This document shows positions 1 through 59,430 of a DNA stretch of 59,430 nucleotides, piece after piece. The DNA is from an uncultured Pirellulaceae bacterium (GTDB lineage Bacteria; Planctomycetota; Planctomycetia; Pirellulales; Pirellulaceae). The position numbers and the translations under genes are program-made. The notes under the pieces were generated by a model. That model searched no databases, had not been told where the DNA came from, and saw only the letters and a list, made by a program, of their open reading frames with translations. Position 1 is the first letter of the stretch; each line of letters opens with the position of its first letter. Location of the stretch: the NCBI GenBank assembly GCA_938036435.1, contig CALHPU010000154.1, forward strand, positions 1 to 59,430, given 5' to 3'.

Positions 1-120
1 CCGCGCTGCCTCGCGTACCTGTTGTACTGCCGGCAGCAACATGCCAATCAATATCCCGATAATTGCGATCGCCACCAGAAGCTCGACTAGAGTGAATCCC
101 TTGGTGTGGTTTTTTTTCAT
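1..120 (-). CDS. DUF1559-type protein with prepilin N-terminal signal (5' part only)
   Basis: The first 40 codons of a gene that runs off the left edge of the window. The start codon is at 118-120 on the minus strand. The protein begins with a short basic leader (MKKNHTK), then [17 protein letters not shown], the type IV prepilin/pseudopilin processing signal with the invariant Glu at +5 of the mature protein. It continues with [13 protein letters not shown], which is typical of the DUF1559 family that planctomycetes carry in many copies. Such proteins are thought to be processed by a prepilin peptidase and to sit in the cell envelope, but their role is unknown. Only the N-terminus is visible, so the family call rests on this signature. 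Confidence 0.85.
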
Positions 121-211
121 GTGTGCACTCAATTTGCTCAAATGATGGCCTTATCAACCGCCTCATTTACTTGGGAAATTATAGCAACTTGTGTGACGAA
201 GTCTGTGAAAA

Positions 212-934
212 CTATGACAGGCCACTTGTCTGGAAAGGTTCTCGTTCAAAACGTCCCATCAAGTATCCCAGCCCCCAGTTTTGAATCAGTCCTCCGGAGA
301 TCAGCATCGCAACAGCGGCAGATGCTAGAACGTCACTGGGCCAATGTGCTTGGAAGGCGATGCGTTGAAACGACGCTAGACACGCCAGAAAGATGAACAA
401 ATACTTTCCTTTCGGATAGAGCCAACACATGCCAATGGCAAAACCGACAACCATGGCCGTATGGGCCGAGGGGAATGATTGGCTTTGATAGACAAGGTTG
501 AAGTCACCCTGCAACATTAGCCCTTGCCACGTTTGGGCGTTAGAGTCGGGGTAGCTTGGCACAAGCAAATGGTCAAGATAACTGGTCGGTCGACGGCGGA
601 CAACGATTGTCTTGATGGCGTGCACGATCAGAGGCGGCCAGATTACGCACATCAGTAAACGCAGTAGATGTCGCCTGTAGGCCGGAGCCATCACCCATGT
701 CGCCCAAACCACGACCGCCACACACATTCCGTGCGCGAAGAATTCGGACAGTTTCAGAATGCGGCTGGCGTCACCACGCAGCTTGTCAGGCTGCAGCAAT
801 TCCAGCAAAGCAATATCAAACCTAGCCGCCGCTGCGGCCAGCAACGCGCACACGGCGCTTGCCACAACCATCGAGCGAAATCTAACAGCAGGTCGGACTT
901 CTGATGGCGTTGTAAAATGTCGGATGAAGGACAT
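212..934 (-). CDS. PAP2-superfamily membrane phosphatase
   Basis: A 240-residue polytopic membrane protein with the three phosphatase motifs of the PAP2/acid phosphatase superfamily. Motif 1 is K108...R114-P115, motif 2 is PSAH at 155-158, and motif 3 is R191...H197...D201. Membrane segments are visible near residues 22-38, 66-84, 90-106, 160-172 and 177-190. Family members dephosphorylate lipid phosphates such as undecaprenyl pyrophosphate, phosphatidic acid or phosphatidylglycerol phosphate at the membrane surface. The substrate cannot be read from the sequence. There is no obvious Shine-Dalgarno sequence in front of the start at 934. The neighbours on the same strand (partial DUF1559 gene, tpx) do not suggest a pathway. 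Confidence 0.85.
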   Translation of the reverse strand: MSFIRHFTTPSEVRPAVRFRSMVVASAVCALLAAAAARFDIALLELLQPDKLRGDASRILKLSEFFAHGMCVAVVVWATWVMAPAYRRHLLRLLMCVIWPPLIVHAIKTIVVRRRPTSYLDHLLVPSYPDSNAQTWQGLMLQGDFNLVYQSQSFPSAHTAMVVGFAIGMCWLYPKGKYLFIFLACLASFQRIAFQAHWPSDVLASAAVAMLISGGLIQNWGLGYLMGRFEREPFQTSGLS

Positions 935-947
935 AAATTCGAAACCA

Positions 948-971
948 GTAGCCGATCTCGCAAGAGATTGG
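948..971 (-). repeat. Copy of dispersed intergenic core repeat
   Basis: On the minus strand this reads CCAATCTCTTGCGAGATC followed by GGCTAC. The same core recurs, with few changes, at 11215-11241, 16084-16109, 49929-49954 and 50044-50069, and in a weaker form at 11171-11193. All copies are outside genes. Confidence 0.75.
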
Positions 972-1046
972 AAAATTATTGCTCAAACCGTCCAAAGTCT
1001 TGCCACTTCGGCTACCAAAAGTTGGTGGCAAAGATCTTAAGTGAGT

Positions 1047-1347
1047 GCCGGGGTGCCATGTTTACGCGATCACAGAAAGTTGATGCAAGCGCGCCAATCG
1101 AAGCATGCTCACGCCAACTTATCCGCTTGTCTAATCTATCGCGTAAGCATGCCTGCAACGGTTTGCCACACTTCTCGCCAAGGCGTGAAGCATGGCCGGG
1201 GTGCCATGTTTACGCGATCACAGAAAGTTGATGCAAGCGCCCGATCGAAGCATGCTCACGCCGACTTATCCGCTTGTCTAATCTATCGCGTAAGCATGCC
1301 CGCAACGGTTCGCCGCGCTTCTCGCCAAGGCGTGAAGCATGGCACCC
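1047..1347. repeat. Two tandem copies of a 148-bp intergenic repeat with palindromic ends
   Basis: A unit of about 148 bp occurs twice in direct tandem (1047-1194 and 1195-1342), differing by a few substitutions and one base of length. Each unit starts with GGGTGCCATG and the array ends with CATGGCACCC, so its outer ends are inverted repeats of each other. It lies between tpx and the PAP2 gene and contains no credible gene. Open frames across it are by-products of the repetition. Confidence 0.85.
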
Positions 1348-1394
1348 GAAAATTGGGTCGCGATAAAATACTAGTCTCGGCGACGCAATCGAGC

Positions 1395-1895
1395 TTAATT
1401 TACCGCCGCAACCGCAGCATCGTAAGACGGTTCATCTGCAATTTCTGGCACCAATTCCGTGTAGGCAACCTTGCCATCGGCATCGATGACGACAATTGCG
1501 CGAGCCAGCAAGCCCTTCAGTGGCCCATCAACGATCGACACTCCGTAGCTGTCGCCAAATCCGCTGCAACGAAAAGCAGACGCGTTGGTGACGTGCTCGA
1601 CATTGTTAGATTCACAGAAACGCTTTTGCGCAAACGGTAGATCCTTCGAAACGTTCAAAATCACTGCGTCGCCCAGTTCACCGACCTTCGAATTGAAAGT
1701 CTGGACGCTGGTTGCGCAAGTTGGCGTGTCGAAACTGGGGACAATGTTCAGGATTACTTTTTTGCCTGCGACAGATTCAAGTGTCACGTCGCCTAGGTCT
1801 CCTCCGACAAGCGTAAACGCCGGTGCAGCAGATCCAACTGCAGGTAAATCGCCACTGGTGTTGCACGCATTGCCTTTAAGAGTAATTCCAGCCAT
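1395..1895 (-). CDS. tpx: Thiol peroxidase Tpx
   Basis: A 166-residue atypical 2-Cys peroxiredoxin that reduces hydroperoxides in the cytoplasm or periplasm using thioredoxin. The peroxidatic cysteine is C60 in the motif PSFDTPTC, and the resolving cysteine is C94 in RFCESNN, matching the spacing of the E. coli enzyme (C61/C95). Length and C-terminus are full. I chose the ATG at 1895 (MAGITLKG) over the in-frame upstream start because an AAGGA ribosome-binding site sits about nine bases before it and the family starts there. It is a single gene, with intergenic repeats downstream. Confidence 0.95.
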   Translation of the reverse strand: MAGITLKGNACNTSGDLPAVGSAAPAFTLVGGDLGDVTLESVAGKKVILNIVPSFDTPTCATSVQTFNSKVGELGDAVILNVSKDLPFAQKRFCESNNVEHVTNASAFRCSGFGDSYGVSIVDGPLKGLLARAIVVIDADGKVAYTELVPEIADEPSYDAAVAAVN

Positions 1896-1963
1896 ATGTC
1901 TTTTTTCCTTTTTCAAGAATTAGTGTTTTAAGTTTTTGTTTTATCTATTTTAGAATGCCAAGC

Positions 1964-2437
1964 CTACTGACCAACGTCAAGGTCGAGGTCTTCGATGTCG
2001 CTCAGTTCTTCTTCGAGTTCGCTTATTTCGTCTCCGACCATGATCCTTTTGCCGTTGGCATCGACCGAGATCTCTTTTGTTTTCACCGATGTGCCTTGAG
2101 GGGCGAAGACGATTCGATACGTGCCGCTACCTTCGGGGCCGCTGACATCGCCACTTAAAACGACCTCTTGTCCTTGTGCGGATTGTTGCGGTGGGCCGAC
2201 CTCCAAAGGGCTGCCCAATTCAGCTTGGACGGCGGGAGAATTCGCAATCGAGTCCTTCGCTGCCTCCATTTCGGCGAAAACGCCAGCGCCAAGATATCCG
2301 ACAACGCCAATTCCGCCTAAACACAATAGGCATACAAGCAAACAGCCTACGCCCGCAAAAATCCAAACCTTACTTCCCTTTTTCGCCGGTGGCACGCTGC
2401 CTACCGGTGGTTGGTACCCTGGTTGTATGTCGCTCAT
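1964..2437 (-). CDS. Small membrane protein with Coa1/Tim21-like domain
   Basis: 157 residues. A short proline-rich cytosolic head (MSDIQPGYQPPVGS) is followed by a single strong membrane span near residues 24-50 (VWIFAGVGCLLVCLLCLGG). The exported domain contains the pattern typical of Coa1-like proteins: EMEAAKDSIANSPAVQAELGS, then VVLSGDVSGPEGSGTYRIVF. The end is an acidic tail. Coa1 domains are known from cytochrome oxidase assembly, but in planctomycetes many such proteins have no assigned role. The start at 2437 is preferred to the longer frame because the upstream residues look non-coding. The family call is tentative. It is divergent from the FIST gene that starts about 130 bp away. 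Confidence 0.7.
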   Translation of the reverse strand: MSDIQPGYQPPVGSVPPAKKGSKVWIFAGVGCLLVCLLCLGGIGVVGYLGAGVFAEMEAAKDSIANSPAVQAELGSPLEVGPPQQSAQGQEVVLSGDVSGPEGSGTYRIVFAPQGTSVKTKEISVDANGKRIMVGDEISELEEELSDIEDLDLDVGQ

Positions 2438-2568
2438 CCGATTCTCTCTGTCTCTGTATAACTCAATAGTTAATCCGAGTGGTGCCATTCCCTTGCAGAG
2501 CGACACTTGTAAGATTTGAACCATCGATTGTAACGCCATGGCGACAACTTAAAAAGGTCCACCAGACG

Positions 2569-3753
2569 ATGCCCAACCAATACGCCAGTGTCCACCGATT
2601 GTCCTCGGACCCGATTTCGGCTGTGACTGAGGCATCGATGATGCTCAACGAGGCCTTGGGCGGCGAGAAACCGGATCTAATTTTTGCGTTTTCCGCAGGA
2701 TATGCAGGCGCTGAATTTGACCTAGCGATGCCCAAGATATCGGATTTAACAGGTTGTGAAAACGTTGTCGGCGTCAGTTGCGTTTCGCTGATCTCAGGCA
2801 ATCAAGAATTTGAGAACCAATCCGGCATCTGCCTGTGGGCGGCTCGGTTCGAAGACGCGCAGGTTCTGCCATTTCATTTAGAATTCAACACGCATGCTGG
2901 CGAACAGTTCTTTGCCGGCTGGCCGGAGGAGTCTGAATCGCTGTGGGACCAAGACCCTGCTCTTTTCTTCTTGACCGATCCATATTCGTTCCCCGTCGAC
3001 GCGCTGCTGGTGCGGATTGGCGAAGACCATCCCAACACCAAAGTTTTCGGTGGCGTTGCCGATGGTGCCTCTCGACCGGGAGAAGCTCGATTGTTACTAG
3101 GAAACCAAACGTACACCGAAGGAGCAATCGCCGTGATGGTCAGCGGCGTGGGGGTTGAATCGGTCGTCTCCCAAGGCTGTCGACCGATCGGCAAGCCACA
3201 CATCGTCACCTCAGCCGAGCGCAACGAGGTTCTTTCTTTAGCAGGAAAACCTGCTTTCGATGTGCTCAAATCGACTTACGACCAGTTGCCTACCCAAGAC
3301 AAAGCAAAAGTTGAGCAAGGCTTGCACTTGGGTATCGCAATGACGGAGCTAAAAGACAATTTTGAGTACGGCGATTTTCTGATTCGAAATGTGATCGGCA
3401 TCGACGAAGCGAAGAGATGCTTCGCGCTCAGCGACTACGTGCGGATGGGAAGGACGGTGCAGTTTCACATTCGCGATGCGTTATCGGCGTCGGCGGAATT
3501 GGAATCGATGCTGAAAAAGGCAAAAGCGGAAATGGACCATTCGCGTAACGCCGCAGCACGAGCGGCACTTATTTTCAGTTGCAACGGACGCGGTTCATGG
3601 TTGTTCCCCGAGCCCAATCACGATGCCGAAATGGTCAACAAGGTGCTGGGGAAGCTAGAGTGCGCGGGTTTCTTTGCCGCCGGCGAAATTGGATCCGTTG
3701 GCGATCAAGCATTCTTGCATGGGTTTACAGCTAGTGTGGCGGTTTTCGAGTAA
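2569..3753 (+). CDS. FIST N/FIST C sensory-domain protein
   Basis: 394 residues covering the FIST N domain (about 1-200, with LIFAFSAGYAG and VVGVSCVSLISG) and the FIST C domain (about 220-390, with FLIRNVIGID, RMGRTVQFHIRDA, and the final ALIFSCNGRG and GFFAAGEIG blocks). FIST domains are extracytoplasmic or intracellular ligand-sensing modules often attached to signalling outputs. Here no output domain is attached, so the protein is a stand-alone FIST. The ATG at 2569 is preferred to the longer upstream frame because an AAGGTC site precedes it and the upstream residues look non-coding. It is followed 83 bp later by a membrane protein gene on the same strand. Confidence 0.85.
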   Translation: MPNQYASVHRLSSDPISAVTEASMMLNEALGGEKPDLIFAFSAGYAGAEFDLAMPKISDLTGCENVVGVSCVSLISGNQEFENQSGICLWAARFEDAQVLPFHLEFNTHAGEQFFAGWPEESESLWDQDPALFFLTDPYSFPVDALLVRIGEDHPNTKVFGGVADGASRPGEARLLLGNQTYTEGAIAVMVSGVGVESVVSQGCRPIGKPHIVTSAERNEVLSLAGKPAFDVLKSTYDQLPTQDKAKVEQGLHLGIAMTELKDNFEYGDFLIRNVIGIDEAKRCFALSDYVRMGRTVQFHIRDALSASAELESMLKKAKAEMDHSRNAAARAALIFSCNGRGSWLFPEPNHDAEMVNKVLGKLECAGFFAAGEIGSVGDQAFLHGFTASVAVFE

Positions 3754-3836
3754 TTTTGAGTATGATGCTCAGCGGTAACTCCACAGCCTATTGTGCTTAA
3801 GAAAACCCATCCTCAATCCTCTTCCTCAACGAACCG

Positions 3837-4859
3837 ATGACTGAAACTGACTCGAACAAGAAATCTTCCCGCAAGATCATGGTCGTGATCGCCAAGTGGG
3901 TGGTCTCGATTGCGATCATTTCGATGTTGGTCGTCTCTCGCAGAGAAGAAATACTCGAGTTTTTTGATTCAGAGAAACGCTACCACTGGTGGGTCGTCGG
4001 GCTATTTACGATGACAGCTGCTTTTACGATCAGCTATCTTCGTTGGCATAACTTGGCCAACGCCATTGAACTCAAACTGACAGTCGTCGAAGCAGTGAAG
4101 CTGGGCTTTATCGGGTCATTCTTCAACGTGGTAGCTTTTGGAGTTGTCGGAGGCGACTCACTTCGTGCGTTTTACGCGGCCAGACACTCTCCCGGCAGAA
4201 CCCCCGAAGCCATTCTAAGCGTGTTTATTGATCGGGTGATTGGTTTGATTGTGATGTGCGGATTCGCTGCTGTGGCATTTTTATTCAATGGAATCCCCGG
4301 GGAACCATCGGCTGATAAAACGGCGATAGAGTTCGGATGCAAGTTCGCCGGTTGTGCATCGATCGCCGGCGTGATTGCTTTGCTGGTGATGCTTTACTTT
4401 CCCAGCCTCAAGCAGACGCGTCTGTTTCAGTCGTTGATCGGTCTCCCTAAGCTTGGTGATGCGCTCGAACGCGTGATGGACGCTGCTGCACTTTACAGCA
4501 AGCGGAAACAAGTCATTCCGCTGGCGATGTTTTTTAGCCTGTGTACGAATATGTTGTTCGCGATCACGATCTATCTTGTGGCGCTGGCGATCGCACCAGA
4601 GGTACCCAATCTTGGCGATCACTTTGTCATCGCTCCGATTGCGATGGTCGCCAATTCGTTACCGCTGCCCGGTGGCATCGGTGGAATGGAGGCGGCGATG
4701 GCCTTCCTGTATACCTGCTTCGAACATGCAGGGGGCATTCTTGTTGCGTTGGGCTATCGCCTGTGCATTTTGTTCGTGTCGTTGATCGGTTGGATCGTCT
4801 GGCTGACATTGAAACAGACTGTCAGCGTGGACGTTGGCGCCGAACACGCCAAAGAATAG
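3837..4859 (+). CDS. YbhN/UPF0104-type membrane protein (LPG synthase transmembrane family)
   Basis: 340 residues with about eight membrane segments and the family hallmarks: RWHNLANAI early in the protein, FFNVVAFGVVGGDSLRAFY, FIDRVIGLIVM, and the late LPLPGGIGGMEAAMAFLY block. The family is related to the flippase part of MprF and to glycosyltransferase-associated AglD-like proteins. It is thought to move lipid-linked substrates across the inner membrane. There is no synthase (GNAT-like) domain, so aminoacyl-lipid synthesis is not implied. It lies downstream of the FIST gene without clear coupling, and an intergenic repeat zone follows. Confidence 0.85.
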   Translation: MTETDSNKKSSRKIMVVIAKWVVSIAIISMLVVSRREEILEFFDSEKRYHWWVVGLFTMTAAFTISYLRWHNLANAIELKLTVVEAVKLGFIGSFFNVVAFGVVGGDSLRAFYAARHSPGRTPEAILSVFIDRVIGLIVMCGFAAVAFLFNGIPGEPSADKTAIEFGCKFAGCASIAGVIALLVMLYFPSLKQTRLFQSLIGLPKLGDALERVMDAAALYSKRKQVIPLAMFFSLCTNMLFAITIYLVALAIAPEVPNLGDHFVIAPIAMVANSLPLPGGIGGMEAAMAFLYTCFEHAGGILVALGYRLCILFVSLIGWIVWLTLKQTVSVDVGAEHAKE

Positions 4860-4956
4860 CAAGGGAAGACTTCAACAATCCCGAAAAGCGTTTGTTGAAG
4901 TTGATTCAATGCAAGCCCGACGCGCGAGTTTTGAAGTTGCACAAATACTAGCCCGA

Positions 4957-5179
4957 CGCGCGAGCGAGCGGATATTTCCGAGGATTTCCGGATTCCTTGC
5001 TTGCGCATCGGGCTTGTATTAAAACGCTTTGCGATCTCAAAACAGCGAGCATTTTGTCTAATAGAATGTGTACTTTGCTCTCAAATGTGCAACTTCAAAA
5101 CGCGCGAGCGAGTGGATATTTCCGAGGGTTTCCGGATTCCTTGCTTGCGCATCGGGCTTGTATTGAAACGCTTTGCGAT
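4957..5179. repeat. Two direct copies of a ~79-bp dispersed repeat
   Basis: Copy one is 4957-5035 and copy two is 5101-5179. They are nearly identical, differing by a few substitutions. Both contain CGCGCGAGCGAG, GATTTCCGGATTCC..., GCATCGGGCTTGTATT and ACGCTTTGCGAT. The segment between them (about 5036-5100), together with part of copy one, reappears on the other strand at 29663-29760. No gene is supported in 4860-5230. Confidence 0.85.
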
Positions 5180-5239
5180 TTCCAGGGGAACTTAAACCCC
5201 GAATCCATTAGTGCAAATTTAAAACTTGCGAGTGCCAAC

Positions 5240-5278
5240 AAAAAATGCCTCCTGAATAAGAGTTCAAGAGGCATTTGT
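5240..5278 (-). terminator. Rho-independent terminator of the VWA/STN gene
   Basis: On the minus strand a 9-bp stem (AAATGCCTC, 5268-5276, with GAGGCATTT, 5243-5251) closes a 16-base loop and is followed directly by a T run. It lies about 30 bases after the stop codon of the 1440-residue protein gene. Confidence 0.9.
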
Positions 5279-5308
5279 TATTCCGACTTAAAGCAATCCG
5301 GTAACCGA

Positions 5309-8300
5309 TTAGAGCTGGCCGCCGGCTCCGCCTCCTGCGCCACCTCCCAAGCCACCTCCACCTCCTCCAGTAGCTCCACCGCCCGCATTGTCGGCGTTGC
5401 CCAGCGTGTTGAAGTTCGACACAGACTGAAGGTCCGTAATAAACGGTGACAGGCTAACCATCACGTACAAACGGTCAGAAGTCGTCGCGTGTTGCACTTG
5501 GAGTGTGGTGGAAAGCGAGAAAAACTGAATGTTGGGTTGGTAACCGACAACGCCGGGATTCAAGCCCGGATCGTTCGCCAGTTGATCTATGGCAAACGGG
5601 TTTCCTTCTTGAGCTCCCGCGATCAAGCCACCGTAGTAATCGCTGGCTGCTGAAGAGCTGTAACTGCTGGCCAACTGTTGGGCCAAAACATGCCGCTTGG
5701 AGACCATCTGCTGTTCAACCAACGTTTCAATCGTATGCTTTTCTAGCGAATCGGTACGACGGCCTTTGGCAAGCCTGAAGTTAACCAAGGCTCCCTTGTC
5801 GCCAATATCAACGAGCTTCGACTCGCGTGTCTCAAAAGGCGAGTTAACATTGTGCCGCACGTCGACGTTGACTTTACCCGATGTCACTTTTCCTGTTTGC
5901 TTACGCACGATCACTTGGTAGTCACCGGCAAAACCTTTGGCCAGCACGTAACGTTCAGTCACCATCCCAGATTGATTAGGTCCCGCAGAAGCGTTGTCGC
6001 CTTCGTGCACACCACCGGCAGTCGTTCGCCGAATAAGACGCGAGCAAACCGTTCCTCCTGGTTCTTTCACATAGAGATCAACGTCGGCATCACCGGTGTA
6101 GCTGATCTCGACAATGCAATCACGCTGTTGGGCTTCGGCAAGGCTCTCGTTAAATTCCTTCAGCGCCTCTTCATCGCCGCTTTGCTGAAGCGACTTTTGA
6201 ATTGTCTTGGCAAGAATATTGGCACGTTTAACGATGTGTTTTCCGTCAGGCCACTCTTGGGACAAAACGCCCAAGACTGCCCATTGGCGAGCTTCGTTGT
6301 CTTTGATCCGCTCGGCCGCCTCGAGGCCCAGCAAGTACGGTTCGACCGTCGATGAATTCTCAATTGAGATATCCATCAGAACTGAGATCGCCCGTTTTTC
6401 CATGCCGGCGCCAAGCATGTACTTGGCAGCTTCCAATGCAGAGGCTGTGCTGGTGGAAAAATCAACCGCAGACATAAACGCACGCTCAATCTCGTGCTGA
6501 CTTTTCCCGCCAAGCTTCATGGCGAGGCCCAGTGCCTCAAACATCCAAGGTTGGATGTCATCGTTGCGAATCGCTCCATTGACCAGCGCGATGATCTCAT
6601 CATAGTTGCGGTCTTTGTGGTGCTTGCGAACGGTCGCTCGCACGTCCGCGGCAGCAGGATGCACGTTGGCAAAATACTCTGCCCAAGCCTGATTGGCATC
6701 GCCGCTGTGATCCAATTCGATCGCCCTAGGTCCGCGGACTGCTGAAGTTGAGACTTTTTGGACGACTGGGATGGTTGAAACGTCGGTATCTTGGACACAG
6801 AATACTCCGCCGCCACCGCCGCCACCTTGACCGCCGCCGCCGAAGCCACCTCCGCCGCCGCCACCCAATCCGCCGCCACCGCCGCCGAGACCACCACCGC
6901 CGCCACCGCCAAAACCGCCGCCGGCGTTGAATCGTGGGGCAACCAGATCGCCGACGTTGTAAACGTCAGTGACAAGGTTTTCCGGGTCGTTGATGTTGTC
7001 GATCGAGATGATCCGCAATACTTCGTCACGGACGATATAAGTTGCGTTAAACGGTTTGAGCATCAATCGCAGGCCGTTCTTCAAACGAACGCCGCGCAGA
7101 TTGACCGTGATCAACTCCTCTTCGGTCAGCGAATCGTCGATTGCGGTTTCATCAAGAAAAATGTTGATCTTGAATTTTTCTTCGAGTTCAGCCTTCACGT
7201 CCGAAAATTGAGTTTCCTCGTATACGAGTTCGGCTGGTTTTTCGAGTGCTTCGAGAATTGCCTCGTCAAGCACACTACCTGTCAGGCGAGCGTTCTGGAA
7301 TTTAGCACGCAACTTCTTTTTCTCCAGCCACTCTTCAGCATCAGGGAAAGTAATCAGCCTATCATCGGGAAAGCTACTTGCTGCGCGATCCATTGAATGA
7401 GCCGAAACCATGAAGGCTCGCTCTCGCTGCCTCAAGTAGTCAAGCGACTTTTGATAGTTGATTGCTGCTCGGGCGCCCTCGGTCGCAACGACGGCCTCGG
7501 GAGTATTTGGAGCCAATGCGAAAGCACTTTCGGCAACGCCGGCTGCTGACACGTAGTTCCGTTCTTTCATCAAAGAATCAAACTGGTTGATAAACCGGCC
7601 GATCTTCACCTCATTACGCTCGTAAGCATCAGCCGCCAATTCATTCGATGCGGCCACCGCACGATTGCGGGCAATCTCATCTTGCTTAGCCTCGAACTCT
7701 AGTTTCTTCTGTCTGGCCGAATCGAGTGCAGACTCCAAAGAGTATCGCAGATTCACGATCGTCTCTTCTCTAAGCTGGGGAGTCTGATCAACAACCTCAA
7801 TCATGTTCTTCAGTCGATTGATTGCCTCGGTCGGATTAGAGCCCAGCTCCGATTGAGCCCGTTGAATCTCGTACCGTACCTGCTTGGTAACTTTCTGGTT
7901 GATTACTGCCTGAAAGTCTTTTTGCTTGTCGATGGCATTCTCACCCGCTTCACGCGCTCTGGCCATCAATTGATCAACGGCTGCAGAATTTACCACCCGA
8001 CCGCCGCCCTGAAGCATAGGGGCGTTAAATTGCCGAGTAGATGATCCGGCTCTGGTGGACGATCCTTCTTTAGTAGAGGAACCCATCGTCAACGGAGCGT
8101 CGATGTCATCGCTGACGCCCTGATTGAAATCGAGAGTTTCCTCCGGTTGTGCTTCAACCACCGAATTGTCAGAACTTCCAAAAGGATCATCAGACATTGG
8201 CTGTGAATCGACAGGATCATCCGCCGGAGGCGCCTCAACGACGTCAACCTCTTCAACAATAGATTCTTCAGATCCAAAGATGCTATCATCAGCAGGAACG

Positions 8301-9631
8301 CCATCGTCGGCAGGCATCGCCGCGTCTTGGGCAACTTCTTCGGCGACTGCGAAAGGATCGGCAGCTTCCTCGGGTGCTTCAACATCACCAAAAAGGTCAT
8401 CATCCTGAACGGGATAGCTTGTGGCCATCGCTAGGCTAAGTGCACCTTTGTCTTGTGGATTGCGGCGAAGGGCTGCTTTGACAAACTTCTTCGCAGATTC
8501 AACGTCTCCCATCTCCATCTCGCGGGCTCCCAGAGAAGCCAATTTGCTGGAAGATTTCCTCAGGCTTCGAACGTATCCCTTCAAGCCCTCTGTACCGACG
8601 GTGGGCAATTCCAAGCCCCCATTTTTTCTTGAATCGTTCAGTAGCTCAGGAAGGAAAGAGTAGGCGCTGTTGGAATCGTTGGGCTCGACACTCAGTGCGA
8701 TTTCCTTGTTGATACCATTGATCACTCCACCCATCGAAATTTCAATCGCTTGGCGATCGACGAGCGTGCCGAAGACGACGCTGTCGCGGTCCGAACGCAA
8801 TGGCGGGCAAATCCGAGGATAAACTTCCGCAATTGATTCAGGAAGCGCCGCCGTTTTTGGCCAGAACACGGTCCCGTGAACCGTGGCCGAAAGCTTTGCC
8901 GCCGCTATTTGCGTTGCCGACAATCGTTCTTCGGCACTTGCCGCAGAAGACGATTCGATGATGTTACCGCCTGTATGATTCGCTAGAGCCGATAACAGTT
9001 CGACATTCGAATCAGGGCCAACCGCAAAACTGGATACCGTGATTTGTTTCTTGACCAGTTTCTTAACTGCGGAGGTAAAAGCCTTACTGTGCAGGATACC
9101 CGCGCGGCTAAGTCCATCACCGATGTAGATGACGCTACGATTACGATCTTTCATCGATGTGAAGCTGGTCGATGCTTTGCTGAGCATTGACTTCATGTTC
9201 GTTGAGCCAAGTGCAACGCGCTGGCGAAGCGTTTCGACAGCCATTTGGATGTCGCTGGAGCCCGGTGATGCAAAACCCTGATTCAAAGGAACCGGATCCA
9301 GATCAATGGCAAGCAATTGAACGGTGTCTTCGGAGTTTAGATTTTCAAGGATCTCGGTGACCAGCTTCAAAGACTGTTCTTTGAATTCACCTGTCTGGCT
9401 GGCGGAGGTATCGACAAAGATCATCACATCCGATGAATTCTCTCCCTCGGATGAAACCTTTCCAAGACTCAACGAGAAACAAGTTTCCCCTTCAGCACTA
9501 TCGAATGTCGCCATCCGAGGTTGTTGGTTCTCAGAAGATGCTTGGGCCATCGCCACTGATCCCAACCCAAAGGTCAGAAATCCTAAACAGGCCAAGCGAA
9601 TCGCGACTCTAAATGAGCTGCGTGTAGTCAT
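5309..9631 (-). CDS. Giant exported VWA / secretin-short-domain / glycine-rich protein
   Basis: 1440 residues. It has an N-terminal signal peptide (hydrophobic to about residue 29, VAMAQA cleavage region). A von Willebrand A domain follows at about 50-225, with metal site DTSAS and IGDGLS. Then come a region to about 400 resembling VIT/Ca-activated channel proteins, an acidic low-complexity linker (about 405-520), helical repeats with coiled-coil character, and an STN-like secretin short domain (about 800-870, FKINIFLDETAIDD...VNLRGVRL). Next is a run of Gly-Gly-Leu/Phe repeats (encoded at about 6790-6930), then more helical repeats. A DUF2135-like beta domain (ISYTGDADVDLYVKEPGG) precedes a second glycine-rich tail at the C-terminus. 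The start at 9631 has a GGAG site eight bases upstream. It is probably a periplasmic or outer-membrane scaffold. Its function is unknown. Confidence 0.85.
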   Translation of the reverse strand: MTTRSSFRVAIRLACLGFLTFGLGSVAMAQASSENQQPRMATFDSAEGETCFSLSLGKVSSEGENSSDVMIFVDTSASQTGEFKEQSLKLVTEILENLNSEDTVQLLAIDLDPVPLNQGFASPGSSDIQMAVETLRQRVALGSTNMKSMLSKASTSFTSMKDRNRSVIYIGDGLSRAGILHSKAFTSAVKKLVKKQITVSSFAVGPDSNVELLSALANHTGGNIIESSSAASAEERLSATQIAAAKLSATVHGTVFWPKTAALPESIAEVYPRICPPLRSDRDSVVFGTLVDRQAIEISMGGVINGINKEIALSVEPNDSNSAYSFLPELLNDSRKNGGLELPTVGTEGLKGYVRSLRKSSSKLASLGAREMEMGDVESAKKFVKAALRRNPQDKGALSLAMATSYPVQDDDLFGDVEAPEEAADPFAVAEEVAQDAAMPADDGVPADDSIFGSEESIVEEVDVVEAPPADDPVDSQPMSDDPFGSSDNSVVEAQPEETLDFNQGVSDDIDAPLTMGSSTKEGSSTRAGSSTRQFNAPMLQGGGRVVNSAAVDQLMARAREAGENAIDKQKDFQAVINQKVTKQVRYEIQRAQSELGSNPTEAINRLKNMIEVVDQTPQLREETIVNLRYSLESALDSARQKKLEFEAKQDEIARNRAVAASNELAADAYERNEVKIGRFINQFDSLMKERNYVSAAGVAESAFALAPNTPEAVVATEGARAAINYQKSLDYLRQRERAFMVSAHSMDRAASSFPDDRLITFPDAEEWLEKKKLRAKFQNARLTGSVLDEAILEALEKPAELVYEETQFSDVKAELEEKFKINIFLDETAIDDSLTEEELITVNLRGVRLKNGLRLMLKPFNATYIVRDEVLRIISIDNINDPENLVTDVYNVGDLVAPRFNAGGGFGGGGGGGLGGGGGGLGGGGGGGFGGGGQGGGGGGGVFCVQDTDVSTIPVVQKVSTSAVRGPRAIELDHSGDANQAWAEYFANVHPAAADVRATVRKHHKDRNYDEIIALVNGAIRNDDIQPWMFEALGLAMKLGGKSQHEIERAFMSAVDFSTSTASALEAAKYMLGAGMEKRAISVLMDISIENSSTVEPYLLGLEAAERIKDNEARQWAVLGVLSQEWPDGKHIVKRANILAKTIQKSLQQSGDEEALKEFNESLAEAQQRDCIVEISYTGDADVDLYVKEPGGTVCSRLIRRTTAGGVHEGDNASAGPNQSGMVTERYVLAKGFAGDYQVIVRKQTGKVTSGKVNVDVRHNVNSPFETRESKLVDIGDKGALVNFRLAKGRRTDSLEKHTIETLVEQQMVSKRHVLAQQLASSYSSSAASDYYGGLIAGAQEGNPFAIDQLANDPGLNPGVVGYQPNIQFFSLSTTLQVQHATTSDRLYVMVSLSPFITDLQSVSNFNTLGNADNAGGGATGGGGGGLGGGAGGGAGGQL

Positions 9632-10134
9632 ATCTAACTCCAACACGTGTATAAATTAAGGGATGTCTGATCCCGGCGTAGTAGTAGTCTATTTTCCTCT
9701 GGCGATAGCTGCCACAGAAATTCCCTGATTTTACTTGCTTACCTGACTTTTAAAGTCGGTATATCCCTAAGATTTTGTTAATCAACGGCAAGATTGTCTT
9801 CCACCAGTCCCTTAGGACGCTCAAAGGCAAATTTTGCGAGCTTTCTTCATAGAAGTCAGGCAACCACTGTGCCAAGCCAACAAAGTCTCCAAGTCGGAGG
9901 GCAAGCGTAGACGGATCTTCCCCGATCCTTGCTGATATCGGGGCATGAGCCGGTTGGTGCCAGCTATTTTGCGGTCAACGCGCCTCTTCGGCGACCGCAG
10001 CCGGACTTCGAACGCTCTAGGCAAAGGTTAGCAGCAAGCCAAAGTTTGGCAAAAGGCGAAGAACGACCGGATACACCAGCAATGTGTCCCGCGCGGACCA
10101 ACCGCCGAATCGATGCAACGCGAATAATCCGACT
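9632..10134. other. Gene-free stretch upstream of the VWA/STN gene
   Basis: About 500 bp between divergently placed regulatory ends of two minus-strand genes. It must hold the promoter of the VWA/STN gene at its left end, but no convincing -35/-10 pair stands out. I see no RNA gene and no strong repeat. Open frames here have no codon-like character. Confidence 0.4.
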
Positions 10135-10953
10135 TTAGGCCAGCGGTTCGAACTCCAAAATCAGAAACTGCGGTTCGATGCCCTTCAAACAAGCTTCTGC
10201 AATGTGTCGCACTTTTGACGTCAACCAGTTCAATTTTGCTTGAGCAAAATGAGACACTTCCTGCCAGTAACTCACCATTTTTGCACTTAAGAAGTTATCC
10301 GCGACTGGCATATTGCGAGATTCGGCCAACACAGGTCGATTCTGGTCCGTGGCGGTGACCTTCCATTTTCCCCATGGTTGACTGACCGCTTGAACCAGAG
10401 ATTGCGCTGGCCGATAGACTTCCATTTCAAGTCTGGCCATTTGCGTGTTGGCTTGGGCAGATAGCCGGGCCAGCGCGGAGTGAAACAATCGCCGTGCTGA
10501 TCTGCAGTGCTCGAGTGCTGCAGAGAATTTTTCTACGACCGGCCTCTGAAGCGCCGGCGCGTTGGCTTGCACCATCGGGCAACGTTGGAGCACGTAGTTT
10601 TCCAGCGGGTAGTTCCAGTTTTTCGAAGAGGCGAGTAGTCCCGCAACACCCGAGTCACGTAACTCCACGAACAGATCAATCATTCGAACCAGTTGTAATC
10701 CACGCGTTCCACCGACGCCCATGCGGCATTGGTTCGTGATGCGATCAAAGTTGTCTTTTGCACGCCTGTGCAAGAGCCCCAACGTTTGCCATGACAATTC
10801 GTTTTGCTGGCCGATCTGATGATCTAAGGAGTCCACCGCTACGGCAAGCCACGCTTTGAACGGCATCTCAGCCCGCGCAGATGGAACGCTGAATAGAGCT
10901 GATGCGGCAATCGCAATTAGGAAAATCACACGAGTAATCATGGATCGCAACAT
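10135..10953 (-). CDS. Exported protein of unknown function
   Basis: 272 residues. The signal peptide is clear from MLRSMITRVIFLIAIAASAL to the SARA cleavage region at about residue 30. The rest is mostly helical with no recognised catalytic motif. There are two cysteines in the middle (NQCRMG and LQRCPM) plus EHCRSA and AEACLKG, which could form disulphides in the periplasm. A GGAG ribosome-binding site nine bases upstream supports the start at 10953 over the longer frame. I do not recognise a family. The gene stands alone between repeat-bearing spacers, with the ABC transporter operon ending just upstream of it on the same strand. Confidence 0.65.
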   Translation of the reverse strand: MLRSMITRVIFLIAIAASALFSVPSARAEMPFKAWLAVAVDSLDHQIGQQNELSWQTLGLLHRRAKDNFDRITNQCRMGVGGTRGLQLVRMIDLFVELRDSGVAGLLASSKNWNYPLENYVLQRCPMVQANAPALQRPVVEKFSAALEHCRSARRLFHSALARLSAQANTQMARLEMEVYRPAQSLVQAVSQPWGKWKVTATDQNRPVLAESRNMPVADNFLSAKMVSYWQEVSHFAQAKLNWLTSKVRHIAEACLKGIEPQFLILEFEPLA

Positions 10954-11170
10954 GATGGATAACTCCGTCAATGTAAAAACGATCGCATCCGTGCGACTGT
11001 ATAGAAACGAGGGATCAGTCACCGTGAAAGAGCCTGCTTTAGCTACCTACATCGTCTGGCAAGCAAAAGATCCTGTTTCATAAAGCTTGGCGTTTGGGAA
11101 ATTGATAATGGTCGGCTACGAATTTGAGGATCGTACCGGTCGCCACGAAGAGTTATCCAAACCAACCTCG

Positions 11171-11241
11171 GTAGCCGAATTCGCAAGAATTTAGATGGCC
11201 CAAGAGCAAACTCCCCAATCTCTTGCGAGAAGCGGCTACGA
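11171..11241. repeat. Two opposed copies of the dispersed core repeat
   Basis: A diverged minus-strand copy (11171-11193, GTAGCCGAATTCGCAAGAAT) and a good plus-strand copy (11215-11241, CCAATCTCTTGCGAGAAG then CGGCTACGA) face each other in the 323-bp spacer between the exported protein gene and the ABC permease gene. Together they could form a long imperfect hairpin downstream of the ABC operon. Nothing else is seen in 10954-11276. Confidence 0.65.
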
Positions 11242-11276
11242 AAAACGGGACATGGCATTTTGCGGCGGTTGTCTGT

Positions 11277-14200
11277 TCAAGGGGATGACTCAGCTTCCAC
11301 GCCGACAGTCCAATCAGGTTCATACTGAGTGAAATTTCTAAAACCCGGCACGTATCCGATGCGGTTGTCGGTCAATAGATCTAAATCAATACCAAGTTTC
11401 CCTTCGCCATATTTCACCGGTTGTGGCAGCGGTTTGTCCGATGCGACGGAAAACGGTAGGAGCAACGGCAAATCTCTGTCGGCCAGTTTATTGCGAAGCA
11501 CCAACAGGTCTGAATTAGCATCTTTTGCAACCGTGACTAAATCGGCTTCTAAACCTTCTTTAAACCATCCGAACATGCGCCTATAGGTCGTCGTGGGTAG
11601 ATCATGCGCGTAATAGCTTTCCAGCTGAAGCAAATCATCTGGATAGTTCTCGTGTTCGATTTTGTATGCGGCAAGCCCCAGTCGAAGCAATGTGTATCTT
11701 CTCCAATTGGCTTCTTCCAAAATGCCGTACATGGCTCCATAGTTCCAGCTGTACAAGTACTTTGAAATTACGGTCCTGTCTTCTTCGATCGCAATGGGTG
11801 GCCAGTATCGCTTCGCCGCTAATTGACGATCGATAGTCAAGTAATCTAATGAGCGGTCATTCCCAATTGGATACAAACGGTAAATGTACCGATCCAAATT
11901 GAACGCTTGAATCGTTCTCAACTGGCAGACTTGCAACTGCCGTTGATACTCCCATGGCATAAGCCGGTAATTGTTTTTTAGTTCTGCGATACGGTGATTG
12001 AGATCGTCTTTTTGCAAACTCGCAATCTCATACTGCAGATCCATAAACGCTCGCTCGCCGCCAAACTCACGGTATAGTCGCGAGAGATTCAAACCCATTG
12101 CGGAATCGGTTTCCACATCGGAGCCCATGCTATTGACGATTTTGGTGGGCCGAATGTCTGAGTCGCTTCCTTCCAAAATGGAGATCGCGGTTTTGATAGC
12201 GTCCAGTTTTTGATCTGGGTGATCTGCCCAAGCGATTAATAAACCGTAGTATCCAGAATCGTATCGCGTGGTCGATGCTGACGCGTTTGCTCTCTGCAAG
12301 ACGCGGTCGTAGGCATCGATACTCCGTTTGGCTGCCGATAAATTTGATTCTAAAAGTTGATGATGACTGTTGACCAAGGCCATGGTTTGCAACGCCCATC
12401 TTTCATCATCGCGTGTATTTCGAGCATCTGATAGAAACGGAGCACACGCCGGCAACAAAGATGCCTCAATGATCTTATCGATGGCCACCTGATTGCGGGA
12501 AACAAACTTGGCCGTTTTTTCCGCCGGCCACGGCATCTGAGGGGCGGTGTCCATCAATGAATTCTTATTGCGGTCGCCATCTTGGAAGAGAGCGATTGCT
12601 TCCCTGTACAAAGTCGCTGCTTGCTGGCGTTGTGATTCGGTACCAAACTCAACTCTCTGCAGACCTAGCTTGGACCCTTGCTGACTGTCCAAATCGAGCA
12701 AAGCTCCCCTATTCCAAGCGGCAAAGTTGCTTGCGTCAAATTGAACGTCGCCAAATTCCGTGGCGCGGGAATTGATAAAGGCCGCGGCTACGATCGCAAA
12801 CACAATCACAGGCAACACGATCGGCATTAAGTATTGACGTGCCTGCGGAGAAGTTGCCAGCCAGAATTTAGAACGCCACCATGTCGCCAAATATCCAGCC
12901 AACACCGGTGGAACGATGAACAGCCATACGCTTTGATTGACAAACACGACGTAACCAACGAGCCCTACGAAAATCACATTAACAACCCCAGCAAAAACAA
13001 ACGCCAAAATTGGGTTGCGCACGAACATCGAAAAATACTGCCCGATTCCGATGATCCCAAGCAACACCAGCAAGGGAACCACGAAGGATTGTGATGCGGC
13101 TTGCAGTCCTATTGAATTTCCCAGCTGAATGTCTCGGGGAACCAATTGCCATTGGTCATGCGATAAGGCGAGAAAGTCTTGACCAAGATCGAAAACAAAG
13201 GAGTTCCATGCCAGCGTTAACAGCAACGCCATAGCCCAAAATGGCAAAAGACGCGACAGCCAAAACCACCTACCTCGTTCGCGATTCTGTTGAAAGAAGA
13301 GGAAATTGTTTTGACGCTTGTCATCGAGGAAAACTGAACTGGCAAACAGTATCGCCACGGCCCAAGTCCACAACAGTGTCCCAGTGGTTTTCATTATTGG
13401 AAGATCGTCGTAATTTGCGTTGTTTCGCGGATGGCTGTAATCGCCCCAAGCCATGATCACGATCCAGCCGACAACGGTCAGCCCGAAGCAAGACAGCAGC
13501 AGAGTGCGCGACTGTCTGAAGGATTGCCATAGCAAGGCGGGAAAAGCATAATATGTAGTTCCAGCAGTTTGCTGGTCGGTTGAGGTTAGCTCGCTGGGGT
13601 GACTCTTCAAACGTGGCCCAGCAACAACTTTCTCTTCGATCCATCCCGTTGCACCCAACACCAACGCACAGACGCCGCCCACGACTGTCATTGCCACCCA
13701 TAGCCACCTGATTCCGCTACGCAGGGCAAGTGCTCCTTCGCGCCCTCCCAGCCACGATGGTTCAAGCAGCGCAATTGCACCGATACTGATGCAGCCGGCG
13801 ATCAACACACCATAAAAGTGTGACCGCGAAACCATGGAACTCAATGAAGCAATGACCAGATACAGCAATGGCAACAGGACGATGTTGGCTACAGTGAAAC
13901 CGTAAGACGATTTCGCCTCCAAGGGACTGGACCGAGTAAACGTTGCCAACAAAATCGTAAAACCGGCAATAAGACAGGCCAACAAAATGACACCGATGCT
14001 TCCCAGAAGCAATTTCTGCCAAACAATTTGCTTCGGCGGCAAGGGGAGATTTCGCAGTAGATGCAGCGTGCGATTTTCATCTTCATTGGCCAACAGGAAT
14101 ACACCAGTGATCACGCCGATCAAAGCAATGAAAGTATGGCCGCTGATGTAAAGCGGAGCGATGTGAGCCGTTCTGCTGTTTACCATCCAACATGACACAG

Positions 14201-14354
14201 ACAGACACAGCATCGCCGCCAGCAGCAAGGTGATCCAGATCGGTACGATCTCGCGCGCGTCCTTCCACAGTAGACGGCCCCACATCGCGCGCGTCGGATT
14301 GGTTGTATTGGCCGTTGCGCGCCCCATAGTAAACGAATTCGTTGCAGAACTCAT
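11277..14354 (-). CDS. ABC transporter permease with large soluble C-terminal extension
   Basis: 1025 residues. The N-terminal half (about 1-540) is an ABC-2-type permease with roughly twelve hydrophobic spans in two blocks. It has the family-like WGRLLWKDAREIVPIW start and FLLANEDENRTLHLLRNLPL after the second span. The second half (about 545-1025) is soluble and helical. It includes a segment like those in many planctomycete proteins (RLGLAAYKIEHENYPDDLLQL), which is unusual for a permease. The start overlaps the stop of the upstream ATPase gene (ATGA, 14351-14354), so translation is probably coupled. It forms one operon with the ATPase and the GntR regulator. The cargo is unknown. The regulator type hints at an envelope-stress or antibiotic-responsive exporter. 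Confidence 0.85.
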   Translation of the reverse strand: MSSATNSFTMGRATANTTNPTRAMWGRLLWKDAREIVPIWITLLLAAMLCLSVSCWMVNSRTAHIAPLYISGHTFIALIGVITGVFLLANEDENRTLHLLRNLPLPPKQIVWQKLLLGSIGVILLACLIAGFTILLATFTRSSPLEAKSSYGFTVANIVLLPLLYLVIASLSSMVSRSHFYGVLIAGCISIGAIALLEPSWLGGREGALALRSGIRWLWVAMTVVGGVCALVLGATGWIEEKVVAGPRLKSHPSELTSTDQQTAGTTYYAFPALLWQSFRQSRTLLLSCFGLTVVGWIVIMAWGDYSHPRNNANYDDLPIMKTTGTLLWTWAVAILFASSVFLDDKRQNNFLFFQQNRERGRWFWLSRLLPFWAMALLLTLAWNSFVFDLGQDFLALSHDQWQLVPRDIQLGNSIGLQAASQSFVVPLLVLLGIIGIGQYFSMFVRNPILAFVFAGVVNVIFVGLVGYVVFVNQSVWLFIVPPVLAGYLATWWRSKFWLATSPQARQYLMPIVLPVIVFAIVAAAFINSRATEFGDVQFDASNFAAWNRGALLDLDSQQGSKLGLQRVEFGTESQRQQAATLYREAIALFQDGDRNKNSLMDTAPQMPWPAEKTAKFVSRNQVAIDKIIEASLLPACAPFLSDARNTRDDERWALQTMALVNSHHQLLESNLSAAKRSIDAYDRVLQRANASASTTRYDSGYYGLLIAWADHPDQKLDAIKTAISILEGSDSDIRPTKIVNSMGSDVETDSAMGLNLSRLYREFGGERAFMDLQYEIASLQKDDLNHRIAELKNNYRLMPWEYQRQLQVCQLRTIQAFNLDRYIYRLYPIGNDRSLDYLTIDRQLAAKRYWPPIAIEEDRTVISKYLYSWNYGAMYGILEEANWRRYTLLRLGLAAYKIEHENYPDDLLQLESYYAHDLPTTTYRRMFGWFKEGLEADLVTVAKDANSDLLVLRNKLADRDLPLLLPFSVASDKPLPQPVKYGEGKLGIDLDLLTDNRIGYVPGFRNFTQYEPDWTVGVEAESSP

Positions 14355-15319
14355 GACGTCACCCCGCTAGTATTAGTATTCTCTTTGTCGGCGTTCTGAA
14401 TCAACAGTCCGGCATCGGCCGACTTCATCAGCGCTACAAAAATCTCTTCCAGCGAAGGCGTATGGACTTCAACGGCGTTGACCAGCCGATGATCACGAAG
14501 CTTCCATAGACAATCAGGCGTCGTATTGGTCACCAGCAACCTGCGGCGACGGCTGTTTTGGCCTTCGTGCAGTAGCACCTGAGCTTCAAAATCGGGCAGA
14601 TCGGCATCGTCGCTGTCCAGCGTGACGACCCACTGCTCCATTGCTTGCTTCAATTCATCCAGCGGTTTGCAAACCAGCACTTTGCCTTGATTCACTACCG
14701 CAACAATGTCAGCCACACGCTCCACTTCGGGAATCTGATGGCTCGACAGCAGCACCGTTCGGCCGCTGCTGGCCACATCGATCATGCTCTCAAGAAATTT
14801 GCGACGGACCAACGTATCTAATCCTGATGTTGGTTCGTCCATGATCAATAGTGGTGGCCGATGCGCTGTCGCCAGCGCCAACGAGACTTTGGCGCGGCCG
14901 CCTTTGGAAAGTTTCTTGATTTTTCGATCTAGCGGAAGGTCGAACTCAGCAGCCAACCTTTCAAATTCCGCTTTGAAATCGTCGCCATAAAACCCGGCCG
15001 CAAACCAGCCTGTTTCTTTGACCGTCATCCAGTCGTACAAAGCCGGGCTTTCAGGCACATAGCCAACGGTCGATCGAATTTTGATGCCGTCTTTCTTACA
15101 GTCCATTGCCAGTACGTGAGCCGTGCCGGCGTCTGGTTTTTCTAGACCGAGCAGCGTTTTTAGCGTGGTCGATTTGCCGGCTCCGTTTTCACCAAGCAAC
15201 GCAAACACAACGCCGGCAGGAATTGACAACGAAACATTGTCTAACGCTTGAGTGTCCCCGTAGCGTTTGGACAAACCGGAGATTTGGACTACTTGGTCCG
15301 AACTTTGATTCGTTTCCAT
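14351..15319 (-). CDS. ABC transporter ATP-binding protein
   Basis: 322 residues with a full nucleotide-binding domain: Walker A GENGAGKST (about 43-51), signature LSKGGRAKVSLALA, Walker B LLIMDEPTSGLD and the H-loop LLSSHQIPEVE. The signature has LSKGG in place of the usual LSGGQ, as is common in ABC-2/CcmA-type exporters related to YtrB. A C-terminal regulatory extension of about 100 residues follows. It pairs with the downstream permease, whose start it overlaps by four bases, and lies 61 bp after the GntR gene. It energises export across the inner membrane. The substrate is not known. Confidence 0.93.
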   Translation of the reverse strand: METNQSSDQVVQISGLSKRYGDTQALDNVSLSIPAGVVFALLGENGAGKSTTLKTLLGLEKPDAGTAHVLAMDCKKDGIKIRSTVGYVPESPALYDWMTVKETGWFAAGFYGDDFKAEFERLAAEFDLPLDRKIKKLSKGGRAKVSLALATAHRPPLLIMDEPTSGLDTLVRRKFLESMIDVASSGRTVLLSSHQIPEVERVADIVAVVNQGKVLVCKPLDELKQAMEQWVVTLDSDDADLPDFEAQVLLHEGQNSRRRRLLVTNTTPDCLWKLRDHRLVNAVEVHTPSLEEIFVALMKSADAGLLIQNADKENTNTSGVTS

Positions 15320-15380
15320 AACTTAAGCCTTTGTAAATGCTGCAAATTTGTGGACTAAGGGGAAGAAAAGCGGGGCAAGA

Positions 15381-15773
15381 TCAGGGATGTTTTTTGCGCA
15401 TCTCGGATTGGATCATCTTCAGAATCTCATCGTCGGACAGTTGACTTTGACGCGCCTCGACGATGACGTGTGCAATGCGTTGACCAATGGCTTGCGAACG
15501 CATCGATTTGCATTTTGCCTTGGCACCGCTAGAAACGGCGATGCCCGAACCGCGGACCGTTTCCAAGACGCCGTTGTCTTGCAGTTGGCGATAGGCGCGT
15601 GAAACGGTGTTGGGGTTGATCGCCAGTTCTTTGGCCATCTCGCGCACCGAAGGCACCATTTGGCCCGCGTTCAAACCGCCGCTGGCAATCGCGCTGACGA
15701 TCTGCCGAGCAACCTGCTCGTAGACCGGAACCCCATTGGAGGTGTTGATGTCGAAAAAAAGCTGAGCCGTCAT
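15381..15773 (-). CDS. GntR-family transcriptional regulator, YtrA type
   Basis: 130 residues. The N-terminal winged helix-turn-helix (about 15-80) has the GntR signature PVYEQVARQIVSAIASGGL, then PSVREMAKELAINPNTVSRAYRQL and VLETVRGSG. The C-terminal part is short (about 45 residues, helical), which is typical of the YtrA subfamily that controls ABC exporters. First gene of a three-gene operon with the ATPase and permease. It most likely represses its own operon by binding the inverted repeat at 15798-15825, which overlaps the promoter. Confidence 0.92.
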   Translation of the reverse strand: MTAQLFFDINTSNGVPVYEQVARQIVSAIASGGLNAGQMVPSVREMAKELAINPNTVSRAYRQLQDNGVLETVRGSGIAVSSGAKAKCKSMRSQAIGQRIAHVIVEARQSQLSDDEILKMIQSEMRKKHP

Positions 15774-15797
15774 GACAGCGGTCCTATCGCGTAGTGG

Positions 15798-15825
15798 CTA
15801 CTGAACTATCTATCTAGTACAGTAG
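15798..15825 (-). promoter_or_regulatory. Putative GntR operator (28-bp inverted repeat)
   Basis: On the minus strand CTACTGTACT and AGTTCAGTAG form 10-bp arms with one mismatch around an 8-base centre (AGATAGAT). It lies 25 bases upstream of the regulator start and overlaps the predicted -10 element, the usual place for autorepression by YtrA-type GntR proteins. Confidence 0.75.
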
Positions 15826-15847
15826 TGACGTTCAGGAGTGTTGTCAA
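15819..15847 (-). promoter_or_regulatory. Putative sigma70 promoter of the GntR-ABC operon
   Basis: A perfect -35 box TTGACA (minus strand, 15847-15842) is followed 17 bases later by TACTGT (15824-15819), a weak -10 match (3 of 6). The -10 lies inside the operator-like inverted repeat. Confidence 0.55.
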
Positions 15848-15919
15848 GCAAATTTTCAAAAAAGTGTGCCGTCAAAAGCGATTAGCGGAATTAGATGCTG
15901 GCTCCTTGCCGCAACCGCT

Positions 15920-16109
15920 CACAATTGGCTTGTCGACAATCGGCTTGTCGACAATCGGATGATGAACGACTCGGAGAGTCGTTTTACGTAACTCGTCTCT
16001 CCGAGACGATAACCGGCCGAAGGTAGGCTGAGTCTGCGGACTGGGCAGCAATTTCACAACAATTTTTCAGTCCTCGTTCGCTTCCAATCTCTCGCGAAAT
16101 CGGCTACGA
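15920..16109. repeat. Tandem 15-mers, two mini-hairpins and a core-repeat copy
   Basis: The unit GGCTTGTCGACAAT is repeated in tandem at about 15927-15955. Two short hairpins follow: AACGACTC/GAGTCGTT with loop GGA (15965-15983) and CGTCTC/GAGACG with loop TCC (15994-16008). A copy of the dispersed core repeat lies at 16084-16109. A similar pair of GGA/TCC-loop hairpins is at 40596-40642. No gene is supported between 15848 and 16203. Confidence 0.75.
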
Positions 16110-16203
16110 AATAAGGTAGAGAACTTTATCGCTGACATTGACGTATTTATCACGATAGAACTGGTTCTATATATCGAAAGAAAGTTGACAGAAAGCTAAC
16201 CCC

Positions 16204-17436
16204 ATGAAGTTAAGTGTATTGATCTGTTTCCTTGCCGGAGCGATGGGTGGCGTATTTGTTATCGCGCTCTCCCAGCAATGGTTGGACCAATCTGCTTTAG
16301 CGCAGCAATCCTTCTTCAATCAAACACAACAGTTGGCCGACCCGGCGCTCGGTACACCACGCCCATTGGAAAACCGTCGTCAGCGTGCATTCGCGCAACC
16401 CATTATTCAGCGACCGAGGCTGTCCGATCAAGCACCCGCGGCGGCTCGGCAGTTTAGCCCCGAAGAGCAAACGAACATCAGCGTCTACGAGAAATGTCAA
16501 CGCAGTGTGGTCAACATCGATACAAAAACGATCGTCAACGTTAGGTGGCTGGGGGCTCAGGAAAAAGAAGGATCAGGATCGGGCTGGGTGCTGGATAAAC
16601 AAGGGCACATCGTTACCAACTATCACGTTGTTCAGAACAGTGACATCGTCAACGTCACCATGGGTGAAGGCGAATCGTTTCCGGCCGAAGTCATCGGCGT
16701 TGACCCGCGCAACGACATCGCCGTTTTGAAAGTCAGCATCGACCCAAGTTTTCTGTTCCCGGCGACTCTTGGCGAATCAGAATCGTTGAGAGTTGGACAG
16801 AAAATCTTCGCGATCGGCAATCCATTTGGGCTCAACCGGACGATGACCACAGGAATCATCTCCAGCCTCGACCGCTCGCTGGATTCGAAGTCGGGGCAGC
16901 AAATCCGCAACGTTATTCAGATCGACGCCGCACTCAATCAGGGCAACTCCGGCGGTCCGTTGTTGGACAGCGACGGAAGACTAATCGGTATGAACACCGC
17001 GATCGCGACACTCAATGGAGGTAATTCTGGAGTCGGGTTCTCTGTACCGGCGCGTACGATCAAGCGCGTCGTGCCGCAACTGATTCAGTTCGGAAAATTC
17101 CGCAGCCCGTGGTTGGGCGTGGACTACTTTTGGAAATCAGATCGCGGTATCGGTATCGCCAAAGTTGTTCCCGGAGGTCCAGCATCCAACGCAGGGCTGA
17201 AAGGCCTGAAGGCAGAACGACAAGTGATCGTTCTGGGAAATCAGCGCGTCGTTGTGCCTAAATGGATCAAGGAATCTGCTGACGTGGTGGTCAGCATCGA
17301 TGGCAGGCCCGTTGACAGCCTCGATGACCTGCAGATTGTCGTCGAAGAAAAAAATCCGGGCGATAATGTAGAGTTGGAAGTCTTGCGTGAAGGACAGGTT
17401 CTGCGAGTAACTGTACAATTGGGTGAAGAACGGTAG
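16204..17436 (+). CDS. HtrA/DegP-like serine protease with PDZ domain
   Basis: 410 residues. An N-terminal signal/anchor (about 4-24) is followed by a low-complexity linker and a trypsin-like domain with catalytic triad H141 (TNYHVV), D171 (RNDIAVLK) and S249 (GNSGGP). One PDZ domain is at about 300-410 (WLGVDYFW, GGPASNAGLKG, VVSIDGRPVDSLDDL). Family members degrade or refold damaged proteins in the periplasm. Having one PDZ domain resembles DegS/HhoA more than DegP. A near-palindrome (TAGAAC TG GTTCTA, 16156-16169) in the upstream region could be a regulatory site. There is no strong Shine-Dalgarno sequence before the ATG. ispD follows 75 bp later on the same strand. Confidence 0.93.
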   Translation: MKLSVLICFLAGAMGGVFVIALSQQWLDQSALAQQSFFNQTQQLADPALGTPRPLENRRQRAFAQPIIQRPRLSDQAPAAARQFSPEEQTNISVYEKCQRSVVNIDTKTIVNVRWLGAQEKEGSGSGWVLDKQGHIVTNYHVVQNSDIVNVTMGEGESFPAEVIGVDPRNDIAVLKVSIDPSFLFPATLGESESLRVGQKIFAIGNPFGLNRTMTTGIISSLDRSLDSKSGQQIRNVIQIDAALNQGNSGGPLLDSDGRLIGMNTAIATLNGGNSGVGFSVPARTIKRVVPQLIQFGKFRSPWLGVDYFWKSDRGIGIAKVVPGGPASNAGLKGLKAERQVIVLGNQRVVVPKWIKESADVVVSIDGRPVDSLDDLQIVVEEKNPGDNVELEVLREGQVLRVTVQLGEER

Positions 17437-17511
17437 GAAGCGACACGTCCATGGACGAGGCTCGTCGAATTCCCCCGCCCCAAAGGTATCTTTGTTTTTT
17501 AGGCGTTTTTC

Positions 17512-18252
17512 ATGCCCAACTTTTGTGTCATCCTCGCTGCAGCAGGGAAGAGCAGCCGGTTTAACGACGCTCATTTTAAGAAACCATTCGCCATTCTTGC
17601 CGGTAAAGCGGTCTGGTTGCACTCGGCCGACTTATTTCTCAAGCGGCCTGATGTGAAACAGTTGATCTTGGTGATCGCTTCAGAGGATCGGGCTGAATTC
17701 ACTGAGAAATTTGGAGCCAATGTTGCCATTGCTGGAATCGACGTCGTCATCGGTGGTGCGGAGCGCTCGGATTCAGTGCAAAACGCGCTAGAGAAAGTTC
17801 GACCGGACGTCGATTTCGTTGCCATCCACGACGCTGCCCGGCCGTGCATTGACGACACGCTGGTCGAGGATGTTTTTGCTGCGGCAACCCAGCACCAGAT
17901 TGCCGTTCCTACGGTACCCGTGCATAGCACGTTAAAGCGATCAGCTGATGGTCAGTTCGTCGATCAAACCGTGGACCGGTCAAATTTGTATCTGTCTCAA
18001 ACTCCCCAAGTGTTTTCCAGGTCATTGCTTGAGAAAATGTTTGCCGATCGACGTGGCGAGCAACCGACCGATGAAGCTCAGCTGGCCGAACAGCAAGGAC
18101 ACGCTGTCGCAATGGTGCAAGGGTCACGCTTGAATATTAAAATCACAACGCAAGACGATCTTGCGTTGGCGGCCACTTTTCTCAAAGCGAAGCCTGCCCC
18201 CAGATTCGACGCACCGATTCACCCTTTCAAGGACGATAACCTGTGGAGGTAA
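17512..18252 (+). CDS. ispD: 2-C-methyl-D-erythritol 4-phosphate cytidylyltransferase IspD
   Basis: 246 residues. It catalyses the third step of the MEP isoprenoid pathway, joining CTP and methylerythritol phosphate in the cytoplasm. Visible motifs: the nucleotide-binding loop ILAAAGKSSRF (about 7-17) followed by KKPFAILAGK, the GGAERSDSVQNAL block, the HDAARP motif, the substrate-binding Thr/Lys segment (VPVHSTLKR), and the late QTPQVF and NIKITTQDDLALA blocks. Length matches the family (about 230-250). It follows the protease gene on the same strand, and no other pathway gene is adjacent. Confidence 0.95.
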   Translation: MPNFCVILAAAGKSSRFNDAHFKKPFAILAGKAVWLHSADLFLKRPDVKQLILVIASEDRAEFTEKFGANVAIAGIDVVIGGAERSDSVQNALEKVRPDVDFVAIHDAARPCIDDTLVEDVFAAATQHQIAVPTVPVHSTLKRSADGQFVDQTVDRSNLYLSQTPQVFSRSLLEKMFADRRGEQPTDEAQLAEQQGHAVAMVQGSRLNIKITTQDDLALAATFLKAKPAPRFDAPIHPFKDDNLWR

Positions 18253-18297
18253 TAAGTTAATGGCTCTTCCCGGATTTTAATGGCTGCCTTGGAAATC

Positions 18298-18360
18298 GTA
18301 GTGGGATTCGCCAGAATTCCAACCGGCTCTTCTTAAAGGAATTCTGGCGAATCCCACTAC
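18298..18360. repeat. Long perfect inverted repeat (63-bp hairpin element)
   Basis: Arms of 23 bp (18298-18320 and 18338-18360) are perfectly complementary around a 17-base loop. The arm contains GTAGTGGGATTCGCCAG and ends in GAATTCC. It sits between the convergent ispD and scpA genes, so it might stop transcription from both sides, but no T run follows. The shape fits a small non-autonomous palindromic element. Confidence 0.9.
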
Positions 18361-18472
18361 ATCTATTTGAAATGGCTAATTCAACGAGAACTTCGTGCCA
18401 CTAAGTTCTGGGAAGAACCAAGTTAACAGGGTACAGTTTTCAGGGTACAGGCATCGCGGAAATTGTACCCTG

Positions 18473-19264
18473 TCAGCTTTCATCTTTCGCGTGTGGGTTG
18501 TAGTCGTCGATGTTTGATACATCTAAGTCGTTGGAGAAACCGTCCGCCGGCTCGATCAAAATTTCACTGTGCAACTCCGACTGTCGCGCGTTGACATTGT
18601 GATGGCGGGAGAGTTCCAACAGCGCCAAAAAGATTCCCACCATCGCTGACTTGTGCATGGCGGGCTCAAAAAGTTGCGAGAAAGAAACTTTCCCGCTGTC
18701 CACGATCTTCTGGTGGATGCGTTGCATGTAGACGTGAATCGGTGTCTCGTCATAGAAAATGTTCGCCTCGACTGCCGGGCGGTTGTTTCGCAGTACACGC
18801 CCGAACGCACTGACCAAATCCCACAATTCGATCTCTTGAATCGGTTGGTCGGCTGGACTTGAGGTATCAACAGGTACATCATTAGCGATCCGAGCAAACC
18901 TTGTTCGCCACTGTGATCTGTGAGCGACCAATGCCTCGTTTGCATTTCTAAACCGCTTGTACAACAACAGGCGCTGCACCAGATTGTCGCGCGGATCAAT
19001 GCCGTAAAGTTCATCGTCCTCCGGTTCATGCTCGTTGCGAGGCAAGGTCGCGCGTGCCTTGATCTCGATCAACTGGCTGGCCACATCGACGAAATCGCCC
19101 ACTAGATTGATCGAGATCTCTTTCAGGATCTCGATGTGCTCAAGGTACTTGCCAGTCACATCTGCCAGCGCAATCTCGGTGATCTTCACCTCATGTTTCT
19201 TCACCAAGTGAAGCAACAGGTCGATTGGCCCCTGGAAAATCGATGTGTCTACTTTAAAACTCAA
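18473..19264 (-). CDS. scpA: Segregation and condensation protein ScpA
   Basis: 263 residues. It is the kleisin subunit of the SMC-ScpA-ScpB condensin that organises and separates chromosomes. The N-terminal SMC-neck-binding region is typical (FQGPIDLLLHLVKKHEVKITEIALADVTGKYL, about 9-42). The middle (DFVDVASQLIEIKARATLP) and the C-terminal winged-helix region (about 180-240, KVSFSQLF...VGIFLALLELSR) are also present. scpB and smc are not in this window. The gene is convergent with ispD, and its tail overlaps a short duplicated GGGTACAG sequence at 18428-18470. Confidence 0.93.
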   Translation of the reverse strand: MSFKVDTSIFQGPIDLLLHLVKKHEVKITEIALADVTGKYLEHIEILKEISINLVGDFVDVASQLIEIKARATLPRNEHEPEDDELYGIDPRDNLVQRLLLYKRFRNANEALVAHRSQWRTRFARIANDVPVDTSSPADQPIQEIELWDLVSAFGRVLRNNRPAVEANIFYDETPIHVYMQRIHQKIVDSGKVSFSQLFEPAMHKSAMVGIFLALLELSRHHNVNARQSELHSEILIEPADGFSNDLDVSNIDDYNPHAKDES

Positions 19265-19574
19265 CGACTGCTCAACAATCTGTGTTGGTTGATCAAAATG
19301 AAAGCCGCGATGTGATGTACCTTACGGAAAGGCTGTTTCGAGAGCCTATCAAGCCGGTTGAGTCAAAACATCAACTTTTCTGCGAAGGGCCAAAATCCAT
19401 TTACGGTAGTATCGCTGGTAACAGAGAACCATATTCGAGACTCTTGAGCCACCTCAAATAAAGCGATGTTTGTTCACAATTGCGCGATCGTCCCCGCTCG
19501 CCGAGTTATTGCCCTGAAAACGGTTGTGCTGGTTTTGGTTTTTAGCACCCGCATACTTTAACAAGCTGACAAAA

Positions 19575-19603
19575 CTTACCTAGTTTCTTCAGTGATAGGT
19601 AAG
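19575..19603. promoter_or_regulatory. Inverted repeat upstream of the csrA locus
   Basis: CTTACCTA (19575-19582) and TAGGTAAG (19596-19603) are perfect 8-bp arms separated by 13 bases, in the 570-bp gene-free region between scpA and the small gene before csrA. It could be an operator or an RNA hairpin in a long leader. Nothing else convincing is seen in 19265-19837. Confidence 0.4.
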
Positions 19604-19837
19604 ACTGCTAGCCGATACCTCCTGTGTTCGCTGTCCGTTTCATTTTAACAGGCTTAGCGAAACGAAATCATTGAAAATATTTACCACTGGGTCCGCGGGC
19701 GATACGCCAGCATCCGAACTGTGGTGCAGCTTTAGAAAGGCGGTTGAGGTAGCGAGTTAAATGTCTTCCAACCGACGCCTGCTCGTCCCCTCTTTGTCTT
19801 TGAGCGGATTCCAACAACCCAAGGAGATTTGCTGAGG

Positions 19838-20128
19838 ATGCTCCAGAATCCAATTCAGATCAAAACCATAAATCAACTACGAAAATTTGTATCCCAAACA
19901 CTCTGCCAACGAAACGATTTTGAAGAGGGAATTTTCCAAATAACCGAACGACAACTCACGCGCGACAACAAACATTGCGGCATCTTCTTTTGCCTGCACG
20001 GACCGCGAAGCGTGAAACTGACTGCGGTTTGGGAGTCCGAGAGAAACACAATTTTGTTTTACGGTGCTACGGGAGAACGCTTCCAACGGTCCTCGCTGGA
20101 TCGGGAACTGCAAATTGACGCAGCCTAA
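19838..20128 (+). CDS. Small conserved-looking protein upstream of csrA
   Basis: 96 residues, soluble, no signal peptide. I do not recognise a named family. The sequence has an alternating hydrophobic pattern in the second half (CGIFFCLHGPRSVKLTAVWE, then ILFYGATGERFQ) that suggests a small beta-rich fold. The first half is helical (INQLRKFVSQTLC). The ATG at 19838 is chosen because AAGGAG lies 11 bases upstream, whereas the in-frame TTG at 19829 is too close to that site. csrA starts 49 bp after its stop on the same strand, so the two are probably cotranscribed. A link to post-transcriptional control is inference only. Confidence 0.7.
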   Translation: MLQNPIQIKTINQLRKFVSQTLCQRNDFEEGIFQITERQLTRDNKHCGIFFCLHGPRSVKLTAVWESERNTILFYGATGERFQRSSLDRELQIDAA

Positions 20129-20177
20129 CTATTAATCAAGACATCATACATCCACGATATACTTAAGGAATTTTGCT

Positions 20178-20378
20178 ATGCTCGTACTTTCCCGAAAGGA
20201 AAGCGAAAAAATAATGCTGGGGGACTCAATTGTTCTAACAATTGTACGTGTCTCCGGCGATCGCGTTAGACTTGGTATCGAAGCTCCCTCAGATATGTTG
20301 ATTCTCCGCAAGGAGCTTGAGGACTCTGATCATAAGCCCGGTGCCAAGCCGGCAATTGCCCCACCGGCCGCCGCGTAA
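20178..20378 (+). CDS. csrA: Carbon storage regulator CsrA
   Basis: 66 residues. The protein starts MLVLSRKESEKIMLGDSIVL and continues with VRLGIEAPSDMLILRKEL, the complete five-strand CsrA fold. The conserved RNA-contact residues L4 and R6 are present near the start, but the late contact position appears as RKEL. CsrA dimers bind GGA motifs in mRNA leaders and alter translation or stability. The C-terminal tail (GAKPAIAPPAAA) is a low-complexity extension. An AAGGA site lies eight bases before the ATG. A terminator overlaps its stop codon. Confidence 0.95.
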   Translation: MLVLSRKESEKIMLGDSIVLTIVRVSGDRVRLGIEAPSDMLILRKELEDSDHKPGAKPAIAPPAAA

Positions 20379-20391
20379 GTGGTGGTTTTTT
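20361..20391 (+). terminator. Terminator overlapping the csrA stop
   Basis: CCACC (20361-20365) pairs with GGTGG (20381-20385), followed by six T. The stem has a G/C-rich interior and overlaps the last csrA codons, so it is short but well placed. No gene is supported in 20392-20877. Confidence 0.6.
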
Positions 20392-20877
20392 GCCAAGTTT
20401 CTGAACGCATCGGCGGTCAGATTTAAACTCCCAGAATTTCTCAGCCTTATGACCGAGGAATTCTGGCCTGCTCGGCAGCGACTTGAATCAACGACTTGTT
20501 TCACCAAGGACGCCTATGTTATTCCTTTTCTGTATTTCTGTTTTGGCGACAGTAGTTAGCCGCAAGCAACGGCGATTAGCCAAATCGGGCTAACTCCGGC
20601 TATTTCGTTGCCGCAAGTTAGACGTTAGCTGACATCCAATCGCGCTGCTGAGTGCATGCACGACGTGTCAGGTTAGGAAATTCCAAATTCTTGTGATTTG
20701 AAACTGGATAAGCTTTAACGATTGTGCCGATATTTCGGAACACACAGTCGGTTCGGATTGCGTAAAAGCTTCCGATTGAGTTCGTTTCCCCATGATTCGA
20801 GCTTATCCGGCCCAGACAGCAGGCCCGAAAGCGGCTTGCGCTGTTTGTTGTCATGAGTCATTTGGAGTGAGAGTCCG

Positions 20878-22929
20878 ATGGGATCTCGAAAATACACCGG
20901 CCGGCGCGGCCTTGAAATATTAGTCTCCTTCCTCAAGGCGCGTCACTTCGGCATCAGTTCAGTACTGTTATGCGCACTTACCAGCATGCTGCTGCTGTTA
21001 GGTTCTCGGCCTGCGCATGCGCAACCTCCGGTTCCTCCAACACTCAACGCGCTGCCGAAGAATCACCAGCTTCCGTTGACCGGTGGGCTGAGGGACAATA
21101 TTGATGTTATCCCTCAACAGTACCGATCGGCGCCCTCAAAATATGCGCCCAAACGTCGAAGAACTATCCCTACCCTGCGAGCGCGTTATCGGCCTCAGGA
21201 TGGCGACCTTTTCGGCGAGGGCCAAGCCGATTCCGGCGATTCGGCTGGCGGAAGTATTTTCGACGCCCTAGAAGATGGTCCTCAGCCCCCGGCTACTAAA
21301 CGGCCAACGCAGCGCAATCCTTTCGACGAACCAAAGAAAGAAAATCTCTTTGCTGACCCCAAACCGCCAGCGGCTTTTGATCCGTCTCCCAGAGAACCGT
21401 TGATGGACACTCAATTGGATCAGCCAACGCCCCGAACCAAAAAACGAACTCCCCGCCGATCTAGCGATAGCGAACAGCCTCGGCTTCCCGATGGAAGCGA
21501 ATACACTCCTGATTCTCGCAGTATTCCGGAATTACCGATGCCCGATGGCGGTACCCGATCTACCGAAAAAGCGGGAACCGACCGAAATACAAAAGACGAT
21601 TCATCAATTCTGGTGGTGCCTGACGAGGAGGATGACATCTCCGCAGAGCTGAATAAATTCAACGACGAACTGGACAACCTAGATTTGGTCGATCCGCGTG
21701 ATCGGTCACCGCGATCTGATCAGTCAAGTCGTCGCCGACGAGGCGTTGCGGACGGACTACAAGATTATCGTGGTCGTCAAACGGGCTCGAATGTTTATCG
21801 TCCGGCGCGGGAGCCGTCGTACTACTCGCGACCTACCGACTACGGTTTAGGCGCCTACGGACAGCAACCTCCGGGATACGACCCCAACAGCGCTTACGGG
21901 GCTTATCCGAACGTCGCGCCACAAGACATGGAGATAATCGTGCAAAATGCTGTGCGACACGCCATGAGAAACTACGCCGCCAATCCTGCCAATCCTGCCG
22001 TCGCGTCCTATTACGGTTGCGGCTACGCATGCCCGCCGTGTCCACAGGGACTGCAAGCTCCACCATCACCAAATTTGGTGGCAGCGAACTGCGGCTGTGC
22101 CCCGCAAGCAGCACAAGCATTCCCCACCGACCCAGCGGCAATGCTCAGCCAACAGTTTACACAACCGGCGTCCTCAAGTTATCCTTCGACGGTAACCAAC
22201 GAGGTCTACGAAGGCGTCGTGTGTGGCGATCAGGAAATCGAATCTTGCAAGACGGGTTGCTTTCCCCGAAAAGCCTCAGGGCTCAGCATCGGCGGGCTTG
22301 GCTTAGCAGCGATCCGCAATTTCGGGCCCAATGTTTACTACGGCAGCATCTTCGGTGGTTGGGTCGGGCTTGATGATCTAATGCTCAGCGGCGACGAAGG
22401 ACAAATTCAAATTGGCAACGACGGTGGCTTCGCCGGTGGATTCGCTTTGGGACAAATTCAAGGCAAGAACTTACGCTCGGAATTGGAAGTCACCTACCGC
22501 AGAAACGACCTAACCAACATGACGCTCAATGGCTTGTCAGGAGCCACTCAGCTATTCGAAGGCGATGGCGAAATCGAATCTATCTCCGGAATGCTCAACG
22601 TGATCTGGGACTTTACGGACTTCCCAATCCAGTGCGTTAAGCCTTACCTTGGTGGGGGCTTTGGTGGTGTATCTGCCAATGCAGACTTCCAGATCGATGG
22701 CCAGAGTACGCTCGGCGACGGCAACGACACCAGCCTAGCCTACCAGTGGATTGCCGGCATCAATTTTCAGGCTCAGGCTAATTCACAACTGTACGTCGAG
22801 TATCGCTATTTTGCCGCCGACTCGCTGCACTTTAATACCACACTGCCGGCGAGCGCGATTATCGACGGCGATGGAGAGCTGGAATATAGAACCAGCAACG
22901 TTCTGTTCGGCCTTCGCATGAAGTTCTAA
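20878..22929 (+). CDS. Beta-barrel outer membrane protein with long proline-rich N-terminal region
   Basis: 683 residues. The signal peptide lies at about 24-49 (SSVLLCALTSMLLLLGSRPAHA). A long hydrophilic, proline- and charge-rich region follows (about 50-440). It contains repeated DD/EE and RR stretches and a Cys/Pro/Ala segment with several cysteines (GCGYACPPCPQG). The C-terminal part (about 475-683) reads as alternating beta strands typical of an 8-stranded OmpA/porin-like barrel: GGFAGGFALGQ, RSELEVTYRRND, KPYLGGGFGGV, QLYVEYRYF. It ends in a terminal Phe (LFGLRMKF), the BAM-recognition pattern. It probably sits in the outer membrane with its long N-terminal region in the periplasm. crcB follows 24 bp later. 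Confidence 0.8.
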   Translation: MGSRKYTGRRGLEILVSFLKARHFGISSVLLCALTSMLLLLGSRPAHAQPPVPPTLNALPKNHQLPLTGGLRDNIDVIPQQYRSAPSKYAPKRRRTIPTLRARYRPQDGDLFGEGQADSGDSAGGSIFDALEDGPQPPATKRPTQRNPFDEPKKENLFADPKPPAAFDPSPREPLMDTQLDQPTPRTKKRTPRRSSDSEQPRLPDGSEYTPDSRSIPELPMPDGGTRSTEKAGTDRNTKDDSSILVVPDEEDDISAELNKFNDELDNLDLVDPRDRSPRSDQSSRRRRGVADGLQDYRGRQTGSNVYRPAREPSYYSRPTDYGLGAYGQQPPGYDPNSAYGAYPNVAPQDMEIIVQNAVRHAMRNYAANPANPAVASYYGCGYACPPCPQGLQAPPSPNLVAANCGCAPQAAQAFPTDPAAMLSQQFTQPASSSYPSTVTNEVYEGVVCGDQEIESCKTGCFPRKASGLSIGGLGLAAIRNFGPNVYYGSIFGGWVGLDDLMLSGDEGQIQIGNDGGFAGGFALGQIQGKNLRSELEVTYRRNDLTNMTLNGLSGATQLFEGDGEIESISGMLNVIWDFTDFPIQCVKPYLGGGFGGVSANADFQIDGQSTLGDGNDTSLAYQWIAGINFQAQANSQLYVEYRYFAADSLHFNTTLPASAIIDGDGELEYRTSNVLFGLRMKF

Positions 22930-22953
22930 TTTGAATCTGAAAGCCAAACGTTA

Positions 22954-23334
22954 ATGAACCTTTTTGACATCACGATTGTCGGTTTCGGCGGAGGCTTTGG
23001 AGCGATTTGCCGTTTCGCAATTGCTTCGGGGTGTCAGCGCATCTTTGCGATCCCCGCGCCTGTCGGTACGCTAATCGCAAACGTCGCAGGTTGCTTTTTT
23101 ATCGGGTTGTTAATCGGATCGGGCAAAGCCGAACAATCTGAAACGGCCCGTCTTTTGTTGGGTGTCGGTTTCCTTGGTGGATTAACGACATTTTCCACAT
23201 TCGGCGCCGAAACCGTTGCGCACCTTCATCAAGGCCAATACTTGGCAGCCGGCGGAAACGTCGCGATGAATTTGGTATTGGGGCTATTGGCCGTGGCGTT
23301 TGGAATGGCACTAGGTAAAAAACTTAGCGCCTGA
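22954..23334 (+). CDS. crcB: Fluoride channel CrcB/Fluc
   Basis: 126 residues, four membrane segments. Family motifs are all present: GGGFGAICRFAIA near the N-terminus, GTLIANVAGCFFIGLL in the second span, and GFLGGLTTFSTFGAET in the third span with the conserved Phe box. CrcB forms a dual-topology dimer that exports fluoride. The gene begins only 24 bp after the outer membrane protein, so it is probably cotranscribed with it. No fluoride riboswitch could be fitted in that gap. Short imperfect repeats of its own last codons follow the stop (CTTAGCGCCTGAAAAA, 23322-23355). Confidence 0.95.
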   Translation: MNLFDITIVGFGGGFGAICRFAIASGCQRIFAIPAPVGTLIANVAGCFFIGLLIGSGKAEQSETARLLLGVGFLGGLTTFSTFGAETVAHLHQGQYLAAGGNVAMNLVLGLLAVAFGMALGKKLSA

Positions 23335-23646
23335 AAAACTTAGCGCCTGAAAAAATTAGCTCTTGAATTGAAGGGCGCGGTGGATTGTCCACCACCTATA
23401 TGTGCCTCGAAAAGCCCGCGTGCCGCATTGTCTGCGGAAAAGCCACCGGCCATTGCTTGGGGCAAACTCACGTGAGAACCAAGGGATGTTCTCAAAATTC
23501 ACCTGATGGTGTGAGATGCTTCACTGGAGAATTAGAATTTTCGATGCTACTTGTGGAAAATCCGAAAGAATGCAACATCATCATGTGTCCGCGGCCATTA
23601 TGGGGGCTGCCCCGTTCACTATGACACTTTGTGGTTTGGAGAAAAC
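23335..23646. other. Gene-free stretch before the DM13-dockerin gene
   Basis: About 310 bp. It starts with two or three tandem copies of a ~16-bp unit derived from the crcB 3' end. The rest holds no supported gene, hairpin or RNA. It must contain the promoter of the following secreted protein. Confidence 0.4.
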
Positions 23647-24228
23647 ATGAAACCTCGCACTTTTGGTCCGCTGATTGCTTTGTTGATCTCAAGCCTCTCG
23701 CAGTTAGCCGGAGCACAGATGATGCCCGGCGTCGGCTACCAGACGTCGCTTTCGACGAACTCTCATGATGTCAGCGGAACGGTTACCATCGTGGACGCCG
23801 ACACGCTTTTGGTGGAAGATTTTACGTTCGATGGATTGGGGGTTTCTGTCTTTTTCTATCTCGCCACCTCCGACACCACATTCATCGACGGTTTACCCGT
23901 TGGCCCGCAATTGGTGGGCACCTCTTTCGATGGTACCGAAGGCCCATTTACCATTGATTTGCCCGCTGGAATGACGGTGGACGGTTACAACGCGATTTCA
24001 GTCTGGTGTGTCGCCGCAAATCTATCATTCGGGGATGGAACGTTTTCACCGCCTACGCCGATCCTGGGTGATCTCAACAACGACGGTGTGGTTGATTTCT
24101 CGGATGTCGGTCCATTTATTGAACTGTTGATCAGCGGCGAGTTTCAGGCAGAAGCCGATTTCGATCAAGATTCAGCGGTTACGTTCACAGACATCCCTTT
24201 GTTTGTTAGGGCCCTGAGTAGTCAATAG
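23647..24228 (+). CDS. Secreted DM13-domain protein with dockerin-like C-terminus
   Basis: 193 residues. The signal peptide is at about 1-23 (LIALLISSLSQLAGAQ). A DM13-like domain spans about 40-135 (HDVSGTVTIVDADTLLVEDF, SVFFYLATS, FTIDLPAGMTVDGYNAISVWCVAANLSFGDGTF). It keeps the Cys in SVWC that DM13 domains use in proposed redox roles. The C-terminus has two calcium-loop, dockerin type I-like repeats (GDLNNDGVVDFSDV, then ADFDQDSAVTFTDIPLFV). Similar dockerin-like ends occur at 24800, 25299 and 28944. The ATG at 23647 has a GGAG site close upstream, so I prefer it to the longer frame. Confidence 0.85.
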   Translation: MKPRTFGPLIALLISSLSQLAGAQMMPGVGYQTSLSTNSHDVSGTVTIVDADTLLVEDFTFDGLGVSVFFYLATSDTTFIDGLPVGPQLVGTSFDGTEGPFTIDLPAGMTVDGYNAISVWCVAANLSFGDGTFSPPTPILGDLNNDGVVDFSDVGPFIELLISGEFQAEADFDQDSAVTFTDIPLFVRALSSQ

Positions 24229-24346
24229 TGGAATCAAAGAAACACTAACGACCAGTTCAAACCTTCAACCAAAATACAAAACGAGAATAAAGCCTTAAGA
24301 GTTTCCCCCCCTATATATATGAAGTTCACTGGTTGAATCGTCGGCC

Positions 24347-24802
24347 ATGCGTTTTCGCGTTGCTCGTCCGGCAGGCACGAGGGACGGCTGGATCGAAGTT
24401 TATCTCGGCTCGCCGGGGGCCTCGACTGCGAGCATCTTAGCCGGCAAACCCGCCGGTAAAGTGGCGGTGCCAGTTACTGGTGATTGGCAGGTTTACGAAA
24501 CGATCGAAACTGTGGTTGAATCGGCGGAGGGAGAATTTGATGTCGTTCTCAACTTCGACGAGGTCGGCAGCAACACAAACACATTCCTTTTTAACCTGAA
24601 CTCCCTATCAGTTGTTTCACCCGTATCCGACGTTTTGCTGGGAGATTGCAACTTGGATGGTGTGGTTAACTTCCAAGACATTCCCGCGATGATCACAATT
24701 CTGTCGACCGGCGTTTACGTCCAAGAGGCGGACTGCAACGAGGATGGTACGGTCGGTTTCTCAGATATCAATTCGTTTATTGCAATACTGACCAGCAGTT
24801 AG
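24347..24802 (+). pseudogene. 5'-truncated remnant of a carbohydrate-binding (CBM6-like) dockerin protein
   Basis: The frame encodes 151 residues that begin inside a domain. SSAMRFRVARPAGTRDGWIEVY and the following beta pattern look like the second half of a CBM6-type carbohydrate-binding module. A dockerin-like pair of loops follows (GDCNLDGVVNFQDIPAM, ADCNEDGTVGFSDINSFIAIL). Family-like residues continue about eight codons upstream of the ATG (LVESSAM) to a stop at 24320, and no signal peptide or ribosome-binding site is present. The usual catalytic or N-terminal part is missing. A functional short protein cannot be excluded, but a decayed gene is more likely. Confidence 0.65.
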
Positions 24803-25553
24803 CACTTCGTCGCGTCTTGAATTTGGATCTATTCTTTAGGTGGCCTACCTCTCCGAGGCGTGAGTATTTTACTCGGACAGTTGCGATTGGTAGATTGCCA
24901 CCCTATCCATTTACCCTCACGCCGCTCTGCGAACCAGCTACGAAGGATGTCGCATCCCAGTATTGCGCAGCGGTTTGATTTTCGGATGGAAATATTCTCG
25001 TCGTACAGGTTTTCAACCTTCAAAGGACCGTGAAGCTGCTGAATCCCTCTGGTAAGCCAATCCAAACGCGCTTAAATCAACTCACTTTTTAGCTCTTAAG
25101 GGCAAGAGGGGCGGATGTGATTCGGAGGGCTTAAGTACTGTCTTAATCACTCTCCTAATTAAGCACTCTCCTAAGCATCTCTCGGCCGCTAGAGTTGTGA
25201 ATTTCTTGCGATTCTGCCGAACAAGTCGATTGCAACTTAGACGGCGAGGTGGGCTTCATGGACATCAATCCGTTTATCCTGATTATGACGGGGCGTTAGG
25301 TTACAGAAACTATTTCGCCGTCTGCCGACTAGAGTTCAAGGGCTCTGTGCCGACCTAAATAATACCGGAGTTGCTGATCTCCAGTTTGTTTCGCCCGCGT
25401 ACTTTTCCCGACCGCCAAAACCCTGCCTTTCACGACACTAACATTCGTCCTTTTGGGGGTTTCCGAGAAATCCGCCAAAAAAAATGTCAGCAATGTTCGA
25501 TGTCTAGATACACGTTCGTGCCGCGCTAGAACTCCACCAAGTTTGGCACTGGC
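24803..25553. other. Decayed spacer with dockerin remnant
   Basis: Apart from the dockerin fragment at 25198-25299, this 750-bp stretch holds no gene. It contains palindromic scraps (for example around 24840-24950, ending in a weak copy GAACCAGCTACGAAGG of the dispersed core repeat) and a tandem motif CACTCTCCTAA at about 25149-25176. Confidence 0.5.
25198..25299 (+). pseudogene. Dockerin repeat fragment
   Basis: A short frame ending at TAG (25297-25299) reads DCNLDGEVGFMDINPFILIM (25228-25287), clearly the last dockerin-like loop of the same family as the genes at 24800 and 28944. It is preceded within 30 codons by a stop and has no start or signal. It is the remains of a third gene or of the 3' end of a duplicated one. 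Confidence 0.7.
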
Positions 25554-25618
25554 GATAGTCAACCCTTTACAACTTAGAACCTCATCACTGAGGAATCTAA
25601 ACACCTTAGAAAGTTGCC
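25554..25618 (+). promoter_or_regulatory. Duplicated leader of PEP-CTERM gene 1
   Basis: The 65 bases before the start codon are nearly identical to the leader of the second paralogue (26565-26629). Both contain CAACCCTTTAC, a small hairpin (here CCTCA 25580-25584 with TGAGG 25589-25593) and the shared run from GGAATCTAAACACC to GTTGCC. There is no strong Shine-Dalgarno sequence next to the ATG. It is probably a promoter plus structured 5' UTR. Confidence 0.65.
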
Positions 25619-26272
25619 ATGTTTAAAAAAGCTTTACTTGCTGTTGCCTGCGTGTTGGTCAGCAGCTCCGGAATCGTTTCGGCCCAGGATTTCTTCTTCT
25701 CCTTTGACGAAAACTCCAGAGTCTTCTCGCAAACGGTCGATCCTCTTACAACGTCAACAGGTTCCCTGTTCATTTTCTCTGACGAGAATTTTGACTTCAA
25801 CCAAGCCGACCTGCCGTTTAGCAACAGCGATTCGGGCGTAGTGTCAATTACCGGAGGCGTTGTATTCAACCCCGGTGCAGCCAGTTCTGGTACTTCCGCC
25901 TCCGCCTCAGGTGGTGCATTCACTTCTTTCGACCTTGACCAAGTCTCTGCTGGAACGGGCAGAATTTTCGCCACTTCATTTCTGTCACCAGGTCAGGTTC
26001 CCGGCAGCGGAGCTTCTAACTTTCGTGCTGGAGCGAACGGTTTTTTGCTGGCTCAAGTCGACTTCGATGTAATCGGAGAAGGCACCGCCAACTTTGACTT
26101 TGCCTTGGGAAATTTGGGTGTAGTTAACGACGGCGAAGGCCAAGTGCCGGTAGATTTCGCTGGCGGTTCCGGGCAATTTACTGTGGCCAGCGAAGCTATT
26201 CCCGAACCATCATCGGCCATTCTGCTCATCTTGGGTGCGGCAAGTATGGCAGCCCGACGTAGAAGATCTTAG
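25619..26272 (+). CDS. PEP-CTERM anchored exported protein, paralogue 1
   Basis: 217 residues. The signal peptide is at 1-23 (FKKALLAVACVLVSSSGIVSAQ). A beta-rich body contains alternating Asp/Phe/Gly motifs (DFFFSFDENSR, GGAFTSFDLDQV, GRIFATSFLSPGQVPG). The C-terminal sorting signal IPEPSSA is followed by a hydrophobic span and RRRRS at the end. PEP-CTERM proteins are processed by exosortase and exported to the cell surface or matrix. No exosortase gene is in this window. It is about 75% identical by eye to the next gene. A strong terminator follows, so the gene is monocistronic. Confidence 0.9.
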   Translation: MFKKALLAVACVLVSSSGIVSAQDFFFSFDENSRVFSQTVDPLTTSTGSLFIFSDENFDFNQADLPFSNSDSGVVSITGGVVFNPGAASSGTSASASGGAFTSFDLDQVSAGTGRIFATSFLSPGQVPGSGASNFRAGANGFLLAQVDFDVIGEGTANFDFALGNLGVVNDGEGQVPVDFAGGSGQFTVASEAIPEPSSAILLILGAASMAARRRRS

Positions 26273-26312
26273 TCAGACAACCCGTCTACAGATCTTGGAT
26301 TTGAAAACGAGT

Positions 26313-26345
26313 AAAGGAGCGGCCACCGGCCGCTCCTTTTTTTTT
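26313..26345 (+). terminator. Rho-independent terminator of PEP-CTERM gene 1
   Basis: GGAGCGGCC (26316-26324) pairs perfectly with GGCCGCTCC (26328-26336) around a 3-base loop, followed by nine or more T. Confidence 0.95.
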
Positions 26346-26564
26346 GCCCTCTACGCGGCAATGGCGGAGCAGCCCTCAAATCAGCCTAAGAGCCGATTTT
26401 TGGGGATTTCTAACTGCTTTTGACGGGATCTAATGCTTTAAAACGCGGCTTTTCCAAGCCAAAATACTGGCGATTAATGAGGAAAACATAAATTGGGTTA
26501 CTTCGCACGAATTTGCGGGACTTAGCTTGCAAAGCAGGCTTCTCTTGTTAAACTCGAGGCTTGT

Positions 26565-26629
26565 GATAGACAACCCTTTACACCTTAGACCCTCGCGATA
26601 GAGGAATCTAAACACCTTAGAAAGTTGCC
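26565..26629 (+). promoter_or_regulatory. Duplicated leader of PEP-CTERM gene 2
   Basis: Second copy of the leader at 25554-25618. The hairpin is kept although its centre differs (CCTC 26591-26594 with GAGG 26601-26604), while the flanks are almost unchanged. The region 26346-26564 before it shows no gene. Confidence 0.65.
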
Positions 26630-27280
26630 ATGTTTAAAAAAGCTTTACTTGCTGCAGCCGTTGTAGTGGCTAGTAGCCCCGCATTCGTTTCAGCTCAGGA
26701 TTTCTTTTTCTCCTTTGACGAGAACTCTAGAGTTTCATCAACAACGATTGATCCTACGACCACCTCGACAGGTTCCGTGTTCCTGTTCTCTGATGGAAGT
26801 TTTGATTTCAATCAGAGCGACCTACCTTTCGCACTAACCAACAGCGGCGTGGTTGACGTCACTGGTGGTGTCGTGTTCAACCCAGGATCAGCAAATTCTG
26901 GTATCGCCGCCTCAGCTTCCGGTGGTGCATTTACTTCTTTTGATCTCGATCAAGTAAGTCCCGGAACAGGCCGAATTTTCGCTACTTCATTCTTGTCACC
27001 AGGCCAGGTTCCCGGTAGCAATGCGAGCAACTTCCGCGCTGGCGCAGATGCATTTTTGCTTGCTCAGGTAGATTTTGATGTTGTCGGACCTGGTACTACC
27101 GATTTTGAATTCTCTGTAGGAGCTCTAGGAGTAGTCAACGACGGCGTAGGTCCTGTCGATGTAAACCTCGAAGGCGGCGCCGGATCGGTAACAGTAGTAG
27201 AAGCTATTCCTGAACCATCTTCAGCAGTTCTGTTGATGTTGGGCGTTGCTGGGATGGCTGCTCGACGCAGAAGATCTTAA
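26630..27280 (+). CDS. PEP-CTERM anchored exported protein, paralogue 2
   Basis: 216 residues with the same layout as the gene at 25619: signal peptide 1-23, beta-rich body with DFFFSFDENSR and GRIFATSFLSPGQVPG, and the IPEPSSA sorting signal followed by a membrane span and RRRRS. The two genes share the first eight codons exactly and a copied leader, so they arose by tandem duplication that included the regulatory region. It has its own terminator. It is likely a matrix or surface protein of unknown function that depends on an exosortase encoded elsewhere. Confidence 0.9.
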   Translation: MFKKALLAAAVVVASSPAFVSAQDFFFSFDENSRVSSTTIDPTTTSTGSVFLFSDGSFDFNQSDLPFALTNSGVVDVTGGVVFNPGSANSGIAASASGGAFTSFDLDQVSPGTGRIFATSFLSPGQVPGSNASNFRAGADAFLLAQVDFDVVGPGTTDFEFSVGALGVVNDGVGPVDVNLEGGAGSVTVVEAIPEPSSAVLLMLGVAGMAARRRRS

Positions 27281-27318
27281 GTCGATTGAGACTGCAAAGT
27301 CTCTGATTTAAAATTACG

Positions 27319-27354
27319 AAGGAGAAGCGACACAAGTCGCTTCTCCTTTTTTTT
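27319..27354 (+). terminator. Rho-independent terminator of PEP-CTERM gene 2
   Basis: GGAGAAGCGAC (27321-27331) pairs with GTCGCTTCTCC (27336-27346) around ACAA, followed by eight T. Confidence 0.95.
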
Positions 27355-27451
27355 GTGCGCGTGCCTGTAAACTGGCCGAGATAATTCCCCATCGACAGTT
27401 TCTTACACACACTGCAGCGTTCCAACAGCGGATACGCTTCATCCGGAAAAC

Positions 27452-27796
27452 TTATACTCGCATCTTGCCTAAACTACTGGATGCGAGCTCACTTGCATCA
27501 TTCGATGGTACTTCTATTCTCTCTGCCTCATTGAGATCTAAATCCCGAGGTATTGATCGCAGATAAAATTGATTTTTGGATAAAGAGACTTCACAGCTTA
27601 GAGAATTGCCCCTACGCAAAATCTGTTCCCCGAACTTCGCTTTGAACTTCCCCGATTCAATCCTATGGTCGTGATGCACTCCCTTGTCATTGGTATTTTT
27701 TTGTATGTGCTGAAGGTTAAGCGACTTAGTGGTTTTCAAAGCCGGGCAACACCATCGTTGGCCAGTTGAATCGAAAATCCCAAGCCTCCCATTCAT
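27452..27796 (-). CDS. Doubtful small protein
   Basis: 114 codons on the minus strand in the otherwise gene-free stretch 27355-27960. AAGGG lies directly against the ATG, too close for normal use. The product has no signal, membrane span or recognised motif; its C-terminal third is acidic (PRDLDLNEAERIEVP). It may be a chance frame. Without it, the spacer between the PEP-CTERM pair and the next secreted gene holds only the latter's promoter. Confidence 0.25.
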   Translation of the reverse strand: MNGRLGIFDSTGQRWCCPALKTTKSLNLQHIQKNTNDKGVHHDHRIESGKFKAKFGEQILRRGNSLSCEVSLSKNQFYLRSIPRDLDLNEAERIEVPSNDASELASSSLGKMRV

Positions 27797-27960
27797 CCCT
27801 TAAATGGTACATAAATACGCTTTATGTTGGCTTGGCGGTGTTGAAGATCACGCTCGACATGTTATTATGAAGACGCAAGGAAGCGGTTTCAGCTTTTGAA
27901 GCAGCAGGTTAGGGATGCGCCGTTCGGGCACTCATTCAATTTCACTTTTAGGAGCGCGTA

Positions 27961-28944
27961 ATGAATTTAAAGATGTCTTTTTTGGCTGCCTTTTCGGTAG
28001 CCTTGTTTTCGGTTTCGGCGAACGCTGAAATCATTCACGAGAGTGATTTCGAGGCCGAGCCAACTGTTGGTTTCGGCATCGGCGTAGAAACCATGTTGTT
28101 TAATGATTGCGGTGGCGATCTCATTGGATTCTCCGCCAACGGAAATCCTCTCAACACCGGCGATTCGATGGGGATTGTTACTTCCAATCCAAACAGCGGG
28201 TCTTTCGCTTATGCTGTCGATGTCGGAATTACAACCGATACCGGCGGACCAGCTCCGAACACTGGTGCCGGCAACGGTTGGGGAGCTGCTTGGTGTGGAG
28301 CAAACTCCACAAACGGCTCTGGCGGTTTCAACCGTCCTGATGTAGTGATCGCCGAGGGCAATGGCTGCTACGTTGATTTACAAGCGGGCACAACTCTAAC
28401 TGCCACCTGTCAGGTTGCGACCGATCCAGCAAACCCTCTAACAGGCGGCGCGACTGCAGAAATCCGTCTCGAATTTAACAACGAAGTGTTCGATGCAGAT
28501 GGTAATCAAACTTCTTTCACACCAGACCTCATCCCGCGAGCCGTCAGCACTCGATTGGGAGCCACCCAGTTGACTGGCACTTACCAAGAGTTAAGCATCT
28601 CATACACTCTTACCCAAGCCGACATTGATACAGGACTCAACTCGATTGCCGCGGTTATGGCCGTCGACGGGGCCGGTTTTAATGGCGGGACTGGGCTGAT
28701 TCTTTTTGACGACTTTGTTTATGAAGTCGACGATGCTTCTGTTGTCCTCGTAGGAGCGGGCCATGCCACTACTGCTCTAAAGGGCGATGTCGACTTGAGT
28801 GGCGTTATCGACTTTGCTGACATCCCAGCGTTTATCAGTGTCTTGCAGGCCGGCAGTTTCCAAGCCGAAGCCGATTGCGATTGCAACGAAGTTGTTGACT
28901 TCGCTGACATCCCTGCGTTCATCGCTATCCTTCAAGGTGGATAG
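27961..28944 (+). CDS. Secreted protein with dockerin-like C-terminus
   Basis: 327 residues. Signal peptide 1-22 (FLAAFSVALFSVSANA). The body (about 25-255) begins IIHESDFEAEPT and reads like a beta-sandwich, resembling carbohydrate-binding modules at its end (GGTGLILFDDFVYEV). Four or five cysteines could form disulphides. The C-terminus has two dockerin-like calcium loops (GDVDLSGVIDFADIPAFI, then ADCDCNEVVDFADIPAFI). Domains of this type may attach enzymes or matrix proteins, though no cohesin partner is visible here. A GGAG site (TTTAGGAGCGCGTA) precedes the ATG. A terminator follows. Confidence 0.85.
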   Translation: MNLKMSFLAAFSVALFSVSANAEIIHESDFEAEPTVGFGIGVETMLFNDCGGDLIGFSANGNPLNTGDSMGIVTSNPNSGSFAYAVDVGITTDTGGPAPNTGAGNGWGAAWCGANSTNGSGGFNRPDVVIAEGNGCYVDLQAGTTLTATCQVATDPANPLTGGATAEIRLEFNNEVFDADGNQTSFTPDLIPRAVSTRLGATQLTGTYQELSISYTLTQADIDTGLNSIAAVMAVDGAGFNGGTGLILFDDFVYEVDDASVVLVGAGHATTALKGDVDLSGVIDFADIPAFISVLQAGSFQAEADCDCNEVVDFADIPAFIAILQGG

Positions 28945-28973
28945 GATCGAACTCGATACGCTGAAATAGACAT

Positions 28974-29010
28974 TAAGAGAGAGCGGGCCAATATTGGCAT
29001 GCTCTCTTTT
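28974..29010 (+). terminator. Rho-independent terminator after the dockerin protein gene
   Basis: AGAGAGAGC and GCTCTCT flank a loop containing CAATATTG and are followed by TTTTTC. It lies 30-60 bases after the stop at 28944. Confidence 0.8.
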
Positions 29011-29074
29011 TCTCTGCGCTTTTCTGAGGTTTGGCGAAGTTTCTTTGGCGAAGTTCAAATGAGGGATTTTGATT

Positions 29075-29449
29075 TTGTCTACCACTCTCCTTTGGGTTGA
29101 TTGCCTTGGCGGACTGGTCGTCGGGAGTATTGGGCTTTTAATTTATAACCATCTGAGTGATTGGGACAGATTGCCTCAAGCGGTTGTTCTCACGATGGCG
29201 ATGGCCAATCTCGCCTATGGAAGCTACTCTCTTTTCGTCACAACTCGCAACCCAAGACCATTGCCAATGATCAAGCTGCTTGCGCTGGCGAATATGTTTT
29301 GGTTGTTAGTCTGCGTGTTGATCGCCATCGCCTATTGGAGTCAGATATCTTTTTTTGGGGTACTACATGTCGTCGGAGAGGGCGTTTACGTTGCCGCACT
29401 TGGATTGACCGAATGGACATGGCGAACGCGTCTCGCTGGCTCACAATAG
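29075..29449 (+). CDS. Small four-span membrane protein of unknown function
   Basis: 124 residues, almost wholly hydrophobic, with about four membrane segments (LLWVDCLGGLVVGSIGLLI, AVVLTMAMANLAYGSYSLF, MIKLLALANMFWLLVCVLIAIAYW, FGVLHVVGEGVYVAALGL). I do not recognise a family with confidence; it looks like the many small SPW/DoxX-like membrane proteins. The start is uncertain: TTG at 29075 has GAGGG about nine bases upstream, whereas TTG at 29069 is too close to that site and the ATG at 29059 is out of frame. It stands alone between the terminator and a repeat-bearing spacer. Confidence 0.7.
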   Translation: MSTTLLWVDCLGGLVVGSIGLLIYNHLSDWDRLPQAVVLTMAMANLAYGSYSLFVTTRNPRPLPMIKLLALANMFWLLVCVLIAIAYWSQISFFGVLHVVGEGVYVAALGLTEWTWRTRLAGSQ

Positions 29450-29662
29450 TAGAAATCGAGTGGCCTCACACAACAATCTATTGCCAAGTTCTATCGCCTT
29501 GCTCCGAAAGCACTCAAATCGTTTAAGTAGATCGATTGATGAACAATTCGCCATTCAACTTCCAAGTTTTCTATAAACTCGACCACCATTAAGTACGCAA
29601 CTTCTCTAGAGGCCGCACCTAAAATGGGTCGCGTTACCAATATTATTCCGCAGTTCAATTTC

Positions 29663-29760
29663 TGGAAGTTGCACATTTAAAAAGCAAATTTCACATTCTA
29701 TTCGACAAAACGCTCGTTAATTTAAAATCGCGAAGCGTTTCAATACATGCCCATGGCGAG
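29663..29760 (-). repeat. Third copy of the 5-kb dispersed repeat (opposite strand)
   Basis: Read on the minus strand, this stretch matches the plus strand around 5010-5100, including TGTATTGAAACGCTT, GACAAAA-type and GAATGTG segments and the terminal AAATGTGCAACTTC. Similarity extends over about 95 bp with scattered changes. Nothing else is seen in 29450-29843 apart from the start region of the P450 gene. Confidence 0.75.
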
Positions 29761-29843
29761 TTGAAACCCTACTCCACGGGAACACTTCCATCTGAAAACA
29801 AGTTACGATGAATTATTAATGCAGTCTCACCTAAGGTGCCATA

Positions 29844-31028
29844 ATGCAATCCTCGAATAGCTCTGAAGAAGATCCCTTCAAAGAGGCGCGCCGCGCAAAG
29901 GGCGTAATGAAGTGCCCATTCGAGGGGGAGATGATCACAATGCTGCTCCGGCACGAGGAAGTACGTCGCGCTGCTGCGGATTGGAAGCAATTTAGTTCCA
30001 ATGCGCCATTTCGAGTTCCGATTCCATCTGAGGAGGAGATGCGTTCGGTTCGCCAGTTACCGATCGAGTTGGATCCGCCGGACCATAAAGAGTACCGAAA
30101 GTTAACTGACCCATTCTTTCTGCGAGCGAAAGATCCGCAAGTGATGGCGGCGGTCAAACAATTGGTCGAATCAATCGTCGATTCGGTTTCCAACGGCAAA
30201 CCATTTGATACTGTTACTGATTTTGCGCTCCCCATTCAGTCGCTCGCGTTGACGCACTTGTTGAACATGCCTGAATCCGAAGCATCAATTTGGATCAAAT
30301 GGGGCATTCACGTTTTTCAACCGCAAGAAGGCGAAACAAAACGCGGCAGTCAGCTAGAAACGTACTTAAGCGAAACATTTGACAAAGCGGAAGCCAACCC
30401 CGGGAATGACTTTTTCGGGGCGCTCACCCAAGCCGAATTTCGTGGTAGAAAACTGACGCGCGACGAGTGCATGGGATTTGCGAATCTTGCATTCGCCGGA
30501 GGGCGGGACACGATCATTCACAGCATCACATCGATCATAGGCTGGCTTGCTGCGCACCCAGAATCCCTGAAATCCCTGCGTGAAGACACAAAACGAATCA
30601 CACTAGCGGCCGAAGAGTTCTTTCGTGTTTTCATGCCCCTGACTCAAATTGGCCGCGTCTGTCCCGCGGGTGCGGAAGTACATGGTGTGAAAGTCTCGCC
30701 GGGTGAACGAATCGGATTGTGCTGGGCTTCAGCAAATCGCGATGAATCCGTTTTTGAAAACGCTGATCAAGTCATCCTTGATCGACGCCCCAACCCGCAC
30801 GTATCGTTTGGTTTTCGTGATCACCTGTGCCAAGGCGCAGCTCACGCTCGACTGGTTGTCAGGTCGGTTCTCGATGCGCTTTGCAGTCGTGAAATTGAGA
30901 TCGAAATGATCCGACAGATCCCCCATTTGGAGCAAGCCAAGGAGTTCACACGCGTCGTTGGATTCGATGAATTGAAAGTCCGATTTTGCCTCCCAGAAAG
31001 TTCAGTGGAAAAGATTGAACCCAAATAG
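29844..31028 (+). CDS. Cytochrome P450
   Basis: 394 residues, soluble class I-type bacterial P450. Motifs: I-helix AGGRDT (218-223), K-helix ExxR at E258/R261, and the heme loop FGFRDHLCQG with the thiolate ligand C329. In the heme loop the usual second glycine (FGxGxHxC) is replaced by Arg, seen in some families but not the consensus. EL-DPPDH-EYRKL (75-87) is the typical N-terminal P450 motif. No ferredoxin or reductase gene is adjacent, so redox partners must come from elsewhere. The substrate is unknown. It is transcribed towards the convergent glgB gene. Confidence 0.93.
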   Translation: MQSSNSSEEDPFKEARRAKGVMKCPFEGEMITMLLRHEEVRRAAADWKQFSSNAPFRVPIPSEEEMRSVRQLPIELDPPDHKEYRKLTDPFFLRAKDPQVMAAVKQLVESIVDSVSNGKPFDTVTDFALPIQSLALTHLLNMPESEASIWIKWGIHVFQPQEGETKRGSQLETYLSETFDKAEANPGNDFFGALTQAEFRGRKLTRDECMGFANLAFAGGRDTIIHSITSIIGWLAAHPESLKSLREDTKRITLAAEEFFRVFMPLTQIGRVCPAGAEVHGVKVSPGERIGLCWASANRDESVFENADQVILDRRPNPHVSFGFRDHLCQGAAHARLVVRSVLDALCSREIEIEMIRQIPHLEQAKEFTRVVGFDELKVRFCLPESSVEKIEPK

Positions 31029-31199
31029 CAAGACTTTCATCCTCTTTTCACAGTGTTCACATTGCGGAAGGCCAAAGCCGCAAGAAAAACTTCTTGTTCA
31101 AACCACACCTGACAGGTTGCCCCAGCAATCAACAACTTCGAATTGGCTCACGGGTTGTTGCCTGAAGGCATTGTCGCGACCGACGGCCTCGATTCTGGA

Positions 31200-33437
31200 T
31201 TACGCCTTCTTGAAAATGCTGGCCCCTAACGGCGGGAGCGTCACATTAATCGACCACTCTCGCCCCTGCGCTTCGATTTGCTCGGCTTCGACCCCCATGC
31301 CGTTACCTTGATTGGTCCCAGCGTACAGTTCGCTGTCGCTGTTGAATAACTCTTGGTAGTGTCCCGGCTCCGGAACGCCAATTCGATAGTTCTCGTAAAC
31401 GACAGGAGTGAAATTGAGTCCGGTCAATGTGCAGTCCGCCGGATCTTTTGCCCGGCGAAGGTACGCCAGTACACTCTTCTCACTGCTCATCGAGTCCACC
31501 CATTCGAAACCGGCGGAGTCAAAATCAACCTCATGCAGTGATTTTTCTTGCTTGTACAAGCGGTTCAAATCACCAACCATTTTTCTTAAGCCCGAATGCG
31601 TGTCCCACTGGCACAAATCCCACTGAAGCCCGTCGTCGCAATTCCACTCATTCCACTGGCCCCACTCGCACCCCATGAACATTAGTTTCTTGCCGGGGTG
31701 GGTCCACATGTAAGAGTACAGCAGGCGCAGATTGGCGAACTTCTGCCATGTATCGCCCGGCATTTGGTCCAGCAGCGCCCCCTTGCCGTGAACGACCTCG
31801 TCATGCGAAAACGGCAACATGAAATTTTCAGTAAATGCGTAGATCAAACTGAACGTCAATTCATTGTGGTGGTACTTGCGATGAACGGGCTCTTTGCTGA
31901 TATACCGTAGCGTATCGTTCATCCAGCCCATGTTCCATTTGATGCTGAAGCCAAGGCCGCCGCTGCTAGTCGGATGCGAGACGCCGCCCCAAGCTGTTGA
32001 TTCTTCAGCAATCGTAAGCACACCGGGGTGCAGCTCATGAACTTTTTCGTTCAAGCGTTTGAGGAAATCAATCGCGCCGAGATTCTCACGGCCACCGTGC
32101 TCGTTAGGCACCCATTCACCGTCCTCACGGCTGTAGTCCAAATACAGCATCGACGCCACCGCATCGACACGCAAGCCGTCAAAGTGATAGTGCTTTAACC
32201 AAAACAGAGCGTTTGAAATCAAGAAATTCTTCACTTCGTTGCGGCTGTAGTTAAAGATCAGCGTGTCCCAATCAGGATGCTCGCCTTGACGGGGGTCGGC
32301 GTGTTCGTAGAGCGCTGTTCCGTCAAATTTCCCCAAGCCGTGACCGTCTTTGGGGAAGTGTGCTGGCACCCAGTCGACCAATACGCCGATGCCGTTCTGA
32401 TGGCAGTGATCCACGAAGAACATTAGGTCTTCGGGCGTTCCGTATCGGCTCGTTGGTGCAAAATAGCCGACAGTCTGATATCCCCAGCTTCCGGTAAAGG
32501 GATGTTCGGTAATCGGCATCAATTCGACATGGGTGAACCCAAACTCTTTACAGTAATCCACGATGCGAGTGGCGATGTCGCGGTAGTTCATCCAGCCGTT
32601 CTCACGCTCGTCGTCGCGTTGCCAGCTGCCGGGATGTATTTCGTATACCGAAATTGGTTTGGAGAGTTGGTCTTCGCTTGCACGCTCGGCCAGCCATGCT
32701 CCGTCGTTCCATTGGTAGGAATTTAAATCTGAAACAATCGAAGCAGTGCAGGGCGGAACCTCACTGTAGAAACCGTAAGGATCCGATTTCTCAACCACGT
32801 TGCCATTTGCATCGGTGACGCTGAACTTGTATTTCTCGCCAAATCCTAGCTCCGGGATAAACAGTTCCCAAATCCCGCTGGGGATCAATTTCTGCATCGG
32901 GTTAGCAGATTTATCCCAGTGGTTGAAGTCGCCCACCAGACTGATGCCTTTGGCATTGGGCGCCCAAACGGTAAAGTTAATTCCTGTCACGCCATTGATT
33001 TCGCGGCGATGAGCCCCGAGGCGATCATAGATGTCGAAATGGCTTCCCTCGTTAAACAGATGCAGATCCAGTTCGGACATCTGTGATTCGAAAGCGTATG
33101 GATCGTGAATCGTCATCTTATGTTGGCCTTGGTGGACTATAAATTTGTACTGACCGGAGTCAGTTTGATATACATTTTTTTCGCAAACGATTTCGTACAA
33201 CCCGGCTTGGGTGACACGATTCATTTGTTGTTCTACCGTTTCGCTGGCGTTGGTGATCCAAACAGAATCAGCGCGAGGAAAGAAACCTCGCACAACTGTA
33301 GGTACCAATGATCGACCATCATCTACAGCAACTTGCGTTGGCCCCAGTATAGACTGCGGATCTGCTGACGCCCCCTGCATCATTGCTTCAACTGCCGCGG
33401 TGTCTAACGGCACCGAAACGTCCATCCATGCGTTCAT
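31200..33437 (-). CDS. glgB: 1,4-alpha-glucan branching enzyme GlgB
   Basis: 745 residues. It makes alpha-1,6 branches in glycogen. Two N-terminal immunoglobulin-like/CBM48 modules (about 20-110 and 140-240, WAPNAKGISLVGDFNHW) precede a GH13 barrel. Active-site blocks present: DWVPAHFPKD, the nucleophile region DGLRVDAVASML, the acid/base block LTIAEEST, and LPFSHDEVVHGKG. The C-terminal beta domain ends with PPLGASIFKKA. Full length for the family. The ATG at 33437 has AGGA about ten bases upstream. No other glycogen gene is adjacent. Confidence 0.97.
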   Translation of the reverse strand: MNAWMDVSVPLDTAAVEAMMQGASADPQSILGPTQVAVDDGRSLVPTVVRGFFPRADSVWITNASETVEQQMNRVTQAGLYEIVCEKNVYQTDSGQYKFIVHQGQHKMTIHDPYAFESQMSELDLHLFNEGSHFDIYDRLGAHRREINGVTGINFTVWAPNAKGISLVGDFNHWDKSANPMQKLIPSGIWELFIPELGFGEKYKFSVTDANGNVVEKSDPYGFYSEVPPCTASIVSDLNSYQWNDGAWLAERASEDQLSKPISVYEIHPGSWQRDDERENGWMNYRDIATRIVDYCKEFGFTHVELMPITEHPFTGSWGYQTVGYFAPTSRYGTPEDLMFFVDHCHQNGIGVLVDWVPAHFPKDGHGLGKFDGTALYEHADPRQGEHPDWDTLIFNYSRNEVKNFLISNALFWLKHYHFDGLRVDAVASMLYLDYSREDGEWVPNEHGGRENLGAIDFLKRLNEKVHELHPGVLTIAEESTAWGGVSHPTSSGGLGFSIKWNMGWMNDTLRYISKEPVHRKYHHNELTFSLIYAFTENFMLPFSHDEVVHGKGALLDQMPGDTWQKFANLRLLYSYMWTHPGKKLMFMGCEWGQWNEWNCDDGLQWDLCQWDTHSGLRKMVGDLNRLYKQEKSLHEVDFDSAGFEWVDSMSSEKSVLAYLRRAKDPADCTLTGLNFTPVVYENYRIGVPEPGHYQELFNSDSELYAGTNQGNGMGVEAEQIEAQGREWSINVTLPPLGASIFKKA

Positions 33438-33547
33438 CTTCAAAAGCGTCCTGTTTAGATTAAAGTGAATCGATCGGTTCGTCCACTGAACGTTCGATTT
33501 TTCATCCGTTTAGTCAGTTAATTTGCCTTAACCTTCAATTAACCCCT

Positions 33548-34402
33548 TCAATTAACCGAGCAGCCAAATGCCTTGGCTTGAGTCTCTTCTACTGGCGTAT
33601 CGGGGGAGATTTCGGTCACACGAGTCCATCCCTTACGCGTGGCCCTAAATAGTTTCCGATGCCGAGCCTGCAATTCTTTGATGTCGGTGACGTCGGCCAG
33701 CGGATCGTTCATCCTCTCGGTCGTAAGCACGATCTTTCTGCTTCGGCGCTGGCGGGCGAAGTTCGGAGACACCGTTGAGGCGTTAGCCTCCGAAGCAAAA
33801 GGGGTTTCGTAAGGGCTCAGAATTCGGTCGCTGACAGAATCTGTGTTCGCCATCGACGCCAAATTGTTCATTTGATTTGGGTTGATACGACGATCCGATC
33901 TAAGCCTTTTGTCGATCGCCATGGTTCGCAACGCGCGCGAGCGACTGGACTTACTGGCTTGGACGCTCATGGACCAAATGCGGCAATCAACTTTGTGGTA
34001 CCGCATCGCGCGATCGATGCGTTTCCAAAGATCATCGTGCTTGACGGGAGTCATCTCTCCGAACCGCTCCCAATGCCAGTTGTGCTCCCGCCAGAATGCA
34101 ATTCCCGAACGGATTCCTCGTCCGACATATTTGCTGGGTGTGATGAGCGTAACTTGAGAGGGTTGTTCGAGCGCCTCGATGCCTCGAACGACCGCGAGAA
34201 GATTAAGTCGCTCACCGGCGACGTCAGGCTCTACCTCATCTGCCTCGATACGGTGGCCTTGGCCGATAGGTTCAAGCACGAAGTGCCAGCGGCCTCCGCC
34301 CGAACAAATGTCCTGTTGGGGAATTTGGCCGGTTGTCGATGTTTCTGCGGGCAGGTTCTGTTGAGAGCCCGTGAGCAATAGATAGTGCGGAGCGGTTTTC
34401 AT
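33548..34402 (-). CDS. RNase HI-fold protein lacking the catalytic acids
   Basis: 284 residues. Residues about 5-145 align by eye with RNase HI: LLLTGSQ where the enzyme has FTDGS, GGGRWHFVLE (strand 2), RLNLLAVVRGIEAL where it has RMELMAAI.ALEAL, TPSKYVGRGI where it has TDSxYV, and TPVKHDDLWKRIDRAM where it has KPVKN.DLWQRLD. The metal-binding residues corresponding to E. coli D10, E48 and D70 are missing or replaced (Asn67 and Pro89 for the last two), and the late HxGHxxN/D134 region is not recognisable. The second half is basic, Ser/Arg-rich and probably disordered. It may act as a nucleic-acid-binding pseudoenzyme. The gene is single. Confidence 0.75.
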   Translation of the reverse strand: MKTAPHYLLLTGSQQNLPAETSTTGQIPQQDICSGGGRWHFVLEPIGQGHRIEADEVEPDVAGERLNLLAVVRGIEALEQPSQVTLITPSKYVGRGIRSGIAFWREHNWHWERFGEMTPVKHDDLWKRIDRAMRYHKVDCRIWSMSVQASKSSRSRALRTMAIDKRLRSDRRINPNQMNNLASMANTDSVSDRILSPYETPFASEANASTVSPNFARQRRSRKIVLTTERMNDPLADVTDIKELQARHRKLFRATRKGWTRVTEISPDTPVEETQAKAFGCSVN

Positions 34403-34966
34403 GTTATAACGACGCCTGAGGGTTCGTAAATCAGGTTTGGAAAGTTGAGTGCGATGACCTTCCGTGTCGTCCCACGCTTTTATGTGTTTAAGCGCAGCGT
34501 GTTCTCCATGAACACCTATCTCGCAAAGCTTCGGTATTTGATTGTGATGGCATCGGCAAGCTTGCCCTGATAGGAAAAGTCTAAGTTAGCGAATTTTCTT
34601 CTTTAGTCGTCAAGGCCGGTGTCGTCGCCGGAGAAATCGGTGCGACCAGGAATCAGAGCGTAATTACGTACGCTTATCGGCCATAAGCTTGTGAATTGAG
34701 CTGGGCAAAAGGTGCAAGCGGAAGCGGCAAGGCGCGAGCCTTCCGGTAGACAATTCACGGACGTCTCGCGCTGTTTCGCTCTTAAAAACCCGCCCAGACG
34801 ACTACGTGCCAGCACCCGACGCTATCGCCAAATGTAAAACTTTACGGATTGGCGAAAGTTTACTGATCAAGCTGCCGATAGAGATTCTGTCGGTCATAGC
34901 ACAGTGATTTACGCACAGTGTTCGACTGATGAACCGGGGGGTTCGTTGGCAAACGATTTGATTGCC
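34403..34966. other. Gene-free stretch
   Basis: About 560 bp between the divergent RNase H-like and TolC-like genes. Open frames here show no coding character. A small hairpin-forming motif TTACGTACG and scattered palindromes are the only structures. Promoters for both genes must lie within it, but none is clear enough to name. Confidence 0.4.
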
Positions 34967-35007
34967 AAACGTCACCGGTGGCTTCTTCGCAAGCCACGGT
35001 GACGTTT
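34967..35007. promoter_or_regulatory. Long inverted repeat before the TolC-like gene
   Basis: AAACGTCACCGGTGGCTT (34967-34984) pairs with AAGCCACGGTGACGTTT (34991-35007) except for one bulged base, around a 6-base loop. It ends 27 bases before the start codon at 35035. In mRNA it would be a stable hairpin in the leader; in DNA it could be an operator. Confidence 0.65.
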
Positions 35008-35034
35008 CATACAACATCAGGATATGGAACTCCG

Positions 35035-37671
35035 ATGAAAACACCCCGAATTAAACTGATTTTGGCTGTCACCATGGCGTCGCTCGCCACTGGATGCACG
35101 CCCAACAAGCCGATCTACCTCAACGACACCGGCGACCTGTCTACCTACATTGAGCAGGCAACCTCAATCGAGTACCCGGATGTCGATGTGCGGTCCCTAG
35201 ATGAGGTCGAGCAGGCGTATGCTCCGATTACGGTTGCCGATCCGGACTTCCAAAATTACGAAGACCTCACTTTGGAACAGGCCGTCGGGTACGCTTTGCA
35301 AAACGGCAAAGTCTTCCGAGGTTTCGGTACAGCTAGCCTTCAGGGAACTCGTGTGTCTCCGGGTGTGGACAACCTGATCAACGGTATTGCAGGCGCTGGT
35401 ACGATCTACGATGTCGCGATCCGCGAGACCGAGCCGGGCTTCATTGGAACGCCGGGACAGATTTCTTCGCCGGGCAGCATCTCAACCAATACGGGACTGG
35501 ATGTCAACCAAGGTGTCGAAGCTGCGCTGGCTGACTTTGATGCTCAGTTCACCAGCACCCTGACGTACAACAAATCAGATGAACCACGTAACACCGTAAG
35601 CACCAACCCGAACTTGCCTCTGATCTTTCAACAGGATCAAGCTCAATGGACAAGCGAACTGGCGAAAAAGACGGCTAACGGAACACAGTTGTTTTTCCGA
35701 AACGTTTCTTCTTACACCGACAACTCAAATCCTCTGGCAACTGATCTTTTGGCTCCCGGTTTCCAAGCGTTGCGTAGCGTCTATCGCACCGCGTTCGAAG
35801 CAGAAGTTCGCCAACCGCTGCTGCGAGGTCGAGGAGCATTCATCAATCGGATGCCGATCGTAATCTCTCGAATCAGCACCGACCAACAAATTGCCAACCT
35901 CGAAGCTCAACTTCAAAACTTGGTCACCAACGTTGAAGTCCGTTACTGGGATTTATACTTGGCCTATCGAAGCATGGACGCAGCGAAAACAGGACGCGAT
36001 GCGGCCACTGAAACGTGGCGAATCGTCAAGGATCAATACGACGAAGGATCCAACGTTAACATCCAGCAATTAGCTCAGGCTGCCGAGCAGTACCATTTCT
36101 TCGACGCACAAGTCATCGATGCTTACAACAGTGTCCTCAATGCCGAGGGCGCGTTGAGATTCTTGATGGGATGGGCATCCACCGACGGACGCATCGTTCG
36201 GCCGATTGACGACCCCGTCATGGCACCCGTAGAGTTCGACTGGTTCACCACAAAATGCGAAGCCCTAACCTATCGGCCTGAACTACGCCAAGAACGTTGG
36301 GAAATCAAGAAACGCGAACTGGCGCTTGCCCATTCAAAAAATGGCTTGCTCCCTGAACTGAATGTGTCGGGAACCTACCGATGGTTGGGTAATGGTAATG
36401 ACTTTGGCGTCTCAGGCTCTGGCGACTCCTTCCCACAAGAAAACAGTGGTGCCTTGAACAACCTGTATGACGGAAATTTCCAAGAACTTGCGTTAACGGC
36501 CGAGTACCGCATGCCCATCGGTTTCCGTCGGGAACTGTCAAACGTTCGCAACGCTCAATTGAAGCTTGCCCGTGAGATTGCTCGCCTAGAGGACGCCGAA
36601 CTTGAAGTCATTAAAGAGCTTTCGGAAGCTTTCCGAGCCCTAGAGGCCAACCAAGCCATCATGCAGTCGTCCTACAATCGTTGGAAAGAAACGACGATCG
36701 AGAAAGATCACTTCGAACAACTAGAAGAAGAGGGCGTCGAGACACTGGACGTCGCCTTGGACGCACAGCGCCGTCGATCACAAGCCGAAATCGCCTTCTA
36801 CACAGCGGTTGCTGAATATAACAAGGTGATCTGTTTGATCCATCGCCGCAAGGGAACGACACTACCGCACAGCGGCATCGCGTTCTCCGAAGGCGCTTGG
36901 CCCGGCAAAGCCTACCAGGATGCTCATGAGTACGCCCGTCGTCGCGGCGCCTCAACTCGCCTTGACTACGGTTGGAGTCGTCCGAACGTGATCAGCCGTG
37001 GCGAAGATTTCCCGACCGATCAGAACCCGGGCAACGTGATTCACATCGATGAAGGTTACTCGACGTCTTACGACCAGGGGCAACCCATCTACTCCGATCC
37101 TTATGTGACACCGGGTGAGGTCATCGACTCTTACGAACCAACGTTGTCGGCTCCGATGGAAGTCCCGTCGGAAGTTTACCAAGGCTCACAAAGCCGTAAC
37201 GCTGTTCCCAAACGCAACGCCGCATATCAAAATCGGCAGGTATCCTACGAGGAAGAAGTAAGATCAGCCGACCGTCGCCGCCAGACTTCGGCATCCAAGC
37301 GAAACAGTCAACGCAGTGCTCGCAGTACAAAGGTAGCTTCGGAGGCAATCAAGGCACCCAAACGCGACAAAACTCGTCCGCCCATGAAACGCTTGAAGGC
37401 TCACACGCCGGCTAGATCCAAGGCAACCCGCTTGCAAGGTAGCGTTTCAATTAACGGCAACAGTGGCAGCGAAGCACGAGTTGTTTATGAGTCAAAGAAC
37501 GTGCGAAAGGTATCCGCGATCATGGAAGCACCGAGTCAGTCGTCGTACAGTGAAAACAAAACGCGGTCGGTTACCGGAAACTCGGTCAACTGGAAGAGGA
37601 TGGGGTTTGAGGATGTCCCCAGCGACAGTCGCTTCTCTGGAGCAACTCGGGCAACCATTCGACGAAACTAA
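35035..37671 (+). CDS. TolC-family outer membrane efflux lipoprotein with basic C-terminal extension
   Basis: 878 residues. A lipoprotein signal ends at the lipobox LATGC (C20 or nearby). Two OEP-type helical hairpin regions form the alpha-barrel (about 60-330 with DQQIANLEAQLQNLVTNVEVRYWDLYLAY, and about 430-620 with ALTAEYRMPIGFRRELSNVRNAQLKLAREIARLE). An extra tail of about 240 residues (after 640) is rich in Arg, Ser and Lys, with no counterpart in ordinary TolC proteins. TolC proteins form the outer membrane exit duct for efflux or type I secretion. No inner-membrane pump or adaptor is adjacent. The ATG at 35035 is chosen because the signal starts there. Confidence 0.9.
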   Translation: MKTPRIKLILAVTMASLATGCTPNKPIYLNDTGDLSTYIEQATSIEYPDVDVRSLDEVEQAYAPITVADPDFQNYEDLTLEQAVGYALQNGKVFRGFGTASLQGTRVSPGVDNLINGIAGAGTIYDVAIRETEPGFIGTPGQISSPGSISTNTGLDVNQGVEAALADFDAQFTSTLTYNKSDEPRNTVSTNPNLPLIFQQDQAQWTSELAKKTANGTQLFFRNVSSYTDNSNPLATDLLAPGFQALRSVYRTAFEAEVRQPLLRGRGAFINRMPIVISRISTDQQIANLEAQLQNLVTNVEVRYWDLYLAYRSMDAAKTGRDAATETWRIVKDQYDEGSNVNIQQLAQAAEQYHFFDAQVIDAYNSVLNAEGALRFLMGWASTDGRIVRPIDDPVMAPVEFDWFTTKCEALTYRPELRQERWEIKKRELALAHSKNGLLPELNVSGTYRWLGNGNDFGVSGSGDSFPQENSGALNNLYDGNFQELALTAEYRMPIGFRRELSNVRNAQLKLAREIARLEDAELEVIKELSEAFRALEANQAIMQSSYNRWKETTIEKDHFEQLEEEGVETLDVALDAQRRRSQAEIAFYTAVAEYNKVICLIHRRKGTTLPHSGIAFSEGAWPGKAYQDAHEYARRRGASTRLDYGWSRPNVISRGEDFPTDQNPGNVIHIDEGYSTSYDQGQPIYSDPYVTPGEVIDSYEPTLSAPMEVPSEVYQGSQSRNAVPKRNAAYQNRQVSYEEEVRSADRRRQTSASKRNSQRSARSTKVASEAIKAPKRDKTRPPMKRLKAHTPARSKATRLQGSVSINGNSGSEARVVYESKNVRKVSAIMEAPSQSSYSENKTRSVTGNSVNWKRMGFEDVPSDSRFSGATRATIRRN

Positions 37672-37758
37672 ATCAAAACTAGCTGCCAACTTTGACACAG
37701 GCATAACCGGGCCGCTTTTAACGAAACCTGCCTAATTAGAAATTGCCTTTTCAACAAT

Positions 37759-37776
37759 GCCTCAACCGATTGAGGC
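37759..37776. promoter_or_regulatory. Perfect 18-bp hairpin between the two lipoprotein genes
   Basis: GCCTCAA and TTGAGGC flank CCGA. It lies 88 bp after the TolC-like stop and 24 bp before the next start codon. No T run follows, so it is more likely an mRNA processing or leader structure than a terminator. Confidence 0.5.
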
Positions 37777-37799
37777 GGACACTCAGGGCGAGAACAAAC

Positions 37800-38288
37800 A
37801 TGACACGCTTGGCCACAACAATATTTTTGACGATGACCCTGTTCGGTTTCATCGGATGCAGCATGTGCTGCGGACCGTATGATTTTGATTATCCTACTTA
37901 CGGCGGAATTCATCATCGCTCCAATCCATCATTTGGACGACTCGGTTCGACATTCAGTGACCCCAACTATGCCGGAGGTGGACCGTCAGCTGATTCCAAC
38001 CTTAAACCGCACCCAGAACCTCAAATCGAAAATGACCTAGGTCTTGATAGTGATGATCCAGACGATTTTGAACGAGCTGATGAAGATCTGGATGATGATC
38101 TTGAGGGGCTCGATGACGATCTCGAAGAGTTGGATCGAAGACTTGAAGAATTAGACGGCCCCGATGATGAACTTGAATCGATCACGCCTTTGGAAGATGT
38201 CCGTCTAAACCGCCCTCGCCGCAATCAGGCAAAATCCAATCAACGTCGCCGGGTAGAAAACCTAAGACGATCCAATCGGCTTCGATAA
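37800..38288 (+). CDS. Small acidic lipoprotein
   Basis: 162 residues. Lipoprotein signal with lipobox FIGCS at about residue 20. The body is short and charged: an Asp/Glu-rich run (about 90-130) in which LDDDLEGLDDDLEELDRRLEEL-type heptads suggest a coiled coil. It ends with a strongly basic tail (RPRRNQAK, QRRRVENLRR). I recognise no family. It lies 128 bp after the TolC-like gene on the same strand and ends at a strong terminator, so the two probably form one unit. Confidence 0.75.
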   Translation: MTRLATTIFLTMTLFGFIGCSMCCGPYDFDYPTYGGIHHRSNPSFGRLGSTFSDPNYAGGGPSADSNLKPHPEPQIENDLGLDSDDPDDFERADEDLDDDLEGLDDDLEELDRRLEELDGPDDELESITPLEDVRLNRPRRNQAKSNQRRRVENLRRSNRLR

Positions 38289-38359
38289 TCAATCGGTCGC
38301 CTTTCTAGGGTAGGCGACGCACAACAATCCATATCCTGCTGCTGACGAAAGTCGGCAGT

Positions 38360-38402
38360 GAATTGCCTGACTGGCCAACTTGGTTAGTCAGGCATTTTTT
38401 TC
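38360..38402 (+). terminator. Rho-independent terminator after the small lipoprotein
   Basis: TGCCTGACT (38364-38372) pairs with AGTCAGGCA (38386-38394), followed by seven T. Confidence 0.92.
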
Positions 38403-38535
38403 GAATTGACTGGAATTACTGAGGTGGGATCAGATCTTGTTTTTCGTTTGCCGAGAATCCCTCGGTTTTTTTCAAGGAAGAGCGCAAAGTTCGCGAAGGA
38501 GATGTTCGGTAACTCGGAAGCCTTCTCCTTCAAAT

Positions 38536-40542
38536 TTATCGGAACTCATTGCGACGTTTACGGTTGGCTACGTCATAGACCGGCAGATACCGGTAGTAGA
38601 CTTCAAGCGTCAACGCTCCCATCGCTGTGGAATAGGCGCGGCCGCCGTATCCGGCCCACAGACCGTTCGGCTCCCAGCTACCCGCATTGACGCCGCTGGT
38701 CGTTTGCAGTGTCAGCAGCGTGTGCTTCATTTGCTGGTTCCACTGCTCCCAGGCATCACCGCCGCTGACAAACATCGCCAACGTGCCGTAATACCAATAG
38801 TACATATTGACACGCTCGGGTGTCGGTAGACTTCTACCGATCCTTTGATGAGCTTCTTGCACGGTCAGACGCGACAGCCGCTGTCCCAATAGGTTTCTGC
38901 AAACCAACGCCTCGGCTGTCATCGTGGTATTGGGGCCCTGTCCGGGACGATAGGCTGCAACGCCCTTGTTCGGACTGATGCAACACGCATCAAGAAACCG
39001 AACCATATTGTCTTTACTGGATTGCGGTACATCAATTCCACCAACTTCAGCGCTATGCAACGCGAGCACCTGCCAGCCAAACTGGCTCATGTCGCCCTCG
39101 TCGCCCGGCTGATAACGCCACCCACCGTCGCGCGGATTTTGGGCCTTCAATGAAAAATTAACACCGCGTTGAACTGGAACCGCCAACCTTCGATCACCGG
39201 TCATAGCGTGCGCTTCACTGATCGCCAGCAACGACATGCTGTGACAGTACATCCGAGCAAACAGCTTGGCTCCGCCGGCAAGGTTCCCGTCGGTATCCTG
39301 TTGAGAAACGATATATTCCAACGCGTTCTGGACAACGTTTTGGTAAGGGCCTTCTAAATGGGTGTGGCCGTTAGCCAGAAATGCCAATACCGCTAGAGAA
39401 GTGATGCCAGAATCCGCGTCGCTTCCAGCGCCCTCTCGATCGTGGCCAAGCACGCGGTCCTCGCGCCCTCCGCCCAATTTGCGAGGATTCCACCGACCGT
39501 CTTTGGATTGATTCTCCGCAAGCCATTTTAACGCATTAGCAACTGCTTGTTCGGTTTCGGGAGACCCGCCGCGCTTGACGGCAGCCTGCAAACGGTTCTC
39601 CGGGCTGCGCAACGAGTAAACTTGAGGCATCGGTTGACCATCGGCACGACGAGTTGCGGCAACCGTTGCCGTCGATGTTGTCTCTGCTGCTAACGATGCC
39701 GACTGGCTTCCCTTTGGTCGTACGAACTGACCTTCCACCATAGACGACTTGGCCAATTGGTTTGGGTTGTCGAACTGACCTTCGGATAGTCGAGGAGCTT
39801 GAAAACGATCGACGCTACCGGCATTAATTTTTGCGTCTTCAAATGTATTGGCTGCCGCGTTTAACGTGGCTTCGGGAAGGATAGCGTTACTGTCATCCGA
39901 GTTCCGATTCCCCTTCTGATCAGCCGATTGCTTTTGCGACTGGGCTCGTTCCGGAGACACCAAAGGAGGCAGCGTTGTTTTGGGTGCCTCAAAATGGTTT
40001 GCAACCACCGCCGGCTCAAGAGGACGCGGCTGTAGTTTTGGCATCGCCAGCCGTTGGGTTGACTGTGGTTTCGCCTCATCGTTCTGGGGCACGACTTTGT
40101 CTACCGAAACCAATGAAGATGAGAGGCTTGGTCGGCCCAAGGTATCAGCCGGCACCAGACTCGGTAACGGCGATTGCACAGCGAAGCGATCCCAATCCGC
40201 CGCCGAATCGGCCGTCGACGCCGATTCCAGATCTGCCGCTTCTTTTGTGCTTTCACCCAAGTCTTCTTCGAAGTTGACTCGCATTGGTTCCGAAAGTGAT
40301 AGCCGATCTTCTTCAGGCTTGATCAGATGTGTTGCCCACGCAAAACCAATCAGCAATATGTGGGCCATCACAGAAAGGATGACACATTTCCAGACAGGTT
40401 TCGATGCGCCCCAACGAGTCAACGCAAGTGTCAACAAACCTATGGCCAAAATCCCGGACCCCACCAACAACAAAATCTGCATGTTGGAACTGGTGAAGCT
40501 CCACTGCAAAAATTGGTCGATAAAGTTGCCGAGAATAAGCAT
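38536..40542 (-). CDS. Membrane protein with terpenoid-toroid (prenyltransferase/squalene-oxidase) repeats
   Basis: 668 residues. Two membrane spans lie near the N-terminus (about 22-40, and VILSVMAHILLIGFAWATHLI), then a long polar region (about 85-330). The C-terminal helical toroid (about 335-660) has repeated QNPRDGGWRYQ, ENQSKDGRWNP and QQDTDGNLAGG-type QxxDGxW motifs. Such toroids bind hydrophobic or peptide ligands; catalytic DxDD or zinc residues of cyclases and prenyltransferases are not evident. Fourth gene after a TPR protein, ExbB and ExbD, so it is probably part of an energised envelope complex. The start is uncertain: ATG at 40542 fits the membrane topology, but its ribosome-binding site is weak. 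Confidence 0.85.
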   Translation of the reverse strand: MLILGNFIDQFLQWSFTSSNMQILLLVGSGILAIGLLTLALTRWGASKPVWKCVILSVMAHILLIGFAWATHLIKPEEDRLSLSEPMRVNFEEDLGESTKEAADLESASTADSAADWDRFAVQSPLPSLVPADTLGRPSLSSSLVSVDKVVPQNDEAKPQSTQRLAMPKLQPRPLEPAVVANHFEAPKTTLPPLVSPERAQSQKQSADQKGNRNSDDSNAILPEATLNAAANTFEDAKINAGSVDRFQAPRLSEGQFDNPNQLAKSSMVEGQFVRPKGSQSASLAAETTSTATVAATRRADGQPMPQVYSLRSPENRLQAAVKRGGSPETEQAVANALKWLAENQSKDGRWNPRKLGGGREDRVLGHDREGAGSDADSGITSLAVLAFLANGHTHLEGPYQNVVQNALEYIVSQQDTDGNLAGGAKLFARMYCHSMSLLAISEAHAMTGDRRLAVPVQRGVNFSLKAQNPRDGGWRYQPGDEGDMSQFGWQVLALHSAEVGGIDVPQSSKDNMVRFLDACCISPNKGVAAYRPGQGPNTTMTAEALVCRNLLGQRLSRLTVQEAHQRIGRSLPTPERVNMYYWYYGTLAMFVSGGDAWEQWNQQMKHTLLTLQTTSGVNAGSWEPNGLWAGYGGRAYSTAMGALTLEVYYRYLPVYDVANRKRRNEFR

Positions 40543-40595
40543 TGGCAGATGAGAGTTGGTTGAAAAGAGGATTTTAATTATCTCGCATCGTGGCA

Positions 40596-40642
40596 CGACT
40601 CTCCGAGTCGCTACCATTGAGCAAACGACTTGGAAAGTCGTT
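40596..40642. repeat. Pair of mini-hairpins with TCC and GGA loops
   Basis: CGACTC/GAGTCG with loop TCC (40596-40610) and AACGACTT/AAGTCGTT with loop GGA (40624-40642) stand 13 bases apart between the exbD-like and toroid genes, hence inside the presumed operon. The same arrangement appears at 15965-16008. Confidence 0.75.
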
Positions 40643-40665
40643 CAACTTTTTTGTCAATAATTTGT

Positions 40666-41094
40666 CTATCGGGTGACACCGCCACTACTGACGGCAATGT
40701 TTAAGTCTCGTATTTTGACTCGCTCGCAGGTCGCGATGACCTGAGCGACTCTTTCAAACTTACTGGTACGGTCGCCACGCACGACGACCCCCAATTTCTG
40801 ATACTGTTCGCGTGCGGTCGCCAGTTGCGATTCGAGCTCTGACATAGAAACGGGTTGTTGGTCCAAAGTGATTTTTCCGTCGTTGTAAACGTTTATAATT
40901 CGTTTTTCTGGTGACGAAGTTAGAGCCTGCGCGTTTTGAACTTGAGGCACTTTCAAGGAGATGTCGCGCTCTGCTTGGCTAAGGTCGCTGAATCGCGAAC
41001 CGACCATAAAGAAAATGATCAGTAAAAACACGATGTCAATCATCGGTGTCAGGTTGATTTCTGTCTGATCATCTTTTTGTGTTTTTAGCGGCAT
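40666..41094 (-). CDS. exbD: Biopolymer transport protein ExbD/TolR
   Basis: 142 residues. One membrane span carries the proton-conducting aspartate D20 in INLTPMIDIVFLLIIFFM. The periplasmic domain has the usual ExbD pattern (VYNDGKITLDQQPVSMSEL, VVVRGDRTSKFERVAQVIATC). With ExbB it forms the proton-driven motor that powers TonB- or Tol-type envelope processes. The start is placed at MPLKTQKDD (41094) because the span would otherwise sit unusually far from the N-terminus; the ribosome-binding site is weak. It lies 109 bp after the ExbB stop. Confidence 0.92.
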   Translation of the reverse strand: MPLKTQKDDQTEINLTPMIDIVFLLIIFFMVGSRFSDLSQAERDISLKVPQVQNAQALTSSPEKRIINVYNDGKITLDQQPVSMSELESQLATAREQYQKLGVVVRGDRTSKFERVAQVIATCERVKIRDLNIAVSSGGVTR

Positions 41095-41203
41095 CGGTGT
41101 CAGTCTGGTTATGTTTTTAAAGGAACGCGTCGCGTTGAGCCTCACTTTGTGATTGAACGCGGCCAGTTACGACGTGTTATCGAACTGACGCCTAAACTGC
41201 CAT

Positions 41204-42169
41204 CTAAGCAGCTTTTGATTTGTTGGACCGGGCGGGCTTTCTCACAGACAGTGTCTCGGCGGAGATAAGGTTCACAACCTTCATCCCCAGTGAATCAATC
41301 TCCATCACATGTTTGTCGACGCGACTGGAGAAAAACAAGTACGCGATTAATGCTGGAATGGCGACTGACATACCCGCCGCAGTGGTCAGCAACGCTTGGC
41401 TGATGCCAGTGGCAATCAACGCTTTCGGGTCGCTCATTGTTGCATCGACAGTGGCAATCGCATCAAACGCGTGGATCATCCCCAACACGGTTCCCAGCAT
41501 CCCCAACAGCGGGCAAACTGTCGCCACGCCATTGATCAATCTCAGGTAACTTCGCAATCGACTGGACGTACGCTCGCCCTCATCCAAAACGGCTTGTTCG
41601 ACTTCGACTGCCGGGCGCCCCCACTTGTGTACCCCGGCGGCAAACACCTGCGCGATCGGACTACTGTTTCGCTCGCACAAATCGATGGCCGATTGGCGAT
41701 TCAAGTCTCCATTTTCAAGTTGATCAAGAAAACGTGTCGAAAAGGGCCCTGGAATGACTCGGGCCTTTCGAAGACTAATCATTCTTTCGAAAATAAACAC
41801 GACCAAAACGAATGAGCAAAACAGGATCGGGATCATCAAGATGCCGCCACTTTTGAGCACGTCATACAAACGTTTCGAAGCAGACCCAACTCCCGATGAA
41901 GCTGCATTTCCCAACGCCCCATCTCGTTGGTCCGAAGGATCAATAGCGGAGACTGGGTTTGTCTTGACTTCGCCTGCGGAGTTAATGCCTCCGTTTGGGA
42001 TTTCAAAACCCGTCACGGGTTCTCCGCTGGTGGCGAACTGCGCTTCGGCGGTCGACGAGTTGAGACTGACCAAAGCAAACAGCATCACAAAAATCGCCAG
42101 CGGCGTCTTTGCACGACGCACAACGCAACGCAAATCGCTTATGGTTTGATGAAAGAGATTGTAGTGCAT
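41204..42169 (-). CDS. exbB: MotA/TolQ/ExbB proton-channel protein
   Basis: 321 residues. Signal peptide/N-terminal span (about 22-43), a periplasmic linker of 65 residues, then the ExbB core: a first span (GILMIPILFCSFVLVVFIFERM), the cytoplasmic domain, and the last two spans with the conserved GTVLGMIHAF and ISQALLTTAAGMSVAIPALIAY motifs. The N-terminal extension before the core is typical of planctomycete ExbB proteins. It acts with the ExbD encoded next in the operon. It starts 32 bp after the TPR gene. Confidence 0.93.
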   Translation of the reverse strand: MHYNLFHQTISDLRCVVRRAKTPLAIFVMLFALVSLNSSTAEAQFATSGEPVTGFEIPNGGINSAGEVKTNPVSAIDPSDQRDGALGNAASSGVGSASKRLYDVLKSGGILMIPILFCSFVLVVFIFERMISLRKARVIPGPFSTRFLDQLENGDLNRQSAIDLCERNSSPIAQVFAAGVHKWGRPAVEVEQAVLDEGERTSSRLRSYLRLINGVATVCPLLGMLGTVLGMIHAFDAIATVDATMSDPKALIATGISQALLTTAAGMSVAIPALIAYLFFSSRVDKHVMEIDSLGMKVVNLISAETLSVRKPARSNKSKAA

Positions 42170-42201
42170 AGGTTTTTCCTCAGGTCAACAACAGACGTTG
42201 A

Positions 42202-45200
42202 CTATCGACGTTTCGAATTAGCTTTGAATGGAGGTTTGGGCTGAGCAGAGTTCTTGGCGAGACGATCGATCAACACCAATCGTTGTTTTGCTTGCGCGAC
42301 CATCTTGGAATCAGGAAACTTCTCAATTAATTGAGTGTACAGTTTGGCCGCGTGTTTCCAGTTCCCTAAATGTTCTTGACATTTGCCGGCCTGTAAGATT
42401 GCGGCTTCCTTCCACTGAGCGTAAGCGTAAGATGCATCGACCTTCTGATAGGACTCGATTGCAACCGAGTAGTTCTCCCGGTGAAAATGAATCTCACCAA
42501 TCCGCCACTGAGCGATTGCGGCGGTCTCCGAACCAGCACCAGAGCCGGATTCGATTACGTCAATGTACAGATCATGAGCGTCGTCAAGCAGACCGCGCGC
42601 CTCCAACGCTCGAGCTTTCACGAACGTAAATTCGTGGGCGTGAGAGAAATCGGCAAATTGCATCCGTCCGTCTTCGGCGACGTTGATTGCATCCTCCCAG
42701 CGTTCGAGCTTGCCCAAGCACTGTGCAAGTCTCAGTCGGACCCATGGCTTAAGATTGTTTTCTAACAACGCATTGTCAAGAATCGCAGCAAACTCTTGGC
42801 TGGATTTGTTGTACAACTCTTGTTGATATAGTGATTCGGCCAACCAGTAAGTCGCTTTGCTTCCAGTAGCAGAAACCGATAAGGAATTGCTACTTGAGAA
42901 TTCTTCCTTAACCTGCCTCATCAGCCTCGTCACCTCAGACCAGTCTTTGGCTTGGGCCGCTAGTTGCCCCTTGAGTAACATCGCGCGGACGCTGATCTCC
43001 TCGGAAACGTTTCCTTTCTCAAGGATGGCTTCCACTATTGTTCTGGCCGCATTAAATTCGCCATCTCGCATCTTTTTGGATGCGATACGGAAAGCGGCAT
43101 CGGACCAATATTTGCTTTTAGGGTACTGTTGCACCAGACGATTGAACCGATCGATGCCATCGTCAGTTTGTCCGAGATCCGTTAACACCCAACCCAATTG
43201 ATACAGAGTTTCATCATCAGAACCCGAATCGGATTGCTGTAATTGCTCCTTCAACAGGTCGCGTGCTTGACTTAGATTGGCGCGCCCTCCCATCGCTTGG
43301 AGCAACGCCACCTGTCGCAGACGACTGACACGCGCGTCACCGGAACTTCCGTAACGGTCAATAATCAGCGTGTACATGTCTGACGCTTCAGATTCAAAAC
43401 CAGCGTCCTCAAGAAACTTTGCTCGAGACATGGCCGCATTACGGGAGAATTTGCTGTCTGGATACTCTTTGGTCAGTCGTCGAAATACAGTGAGTGCTTT
43501 TGAGTGGTCCATCGATTCCATGTTCACCCAAGCCAGCCCTGACAATCCGCGCGCGATAACGGGTTGAGCGTTGGAAGGTGAAGTCATGAATAGGTAGAAT
43601 TTCTCTGCGACACTTTTTTCGTTGGCATCGTAAGCCTTCTCTGCCAGATACTGGGTTGTCTCGGTGACCAGTTCGTCAGGCTCAAACCTCTGCATGATGG
43701 CGAAAGTGACTAGTGCGTCATCCCATTGCTTCAGTTCCGCATAACACAATGCCAGCTCACAACCAGCCCGAGTCGCATCGTCGCCTTCGGCACTGTTGAG
43801 CAAGTATCCTTGGTAGTGTTCCACGGCGCGAGAGTACTGCTTTTGACCAAAAAAGGACGTGGCCCGTGCAAGCGAAATCAACGCGCTCATTGACTTTGAC
43901 TCGTTATAAGCATCGGCCAGTTCGAGTTGCCCTCGCGCTTCGTCGTATTGCTCCAAACCTAAGTGGCCAAGGCTTTGCAAGTACAACCAGTTGGCCCGTT
44001 GATCACGCAGCTCAGTCGTGATCTCAGCGTCTCCAGCGGGCGCTGTCTTCTTCAAAAGATAGTGAAACGTTTCAACAGTGCGAGCGTAGTCCCCAATCGA
44101 ATAGTACGCGCGGCCGGCCAACTCGGAGGCCATCATAAGATTCGAACTCTCCGGCGTTTGGGTTACAATGCTCTGGTACATTGCAATCACACGCTCGTTG
44201 CGACCGGCCTGCTGATGAAGTTGCATCTCCAATCCAAAAGCATGCTCGGACAGGCGACTGCCGGGGTACAGCGTTCGAAGTTTGCCAAGCCAAATACTGG
44301 CGAGTTCGTCTCGGCCGATTTTACTCGCGGAGATCGCGCCGTCATACAAAAGAGTGCTGCCAGTCGCCTCGGGCAACGGCGACTTGCCGAACGCAGCAAC
44401 CAGTGCGGAGACCAGCTCGACGGCTGCTTGATGGTTACCGGCGCCCATTTCAGCTCGGGCCAGCCAGTAGCCGCAATCAATTTTTATTTCGCCTGAACAA
44501 TTTTTGATCGCTTCGCCTAACAAGGAAACCGCTTGGGAGTAATCCTTTTGCCGAAACGCTATTTTTCCGAGGTTCAGCTTTGCCTCGCTGACAAGTTTGG
44601 AGTTAGCCTTATCAGTGCTTGCCGCAACGATTGAGTACCGTTGGGCGGCTGCTGGAAAGTTGCCCAGTGCCTGAAGTGCTTCGCCCAATCCTAATTGGTT
44701 CTCAAGAGTCATGCTGCTGTTGGGAAATAGCCTCAGCACAAGCTCAAACGCAGATTTTGCCAGCTGCGGCTCTGATCGGTCGAGCCTGATTTTCCCGAGA
44801 TACGGTAGAGCAAATTCTACCAGTTCGTGGCTGGGGTGGTCTTGCGTAAACTGTTCTAAGATTTGCAAAGCATTTGCATTTTGGCCGGTTCTCCAAGCCG
44901 ATTCTCCCATACGGAAGGTCGCTCGCGCGGTAAATTCGTTCAGTGGGTTCTCTCGAAGAAAACTCGCGTACCATTGATAGGCCGATTCGAAATCGCTCTG
45001 TTGAACACAACATTCGCCAAGGAAAAATTTGGCGGCCGCGCCGTGTTTAGCATGGCTACCTTTATTGATGTAGACTTGGAATGCGCCAGCGGCCTGTTGC
45101 CATTTTTGCTGCGCGTAAAAATCTGCGGCAACGGCGAAGTCAGCATCCAACGCCTCTTGGCTATGCTCTAGGTGGCTCTGCGCATAGAGACGCCCCGCCT

Positions 45201-45288
45201 GCGGAGACACAGGGCAAACGAAGCTCCAAGCGGCAGCTCCAATTAGAAGTGACGATGCAAGTTTCTTTATCGAGATGGGTTGAGTCAT
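42202..45288 (-). CDS. Exported tetratricopeptide-repeat protein
   Basis: 1028 residues. Signal peptide (about 8-37, SLLIGAAAWSFVCPVSPQAG) followed by some 20-25 TPR units (for example FFLGECCVQQSDFESAYQWYASFLRE, AAFRIASKKMRDGEFNAARTIVE and the final YTQLIEKFPDSKMVAQAKQRL, which resembles YbgF/BamD TPRs). First gene of a four-gene operon (TPR, ExbB, ExbD, toroid protein). By analogy with the Tol-Pal system, whose CpoB is an exported TPR protein, it may couple the proton motor to an envelope process. ATG at 45288 is preferred to the TTG one codon earlier. Confidence 0.88.
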   Translation of the reverse strand: MTQPISIKKLASSLLIGAAAWSFVCPVSPQAGRLYAQSHLEHSQEALDADFAVAADFYAQQKWQQAAGAFQVYINKGSHAKHGAAAKFFLGECCVQQSDFESAYQWYASFLRENPLNEFTARATFRMGESAWRTGQNANALQILEQFTQDHPSHELVEFALPYLGKIRLDRSEPQLAKSAFELVLRLFPNSSMTLENQLGLGEALQALGNFPAAAQRYSIVAASTDKANSKLVSEAKLNLGKIAFRQKDYSQAVSLLGEAIKNCSGEIKIDCGYWLARAEMGAGNHQAAVELVSALVAAFGKSPLPEATGSTLLYDGAISASKIGRDELASIWLGKLRTLYPGSRLSEHAFGLEMQLHQQAGRNERVIAMYQSIVTQTPESSNLMMASELAGRAYYSIGDYARTVETFHYLLKKTAPAGDAEITTELRDQRANWLYLQSLGHLGLEQYDEARGQLELADAYNESKSMSALISLARATSFFGQKQYSRAVEHYQGYLLNSAEGDDATRAGCELALCYAELKQWDDALVTFAIMQRFEPDELVTETTQYLAEKAYDANEKSVAEKFYLFMTSPSNAQPVIARGLSGLAWVNMESMDHSKALTVFRRLTKEYPDSKFSRNAAMSRAKFLEDAGFESEASDMYTLIIDRYGSSGDARVSRLRQVALLQAMGGRANLSQARDLLKEQLQQSDSGSDDETLYQLGWVLTDLGQTDDGIDRFNRLVQQYPKSKYWSDAAFRIASKKMRDGEFNAARTIVEAILEKGNVSEEISVRAMLLKGQLAAQAKDWSEVTRLMRQVKEEFSSSNSLSVSATGSKATYWLAESLYQQELYNKSSQEFAAILDNALLENNLKPWVRLRLAQCLGKLERWEDAINVAEDGRMQFADFSHAHEFTFVKARALEARGLLDDAHDLYIDVIESGSGAGSETAAIAQWRIGEIHFHRENYSVAIESYQKVDASYAYAQWKEAAILQAGKCQEHLGNWKHAAKLYTQLIEKFPDSKMVAQAKQRLVLIDRLAKNSAQPKPPFKANSKRR

Positions 45289-46035
45289 CAAGTCGCTCGG
45301 TAAATCTAACAGCGGAAAGGAGGACAGCCGCCCGACCGATTGGCTGCTTTCAATGGCCTAACGGCCGAGCAAAAAATTCGGTTGGCTGTGCGGTAATCGT
45401 TGCAACAAGCAAACTCGCTGCATTCGATAACGTTTATCGAACTATCGACCTGCGGTGCGATCGAAATCTATGCGAATCCGAGAGCTCATCGGTTTCGATT
45501 GGGCCGATATCACTAACTGTTCCTGTTAGCTAAACTGGGCAACCTGGAGGATTGCGGCTTTTTGCGTCTTCCGATCGATGTGTGAATTGCGTTCCCGCAA
45601 AATTTGTCGGTGCCAGCGCGAGCCGTTCGGTTCCAGTGGCTTAAGCTTCCATCGCGCGATGTCTACGCGCGCCATTTCCTATGCACTGAAATGAAGGCAA
45701 GCAAGATGCTTGCTCCACTGCTTTCGATCGTGTCCCCCTGCCTCCGAAGCAGCGGAAGTTCGCCCTCGTGAAGCGTTAAAAACTATAGGGTTCCAGCGCT
45801 TCGGGCTTGCGAATTCCTTTGCCGGCCGCAAAAGCCAGAATCCCTACGAAACGCTCGGTAGATTGATGGGTTTAAAAGCGTAAGAAGGCTGGAAGCCGGG
45901 CAAGCGAGAGCCTGAGCCTGTTGGGATTGCTCGTAAAGCTTACATTTTCGCACCGCTTTTTACCCAGTGTCTCACCACCACTGCGAGTCATGGGTTAAAC
46001 TGAAATCCACACCACTTCACTTACAGGAGATTGCC
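45289..46035. other. Gene-free spacer with small palindromic repeats
   Basis: About 750 bp between divergent genes. Features: GCAAGCAAGATGCTTGC (around 45697-45714), a short palindrome, and scattered GC-rich scraps such as GCGCGATGTCTACGCGCG (45653-45670). No gene, RNA or clear promoter can be supported. Both flanking genes must be controlled from here. Confidence 0.5.
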
Positions 46036-47466
46036 TTGACCAACCAGAACCACTTACCTGAAACTCCGAAAACGACTACCGCCTCGTCGCGCCGAGACTT
46101 TCTGAAAAAGACATCTACGGTTGCGGCGACTGCTGCCACCGTAGCTGCAGCCACGCCATCACTGGCACTAGCGCGAAGTGCAAACGTGGCCGGTATCAAC
46201 ACGGTCAAAGTTGGTTTGGTGGGCTGCGGCGGACGAGGAACCGGGGCCGCGATTCAGGCAATGAACACCGAGAGCGGCAACGTGCAGTTGGCCGCAATCG
46301 CGGACGTATTCGAGGATCGCTCCAATCTCGCTCGCCAGCAGTTTGAACAAGAGCACCCCGACAAACTTTTGCTAAAAGACAGCGACGTCCACATTGGTTT
46401 AGACGGTTACAAAAAGGTCATCGAGTCAGATGTTGATCTGGTGATTTTGGCAACGCCCCCCGGTTTCCGGCCGCTGCATTTTGCTACCGCTGTGGAGGCC
46501 GACAAGCACGTGTTCATGGAGAAGCCAGTCGGCGTGGACGCGCCGGGCATCCGAAAGGTGCTCAAGTACGGCAAGATTGCTAGCGAGAAGAATTTGCTGG
46601 TACAAGTCGGCCTTCAGCGTCGCCACGAACGCGCCTATCGCGAGACGATGGAACAACTAAAAGGCGGCCTGATTGGGGATCTACTTTACAGCCGCGTCTA
46701 CTGGAACAGCCGAGGCGTCTGGGAGAGACCACGCAAGGAAGGCCAATCCGAATTGGATTACCAAATGCGAAATTGGTACTATTTTAACTGGCTGTGCGGC
46801 GACCATATCGTGGAACAACACATCCACAACTTGGACGTCATTAATTGGTTGATGGACGACTATCCAGTCAAAGCGGCCGGTATGGGTGGTCGTCTGGTGC
46901 GCGACGGCATCGACAACGGCGAGATCTATGACCATCACGCTGTAGAATACACCTATGCCAACGGTCACAAGATGTTCAGCCAATGCCGTCATATGCCCGA
47001 CTGTTTTAATTCCGTCTCCGAACACGTTGTCGGAACTAAGGGCTCGGCAGATATCTCCGAGGGACGGATTTTCTCTCCCGATGGAAAAGAGATTTTTAAA
47101 TCGAATGAGGGTCCCGGACAGCGTGGCGGACACCAGCAAGAACACCACGACCTATTTGCAGATCTGGCTCAAGGGATTCTGCCAAACGAGGCCGAATATG
47201 GAGCCAACAGTACATTTACTGCAATTCTCGGTCGATTGGCAACCTACACGGGCAAGGAACTCGCTTGGGATGACGCGATCAATTCCGACGTTTCATTGGC
47301 TGAAGATTTGGCCAACATGCTGGACCTTGAAAATGGCGAGGCGCCCGTCAAGCCGGATGAGAACGGCAGATACAAAATCAACAAGCCCGGTGACAACGAA
47401 GGCGTGATTGATTGGAAGCCAAGAATGAAGGCTAGGAAGAAAAAGAAAAAGGGAAACAACAAGTAA
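46036..47466 (+). CDS. Tat-exported Gfo/Idh/MocA-family oxidoreductase
   Basis: 476 residues. The twin-arginine signal SRRDFLKK at about 19-26 is followed by an Ala-rich hydrophobic stretch. A Rossmann NAD(P)-binding fold begins KVGLVGCGGRGTGA. The Gfo/Idh catalytic block is EKPVGVD, and the GFO_IDH_MocA C-terminal half includes HIVEQHIHNLDVINWL, with the conserved His. The C-terminus is Lys-rich. Planctomycetes carry many such exported sugar dehydrogenase-like proteins, and substrates are rarely known. I chose TTG at 46036 because AGGAG lies six bases upstream; an in-frame GTG at 45967 would add 23 residues. The initiator tRNA lies 120 bp downstream. Confidence 0.9.
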   Translation: MTNQNHLPETPKTTTASSRRDFLKKTSTVAATAATVAAATPSLALARSANVAGINTVKVGLVGCGGRGTGAAIQAMNTESGNVQLAAIADVFEDRSNLARQQFEQEHPDKLLLKDSDVHIGLDGYKKVIESDVDLVILATPPGFRPLHFATAVEADKHVFMEKPVGVDAPGIRKVLKYGKIASEKNLLVQVGLQRRHERAYRETMEQLKGGLIGDLLYSRVYWNSRGVWERPRKEGQSELDYQMRNWYYFNWLCGDHIVEQHIHNLDVINWLMDDYPVKAAGMGGRLVRDGIDNGEIYDHHAVEYTYANGHKMFSQCRHMPDCFNSVSEHVVGTKGSADISEGRIFSPDGKEIFKSNEGPGQRGGHQQEHHDLFADLAQGILPNEAEYGANSTFTAILGRLATYTGKELAWDDAINSDVSLAEDLANMLDLENGEAPVKPDENGRYKINKPGDNEGVIDWKPRMKARKKKKKGNNK

Positions 47467-47586
47467 GCTTCGTCATGGGGCTTGATAAGTGTTTGGTGGG
47501 GGCCAGTGGTCTGCCAACAATCACATTTTCAGGGAAAATTTTAGAAACAGGCCTTGAGCCCTCGGGCGGTTCCGCTACTATCTCGG

Positions 47587-47660
<74 letters not shown>

Positions 47661-47670
47661 CTTATGAATA

Positions 47671-47705
47671 AAGGTCGATGTCGTTTGGCGTCGGCCTTTT
47701 TTCGT
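47671..47705 (+). terminator. Terminator after the initiator tRNA
   Basis: AAGGTCGATG (47671-47680) pairs with CGTCGGCCTT (47689-47698) with two G-T wobbles, loop of 8, then TTTTTT. Confidence 0.85.
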
Positions 47706-47904
47706 GTAAATTTTGTCAAGAAGCATGTTGTGCACCGAACCCGTGCAAACCCTTCGACCACATGGCACGTAGCTTGAAACAGTGAGGTCAACCTTTTCCG
47801 GATCCGCCTACGCGCAAGAACGCAAGCAACTGCCGACCCTCCCGCCGGGCAGGGGCGGAGGCGGGCCGACGGCGAGGACCAAACACCGAACCCAAACAAA
47901 CAGT

Positions 47905-48005
47905 ACAAGCCCGAAGCGCGAGTGAGGAATAACAAACAGTACAAGCCCGAAGCGCGAGCGAGGAATAACAAACAGTACAAGCCCGAAGCGCGAGCGAGGA
48001 ATAAC
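47905..48005. repeat. Three tandem copies of a 36-bp unit
   Basis: Copies at 47905-47940, 47941-47976 and 47977-48005 (incomplete), with unit ACAAGCCCGAAGCGCGAGCG plus AGGAATAACAAACAGT. Part of another unit precedes them. The unit's first half is the same core found at 49770-49786 and 50004-50020. There are no spacers, so it is not a CRISPR array. Confidence 0.9.
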
Positions 48006-48114
48006 GAAGATCATTGAGGCTCCTTGCTGATGCGTCGGGTGAACATTTGCATGTATCTTTCCAAGACCTTTTCGAAGATGTTTACCGACGATCAGCAGAG
48101 CAACGAAAGAAAAG

Positions 48115-48187
48115 AAACGCTGAGGCGCAGAGAGCGCAGAGTTGTTTTATCAGAGATTTCCTCTGCGGCCTCCGCGCCTCCGCGTTT
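48115..48187. repeat. Imperfect inverted repeat with 27-bp arms
   Basis: AAACGCTGAGGCGCAGAG... (48115-48141) and its counterpart ending CTCCGCGCCTCCGCGTTT (48161-48187) are complementary apart from about four positions, around a 19-base centre. It is probably a dispersed palindromic element. No gene is supported in 47706-48291. Confidence 0.75.
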
Positions 48188-48291
48188 AAATTTTTTTTGT
48201 GTTATTGCCATAGAAAGCGAAGGATCTAAGATTCCTAGATCGCGCTAAGCCAACTGGCTCCACCAAGACGACTAGTTGCTATACGAATTAC

Positions 48292-49749
48292 ATGAAACCC
48301 TCCTACCAAAACTCAACAGCGTTGCTCGCTCTGACCTTCGCGCTAACTTTGCTGTCGATCGGCTGTGAACAAAAGGTGCCTCAGCGATTGAACGTAACGA
48401 CGCCGGCGCAACCAGTCGCACGCGTGCGACCGTGTAACGTCCTGTTGATCGGGCTTGATTCTTTGGCCGCCCCCATGAAACGCCAATGGGCGGCTCGACA
48501 CGAAACGCCGCTGACGATCACTCAAGTCAGCAAATCTGAGTTTGAAGAATCAAAGATGCAGGTGGCCAACGACATCAATGCGTTAGTCTATCCGTCGGAC
48601 ATGATGGTCGAACTGATCGACAACAAGAAGATTGACCCGCTGGAAAGCGTCTTTTACGACAGCGATGAATTCAACAAGTTCTCTTTACTAAAGCACTACC
48701 GCAAAACAGGAATTCGATTCGACGGGAAACCTTTCGCTGCCGCCTGTGGCGGTCCACTGTTCGTCCAAATCTATCGTGCGGACCAATTGGCGGCAGTCGG
48801 CCAGTCTGTTCCCGCGACTTGGCAGCAGCTGATCAAAACGCAAAAAGCTCTCGCCAGCCCTGAAGCAGAGGACTCCGCTGCCACATCAATCGCCATTCCC
48901 TTGGGCGAATCTTGGGCAGCGGCATCTTATCTGGCTGTCAGCAGTCCGTACGTTCGGCAATTCGGTAGCTTGTCGGTGCTGTTCGATCGCAAGACGATGA
49001 AACCAATGTTGGAGTCGGCCGGCTTTGTCCGCGCTCTAGATGAACTGAAAGAATTGATCGCAGCCAATCCGCAATCGTTAGAGATGGATCCAGCTGCGGT
49101 TTACGCCGCGTTACGATCCGGGCAGGCCGCGATAGGTCTCACTTGGCCTCAAACCGACGCGGCAAGCGCCGGCGAGGCAGAATTGGTCTCTCAAAAAGTG
49201 CTAGACGAATTGCGAGTTGCATCGGTTCCCGGCACAGATGATTTTTTTGACTCTAACGACCGGCGGTGGATCAGGCGCGAGTCGGGCCAGAGTGTGACGG
49301 TTAACTTCCACAACATGCCGGGGGTGATGGTCAGTAGCAGACGCTCGCGCGGCCGCAAACAGGCAGCCGAGCAGTTTATCGCTTGGCTGACCGAGCCGGG
49401 CATCGGCGAGATTCTGTTCGGTCGAGATCAACGTTCAGGCCCTTTTCGGGCGACGCATCTTGCGAAACTGGAATCATGGGGAGATCCACAAGCCACCACT
49501 GAGTTTCGTGAGTCGTGGTCGGAGGTGTTGCGTCAGGCCCACGACCAACCGCTGATCATGATCTTTCCCAAGATTGCTCGATCAAGCCAGTATTTGGATT
49601 TGCTCGATAAAGGAATTCGCAAATGCCTGCTGGAGGATTTGCCTTCCCAAGATTCATTGGCCGAGATCAGTCAGCAGTGGGAGACGTTGACCGAATCGAT
49701 TGGTCGTCAAAAGCAATTGAGATTGCTGGAACGGAACGAGAGTTTTTAG
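48292..49749 (+). CDS. Extracellular solute-binding lipoprotein (family 1-like)
   Basis: 485 residues. Lipoprotein signal with lipobox LSIGC (about residue 23-25). The body has the two-lobe pattern of family 1 (sugar/oligosaccharide) binding proteins: VANDINALVYPSDMMVELI, FAAACGGPLFVQIYRADQL, AVYAALRSGQAAIGLTWP and AAEQFIAWLTEPGIGEILF. Such proteins hand substrate to an ABC importer or act as sensors. No permease or ATPase gene is adjacent, so the partner is unknown. It lies downstream of the 36-bp repeats and is followed by another repeat-rich spacer. Confidence 0.85.
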   Translation: MKPSYQNSTALLALTFALTLLSIGCEQKVPQRLNVTTPAQPVARVRPCNVLLIGLDSLAAPMKRQWAARHETPLTITQVSKSEFEESKMQVANDINALVYPSDMMVELIDNKKIDPLESVFYDSDEFNKFSLLKHYRKTGIRFDGKPFAAACGGPLFVQIYRADQLAAVGQSVPATWQQLIKTQKALASPEAEDSAATSIAIPLGESWAAASYLAVSSPYVRQFGSLSVLFDRKTMKPMLESAGFVRALDELKELIAANPQSLEMDPAAVYAALRSGQAAIGLTWPQTDAASAGEAELVSQKVLDELRVASVPGTDDFFDSNDRRWIRRESGQSVTVNFHNMPGVMVSSRRSRGRKQAAEQFIAWLTEPGIGEILFGRDQRSGPFRATHLAKLESWGDPQATTEFRESWSEVLRQAHDQPLIMIFPKIARSSQYLDLLDKGIRKCLLEDLPSQDSLAEISQQWETLTESIGRQKQLRLLERNESF

Positions 49750-49769
49750 ATTCTTGAAGTTGCCCTATT

Positions 49770-49975
49770 ACAAGCCCGAAGCGCGATAGGATTTTGCATC
49801 AATTTACTACGCCGTTGGTAGTACCGCCTTAAGGCGGAATTGTAGACTTCCGGCTTACGCCGGTACTACGAACGACTTACAGTCCTCAATGCAAAATCCT
49901 AGCGAGCGAGTGAACATTGGCAGACTTTCCAATCTCTTGCGAGATCAGATACGAGAGCCTTCGATTTTCTAACCC
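49770..49975. repeat. Dispersed repeat, copy A, interrupted by a small element
   Basis: Pieces 49770-49786 (ACAAGCCCGAAGCGCGA) and 49906-49975 join to form one copy of the repeat that is intact at 50004-50091. They share ACTTTCCAATCTCTTGCGAG and GAGAGCCTTCGATTTTCTAA. A 115-bp element plus a 4-base duplication splits copy A. Confidence 0.85.
49787..49901. mobile_element. 115-bp MITE-like element with terminal inverted repeats
   Basis: TAGGATTTTGCAT at the left end and its exact complement ATGCAAAATCCTA at the right end form 13-bp terminal inverted repeats. The inside holds further palindromes (CCGCCTTAAGGCGG and CCGGCTTACGCCGG) flanked by GTAGTACCG and CGGTACTAC. It is bordered by GCGA on both sides (49783-49786 and 49902-49905), and removing the element and one GCGA restores the intact repeat seen at 50004. 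It encodes no protein. Confidence 0.88.
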
Positions 49976-50003
49976 GCCGTGAGATTTCTTTAGTTGCGCT
50001 ACT

Positions 50004-50091
50004 ACAAGCCCGAAGCGCGAGCGAGTGAATATTGGCAGACTTTCCAATCTCTTGCGAGATCGGCTACGAGAGCCTTCGATTTTCTAACCCG
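50004..50091. repeat. Dispersed repeat, copy B (uninterrupted)
   Basis: Contains ACAAGCCCGAAGCGCGAGCG, the ACTTTCCAATCTCTTGCGAG core and GAGAGCCTTCGATTTTCTAA. It is the undamaged reference for copy A. Confidence 0.85.
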
Positions 50092-50226
50092 ACGCGTTAG
50101 CGAGGCGCGGTCCCAGACTTTTATAGCATGAGAAAAAAGCCAAGTTCGTTTAAGGACTCTTTTCGATGCGACTATTTATTTGCCGCAAACTTTTGGTTAG
50201 AATGCTGCTTCGACCAAAAGTCGAGC

Positions 50227-50270
50227 GGGCCAGTAGCTCAGTTGGTTAGAGCAGGGGACTCATAATCTCT
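50227..50270 (+). pseudogene. 5' half of a CAU tRNA (truncated)
   Basis: GGGCCAG, then TAGCTCAGTTGGTTAGAGC, and an anticodon arm with CAT at 50261-50263 form positions 1 to about 43 of a tRNA. After the anticodon stem the sequence leaves the tRNA pattern, and no T-arm or matching 3' acceptor strand is found. It lies 106 bp before an intact CAU tRNA of similar sequence. Confidence 0.8.
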
Positions 50271-50375
50271 ATGGCAAATCAAGATATGCGGTTTTTACAG
50301 GGTTTTAAACGGAAAACAATTCTATAAAATACACAGATCACACGGATTCGTAACGATTTAGTACGGATTTAGTAC

Positions 50376-50449
50376 GGGGCTGTAGCTCAGTTGGTTAGAG
50401 CAGGAAACTCATAATTTCTTTGTCGCGGGTTCGAGTCCTGCCAGCCCTA
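50376..50449 (+). tRNA. tRNA with anticodon CAU (elongator Met, or Ile2)
   Basis: 74 bases, complete cloverleaf: acceptor GGGGCTG with CAGCCCT (one G-U at 1-72), D-arm, anticodon CAT at 50410-50412, T-arm with GGGTTCGAGTCC. CCA is not encoded. The anticodon stem is A/T-rich (GGAAA with TTTCT). Met and lysidine-modified Ile2 tRNAs share this anticodon, and the sequence alone does not settle which this is. Confidence 0.92.
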
Positions 50450-50749
50450 TTTGATTCGATCAGATTGAAGTGCGGTGTTTAGAAACTTAGCGCCCGCTTG
50501 AAATTTTCTTTGATGAGTGTCGGAACCCGGGCGGCCAGTTTGATTGGTGTCGCTTTTGAAATCACTGACAGGGGTAGCTCGTACATTCAGCAGTGTAATT
50601 CGCCGTTCACTACATCAAGAACAGCTCGGGTGGTGTCGAAACCAACGGTTTGCGGTCGACCAAAAAGGGCGAACCACAAACCGGGGCCGGCACAGACGCT
50701 CGCGATCTTGACTCCGTGACGTGCGGCTCATTGGTTTTAGAATGTACAA
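50450..50749. other. Gene-poor stretch after the tRNA
   Basis: About 300 bp. On the minus strand a frame containing one stop reads LWFALFGRPQTVGFDTTRAV and, after the stop, ATPIKLAARVPTLIKENFKR (ending near 50479). That hints at a decayed coding sequence, but I cannot name it. No RNA gene or clear promoter is seen. Confidence 0.3.
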
Positions 50750-50768
50750 GACTACCCATACGGTAGTC
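50750..50768. promoter_or_regulatory. 19-bp palindrome at the head of the accessory genes
   Basis: GACTACC and GGTAGTC flank CATAC. It lies about 35 bp before the first possible start codon of the accessory region and just upstream of the TTTTTATCATTT motif, so it is a candidate operator. Confidence 0.5.
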
Positions 50769-50803
50769 GAAGTGCATTTTTATCATTTCCCCATTCTTCC
50801 ATT

Positions 50804-51040
50804 ATGGGTACTCTTTCAGGACCAGCCGCACCTGCGAACAACGTGGCTCACATCACCGGCAAACCATTCCTAGGATTCAGGAATCGAACGCTCAGCGTTC
50901 GGTTGTTCTTTCAAGAACGCCACAAGGGCGAAGCGTGTTCCGAACGTGCCTATCAACGGTCGTTACTCCAGAAGGCCCAATTGCTAACACAAACACTGAC
51001 TCGATTGCGAACTTCCATCGAGTCAGTGAGATATGAGTAG
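50804..51040 (+). CDS. Doubtful small protein in the accessory region
   Basis: 78 codons. The leader (TTTTTATCATTTCCCC, then CATTCTTCCATT before ATG) resembles the one at 51730-51756. The product has no recognised motif; the second half is Arg/Gln-rich and helical. There is no Shine-Dalgarno sequence, as for its neighbours. Included because of the shared leader; coding status is uncertain. Confidence 0.3.
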   Translation: MGTLSGPAAPANNVAHITGKPFLGFRNRTLSVRLFFQERHKGEACSERAYQRSLLQKAQLLTQTLTRLRTSIESVRYE

Positions 51041-51122
51041 GCCAGCTACTCCCCTCTCTCGTTCGAGGCTTCGGTTTACCCCCTTGCCTCGGACACTTCT
51101 TATAATTTTCTCCAATTTTATC

Positions 51123-51416
51123 ATGTGTTTTAACTCAACCGCAAATAGTTCTTCGCTCAAAGCAGATTTTGAGGCGGGGCAGCTCAACGAACAGGAAACG
51201 ATCGAGTTCTTTCAAGAGCTAATCGACTCCGGCCTTGCTTGGACGATGCCGGGCAGCTACGGGCGCACCGCTATGGCGATGATTCGTAGTGGCAAGTGCC
51301 TTCTCGGCACAGAGGGACATCAGGATGCCTATGGCAACTATGTTCCTAGCCGTAACGAAGTCCAGCCAGGAACGCCGGGCTCGCAGGCGTTCGTTCTCAA
51401 CAGCCTTGCAAGCTAA
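51123..51416 (+). CDS. Small phage-like protein (DUF7417-like)
   Basis: 97 residues, soluble. The block ETIEFFQELIDSGLAW followed by GSYGRTAMAMIRSGKCL is a pattern I associate with small proteins of phages and plasmids (DUF7417-like) with no known function. The upstream extension of the frame is not used, because its residues look non-coding and the pyrimidine-rich leader (ATTTTCTCCAATTTTATC) resembles those of neighbouring genes. There is no Shine-Dalgarno sequence. A strong terminator follows. Confidence 0.75.
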   Translation: MCFNSTANSSSLKADFEAGQLNEQETIEFFQELIDSGLAWTMPGSYGRTAMAMIRSGKCLLGTEGHQDAYGNYVPSRNEVQPGTPGSQAFVLNSLAS

Positions 51417-51427
51417 GTGCACTCTCC

Positions 51428-51460
51428 CCCACTCCGACAATCATCGGAGTGGGTTTTATT
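51428..51460 (+). terminator. Rho-independent terminator
   Basis: CCCACTCCGA (51428-51437) pairs perfectly with TCGGAGTGGG (51444-51453), loop CAATCA, followed by TTTTATTTTATT. Confidence 0.93.
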
Positions 51461-51479
51461 TTATTCCCTTTAAACGTAT

Positions 51480-51716
51480 ATGAATTCAAAAGAGAACAGA
51501 AAGGCAGACAACAAATATAAGTTTCGTATCTTTGCTAGAGCTAGTGACTACTTGGTCGCCGACATTTGGGCTCGTGATGAAGAAGAGGCAAATCGAATCG
51601 CACCCGAACATGACGGCGGCGACTATCGAACTGTGGCTGGCTCTTGGCAGATCGAAGAGATTCGCAAGGTAACAGAAGAAGATTTAGCCTTCGAAAGTTT
51701 TCAGCCACTCAATTAG
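51480..51716 (+). CDS. Small hypothetical protein
   Basis: 78 residues, charged and soluble. KYKFRIFARASDYLVADIWARDEEEANRIA suggests a small alpha/beta fold with a strand-strand-helix order. The end is acidic. I recognise no family. The start follows the terminator by 20 bases with no Shine-Dalgarno sequence (TTCCCTTTAAACGTAT before ATG), so the transcript may be leaderless or the start may need an unusual signal. It is followed 40 bp later by the next accessory gene. Confidence 0.65.
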   Translation: MNSKENRKADNKYKFRIFARASDYLVADIWARDEEEANRIAPEHDGGDYRTVAGSWQIEEIRKVTEEDLAFESFQPLN

Positions 51717-51756
51717 CAGGCAAGACGCAAATTTTTATCATTTACAATCCAAACTT

Positions 51757-52227
51757 ATGGGACAATATTTCAAAGCTATTAACCTCGACAAGCGCGAAGT
51801 CGTTTGTCCATGGTGCCTGAACGGAGGTGCCAAACTCTGGGAGTGGACGGCAAATCGCCAAGGAGCCATCTTCACATTGCTGCTACGACAAAGCAGTGCA
51901 ACGGGTGGTGGCGACTATGGCGGCCCAGAGCCACAAATGATCGAGCTGACTAGCGACAATGCCGCTGAGACTCTCAACGAACTAATGGCGAAAGGGCTCG
52001 CACGAGAGGGAATGGATATGCCAATCCCCTCTTCCTCCGTGGTGGGTCGTTGGGCAGGTGACCGGGTGGCATTGGTCGGCGACTATGACGCTTCTGGACT
52101 TTACAAACAAGCCAAGTCATTCACAAACATTAGTGAACAATTGGTCGAAGAGTGGAACCGGTTTATCGGTGACAATGTGAACCTTCAGCTGACATACAAT
52201 CCATGCAGTTGCACTGATAGCGAATAA
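51757..52227 (+). CDS. Conserved phage/plasmid-type protein of unknown function
   Basis: 156 residues. MGQYFKAINLDKREVVCPWC and GGAKLWEWTANRQGAIFTLL, with GRWAGDRVALVGDYD further on, match a small protein found scattered among bacterial mobile elements, whose function is not known to me. Four cysteines in two groups (VCPWC and NPCSC) could bind a metal. The leader contains TTTTTATCATTT and lacks a Shine-Dalgarno sequence. A terminator follows. Confidence 0.8.
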   Translation: MGQYFKAINLDKREVVCPWCLNGGAKLWEWTANRQGAIFTLLLRQSSATGGGDYGGPEPQMIELTSDNAAETLNELMAKGLAREGMDMPIPSSSVVGRWAGDRVALVGDYDASGLYKQAKSFTNISEQLVEEWNRFIGDNVNLQLTYNPCSCTDSE

Positions 52228-52245
52228 ACCAACCACCATTAACGG

Positions 52246-52290
52246 CAATCCCGTAGTCCCCTCCTCGGTGGCTTCGGGATTTTTTTATGC
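52246..52290 (+). terminator. Rho-independent terminator
   Basis: AATCCCG (52247-52253) pairs with CGGGATT (52275-52281), followed by seven T. The 21-base loop is long, but further inner pairing (CCC with GGTGG) shortens it. After it, 52291-52817 shows no supported gene; TGCCGT and ACGGCA form a short inverted repeat near 52620-52645. Confidence 0.8.
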
Positions 52291-52817
52291 TCGCTGGTGT
52301 CTGATATTGACGCTGAAACTTTACCAACGGCGTCAAACAACCAACTTCGGTTGGTCTTTGCCTTTAGCTGATTTCCATCTGTCAATTCCACATCGGCGTG
52401 TCTGGTTGAGCGCGTCAAAACGGCAAGAGAAATGCCGAGTACACGAGCAAGCATTTGCCTTGCTTATGTCGCGCTACAACCGTGTCCCCTTCTCCATTTT
52501 GGATTTAAAAGCCAATAAGTTATGCACGCTCGTTTACAGAGGTCTTCTAGTCATCGTCACGCTATTGACACGCGTATTGTGACTCGCCATTAGCATAGCG
52601 AGCTAGACCATGGTGACGTGCCGTTGATATTGTGCACGGCATCGTCGTGTAGGTGTAACGATCAAGCCGTGACATTTGAGCGAGCAAATTTTGTGTTCAT
52701 TCAGCAGAAAGCCTGCAATAGACGCGTACACAACATGCCATAGGGCTTGGCAAGTCGTTTTGCTTTTAGCCGAGTTCACTTTGCGCTAAACTGAGCACGC
52801 TCATACTCCCCTTACCT

Positions 52818-53399
52818 ATGACCGAACAATTCTTGAGTCTCAAAGAGGCTGCTGAACATACCGGAAAGTCTCGAAGCTCACTTCGTCGATTCGTCGAGAA
52901 AATCACAAAGACAACAGACCATACTGATCGAAACCTGATTCAGCCCGATGTCGATGAAGTTGCACGGCTCCATTCCGAGAGCCATCCTTTTTCTTGGCGG
53001 GTAAGCGCAACCCTGTTGGATCGTGAATTTGCGAAGCAGGGGACTAGCTCAAGCGAGACAGGTGGCAATCAGAAGCAAAGTAGTTCCGCAAACGAGGAAC
53101 TTTTAAGCCAAGCAATCGGAATGCTAAAAACAGAACTAGAAGCAAAGAACAAACAAATCGCCGAATTTCAAGAACGGCAACGCGAAACCAACGTCTTGTT
53201 ACAACAAACTACTGAGAAGCTAATGCTTCTTACCGATGGACAAAAGAAACCTTCAAAAGGCGACGAAGCAGTAACAGTTTTCTCAAATCAAAATGCAGAG
53301 CAGGGGATTCCACCAAAGCCGAAAGACGACGAAGCATCCTCGAAGCCCAAACGCGAATCACTCTGGGACAAAATGCGAAAACCACTTTTCCAACGCTAG
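52818..53399 (+). CDS. HTH and coiled-coil protein upstream of the replication gene
   Basis: 193 residues. N-terminal helix-turn-helix (FLSLKEAAEHTGKSRSSLRRF, about 5-25) of the MerR/excisionase-like or Rep-associated type. A Ser/Gln-rich linker follows, then a coiled coil (about 95-140, LKTELEAKNKQIAEFQERQ) and a polar tail. The layout resembles small plasmid or phage DNA-binding proteins that accompany replication initiators. Its stop codon touches the next start (TAG at 53397-53399 followed by ATG), so the pair is translationally coupled. The leader is pyrimidine-rich without a Shine-Dalgarno sequence. Confidence 0.75.
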   Translation: MTEQFLSLKEAAEHTGKSRSSLRRFVEKITKTTDHTDRNLIQPDVDEVARLHSESHPFSWRVSATLLDREFAKQGTSSSETGGNQKQSSSANEELLSQAIGMLKTELEAKNKQIAEFQERQRETNVLLQQTTEKLMLLTDGQKKPSKGDEAVTVFSNQNAEQGIPPKPKDDEASSKPKRESLWDKMRKPLFQR

Positions 53400-54992
53400 A
53401 TGATAGCTCGTGCCGATAACCAAAGGGCAATTACGTCAACAGACAAGACACACGCAAGCGGTGAGAAGGGGAGTCAGCCCTTTCTTGGTTTTGAGCCTCT
53501 CAATTCAAACTACGTCTACTGCCCAAATCAGTTTCTAGACATCTGCTTGAAGAGCAATTCGCGTGGCATGGTTCGTAGCGTAGCATTTATCTTGCGCCAA
53601 ACGCTTGGCTGGTTGGATGCCAACGGACAACCAATCAATCAAACCGTTCGTGTTCCATACACTCGCTTAATCAATGAGGCGGGGGTAAGCGAACGAGCGA
53701 TCCCGAAAGCAATCAGCCTCGCTTTAGCAAGTGGATTTATCCACTGCGATGTTAGTCCAACGCCTGACCGGAAGGAGCAGGCCGGAGCAGCCGGCGAATA
53801 TACTTTGAAGTGGGACCAATCGGGAATGCACACAAAGTCATTTTCTGACTTCGATGGGTTTTACATTGGCGAGGGGCATCGCAGCCCAATCCCGAACTCT
53901 TTTTTTGATATTGTGATACCTAACGAAACCCTTTCTGTAACCAAAGTTGTTGGAGCGATTCTTCGTCATACGATCGGATACGAAAATCAGTTTGGTGGCC
54001 GACGAATGTCTCACCCTCTTAGTTGCACCTCGCTCCAGAATTACACCGGCCTCAGTGACCGCAAAACAGTAGTCTCGGCGATTCGACACGCGGTTGATGC
54101 GGGCTATATAGAACGCATCCAAGAAGGCCAGTTTCATCCAAATAAGAACGTTCAAACGGCAGCTGTTTACGGCGTTAAATGGCTTGCAAAAACAAATGTT
54201 CATGCAACCACCGCAAAAACCCCAACAGTAAACAACGACGGCAATAATCCCACCAGCACCACCGCAAGAACCCCAACAGCCAACCACCGCAAGAACCCCA
54301 ACAGTATAGAAACAACAAAACTAAAAGACACTTTGAAACAACAAGCTGCTGTAAATCAAGATTCAATCATTCAGCAACGGCTAGTAGCTGAAGGCTTTGA
54401 GCCTGCTGCTGCAGTTAAACTTATCGAAAAGAGGGGACTCGATATCGCTTCTCGCCAGCTGGATTGGCTCGACGAACGCAAGCCAAAGAACCGTTTGGCT
54501 ATGTTGCGAAAAGCAATCGAAGAAGACTGGGCTGAGTCAACAACGTTTCAGGCGAAAAAGAAAATCGCTGAAGCTCGCAAACGAGATGCTGCAAAAGCGA
54601 TTGCGAAGCAAGTTGAAGACAGATTTATTGAAGAACGAAAGCAACAACGCCAAGATCGAAAGCAAAGACTGATGACAGAATGGGGAATTGCGAGCGATGC
54701 CGAGCGTGCCAATTGGATCGCCTCAGCGGTCGCTCGAGAATCATCGACGGCCATACGAAAAATTCTGGCAAAACTAGAACCACAAACTGAAAAGCCGCAC
54801 GTTCAAGTGCTTGATGAAATTGCGTTTGAGAGGGGACTAGAGCCTGTAACTTTGATACGCAACATTGACGAACCAACATCGGTTGCAGAGCAACCTCGGC
54901 AATCTAAACTTGCGCCTAGTTCACGTTTACAAATCCCAATTCGGAATTCCCCACCAAAAGAAAAAATGCCGACTGAATTGGCGTCATTTTGA
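53400..54992 (+). CDS. Replication-initiator-like protein with duplicated winged-helix domain
   Basis: 530 residues. Two similar winged-helix units follow one another: about 41-118 (PNQFLDICL, FILRQTLGW, RLINEAGVSERAIPKAISLAL) and about 164-240 (PNSFFDIVI, ILRHTIGYE, LQNYTGLSDRKTVVSAIRHAV). Each resembles the N-terminal DNA-binding part of lambda O/phage replication proteins. Then come a Thr/Pro/Asn linker (269-301) encoded by the iteron-like repeats, and a long basic, Gln/Arg-rich helical part (310-470). I infer that it binds its own gene and starts replication of a phage- or plasmid-type element. No helicase loader follows. The start at 53400 is fixed by coupling to the upstream stop. Confidence 0.75.
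   Translation: MIARADNQRAITSTDKTHASGEKGSQPFLGFEPLNSNYVYCPNQFLDICLKSNSRGMVRSVAFILRQTLGWLDANGQPINQTVRVPYTRLINEAGVSERAIPKAISLALASGFIHCDVSPTPDRKEQAGAAGEYTLKWDQSGMHTKSFSDFDGFYIGEGHRSPIPNSFFDIVIPNETLSVTKVVGAILRHTIGYENQFGGRRMSHPLSCTSLQNYTGLSDRKTVVSAIRHAVDAGYIERIQEGQFHPNKNVQTAAVYGVKWLAKTNVHATTAKTPTVNNDGNNPTSTTARTPTANHRKNPNSIETTKLKDTLKQQAAVNQDSIIQQRLVAEGFEPAAAVKLIEKRGLDIASRQLDWLDERKPKNRLAMLRKAIEEDWAESTTFQAKKKIAEARKRDAAKAIAKQVEDRFIEERKQQRQDRKQRLMTEWGIASDAERANWIASAVARESSTAIRKILAKLEPQTEKPHVQVLDEIAFERGLEPVTLIRNIDEPTSVAEQPRQSKLAPSSRLQIPIRNSPPKEKMPTELASF
54205..54304 (+). repeat. Four tandem 24-bp iteron-like repeats inside the replication gene
   Basis: Units at 54205-54228, 54233-54256, 54256-54279 and 54281-54304. 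Consensus core ACCGCAAGAACCCCAACAG; the second unit is the most diverged (about 19 of 24 matches). Unit 4 is read in a different codon frame from units 1 and 3 (NHRKNPNS against STTARTPTA), so the conservation is at the DNA level. An A-rich stretch follows (54305-54345, GAAACAACAAAACTAAAAGA). Confidence 0.8.
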
Positions 54993-55013
54993 TGTGCACA
55001 GAGTGACTGTTAA

Positions 55014-55286
55014 TTGACCTTTGATCAGGTCGTCTAAAAGGTCAACCAACAGGTCGATGCAATCGAACCTGTCCACCGCTTGGCACAGCCAAGAAGCCCC
55101 ACGATGAGGGCGGAGGCGTCGCTAGTACTGAACGTACGCGACCCGGGCGGATCCGACGGCGCTTAGGAAAGCTTGCGGCCCGCCCGGGTCGCGTACTTCG
55201 TTCCCCTTCGGTCACTGCATCCTGCGACGCCCCGCCGCACACCTCTCTCCATGGCGGAGCCGCCCTACCCGCTGGCGAAGCCAGCG
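55014..55286. repeat. Cluster of strong hairpins after the replication gene
   Basis: TTGACCTTT/AAAGGTCAA (55014-55022 and 55037-55045). A perfect 17-bp inverted repeat GTACGCGACCCGGGCGG (55134-55150 and 55180-55196) lies within an outer pair GGCGTCGC/GCGACGCC (55115-55122 and 55224-55231). CGCTGGC/GCCAGCG with loop GAA is at 55270-55286. The zone is much richer in G+C than the genes before it and holds no supported gene. Confidence 0.75.
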
Positions 55287-55289
55287 TCC

Positions 55290-55874
55290 GCTCAAGTCAG
55301 CCCTACACTTCGCAATCGCGTCAGACAATGTGACAAAAGCATTGTCGAAATAATTCGGTCTCGGTCACCGAAGCAGTTTACGGACTTGAGGAGTGAATGT
55401 CTTGGGCATTAGTTTGCGGGAAGAGCCCAAAATCAAGGCTTGGTATTAATTCACAAGTTTAGAAGCGAATCACAATCTTCAAGGAAGATCGCTTCAGTCG
55501 GTAGGTAGCATCGTCCAAAGCTCGGGCCGTCCGACATTACAATGCACCGACCTCGACAAGAACCCCATACAAGCCCACGAAAAAAACAACGTCGTTCGGG
55601 CGACGTTCCACGCGTAAACGCCCGTTATTGGCTCTGCGAAATCACGCTTGGAGGCAAAAAAGAAGCTTGTTGTCGAGAGTCTAAGTTTACTTTGGTGAAA
55701 GAAAACATTACGTAACAAATGCCCAAAAGCCGAGTCACCCCCCCCAAACTGTAATTTCCTTGTTGTTCAATCTGGCGATCACGCGGTTGGAACAATAGCG
55801 GATCCAAAATCTTCATAATCGAGATGCTTTGCAAAGCTCCGACCTACAACGACAGAACAGGGAATCAAAACAAA
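55290..55874. other. Gene-free stretch before the dps remnant
   Basis: About 585 bp. Open frames here have unlikely composition and no ribosome-binding sites. A short C run (CCCCCCC, 55738-55744) and a promoter region for the dps remnant are all that can be mentioned. Confidence 0.4.
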
Positions 55875-56018
55875 ATGAATGATCTCGTGAAAGCAATGCG
55901 AATGGTTGTTGCTGATACTTACGCCATCATCGGACAAACGCATCTTTGCCATTGGAACGTGAGAGGGAATTCCTTCTTCTCATTGCATCAGGCATTTGAA
56001 GAACAGTACACTGATTAA
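55875..56018 (+). pseudogene. 3'-truncated dps (DNA-protecting ferritin-like) gene
   Basis: 47 residues read as the start of a Dps protein: MNDLVKAMRMVVADTYAIIG, then QTHLCHWNVRGNSFFSLHQAFEEQY. The motif THxxHWNVxGxxFxxLHxxFExQY holds the first ferroxidase ligands. The frame then stops at TAA (56016-56018), where normal Dps proteins continue for another hundred residues. The rest is absent downstream, so the gene was cut by a deletion or insertion at this junction. Confidence 0.85.
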
Positions 56019-56069
56019 CTGCTTTGCGGGCAAGAAGTCAGCCAGCTAAGTTGGTTCACGAAACCAATA

Positions 56070-56103
56070 AAAAACCGACCTGAAATAAATTTCCAGGCCG
56101 GTC
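56070..56103 (-). terminator. Minus-strand terminator
   Basis: On the minus strand ACCGGCCTG and CAGGTCGGT form a 9-bp stem with one G-T pair, loop of 11 bases, then TTTTTATT. No gene ends just before it, apart from the short ssrA-like 3' end at 56108-56123, so it is probably an orphan terminator. Confidence 0.85.
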
Positions 56104-56123
56104 TAAGTGGAGGCGGCGGGGAC
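56104..56123 (-). pseudogene. Possible 3' end of ssrA (tmRNA) or a tRNA, attachment-site remnant
   Basis: On the minus strand TCCCCGCCGCCTCCAC matches the 3' acceptor/T-arm end typical of tmRNA genes (CCCGCCGCCTCCA), and the orphan terminator follows directly. The rest of the RNA is not found in 56124-56332. Integrative elements often leave such 3' fragments. The match is short, so this is tentative. Confidence 0.35.
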
Positions 56124-56332
56124 GGAAAAATTGAACGTCTCATCGTCGATAAGAAGCACGGCTTTTCATGGCTGAATCGCGTTTCACAAGAAATTGAAAA
56201 TCGGTCGAAAGGGTACAAAATCAGACACGCTTTCAGACAAATCAGACAGCCAACAAACTCGGCACTAAGAAAAGTTAAGTCAAATGTTCGACTGTCGTTG
56301 AGAAACGGATGTCGAACGTCTCAATAGCGAGC
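56124..56332. other. Spacer between ssrA-like fragment and the ATP-grasp operon
   Basis: About 210 bp with no supported gene. It contains near-repeats AATCAGACACGCTTTCAGAC / AAATCAGACAGCC (56219-56253) and GTTCGACTGTCG / GGATGTCGAACG. It may be the tail of a lost mobile-element gene. Confidence 0.35.
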
Positions 56333-57340
56333 TCACCTATTCGAGTCCACTAATTCTTGGCAAATACTTTCAGCGAAATCAAAACTGGCAAACTGGTTGG
56401 CGTCGAATAGGCCACCTGTGCTGAAGACGTTGAACTCGATGACTTTAGTGCCCATCAAGTCGATGCCGACCAGAGTGATTCCGTTTTCAAAAAGGATTGA
56501 GGCAGCCGTCAGAGCCGCTTCGCGCTGTGCGCCCGAAAGTGACAGCGGTTGAGCCGTTCCGCCCGCGTGAAGGTTGGCGCGAAAATCGCCGTCGGCGGGA
56601 ATTCTATGAATGCCAGCAAAGTGCCCGTTGTGCTGCAGCAGTTTGCCGCCTGAAACAACCACCCGTTTGTCGCCCGGTTCCGTTGTTTCGATGAACTCTT
56701 GGACGACAATGCTCTGATCGCCAAAGCGCTTGGCCAATTCTTCCTCAAGCCGGTCGGTGACTGAGCCAATGCGGATCACATTGTTGCCACGTGAGCCCAG
56801 TACGGGTTTGATCACGCATGCGCGACCAAAATCTTTGACAAACGCGACGGCTTCATCGTATTTCTGCGTCACCAACATTTGCGGACGATATGGTTGTGGT
56901 AACAGAGCGATCGCGGCCTTGCTGGCGAAGAAAGCCAAACTCACCGGATCGTTAACGACGCGGATGCCAAGCGCCTTGGCGATCTGACATAGCTCCAGAA
57001 ACAGATTGTGCTTGCCGCGGTTCTCGAGGTCGCGTCCCGGATTGGTCCGGATCAAAATCAAATCATCTGGGCCGATTGCCAATTGACGGAATGAGTCGCT
57101 GGTAACGGACTTTGTAAATTGTGCGACAACAGCGGAATCGGCGTCCGTCGGTATTTCCAATTGAATGGCAGCGGCTCGTAACTGCATTGGCGACTTGGCG
57201 CTAGACCCATCGAGCGAAATTCCATCGACATCGCACAGCCAAACTTTGTGGCCTTGACGGTGGAATGCGGCAATCAACCAAGCCGTCGTCTGTCGAGCCC
57301 CGATCTCTTGCACGCGATTGACGAAAACGAAGACACGCAT
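56333..57340 (-). CDS. GshB/RimK-type ATP-grasp ligase
   Basis: 335 residues. An N-terminal pre-ATP-grasp domain (MRVFVFVNRVQEIGARQT...) is followed by an ATP-grasp fold with the glutathione-synthetase pattern: VIKPVLGSRGNNVIRI, IVVQEFI, DKRVVVSGGKLL, DFRANLHAGGTA, and the metal-binding end IDLMGTKVIEFNVFSTGGL. These enzymes join an amino acid or carboxylate to an amine using ATP. The substrate is unknown; true GshB has NVTSP where this has NVFSTGG. Last gene of the operon, three bases after the metallohydrolase gene. Confidence 0.85.
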   Translation of the reverse strand: MRVFVFVNRVQEIGARQTTAWLIAAFHRQGHKVWLCDVDGISLDGSSAKSPMQLRAAAIQLEIPTDADSAVVAQFTKSVTSDSFRQLAIGPDDLILIRTNPGRDLENRGKHNLFLELCQIAKALGIRVVNDPVSLAFFASKAAIALLPQPYRPQMLVTQKYDEAVAFVKDFGRACVIKPVLGSRGNNVIRIGSVTDRLEEELAKRFGDQSIVVQEFIETTEPGDKRVVVSGGKLLQHNGHFAGIHRIPADGDFRANLHAGGTAQPLSLSGAQREAALTAASILFENGITLVGIDLMGTKVIEFNVFSTGGLFDANQFASFDFAESICQELVDSNR

Positions 57341-57343
57341 GAG

Positions 57344-58441
57344 TTAACCTTCCGGCGTTTCAATTTTGCAGAACGTGCCGTCAAGAGAACAGCCGCTGAT
57401 GCTTTCAAATTTGGCGCGTTCTGCTTCATCCATCAGCACGCCAAGGTGAAGGATGCGGGCACCGGTTTGGCCAATTGGATTAATACAATGACCGATCGCA
57501 ATTCCGTCCTCGGGAGCGCGATACTCTTTGATGGTGTCGCCAAAAATGTTGACTTGGGTCGCGATCAAATCACCCTGGTTGAAACGATCGGCGATCTTGG
57601 GAATGCAACGCATCATGCCGCCACGCTCGGTCAGAATCCAGTATGACTTCTTACACAAGATCGGTGGTTTGGTCACCGTCTTGGGCAGCGTTGCCTTCGA
57701 CGGGATCATACCAACGTGATTCAGGATACGCCGAATGCCTTTGACCGTTCTGGCAATCGGGTCACGTTGGAACTTTGCCGGATCGCAGATCTCGACCGTG
57801 ATCGCTGGCGTCCCGGCTTCGGCGGCCGTTCCGCGCAACGTGTAATCGGAAGGCGGATTGTGAACGATGATCTGCGGGCGCAGTAAGTACGCCATCTGTG
57901 CCGTCATTTCCTGTTTGAGATCGGCGCGAACGTACAGCGAATTGACTCGACCTTCGCTGGCGGTGTGCAGGTCAACCAGAAAGTCAAAATGCTGAGTGAT
58001 CCGGTCGACCAGGTTGTACGCGTAGACTTGCGAGATCTTGCCGTTGGGTTTGCCGGGGAAGATATGATTCAAATCTTGGCCGTCGGTGAATTCGCGTTTC
58101 TCTTCCAATAGGCCCGGCATGTTGGCAGCGACCAAGCAGACGATCGTTCCGCGTAGCGTTTTCAAATTGATTTTTTGCAGCAGTTGGTGAATGACCGGGA
58201 TGCCGTTCAGCTCATTGCCGTGCAAGGCGGCTGTGATGCCAAAGAGCGGGCCGTCTTTCTTCCCGCGTGCGACCACAACAGGAACTTGAATGGGGCGGCC
58301 AATTCCATTTTCAACAATCTCGATGAACAGACGCGAAAACTGCCCCTGAGGTAGCGATTCAATTTCGAGGCTGTCGACACGTTTGACGTGCTTTACGTTT
58401 TCATAGCCGTTGGTGATGTTCGGCTGAATAAATTCGTTCAA
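57344..58441 (-). CDS. AstE/AspA-type zinc hydrolase (succinylglutamate desuccinylase/aspartoacylase family)
   Basis: 365 residues. Zinc ligands H74 and E77 (LHGNELNG) and H159 (DLHTAS), with DGQDLNHIFPGK and TVEICDP as further active-site blocks. The C-terminal third is a beta domain (GGMMRCIPKIADRFNQGDLIA) seen in this family. Members hydrolyse N-acyl amino acids or amides. Its start overlaps the stop of the upstream ATP-grasp-like gene by four bases (58438-58441), and the GshB-like gene follows three bases later. It may trim or recycle a product made by its partners. Confidence 0.88.
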   Translation of the reverse strand: MNEFIQPNITNGYENVKHVKRVDSLEIESLPQGQFSRLFIEIVENGIGRPIQVPVVVARGKKDGPLFGITAALHGNELNGIPVIHQLLQKINLKTLRGTIVCLVAANMPGLLEEKREFTDGQDLNHIFPGKPNGKISQVYAYNLVDRITQHFDFLVDLHTASEGRVNSLYVRADLKQEMTAQMAYLLRPQIIVHNPPSDYTLRGTAAEAGTPAITVEICDPAKFQRDPIARTVKGIRRILNHVGMIPSKATLPKTVTKPPILCKKSYWILTERGGMMRCIPKIADRFNQGDLIATQVNIFGDTIKEYRAPEDGIAIGHCINPIGQTGARILHLGVLMDEAERAKFESISGCSLDGTFCKIETPEG

Positions 58442-59430
58442 AACTTGATCTCCGCGTTGAACCTTTGATCAGGATTGATGGATTGGAACAGTTTCTTCCG
58501 GAACTTGCCTTTGGTGTTAATCAAACTTTTGGCCATTTCGTCAATCGCAACGACGCACATGACGGTTTGAAGATAACTTTCGATTAGGTCATCGAGCCCA
58601 AACCCCAGTCGATTGAAGTCACGGCTGTCGACCAGCAATAGTCGTTCGGGCTGAGTGCCGAAGCTACCATCTTCATTCTTCACCGACAGGTTGGTTCCCA
58701 ACATGTCCCAAGAAGCAGCACCGTTCTCAAGATCCGTCGTCAGTGGCTTGCGGGCGCGGCGCGCGTAGATGGCGTTGGGGAAAAAACCATTAGGCGAAAC
58801 GCCAACCATGAATCGAAGATCGGCCGCATAGAGATTCATCTTGCGGTCAGGCATCGTGCCGACGTGGAACAAACGTCCGAACTGACTTTGGGAACTCCAC
58901 TTGGAATTGCCGATCAAGGATTGAACGATGTAGTGATCGTATTTGTGCTCCGTATCCATGAAAGCGTCCAGTTCTTCTTCGGACGTGATCGTATAGACGC
59001 CCTGCCCGGCATTGGAGTAAGGAACTTTGACGACTGCCACGCCACCCATCCGTTGCACCCAGATTGGAACTTCTTCTTTCGAGACGTCCCAGATTGTTTC
59101 GGGAGTATGGATCTTTAAACCCGTCTCAATGCGCGACGCGTTGTACAAGTCATAGGCTTTGGAAGCCACAAGTTTGTTGCGGCCGCCGGCAAGACAAACC
59201 AAAACTGGGTTAAAGATCAGTGTCTTTGTTGAGTGAGCCGGAATTCGATTCCAAGGTTGTTGGGTGACGTATCGGAAAGCTGCCTTGATTGGAACCTTTT
59301 CGCCGTTGTAGTGAACAAACATCATTCCTTTTTCGTCAAAGGAAACGGTGCGTCCGGAGTCCGCCGCATGGAACGGCACCAACCACACTTTCTGTCCGGT
59401 CAAGTCCGCCATCGTCGCGGCGTAGCCCGA
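58438..59430 (-). CDS. ATP-grasp-like protein, 5' end outside the window
   Basis: At least 330 residues. The frame stays open to the right edge, with SGYAAT before the first ATG at 59412, so the true N-terminus is probably outside. The visible part has an ATP-grasp-like order: VAVVKVPYSNAGQGVYTI (nucleotide-binding loop), HYIVQSLIG, and later DLRFMVGVSPNGFFPNAIYARRA. It then has a helical C-terminus. I take it to be a RimK-related ligase, with moderate certainty. First visible gene of the three-gene operon, overlapping the next gene by four bases. Confidence 0.7.
   Translation of the reverse strand, partial: SGYAATMADLTGQKVWLVPFHAADSGRTVSFDEKGMMFVHYNGEKVPIKAAFRYVTQQPWNRIPAHSTKTLIFNPVLVCLAGGRNKLVASKAYDLYNASRIETGLKIHTPETIWDVSKEEVPIWVQRMGGVAVVKVPYSNAGQGVYTITSEEELDAFMDTEHKYDHYIVQSLIGNSKWSSQSQFGRLFHVGTMPDRKMNLYAADLRFMVGVSPNGFFPNAIYARRARKPLTTDLENGAASWDMLGTNLSVKNEDGSFGTQPERLLLVDSRDFNRLGFGLDDLIESYLQTVMCVVAIDEMAKSLINTKGKFRKKLFQSINPDQRFNAEIKF

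Follow-up and report, generated by a model that had tools for sequence, protein, structure and literature searches.

The rep gene and its predicted product

The window, that is, the whole 59,430-nucleotide stretch of planctomycete DNA analysed here, carries on its forward strand a gene, rep (53400..54992), that encodes a putative replication initiator. It is a genuine open reading frame of 530 codons, whose ATG lies right behind the TAG of an upstream ORF (52818..53399, forward strand) coding for a weakly HTH/excisionase-like protein with relatives at the equivalent place in seven other loci of 20. The Rep protein comprises two tandem winged-helix domains (WH1, residues ~36-140, and WH2, ~158-262), a linker (262-318) and a helical C-terminal domain. 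Two winged-helix units had been proposed in the original prediction, and this was borne out: WH1 and WH2 matched each other in a profile-profile comparison with hhalign (probability 99.5, E-value 1.3e-22), and an AlphaFold2 model of modest confidence, built with five sequences (mean pLDDT 59.8), displayed two winged-helix folds followed by a helical C-terminal part. By their profiles, the two domains are a duplication. The linker, which is encoded by the iterons described below, is disordered in the model (pLDDT <50).

The window protein matched phrog_18020, annotated as 'replication initiation O-like', with an E-value of 3e-6. This family was matched by all eight members searched (A1) and phrog_678 by two of the eight, and the lambda O protein matches both; direct hhalign comparison with lambda O was weak (probability 1.6). 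Pfam searches with the window protein (E-values up to 1) and eight members (up to 0.1) returned a weak match to HTH_36 (pfam13730), below the cut-off of that family, and otherwise chance-level families; Phage_rep_O, RepA_N (PF06970) and Rep_3 (PF01051) were all absent from these matches, and the C-terminal domain had no significant Pfam match. Searching solved structures by sequence gave two chance-like matches and nothing else. When the model was submitted to Foldseek, RepE54 bound to iteron DNA (7soz_C) ranked fourth, behind three unrelated chains (probability 0.98, TMt 0.53, E-value 0.051), a fold match to be taken as a lead since no PDB match attains an E-value of 0.001. The predicted viral proteins matched by fold included replication initiators (best E-value 3.2e-4) and one named lambda GpO N-terminal (E-value 1.3e-3).

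Four iterons inside the coding sequence

The part of rep encoding the linker contains four iterons, all on the forward strand: iteron 1 (54208..54228, core CAAAAACCCC, codon phase 1), iteron 2 (54236..54256, core CAATAATCCC, phase 2), iteron 3 (54259..54279, core CAAGAACCCC, phase 1) and iteron 4 (54284..54304, core CAAGAACCCC, phase 2). The last two are identical at 21/21 positions, the best value for 21-mers elsewhere in the gene being 14/21. Tandem Repeats Finder (TRF) reports an array at 54204-54304 (score 108), with units starting at 54204, 54232, 54255 and 54280. Four tandem repeats of 24 bp had been announced at 54205-54304; the number of units stands, but 24 bp is merely an average, the spacings being 28, 23 and 25. 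The fourth unit is indeed read in another codon frame than units 1 and 3, and unit 2 shares its phase. No strong dyad symmetry was detected in the last unit of the six genes inspected among 28 (8/20 in the window, 8/12 in L002 and 6/10 in four others, scores that cover these six units and not those of lambda).

Homologs of rep are scattered. The genome of the window holds a single copy, and matches were found in 3 of 60 relatives (this genome included), in 8 of 241 genomes of the family (three weak), in 9 of 392 genomes sampled across the phylum (three weak) and in 17 of 170 genomes of another family, with an overlap of five between these and the phylum sample; some genomes have two or more. 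This patchy distribution and the multiple copies fit a mobile element. A search of genome contigs gave four loci, from MAGs labeled Planctomycetaceae or Planctomyces. The plasmid collection contained nothing similar to the window protein or to L040, and one weak partial match to L042 (18% of the query), while viral contigs gave no match with a single sequence and one with an alignment. The analysed set consisted of 28 genes: 26 from the window's phylum, ON073792 (L008) and one viral contig (L009). Fragments of at most 300 codons (L085-L088, L091-L093, L095 and the second piece of L097) and weak partial matches (L015-L018, L024-L026, L030) were omitted from the iteron analysis.

In 24 of the 26 planctomycete genes the repeats occupy the matching place, with units 25 and 48 nt ahead of the last one, i.e. 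spacings of 23 and 25, so that units alternate between two codon frames. This count includes both L003 and its near duplicate L089, as well as L037, whose units are weak (13 and 14 identities out of 21, the chance maximum in that gene being 14); the core of L080 was placed one base off for the spacing count, and its corrected start was used in the null test below. The exceptions are L040, which does not have the 25 spacing, and L039, a broken gene in which a single unit remains. Beyond these, L009 has spacings of 33, 33 and 25, L008 has seven irregular units and L043 has six. The first spacing of four-unit genes is 25, 28, 31, 37 or 40, each a multiple of three plus one. Of 20 genes submitted to TRF, 17 gave a linker array (all but L008, L037 and L039); a motif scan recovered units in L008 and L037 too, and the one remaining in L039. 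L040 and L045 also possess 13-base direct repeats 3' of the iterons.

Selection on the DNA rather than on the peptide

Two-frame reading means that one DNA word encodes two different peptides, as in L002, where it is alternately translated as FKNPTS and GSKTRP. We compared units within and between genes for 15 of 20 genes (omitting L008, L009, L037, L039 and L040, and taking the last four of the six units of L043). Between units of one gene read in different frames, identity is 0.825; when a given unit is compared across genes without a change of frame, it drops to 0.656, and the within-gene value was the higher in 15/15 genes. The letters of the units change jointly across frames within a gene. 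We then resampled synonymous codons with the peptide held fixed, according to the codon usage of each gene, for 22 of the 28 genes (L008, L009, L037, L039, L040 and L089 omitted, here and in the distance correlation below). The observed cross-frame identity averaged 0.79 versus 0.43 under the null, with p<=0.003 in 22/22 genes, the tests not being independent because the genes are related. The codon phases of the last unit, the previous one and the one before are 2, 1, 2 in all 22.

The original prediction held that selection appears to act on the DNA and not on the peptide, and proposed as a check that the repeats should outlast changes in the residues they encode. They do (0.825 vs 0.656, the layout in 24/26 genes, the null rejected in 22/22), and the cross-frame identity, the spacing and the peptide-fixed null all agree with the claim. 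Repeat conservation, two-frame phasing and selection at the DNA level are direct observations on these genes.

Iteron letters vary with the winged helices

Across the same 22 genes, the distance between iterons correlates with that between WH1 domains (0.51) and WH2 domains (0.59) and hardly with that between C-terminal domains (0.14); the partial Mantel test given the C-terminal domain returned a p-value of 0.0005. This covariation is likewise directly observed. The recognition helix of WH1 usually reads S-R-G-x-I, with variants SKGAI (L034), SNGAI (L042) and SRSAV (L009). It is altered from SRG to S[ET]R in three genes, namely the window gene (S-E-R-A-I), L038 (S-T-R-S-I) and L083 (S-T-R-A-I), and these are the only ones among 27 (L039 omitted) with a G immediately 5' of the CAA core in the last iteron, a G carried by all four units of each. 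On the tree built without WH1, the nearest gene to the window is L006, with SRGAI and GGTTCAA, and L038 and L083 sit on a separate branch. The pattern, spotted after looking, concerns three genes on two branches and suggests that WH1 would contact the left half of the iteron.

An A-rich stretch and a conserved box downstream of the iterons

Immediately behind iteron 4 lies an A-rich stretch (54305..54360, forward strand), the proposed unwinding region, which contains a AAACAACA box. Such a stretch had been noted, and in the window gene the 50 nt of lowest GC (0.30) do begin 15 nt past the last iteron core. Among 27 genes (L039 omitted) the lowest-GC 50 nt begin between -12 and +53 of the last core in 24/27, a range chosen post hoc, the exceptions being L037, L096 and L009; with a pre-set range of 5-45 nt past the core, the lowest-GC window fell there in 7/27 genes, and a window among the lowest 2% in 25/27. 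In many genes the lowest-GC window begins at -2 and thus covers the last iteron. An A+T-rich neighbor of the iterons is in this sense observed directly.

The AAACAACA box, or one of its near forms (AAACAGCA, AAAGAACA), is found 43 or 46 nt past the last core in 25/27 genes, and the window gene has an extra copy at +20. The peptide that the box specifies, Lys-Gln-Gln, is conserved, so that peptide and DNA are inseparable by position alone; the codons are nevertheless biased, the first Gln being written CAA in 21/22 cases where this residue is Gln, compared with 340/828 Gln codons overall in 24 genes. With its fixed distance and biased codons, the box is a possible additional site for a protein within the origin.

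Genomic context of rep

The window copy is integrated after a tRNA-Met gene (50376..50449, forward strand), which stands at the left of an island that is homologous, in five pieces from 50596 to 55286, to an element of another genome (G025). Besides rep and the ORF that abuts it, the island contains two accessory genes on the forward strand, one (51757..52227) with a relative in L004, another element of the rep family, and one (51033..51416) matching DUF7417 and phrog_3908, a phage-borne family with no assigned function. Just ahead of the full tRNA-Met, at 50227-50305, there is a partial 5' tRNA-Met copy (23 bp exact), and another tRNA-Met lies at 47587. No integrase was detected among the five island ORFs scanned, nor any direct repeat of at least 10 bp between 50351-50800 and 55201-56400 that could mark att sites; copies of tRNA ends, sought in the window, L044 and L034, came down to the partial copy in the window, and a DNA search of 28 genomes of the genus (its own included) gave no pair of flanks readable as an empty site. 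The G025 island, located after a tRNA-Arg, has a tyrosine integrase gene ~8 kb downstream of rep, beyond a transposase-like ORF (read by eye). Elsewhere in the window, tandem repeats of 36-bp period with similar units (ACAAGCCCGA-GCGCGAG-like) occur at 47895-48005 and 4895-4964, and a 147-bp direct duplication (95% matches) at 1047-1343.

Downstream of rep, a conserved, structured non-coding segment (55016..55280) with a perfect 17-bp inverted repeat is a possible second cis element. Blastn recovered it in 8 of 20 loci (the window, L044, L002, L003, L004, L033, L034 and L043), with ~70-86% identity over some 40-290 bp between pairs of loci, and in a diverged form in four more (L035, L036, L037, L039). 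The consensus fold of the eight sequences has 27 pairs, 8 of them compensatory, with a slightly unfavorable overall covariation term, and in an Rfam scan of 49400-56400 tRNA alone scored above the gathering threshold. This segment may represent an RNA or a hairpin site in the DNA.

Among the 20 loci, the small gene right upstream of rep is of three types (HTH-like in eight, another type in eight, RHH in three). ParA and ParB genes follow rep in three loci (L008, L040, L045), dnaB lies directly downstream in two (L032, which is the L005 contig, and L041) and Replic_Relax-type genes occur in four, Pfam-tested in L043 alone, which also has a coupling-protein-like ATPase. The order RHH-rep-parA-parB was observed on two circular molecules. 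One is contig G476:C38, a probable circular plasmid of 56.8 kb given the 141-bp exact overlap of its ends; such an overlap was absent in five other contigs examined and likewise in L002 and L043. The other, ON073792, is circular by its record, which names no virion gene among 36 annotated features. In neither of these two molecules did GC skew single out the iterons (block-shuffle p 0.08 in both). ON073792.1 (L008, L075) is filed as 'Aphanizomenon phage Yong-DA' and, besides RHH-rep-parA-parB, carries polysaccharide genes and a dockerin protein; two further records of equal length bear other names. ON073792.1 has the look of a plasmid filed as a phage, whose host is perhaps a planctomycete-like associate. 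A mobile context is directly observed in relatives, whose rep genes occur in islands, next to dnaB or transfer-like genes, or on a contig that is probably a circular plasmid, and the lack of any such association, which would have spoken against the original prediction, was not encountered.

Comparison with known embedded origins

In lambda, iterons and an A+T-rich tract lie in the middle of the O gene, according to the portion consulted of PMC7466680. We located four iterons in lambda O, in codon phases 0, 2, 2 and 1 and with spacings of 20, 24 and 23. The planctomycete rep genes resemble this arrangement in having four mid-gene iterons in several codon phases followed by an A-rich region, and in a remote winged-helix homology through phrog_18020 and phrog_678. 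They differ by the tandem duplication of the winged helix, by iterons that do not show a strong dyad, with 23/25 spacing and alternating phase, and by their presence on plasmid-like and integrated elements; moreover, unlike in lambda, no coding gene is seen directly 3' of rep in the window, although two relatives have dnaB there. The description of the gene as lambda-O-like is accordingly upheld as remote homology via phrog_18020, but Pfam returned no Phage_rep_O match, the direct profile match is weak (1.6), and the duplication and the dyad-poor iterons set it apart.

A second parallel is the RepA_N initiator of pSK41, for which the consulted part of PMC5703833 describes four Rep boxes placed centrally in the gene, where they code for a linker that initiator function does not require, together with a winged-HTH N-terminus; in the same text the N-terminus of the pPR9 hybrid is assigned to pfam13730 (HTH_36), and the rolling-circle pT181 family is reported to have its origin within rep as well. 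The central position of the boxes (here repeats, which we infer to be origin boxes) and the winged-HTH N-terminus recall pSK41, and HTH_36, here a weak match, recalls pPR9, whereas the planctomycete proteins differ from pSK41 RepA_N by the lack of a Pfam match to RepA_N, the two winged helices and a C-terminal domain devoid of significant Pfam matches. Plasmid pBMB165 was considered as a further precedent and dropped, its iterons being placed in a non-coding region in the part seen of PMC1626470. An origin inside the initiator gene is therefore a layout already known from phage lambda and from some staphylococcal plasmids.

Two tandem winged helices may be a trait in common with the Rep_3 family; Pfam gave no Rep_3 match here, and the Foldseek match to RepE54 has an E-value of 0.051. 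Rep_3 initiators (F RepE, R6K pi, pPS10 RepA) have two tandem winged-helix domains and bind asymmetric iterons of ~22 bp, which lie outside the gene. In the open-access PMC library we found no paper combining 'Planctomycetes' with 'iterons'; as far as our searches of open-access papers go, what is new is the family itself, together with its phylum, its duplicated winged helix and the strictness of its two-frame phasing.

A candidate origin within its own initiator gene

The sequence evidence leads us to predict, with considerable confidence, that 53400-54992 encodes the Rep protein of a mobile element and harbors the origin inside its own gene; the best reading of the protein is a putative lambda-O superfamily initiator whose winged helix has been duplicated. 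Rep binding, melting, helicase loading and origin use are inferred, origin function being deduced from anatomy and precedent. Rep would be made along with the abutting upstream protein and would bind the four asymmetric iterons via its tandem pair of winged helices. WH1 would probably contact the left half, where the letters change in step with its recognition helix. The resulting complex would then melt the A-rich stretch just downstream of the iterons, where the replicative helicase would be loaded. As the iterons encode a disordered linker, a strong constraint on the DNA can come at little cost for the protein.

Among other explanations, Rep might bind the repeats in a control role (incompatibility, copy number or autorepression) while the origin lies elsewhere, for example in the downstream structured segment. 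Control roles are common for iterons, and segment 55016-55280 does offer an alternative cis element; we nevertheless regard this as unlikely: 24/27 genes have their A+T-rich stretch at the last iteron or beyond it, the AAACAACA box keeps a fixed distance, lambda and pSK41 are precedents for an origin at such a place, and the downstream segment is present in 8/20 loci (plus four diverged) against nearly universal iterons. Still less probable, and by a wide step, is a centromere-like or regulatory site for a partner of Rep such as ParB, RHH or the upstream HTH protein: RHH, ParA and ParB genes do neighbor rep in 3/20 loci, but the iterons persist in the 17/20 without a ParB of that cluster beside rep and with all three types of upstream small gene, and their letters track the winged helices of Rep. 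That the repeats merely reflect the encoded peptide or a neutral tandem duplication would suit a linker predicted to be disordered, yet it is hardly credible when the two-frame reading is kept in 24/26 genes, the peptide-fixed null is rejected in 22/22 and the unit letters shift together across frames; peptide-level repetition and neutral slippage were ruled out on the cross-frame identity, the phasing and the null.

A different issue, compatible with an origin embedded in rep, is whether the copy in the window, as a remnant that has been domesticated or is decaying, no longer replicates, in a family that is still a replicon. We give this a little less than an even chance. It is favored by the single copy in the genome, the absence of an integrase among the scanned island ORFs and of a detectable att repeat; it is disfavored by the two ORFs, both open, by the intact four iterons and A-rich stretch, and by the similar island of G025, which adjoins a different tRNA and has an integrase gene further along. 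The window copy may thus be inactive, and the idea of a self-contained replicon, put forward in the original prediction, fits the relatives on circular molecules better than this integrated copy with no integrase in the ORFs scanned.

Returning to the embedded origin, a broader proposal, which we advance tentatively and consider somewhat more likely to fail than to hold, is that these genes form a distinct class of initiators of planctomycete plasmids and integrated elements, with a tandem O-superfamily winged helix, one polypeptide per asymmetric iteron, an embedded origin, a near-invariant two-frame 23/25-bp phasing needed by the nucleoprotein complex, and a second structured cis element behind the gene. 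More than 20 natural variants are available in which the sites and the DNA-binding domains vary together, so that the protein-DNA code and the phasing rule are directly testable. The family offers a clean natural case of predicted DNA binding sites conserved within a gene in two codon frames, and provides planctomycetes with a defined candidate replicon, useful for vectors.
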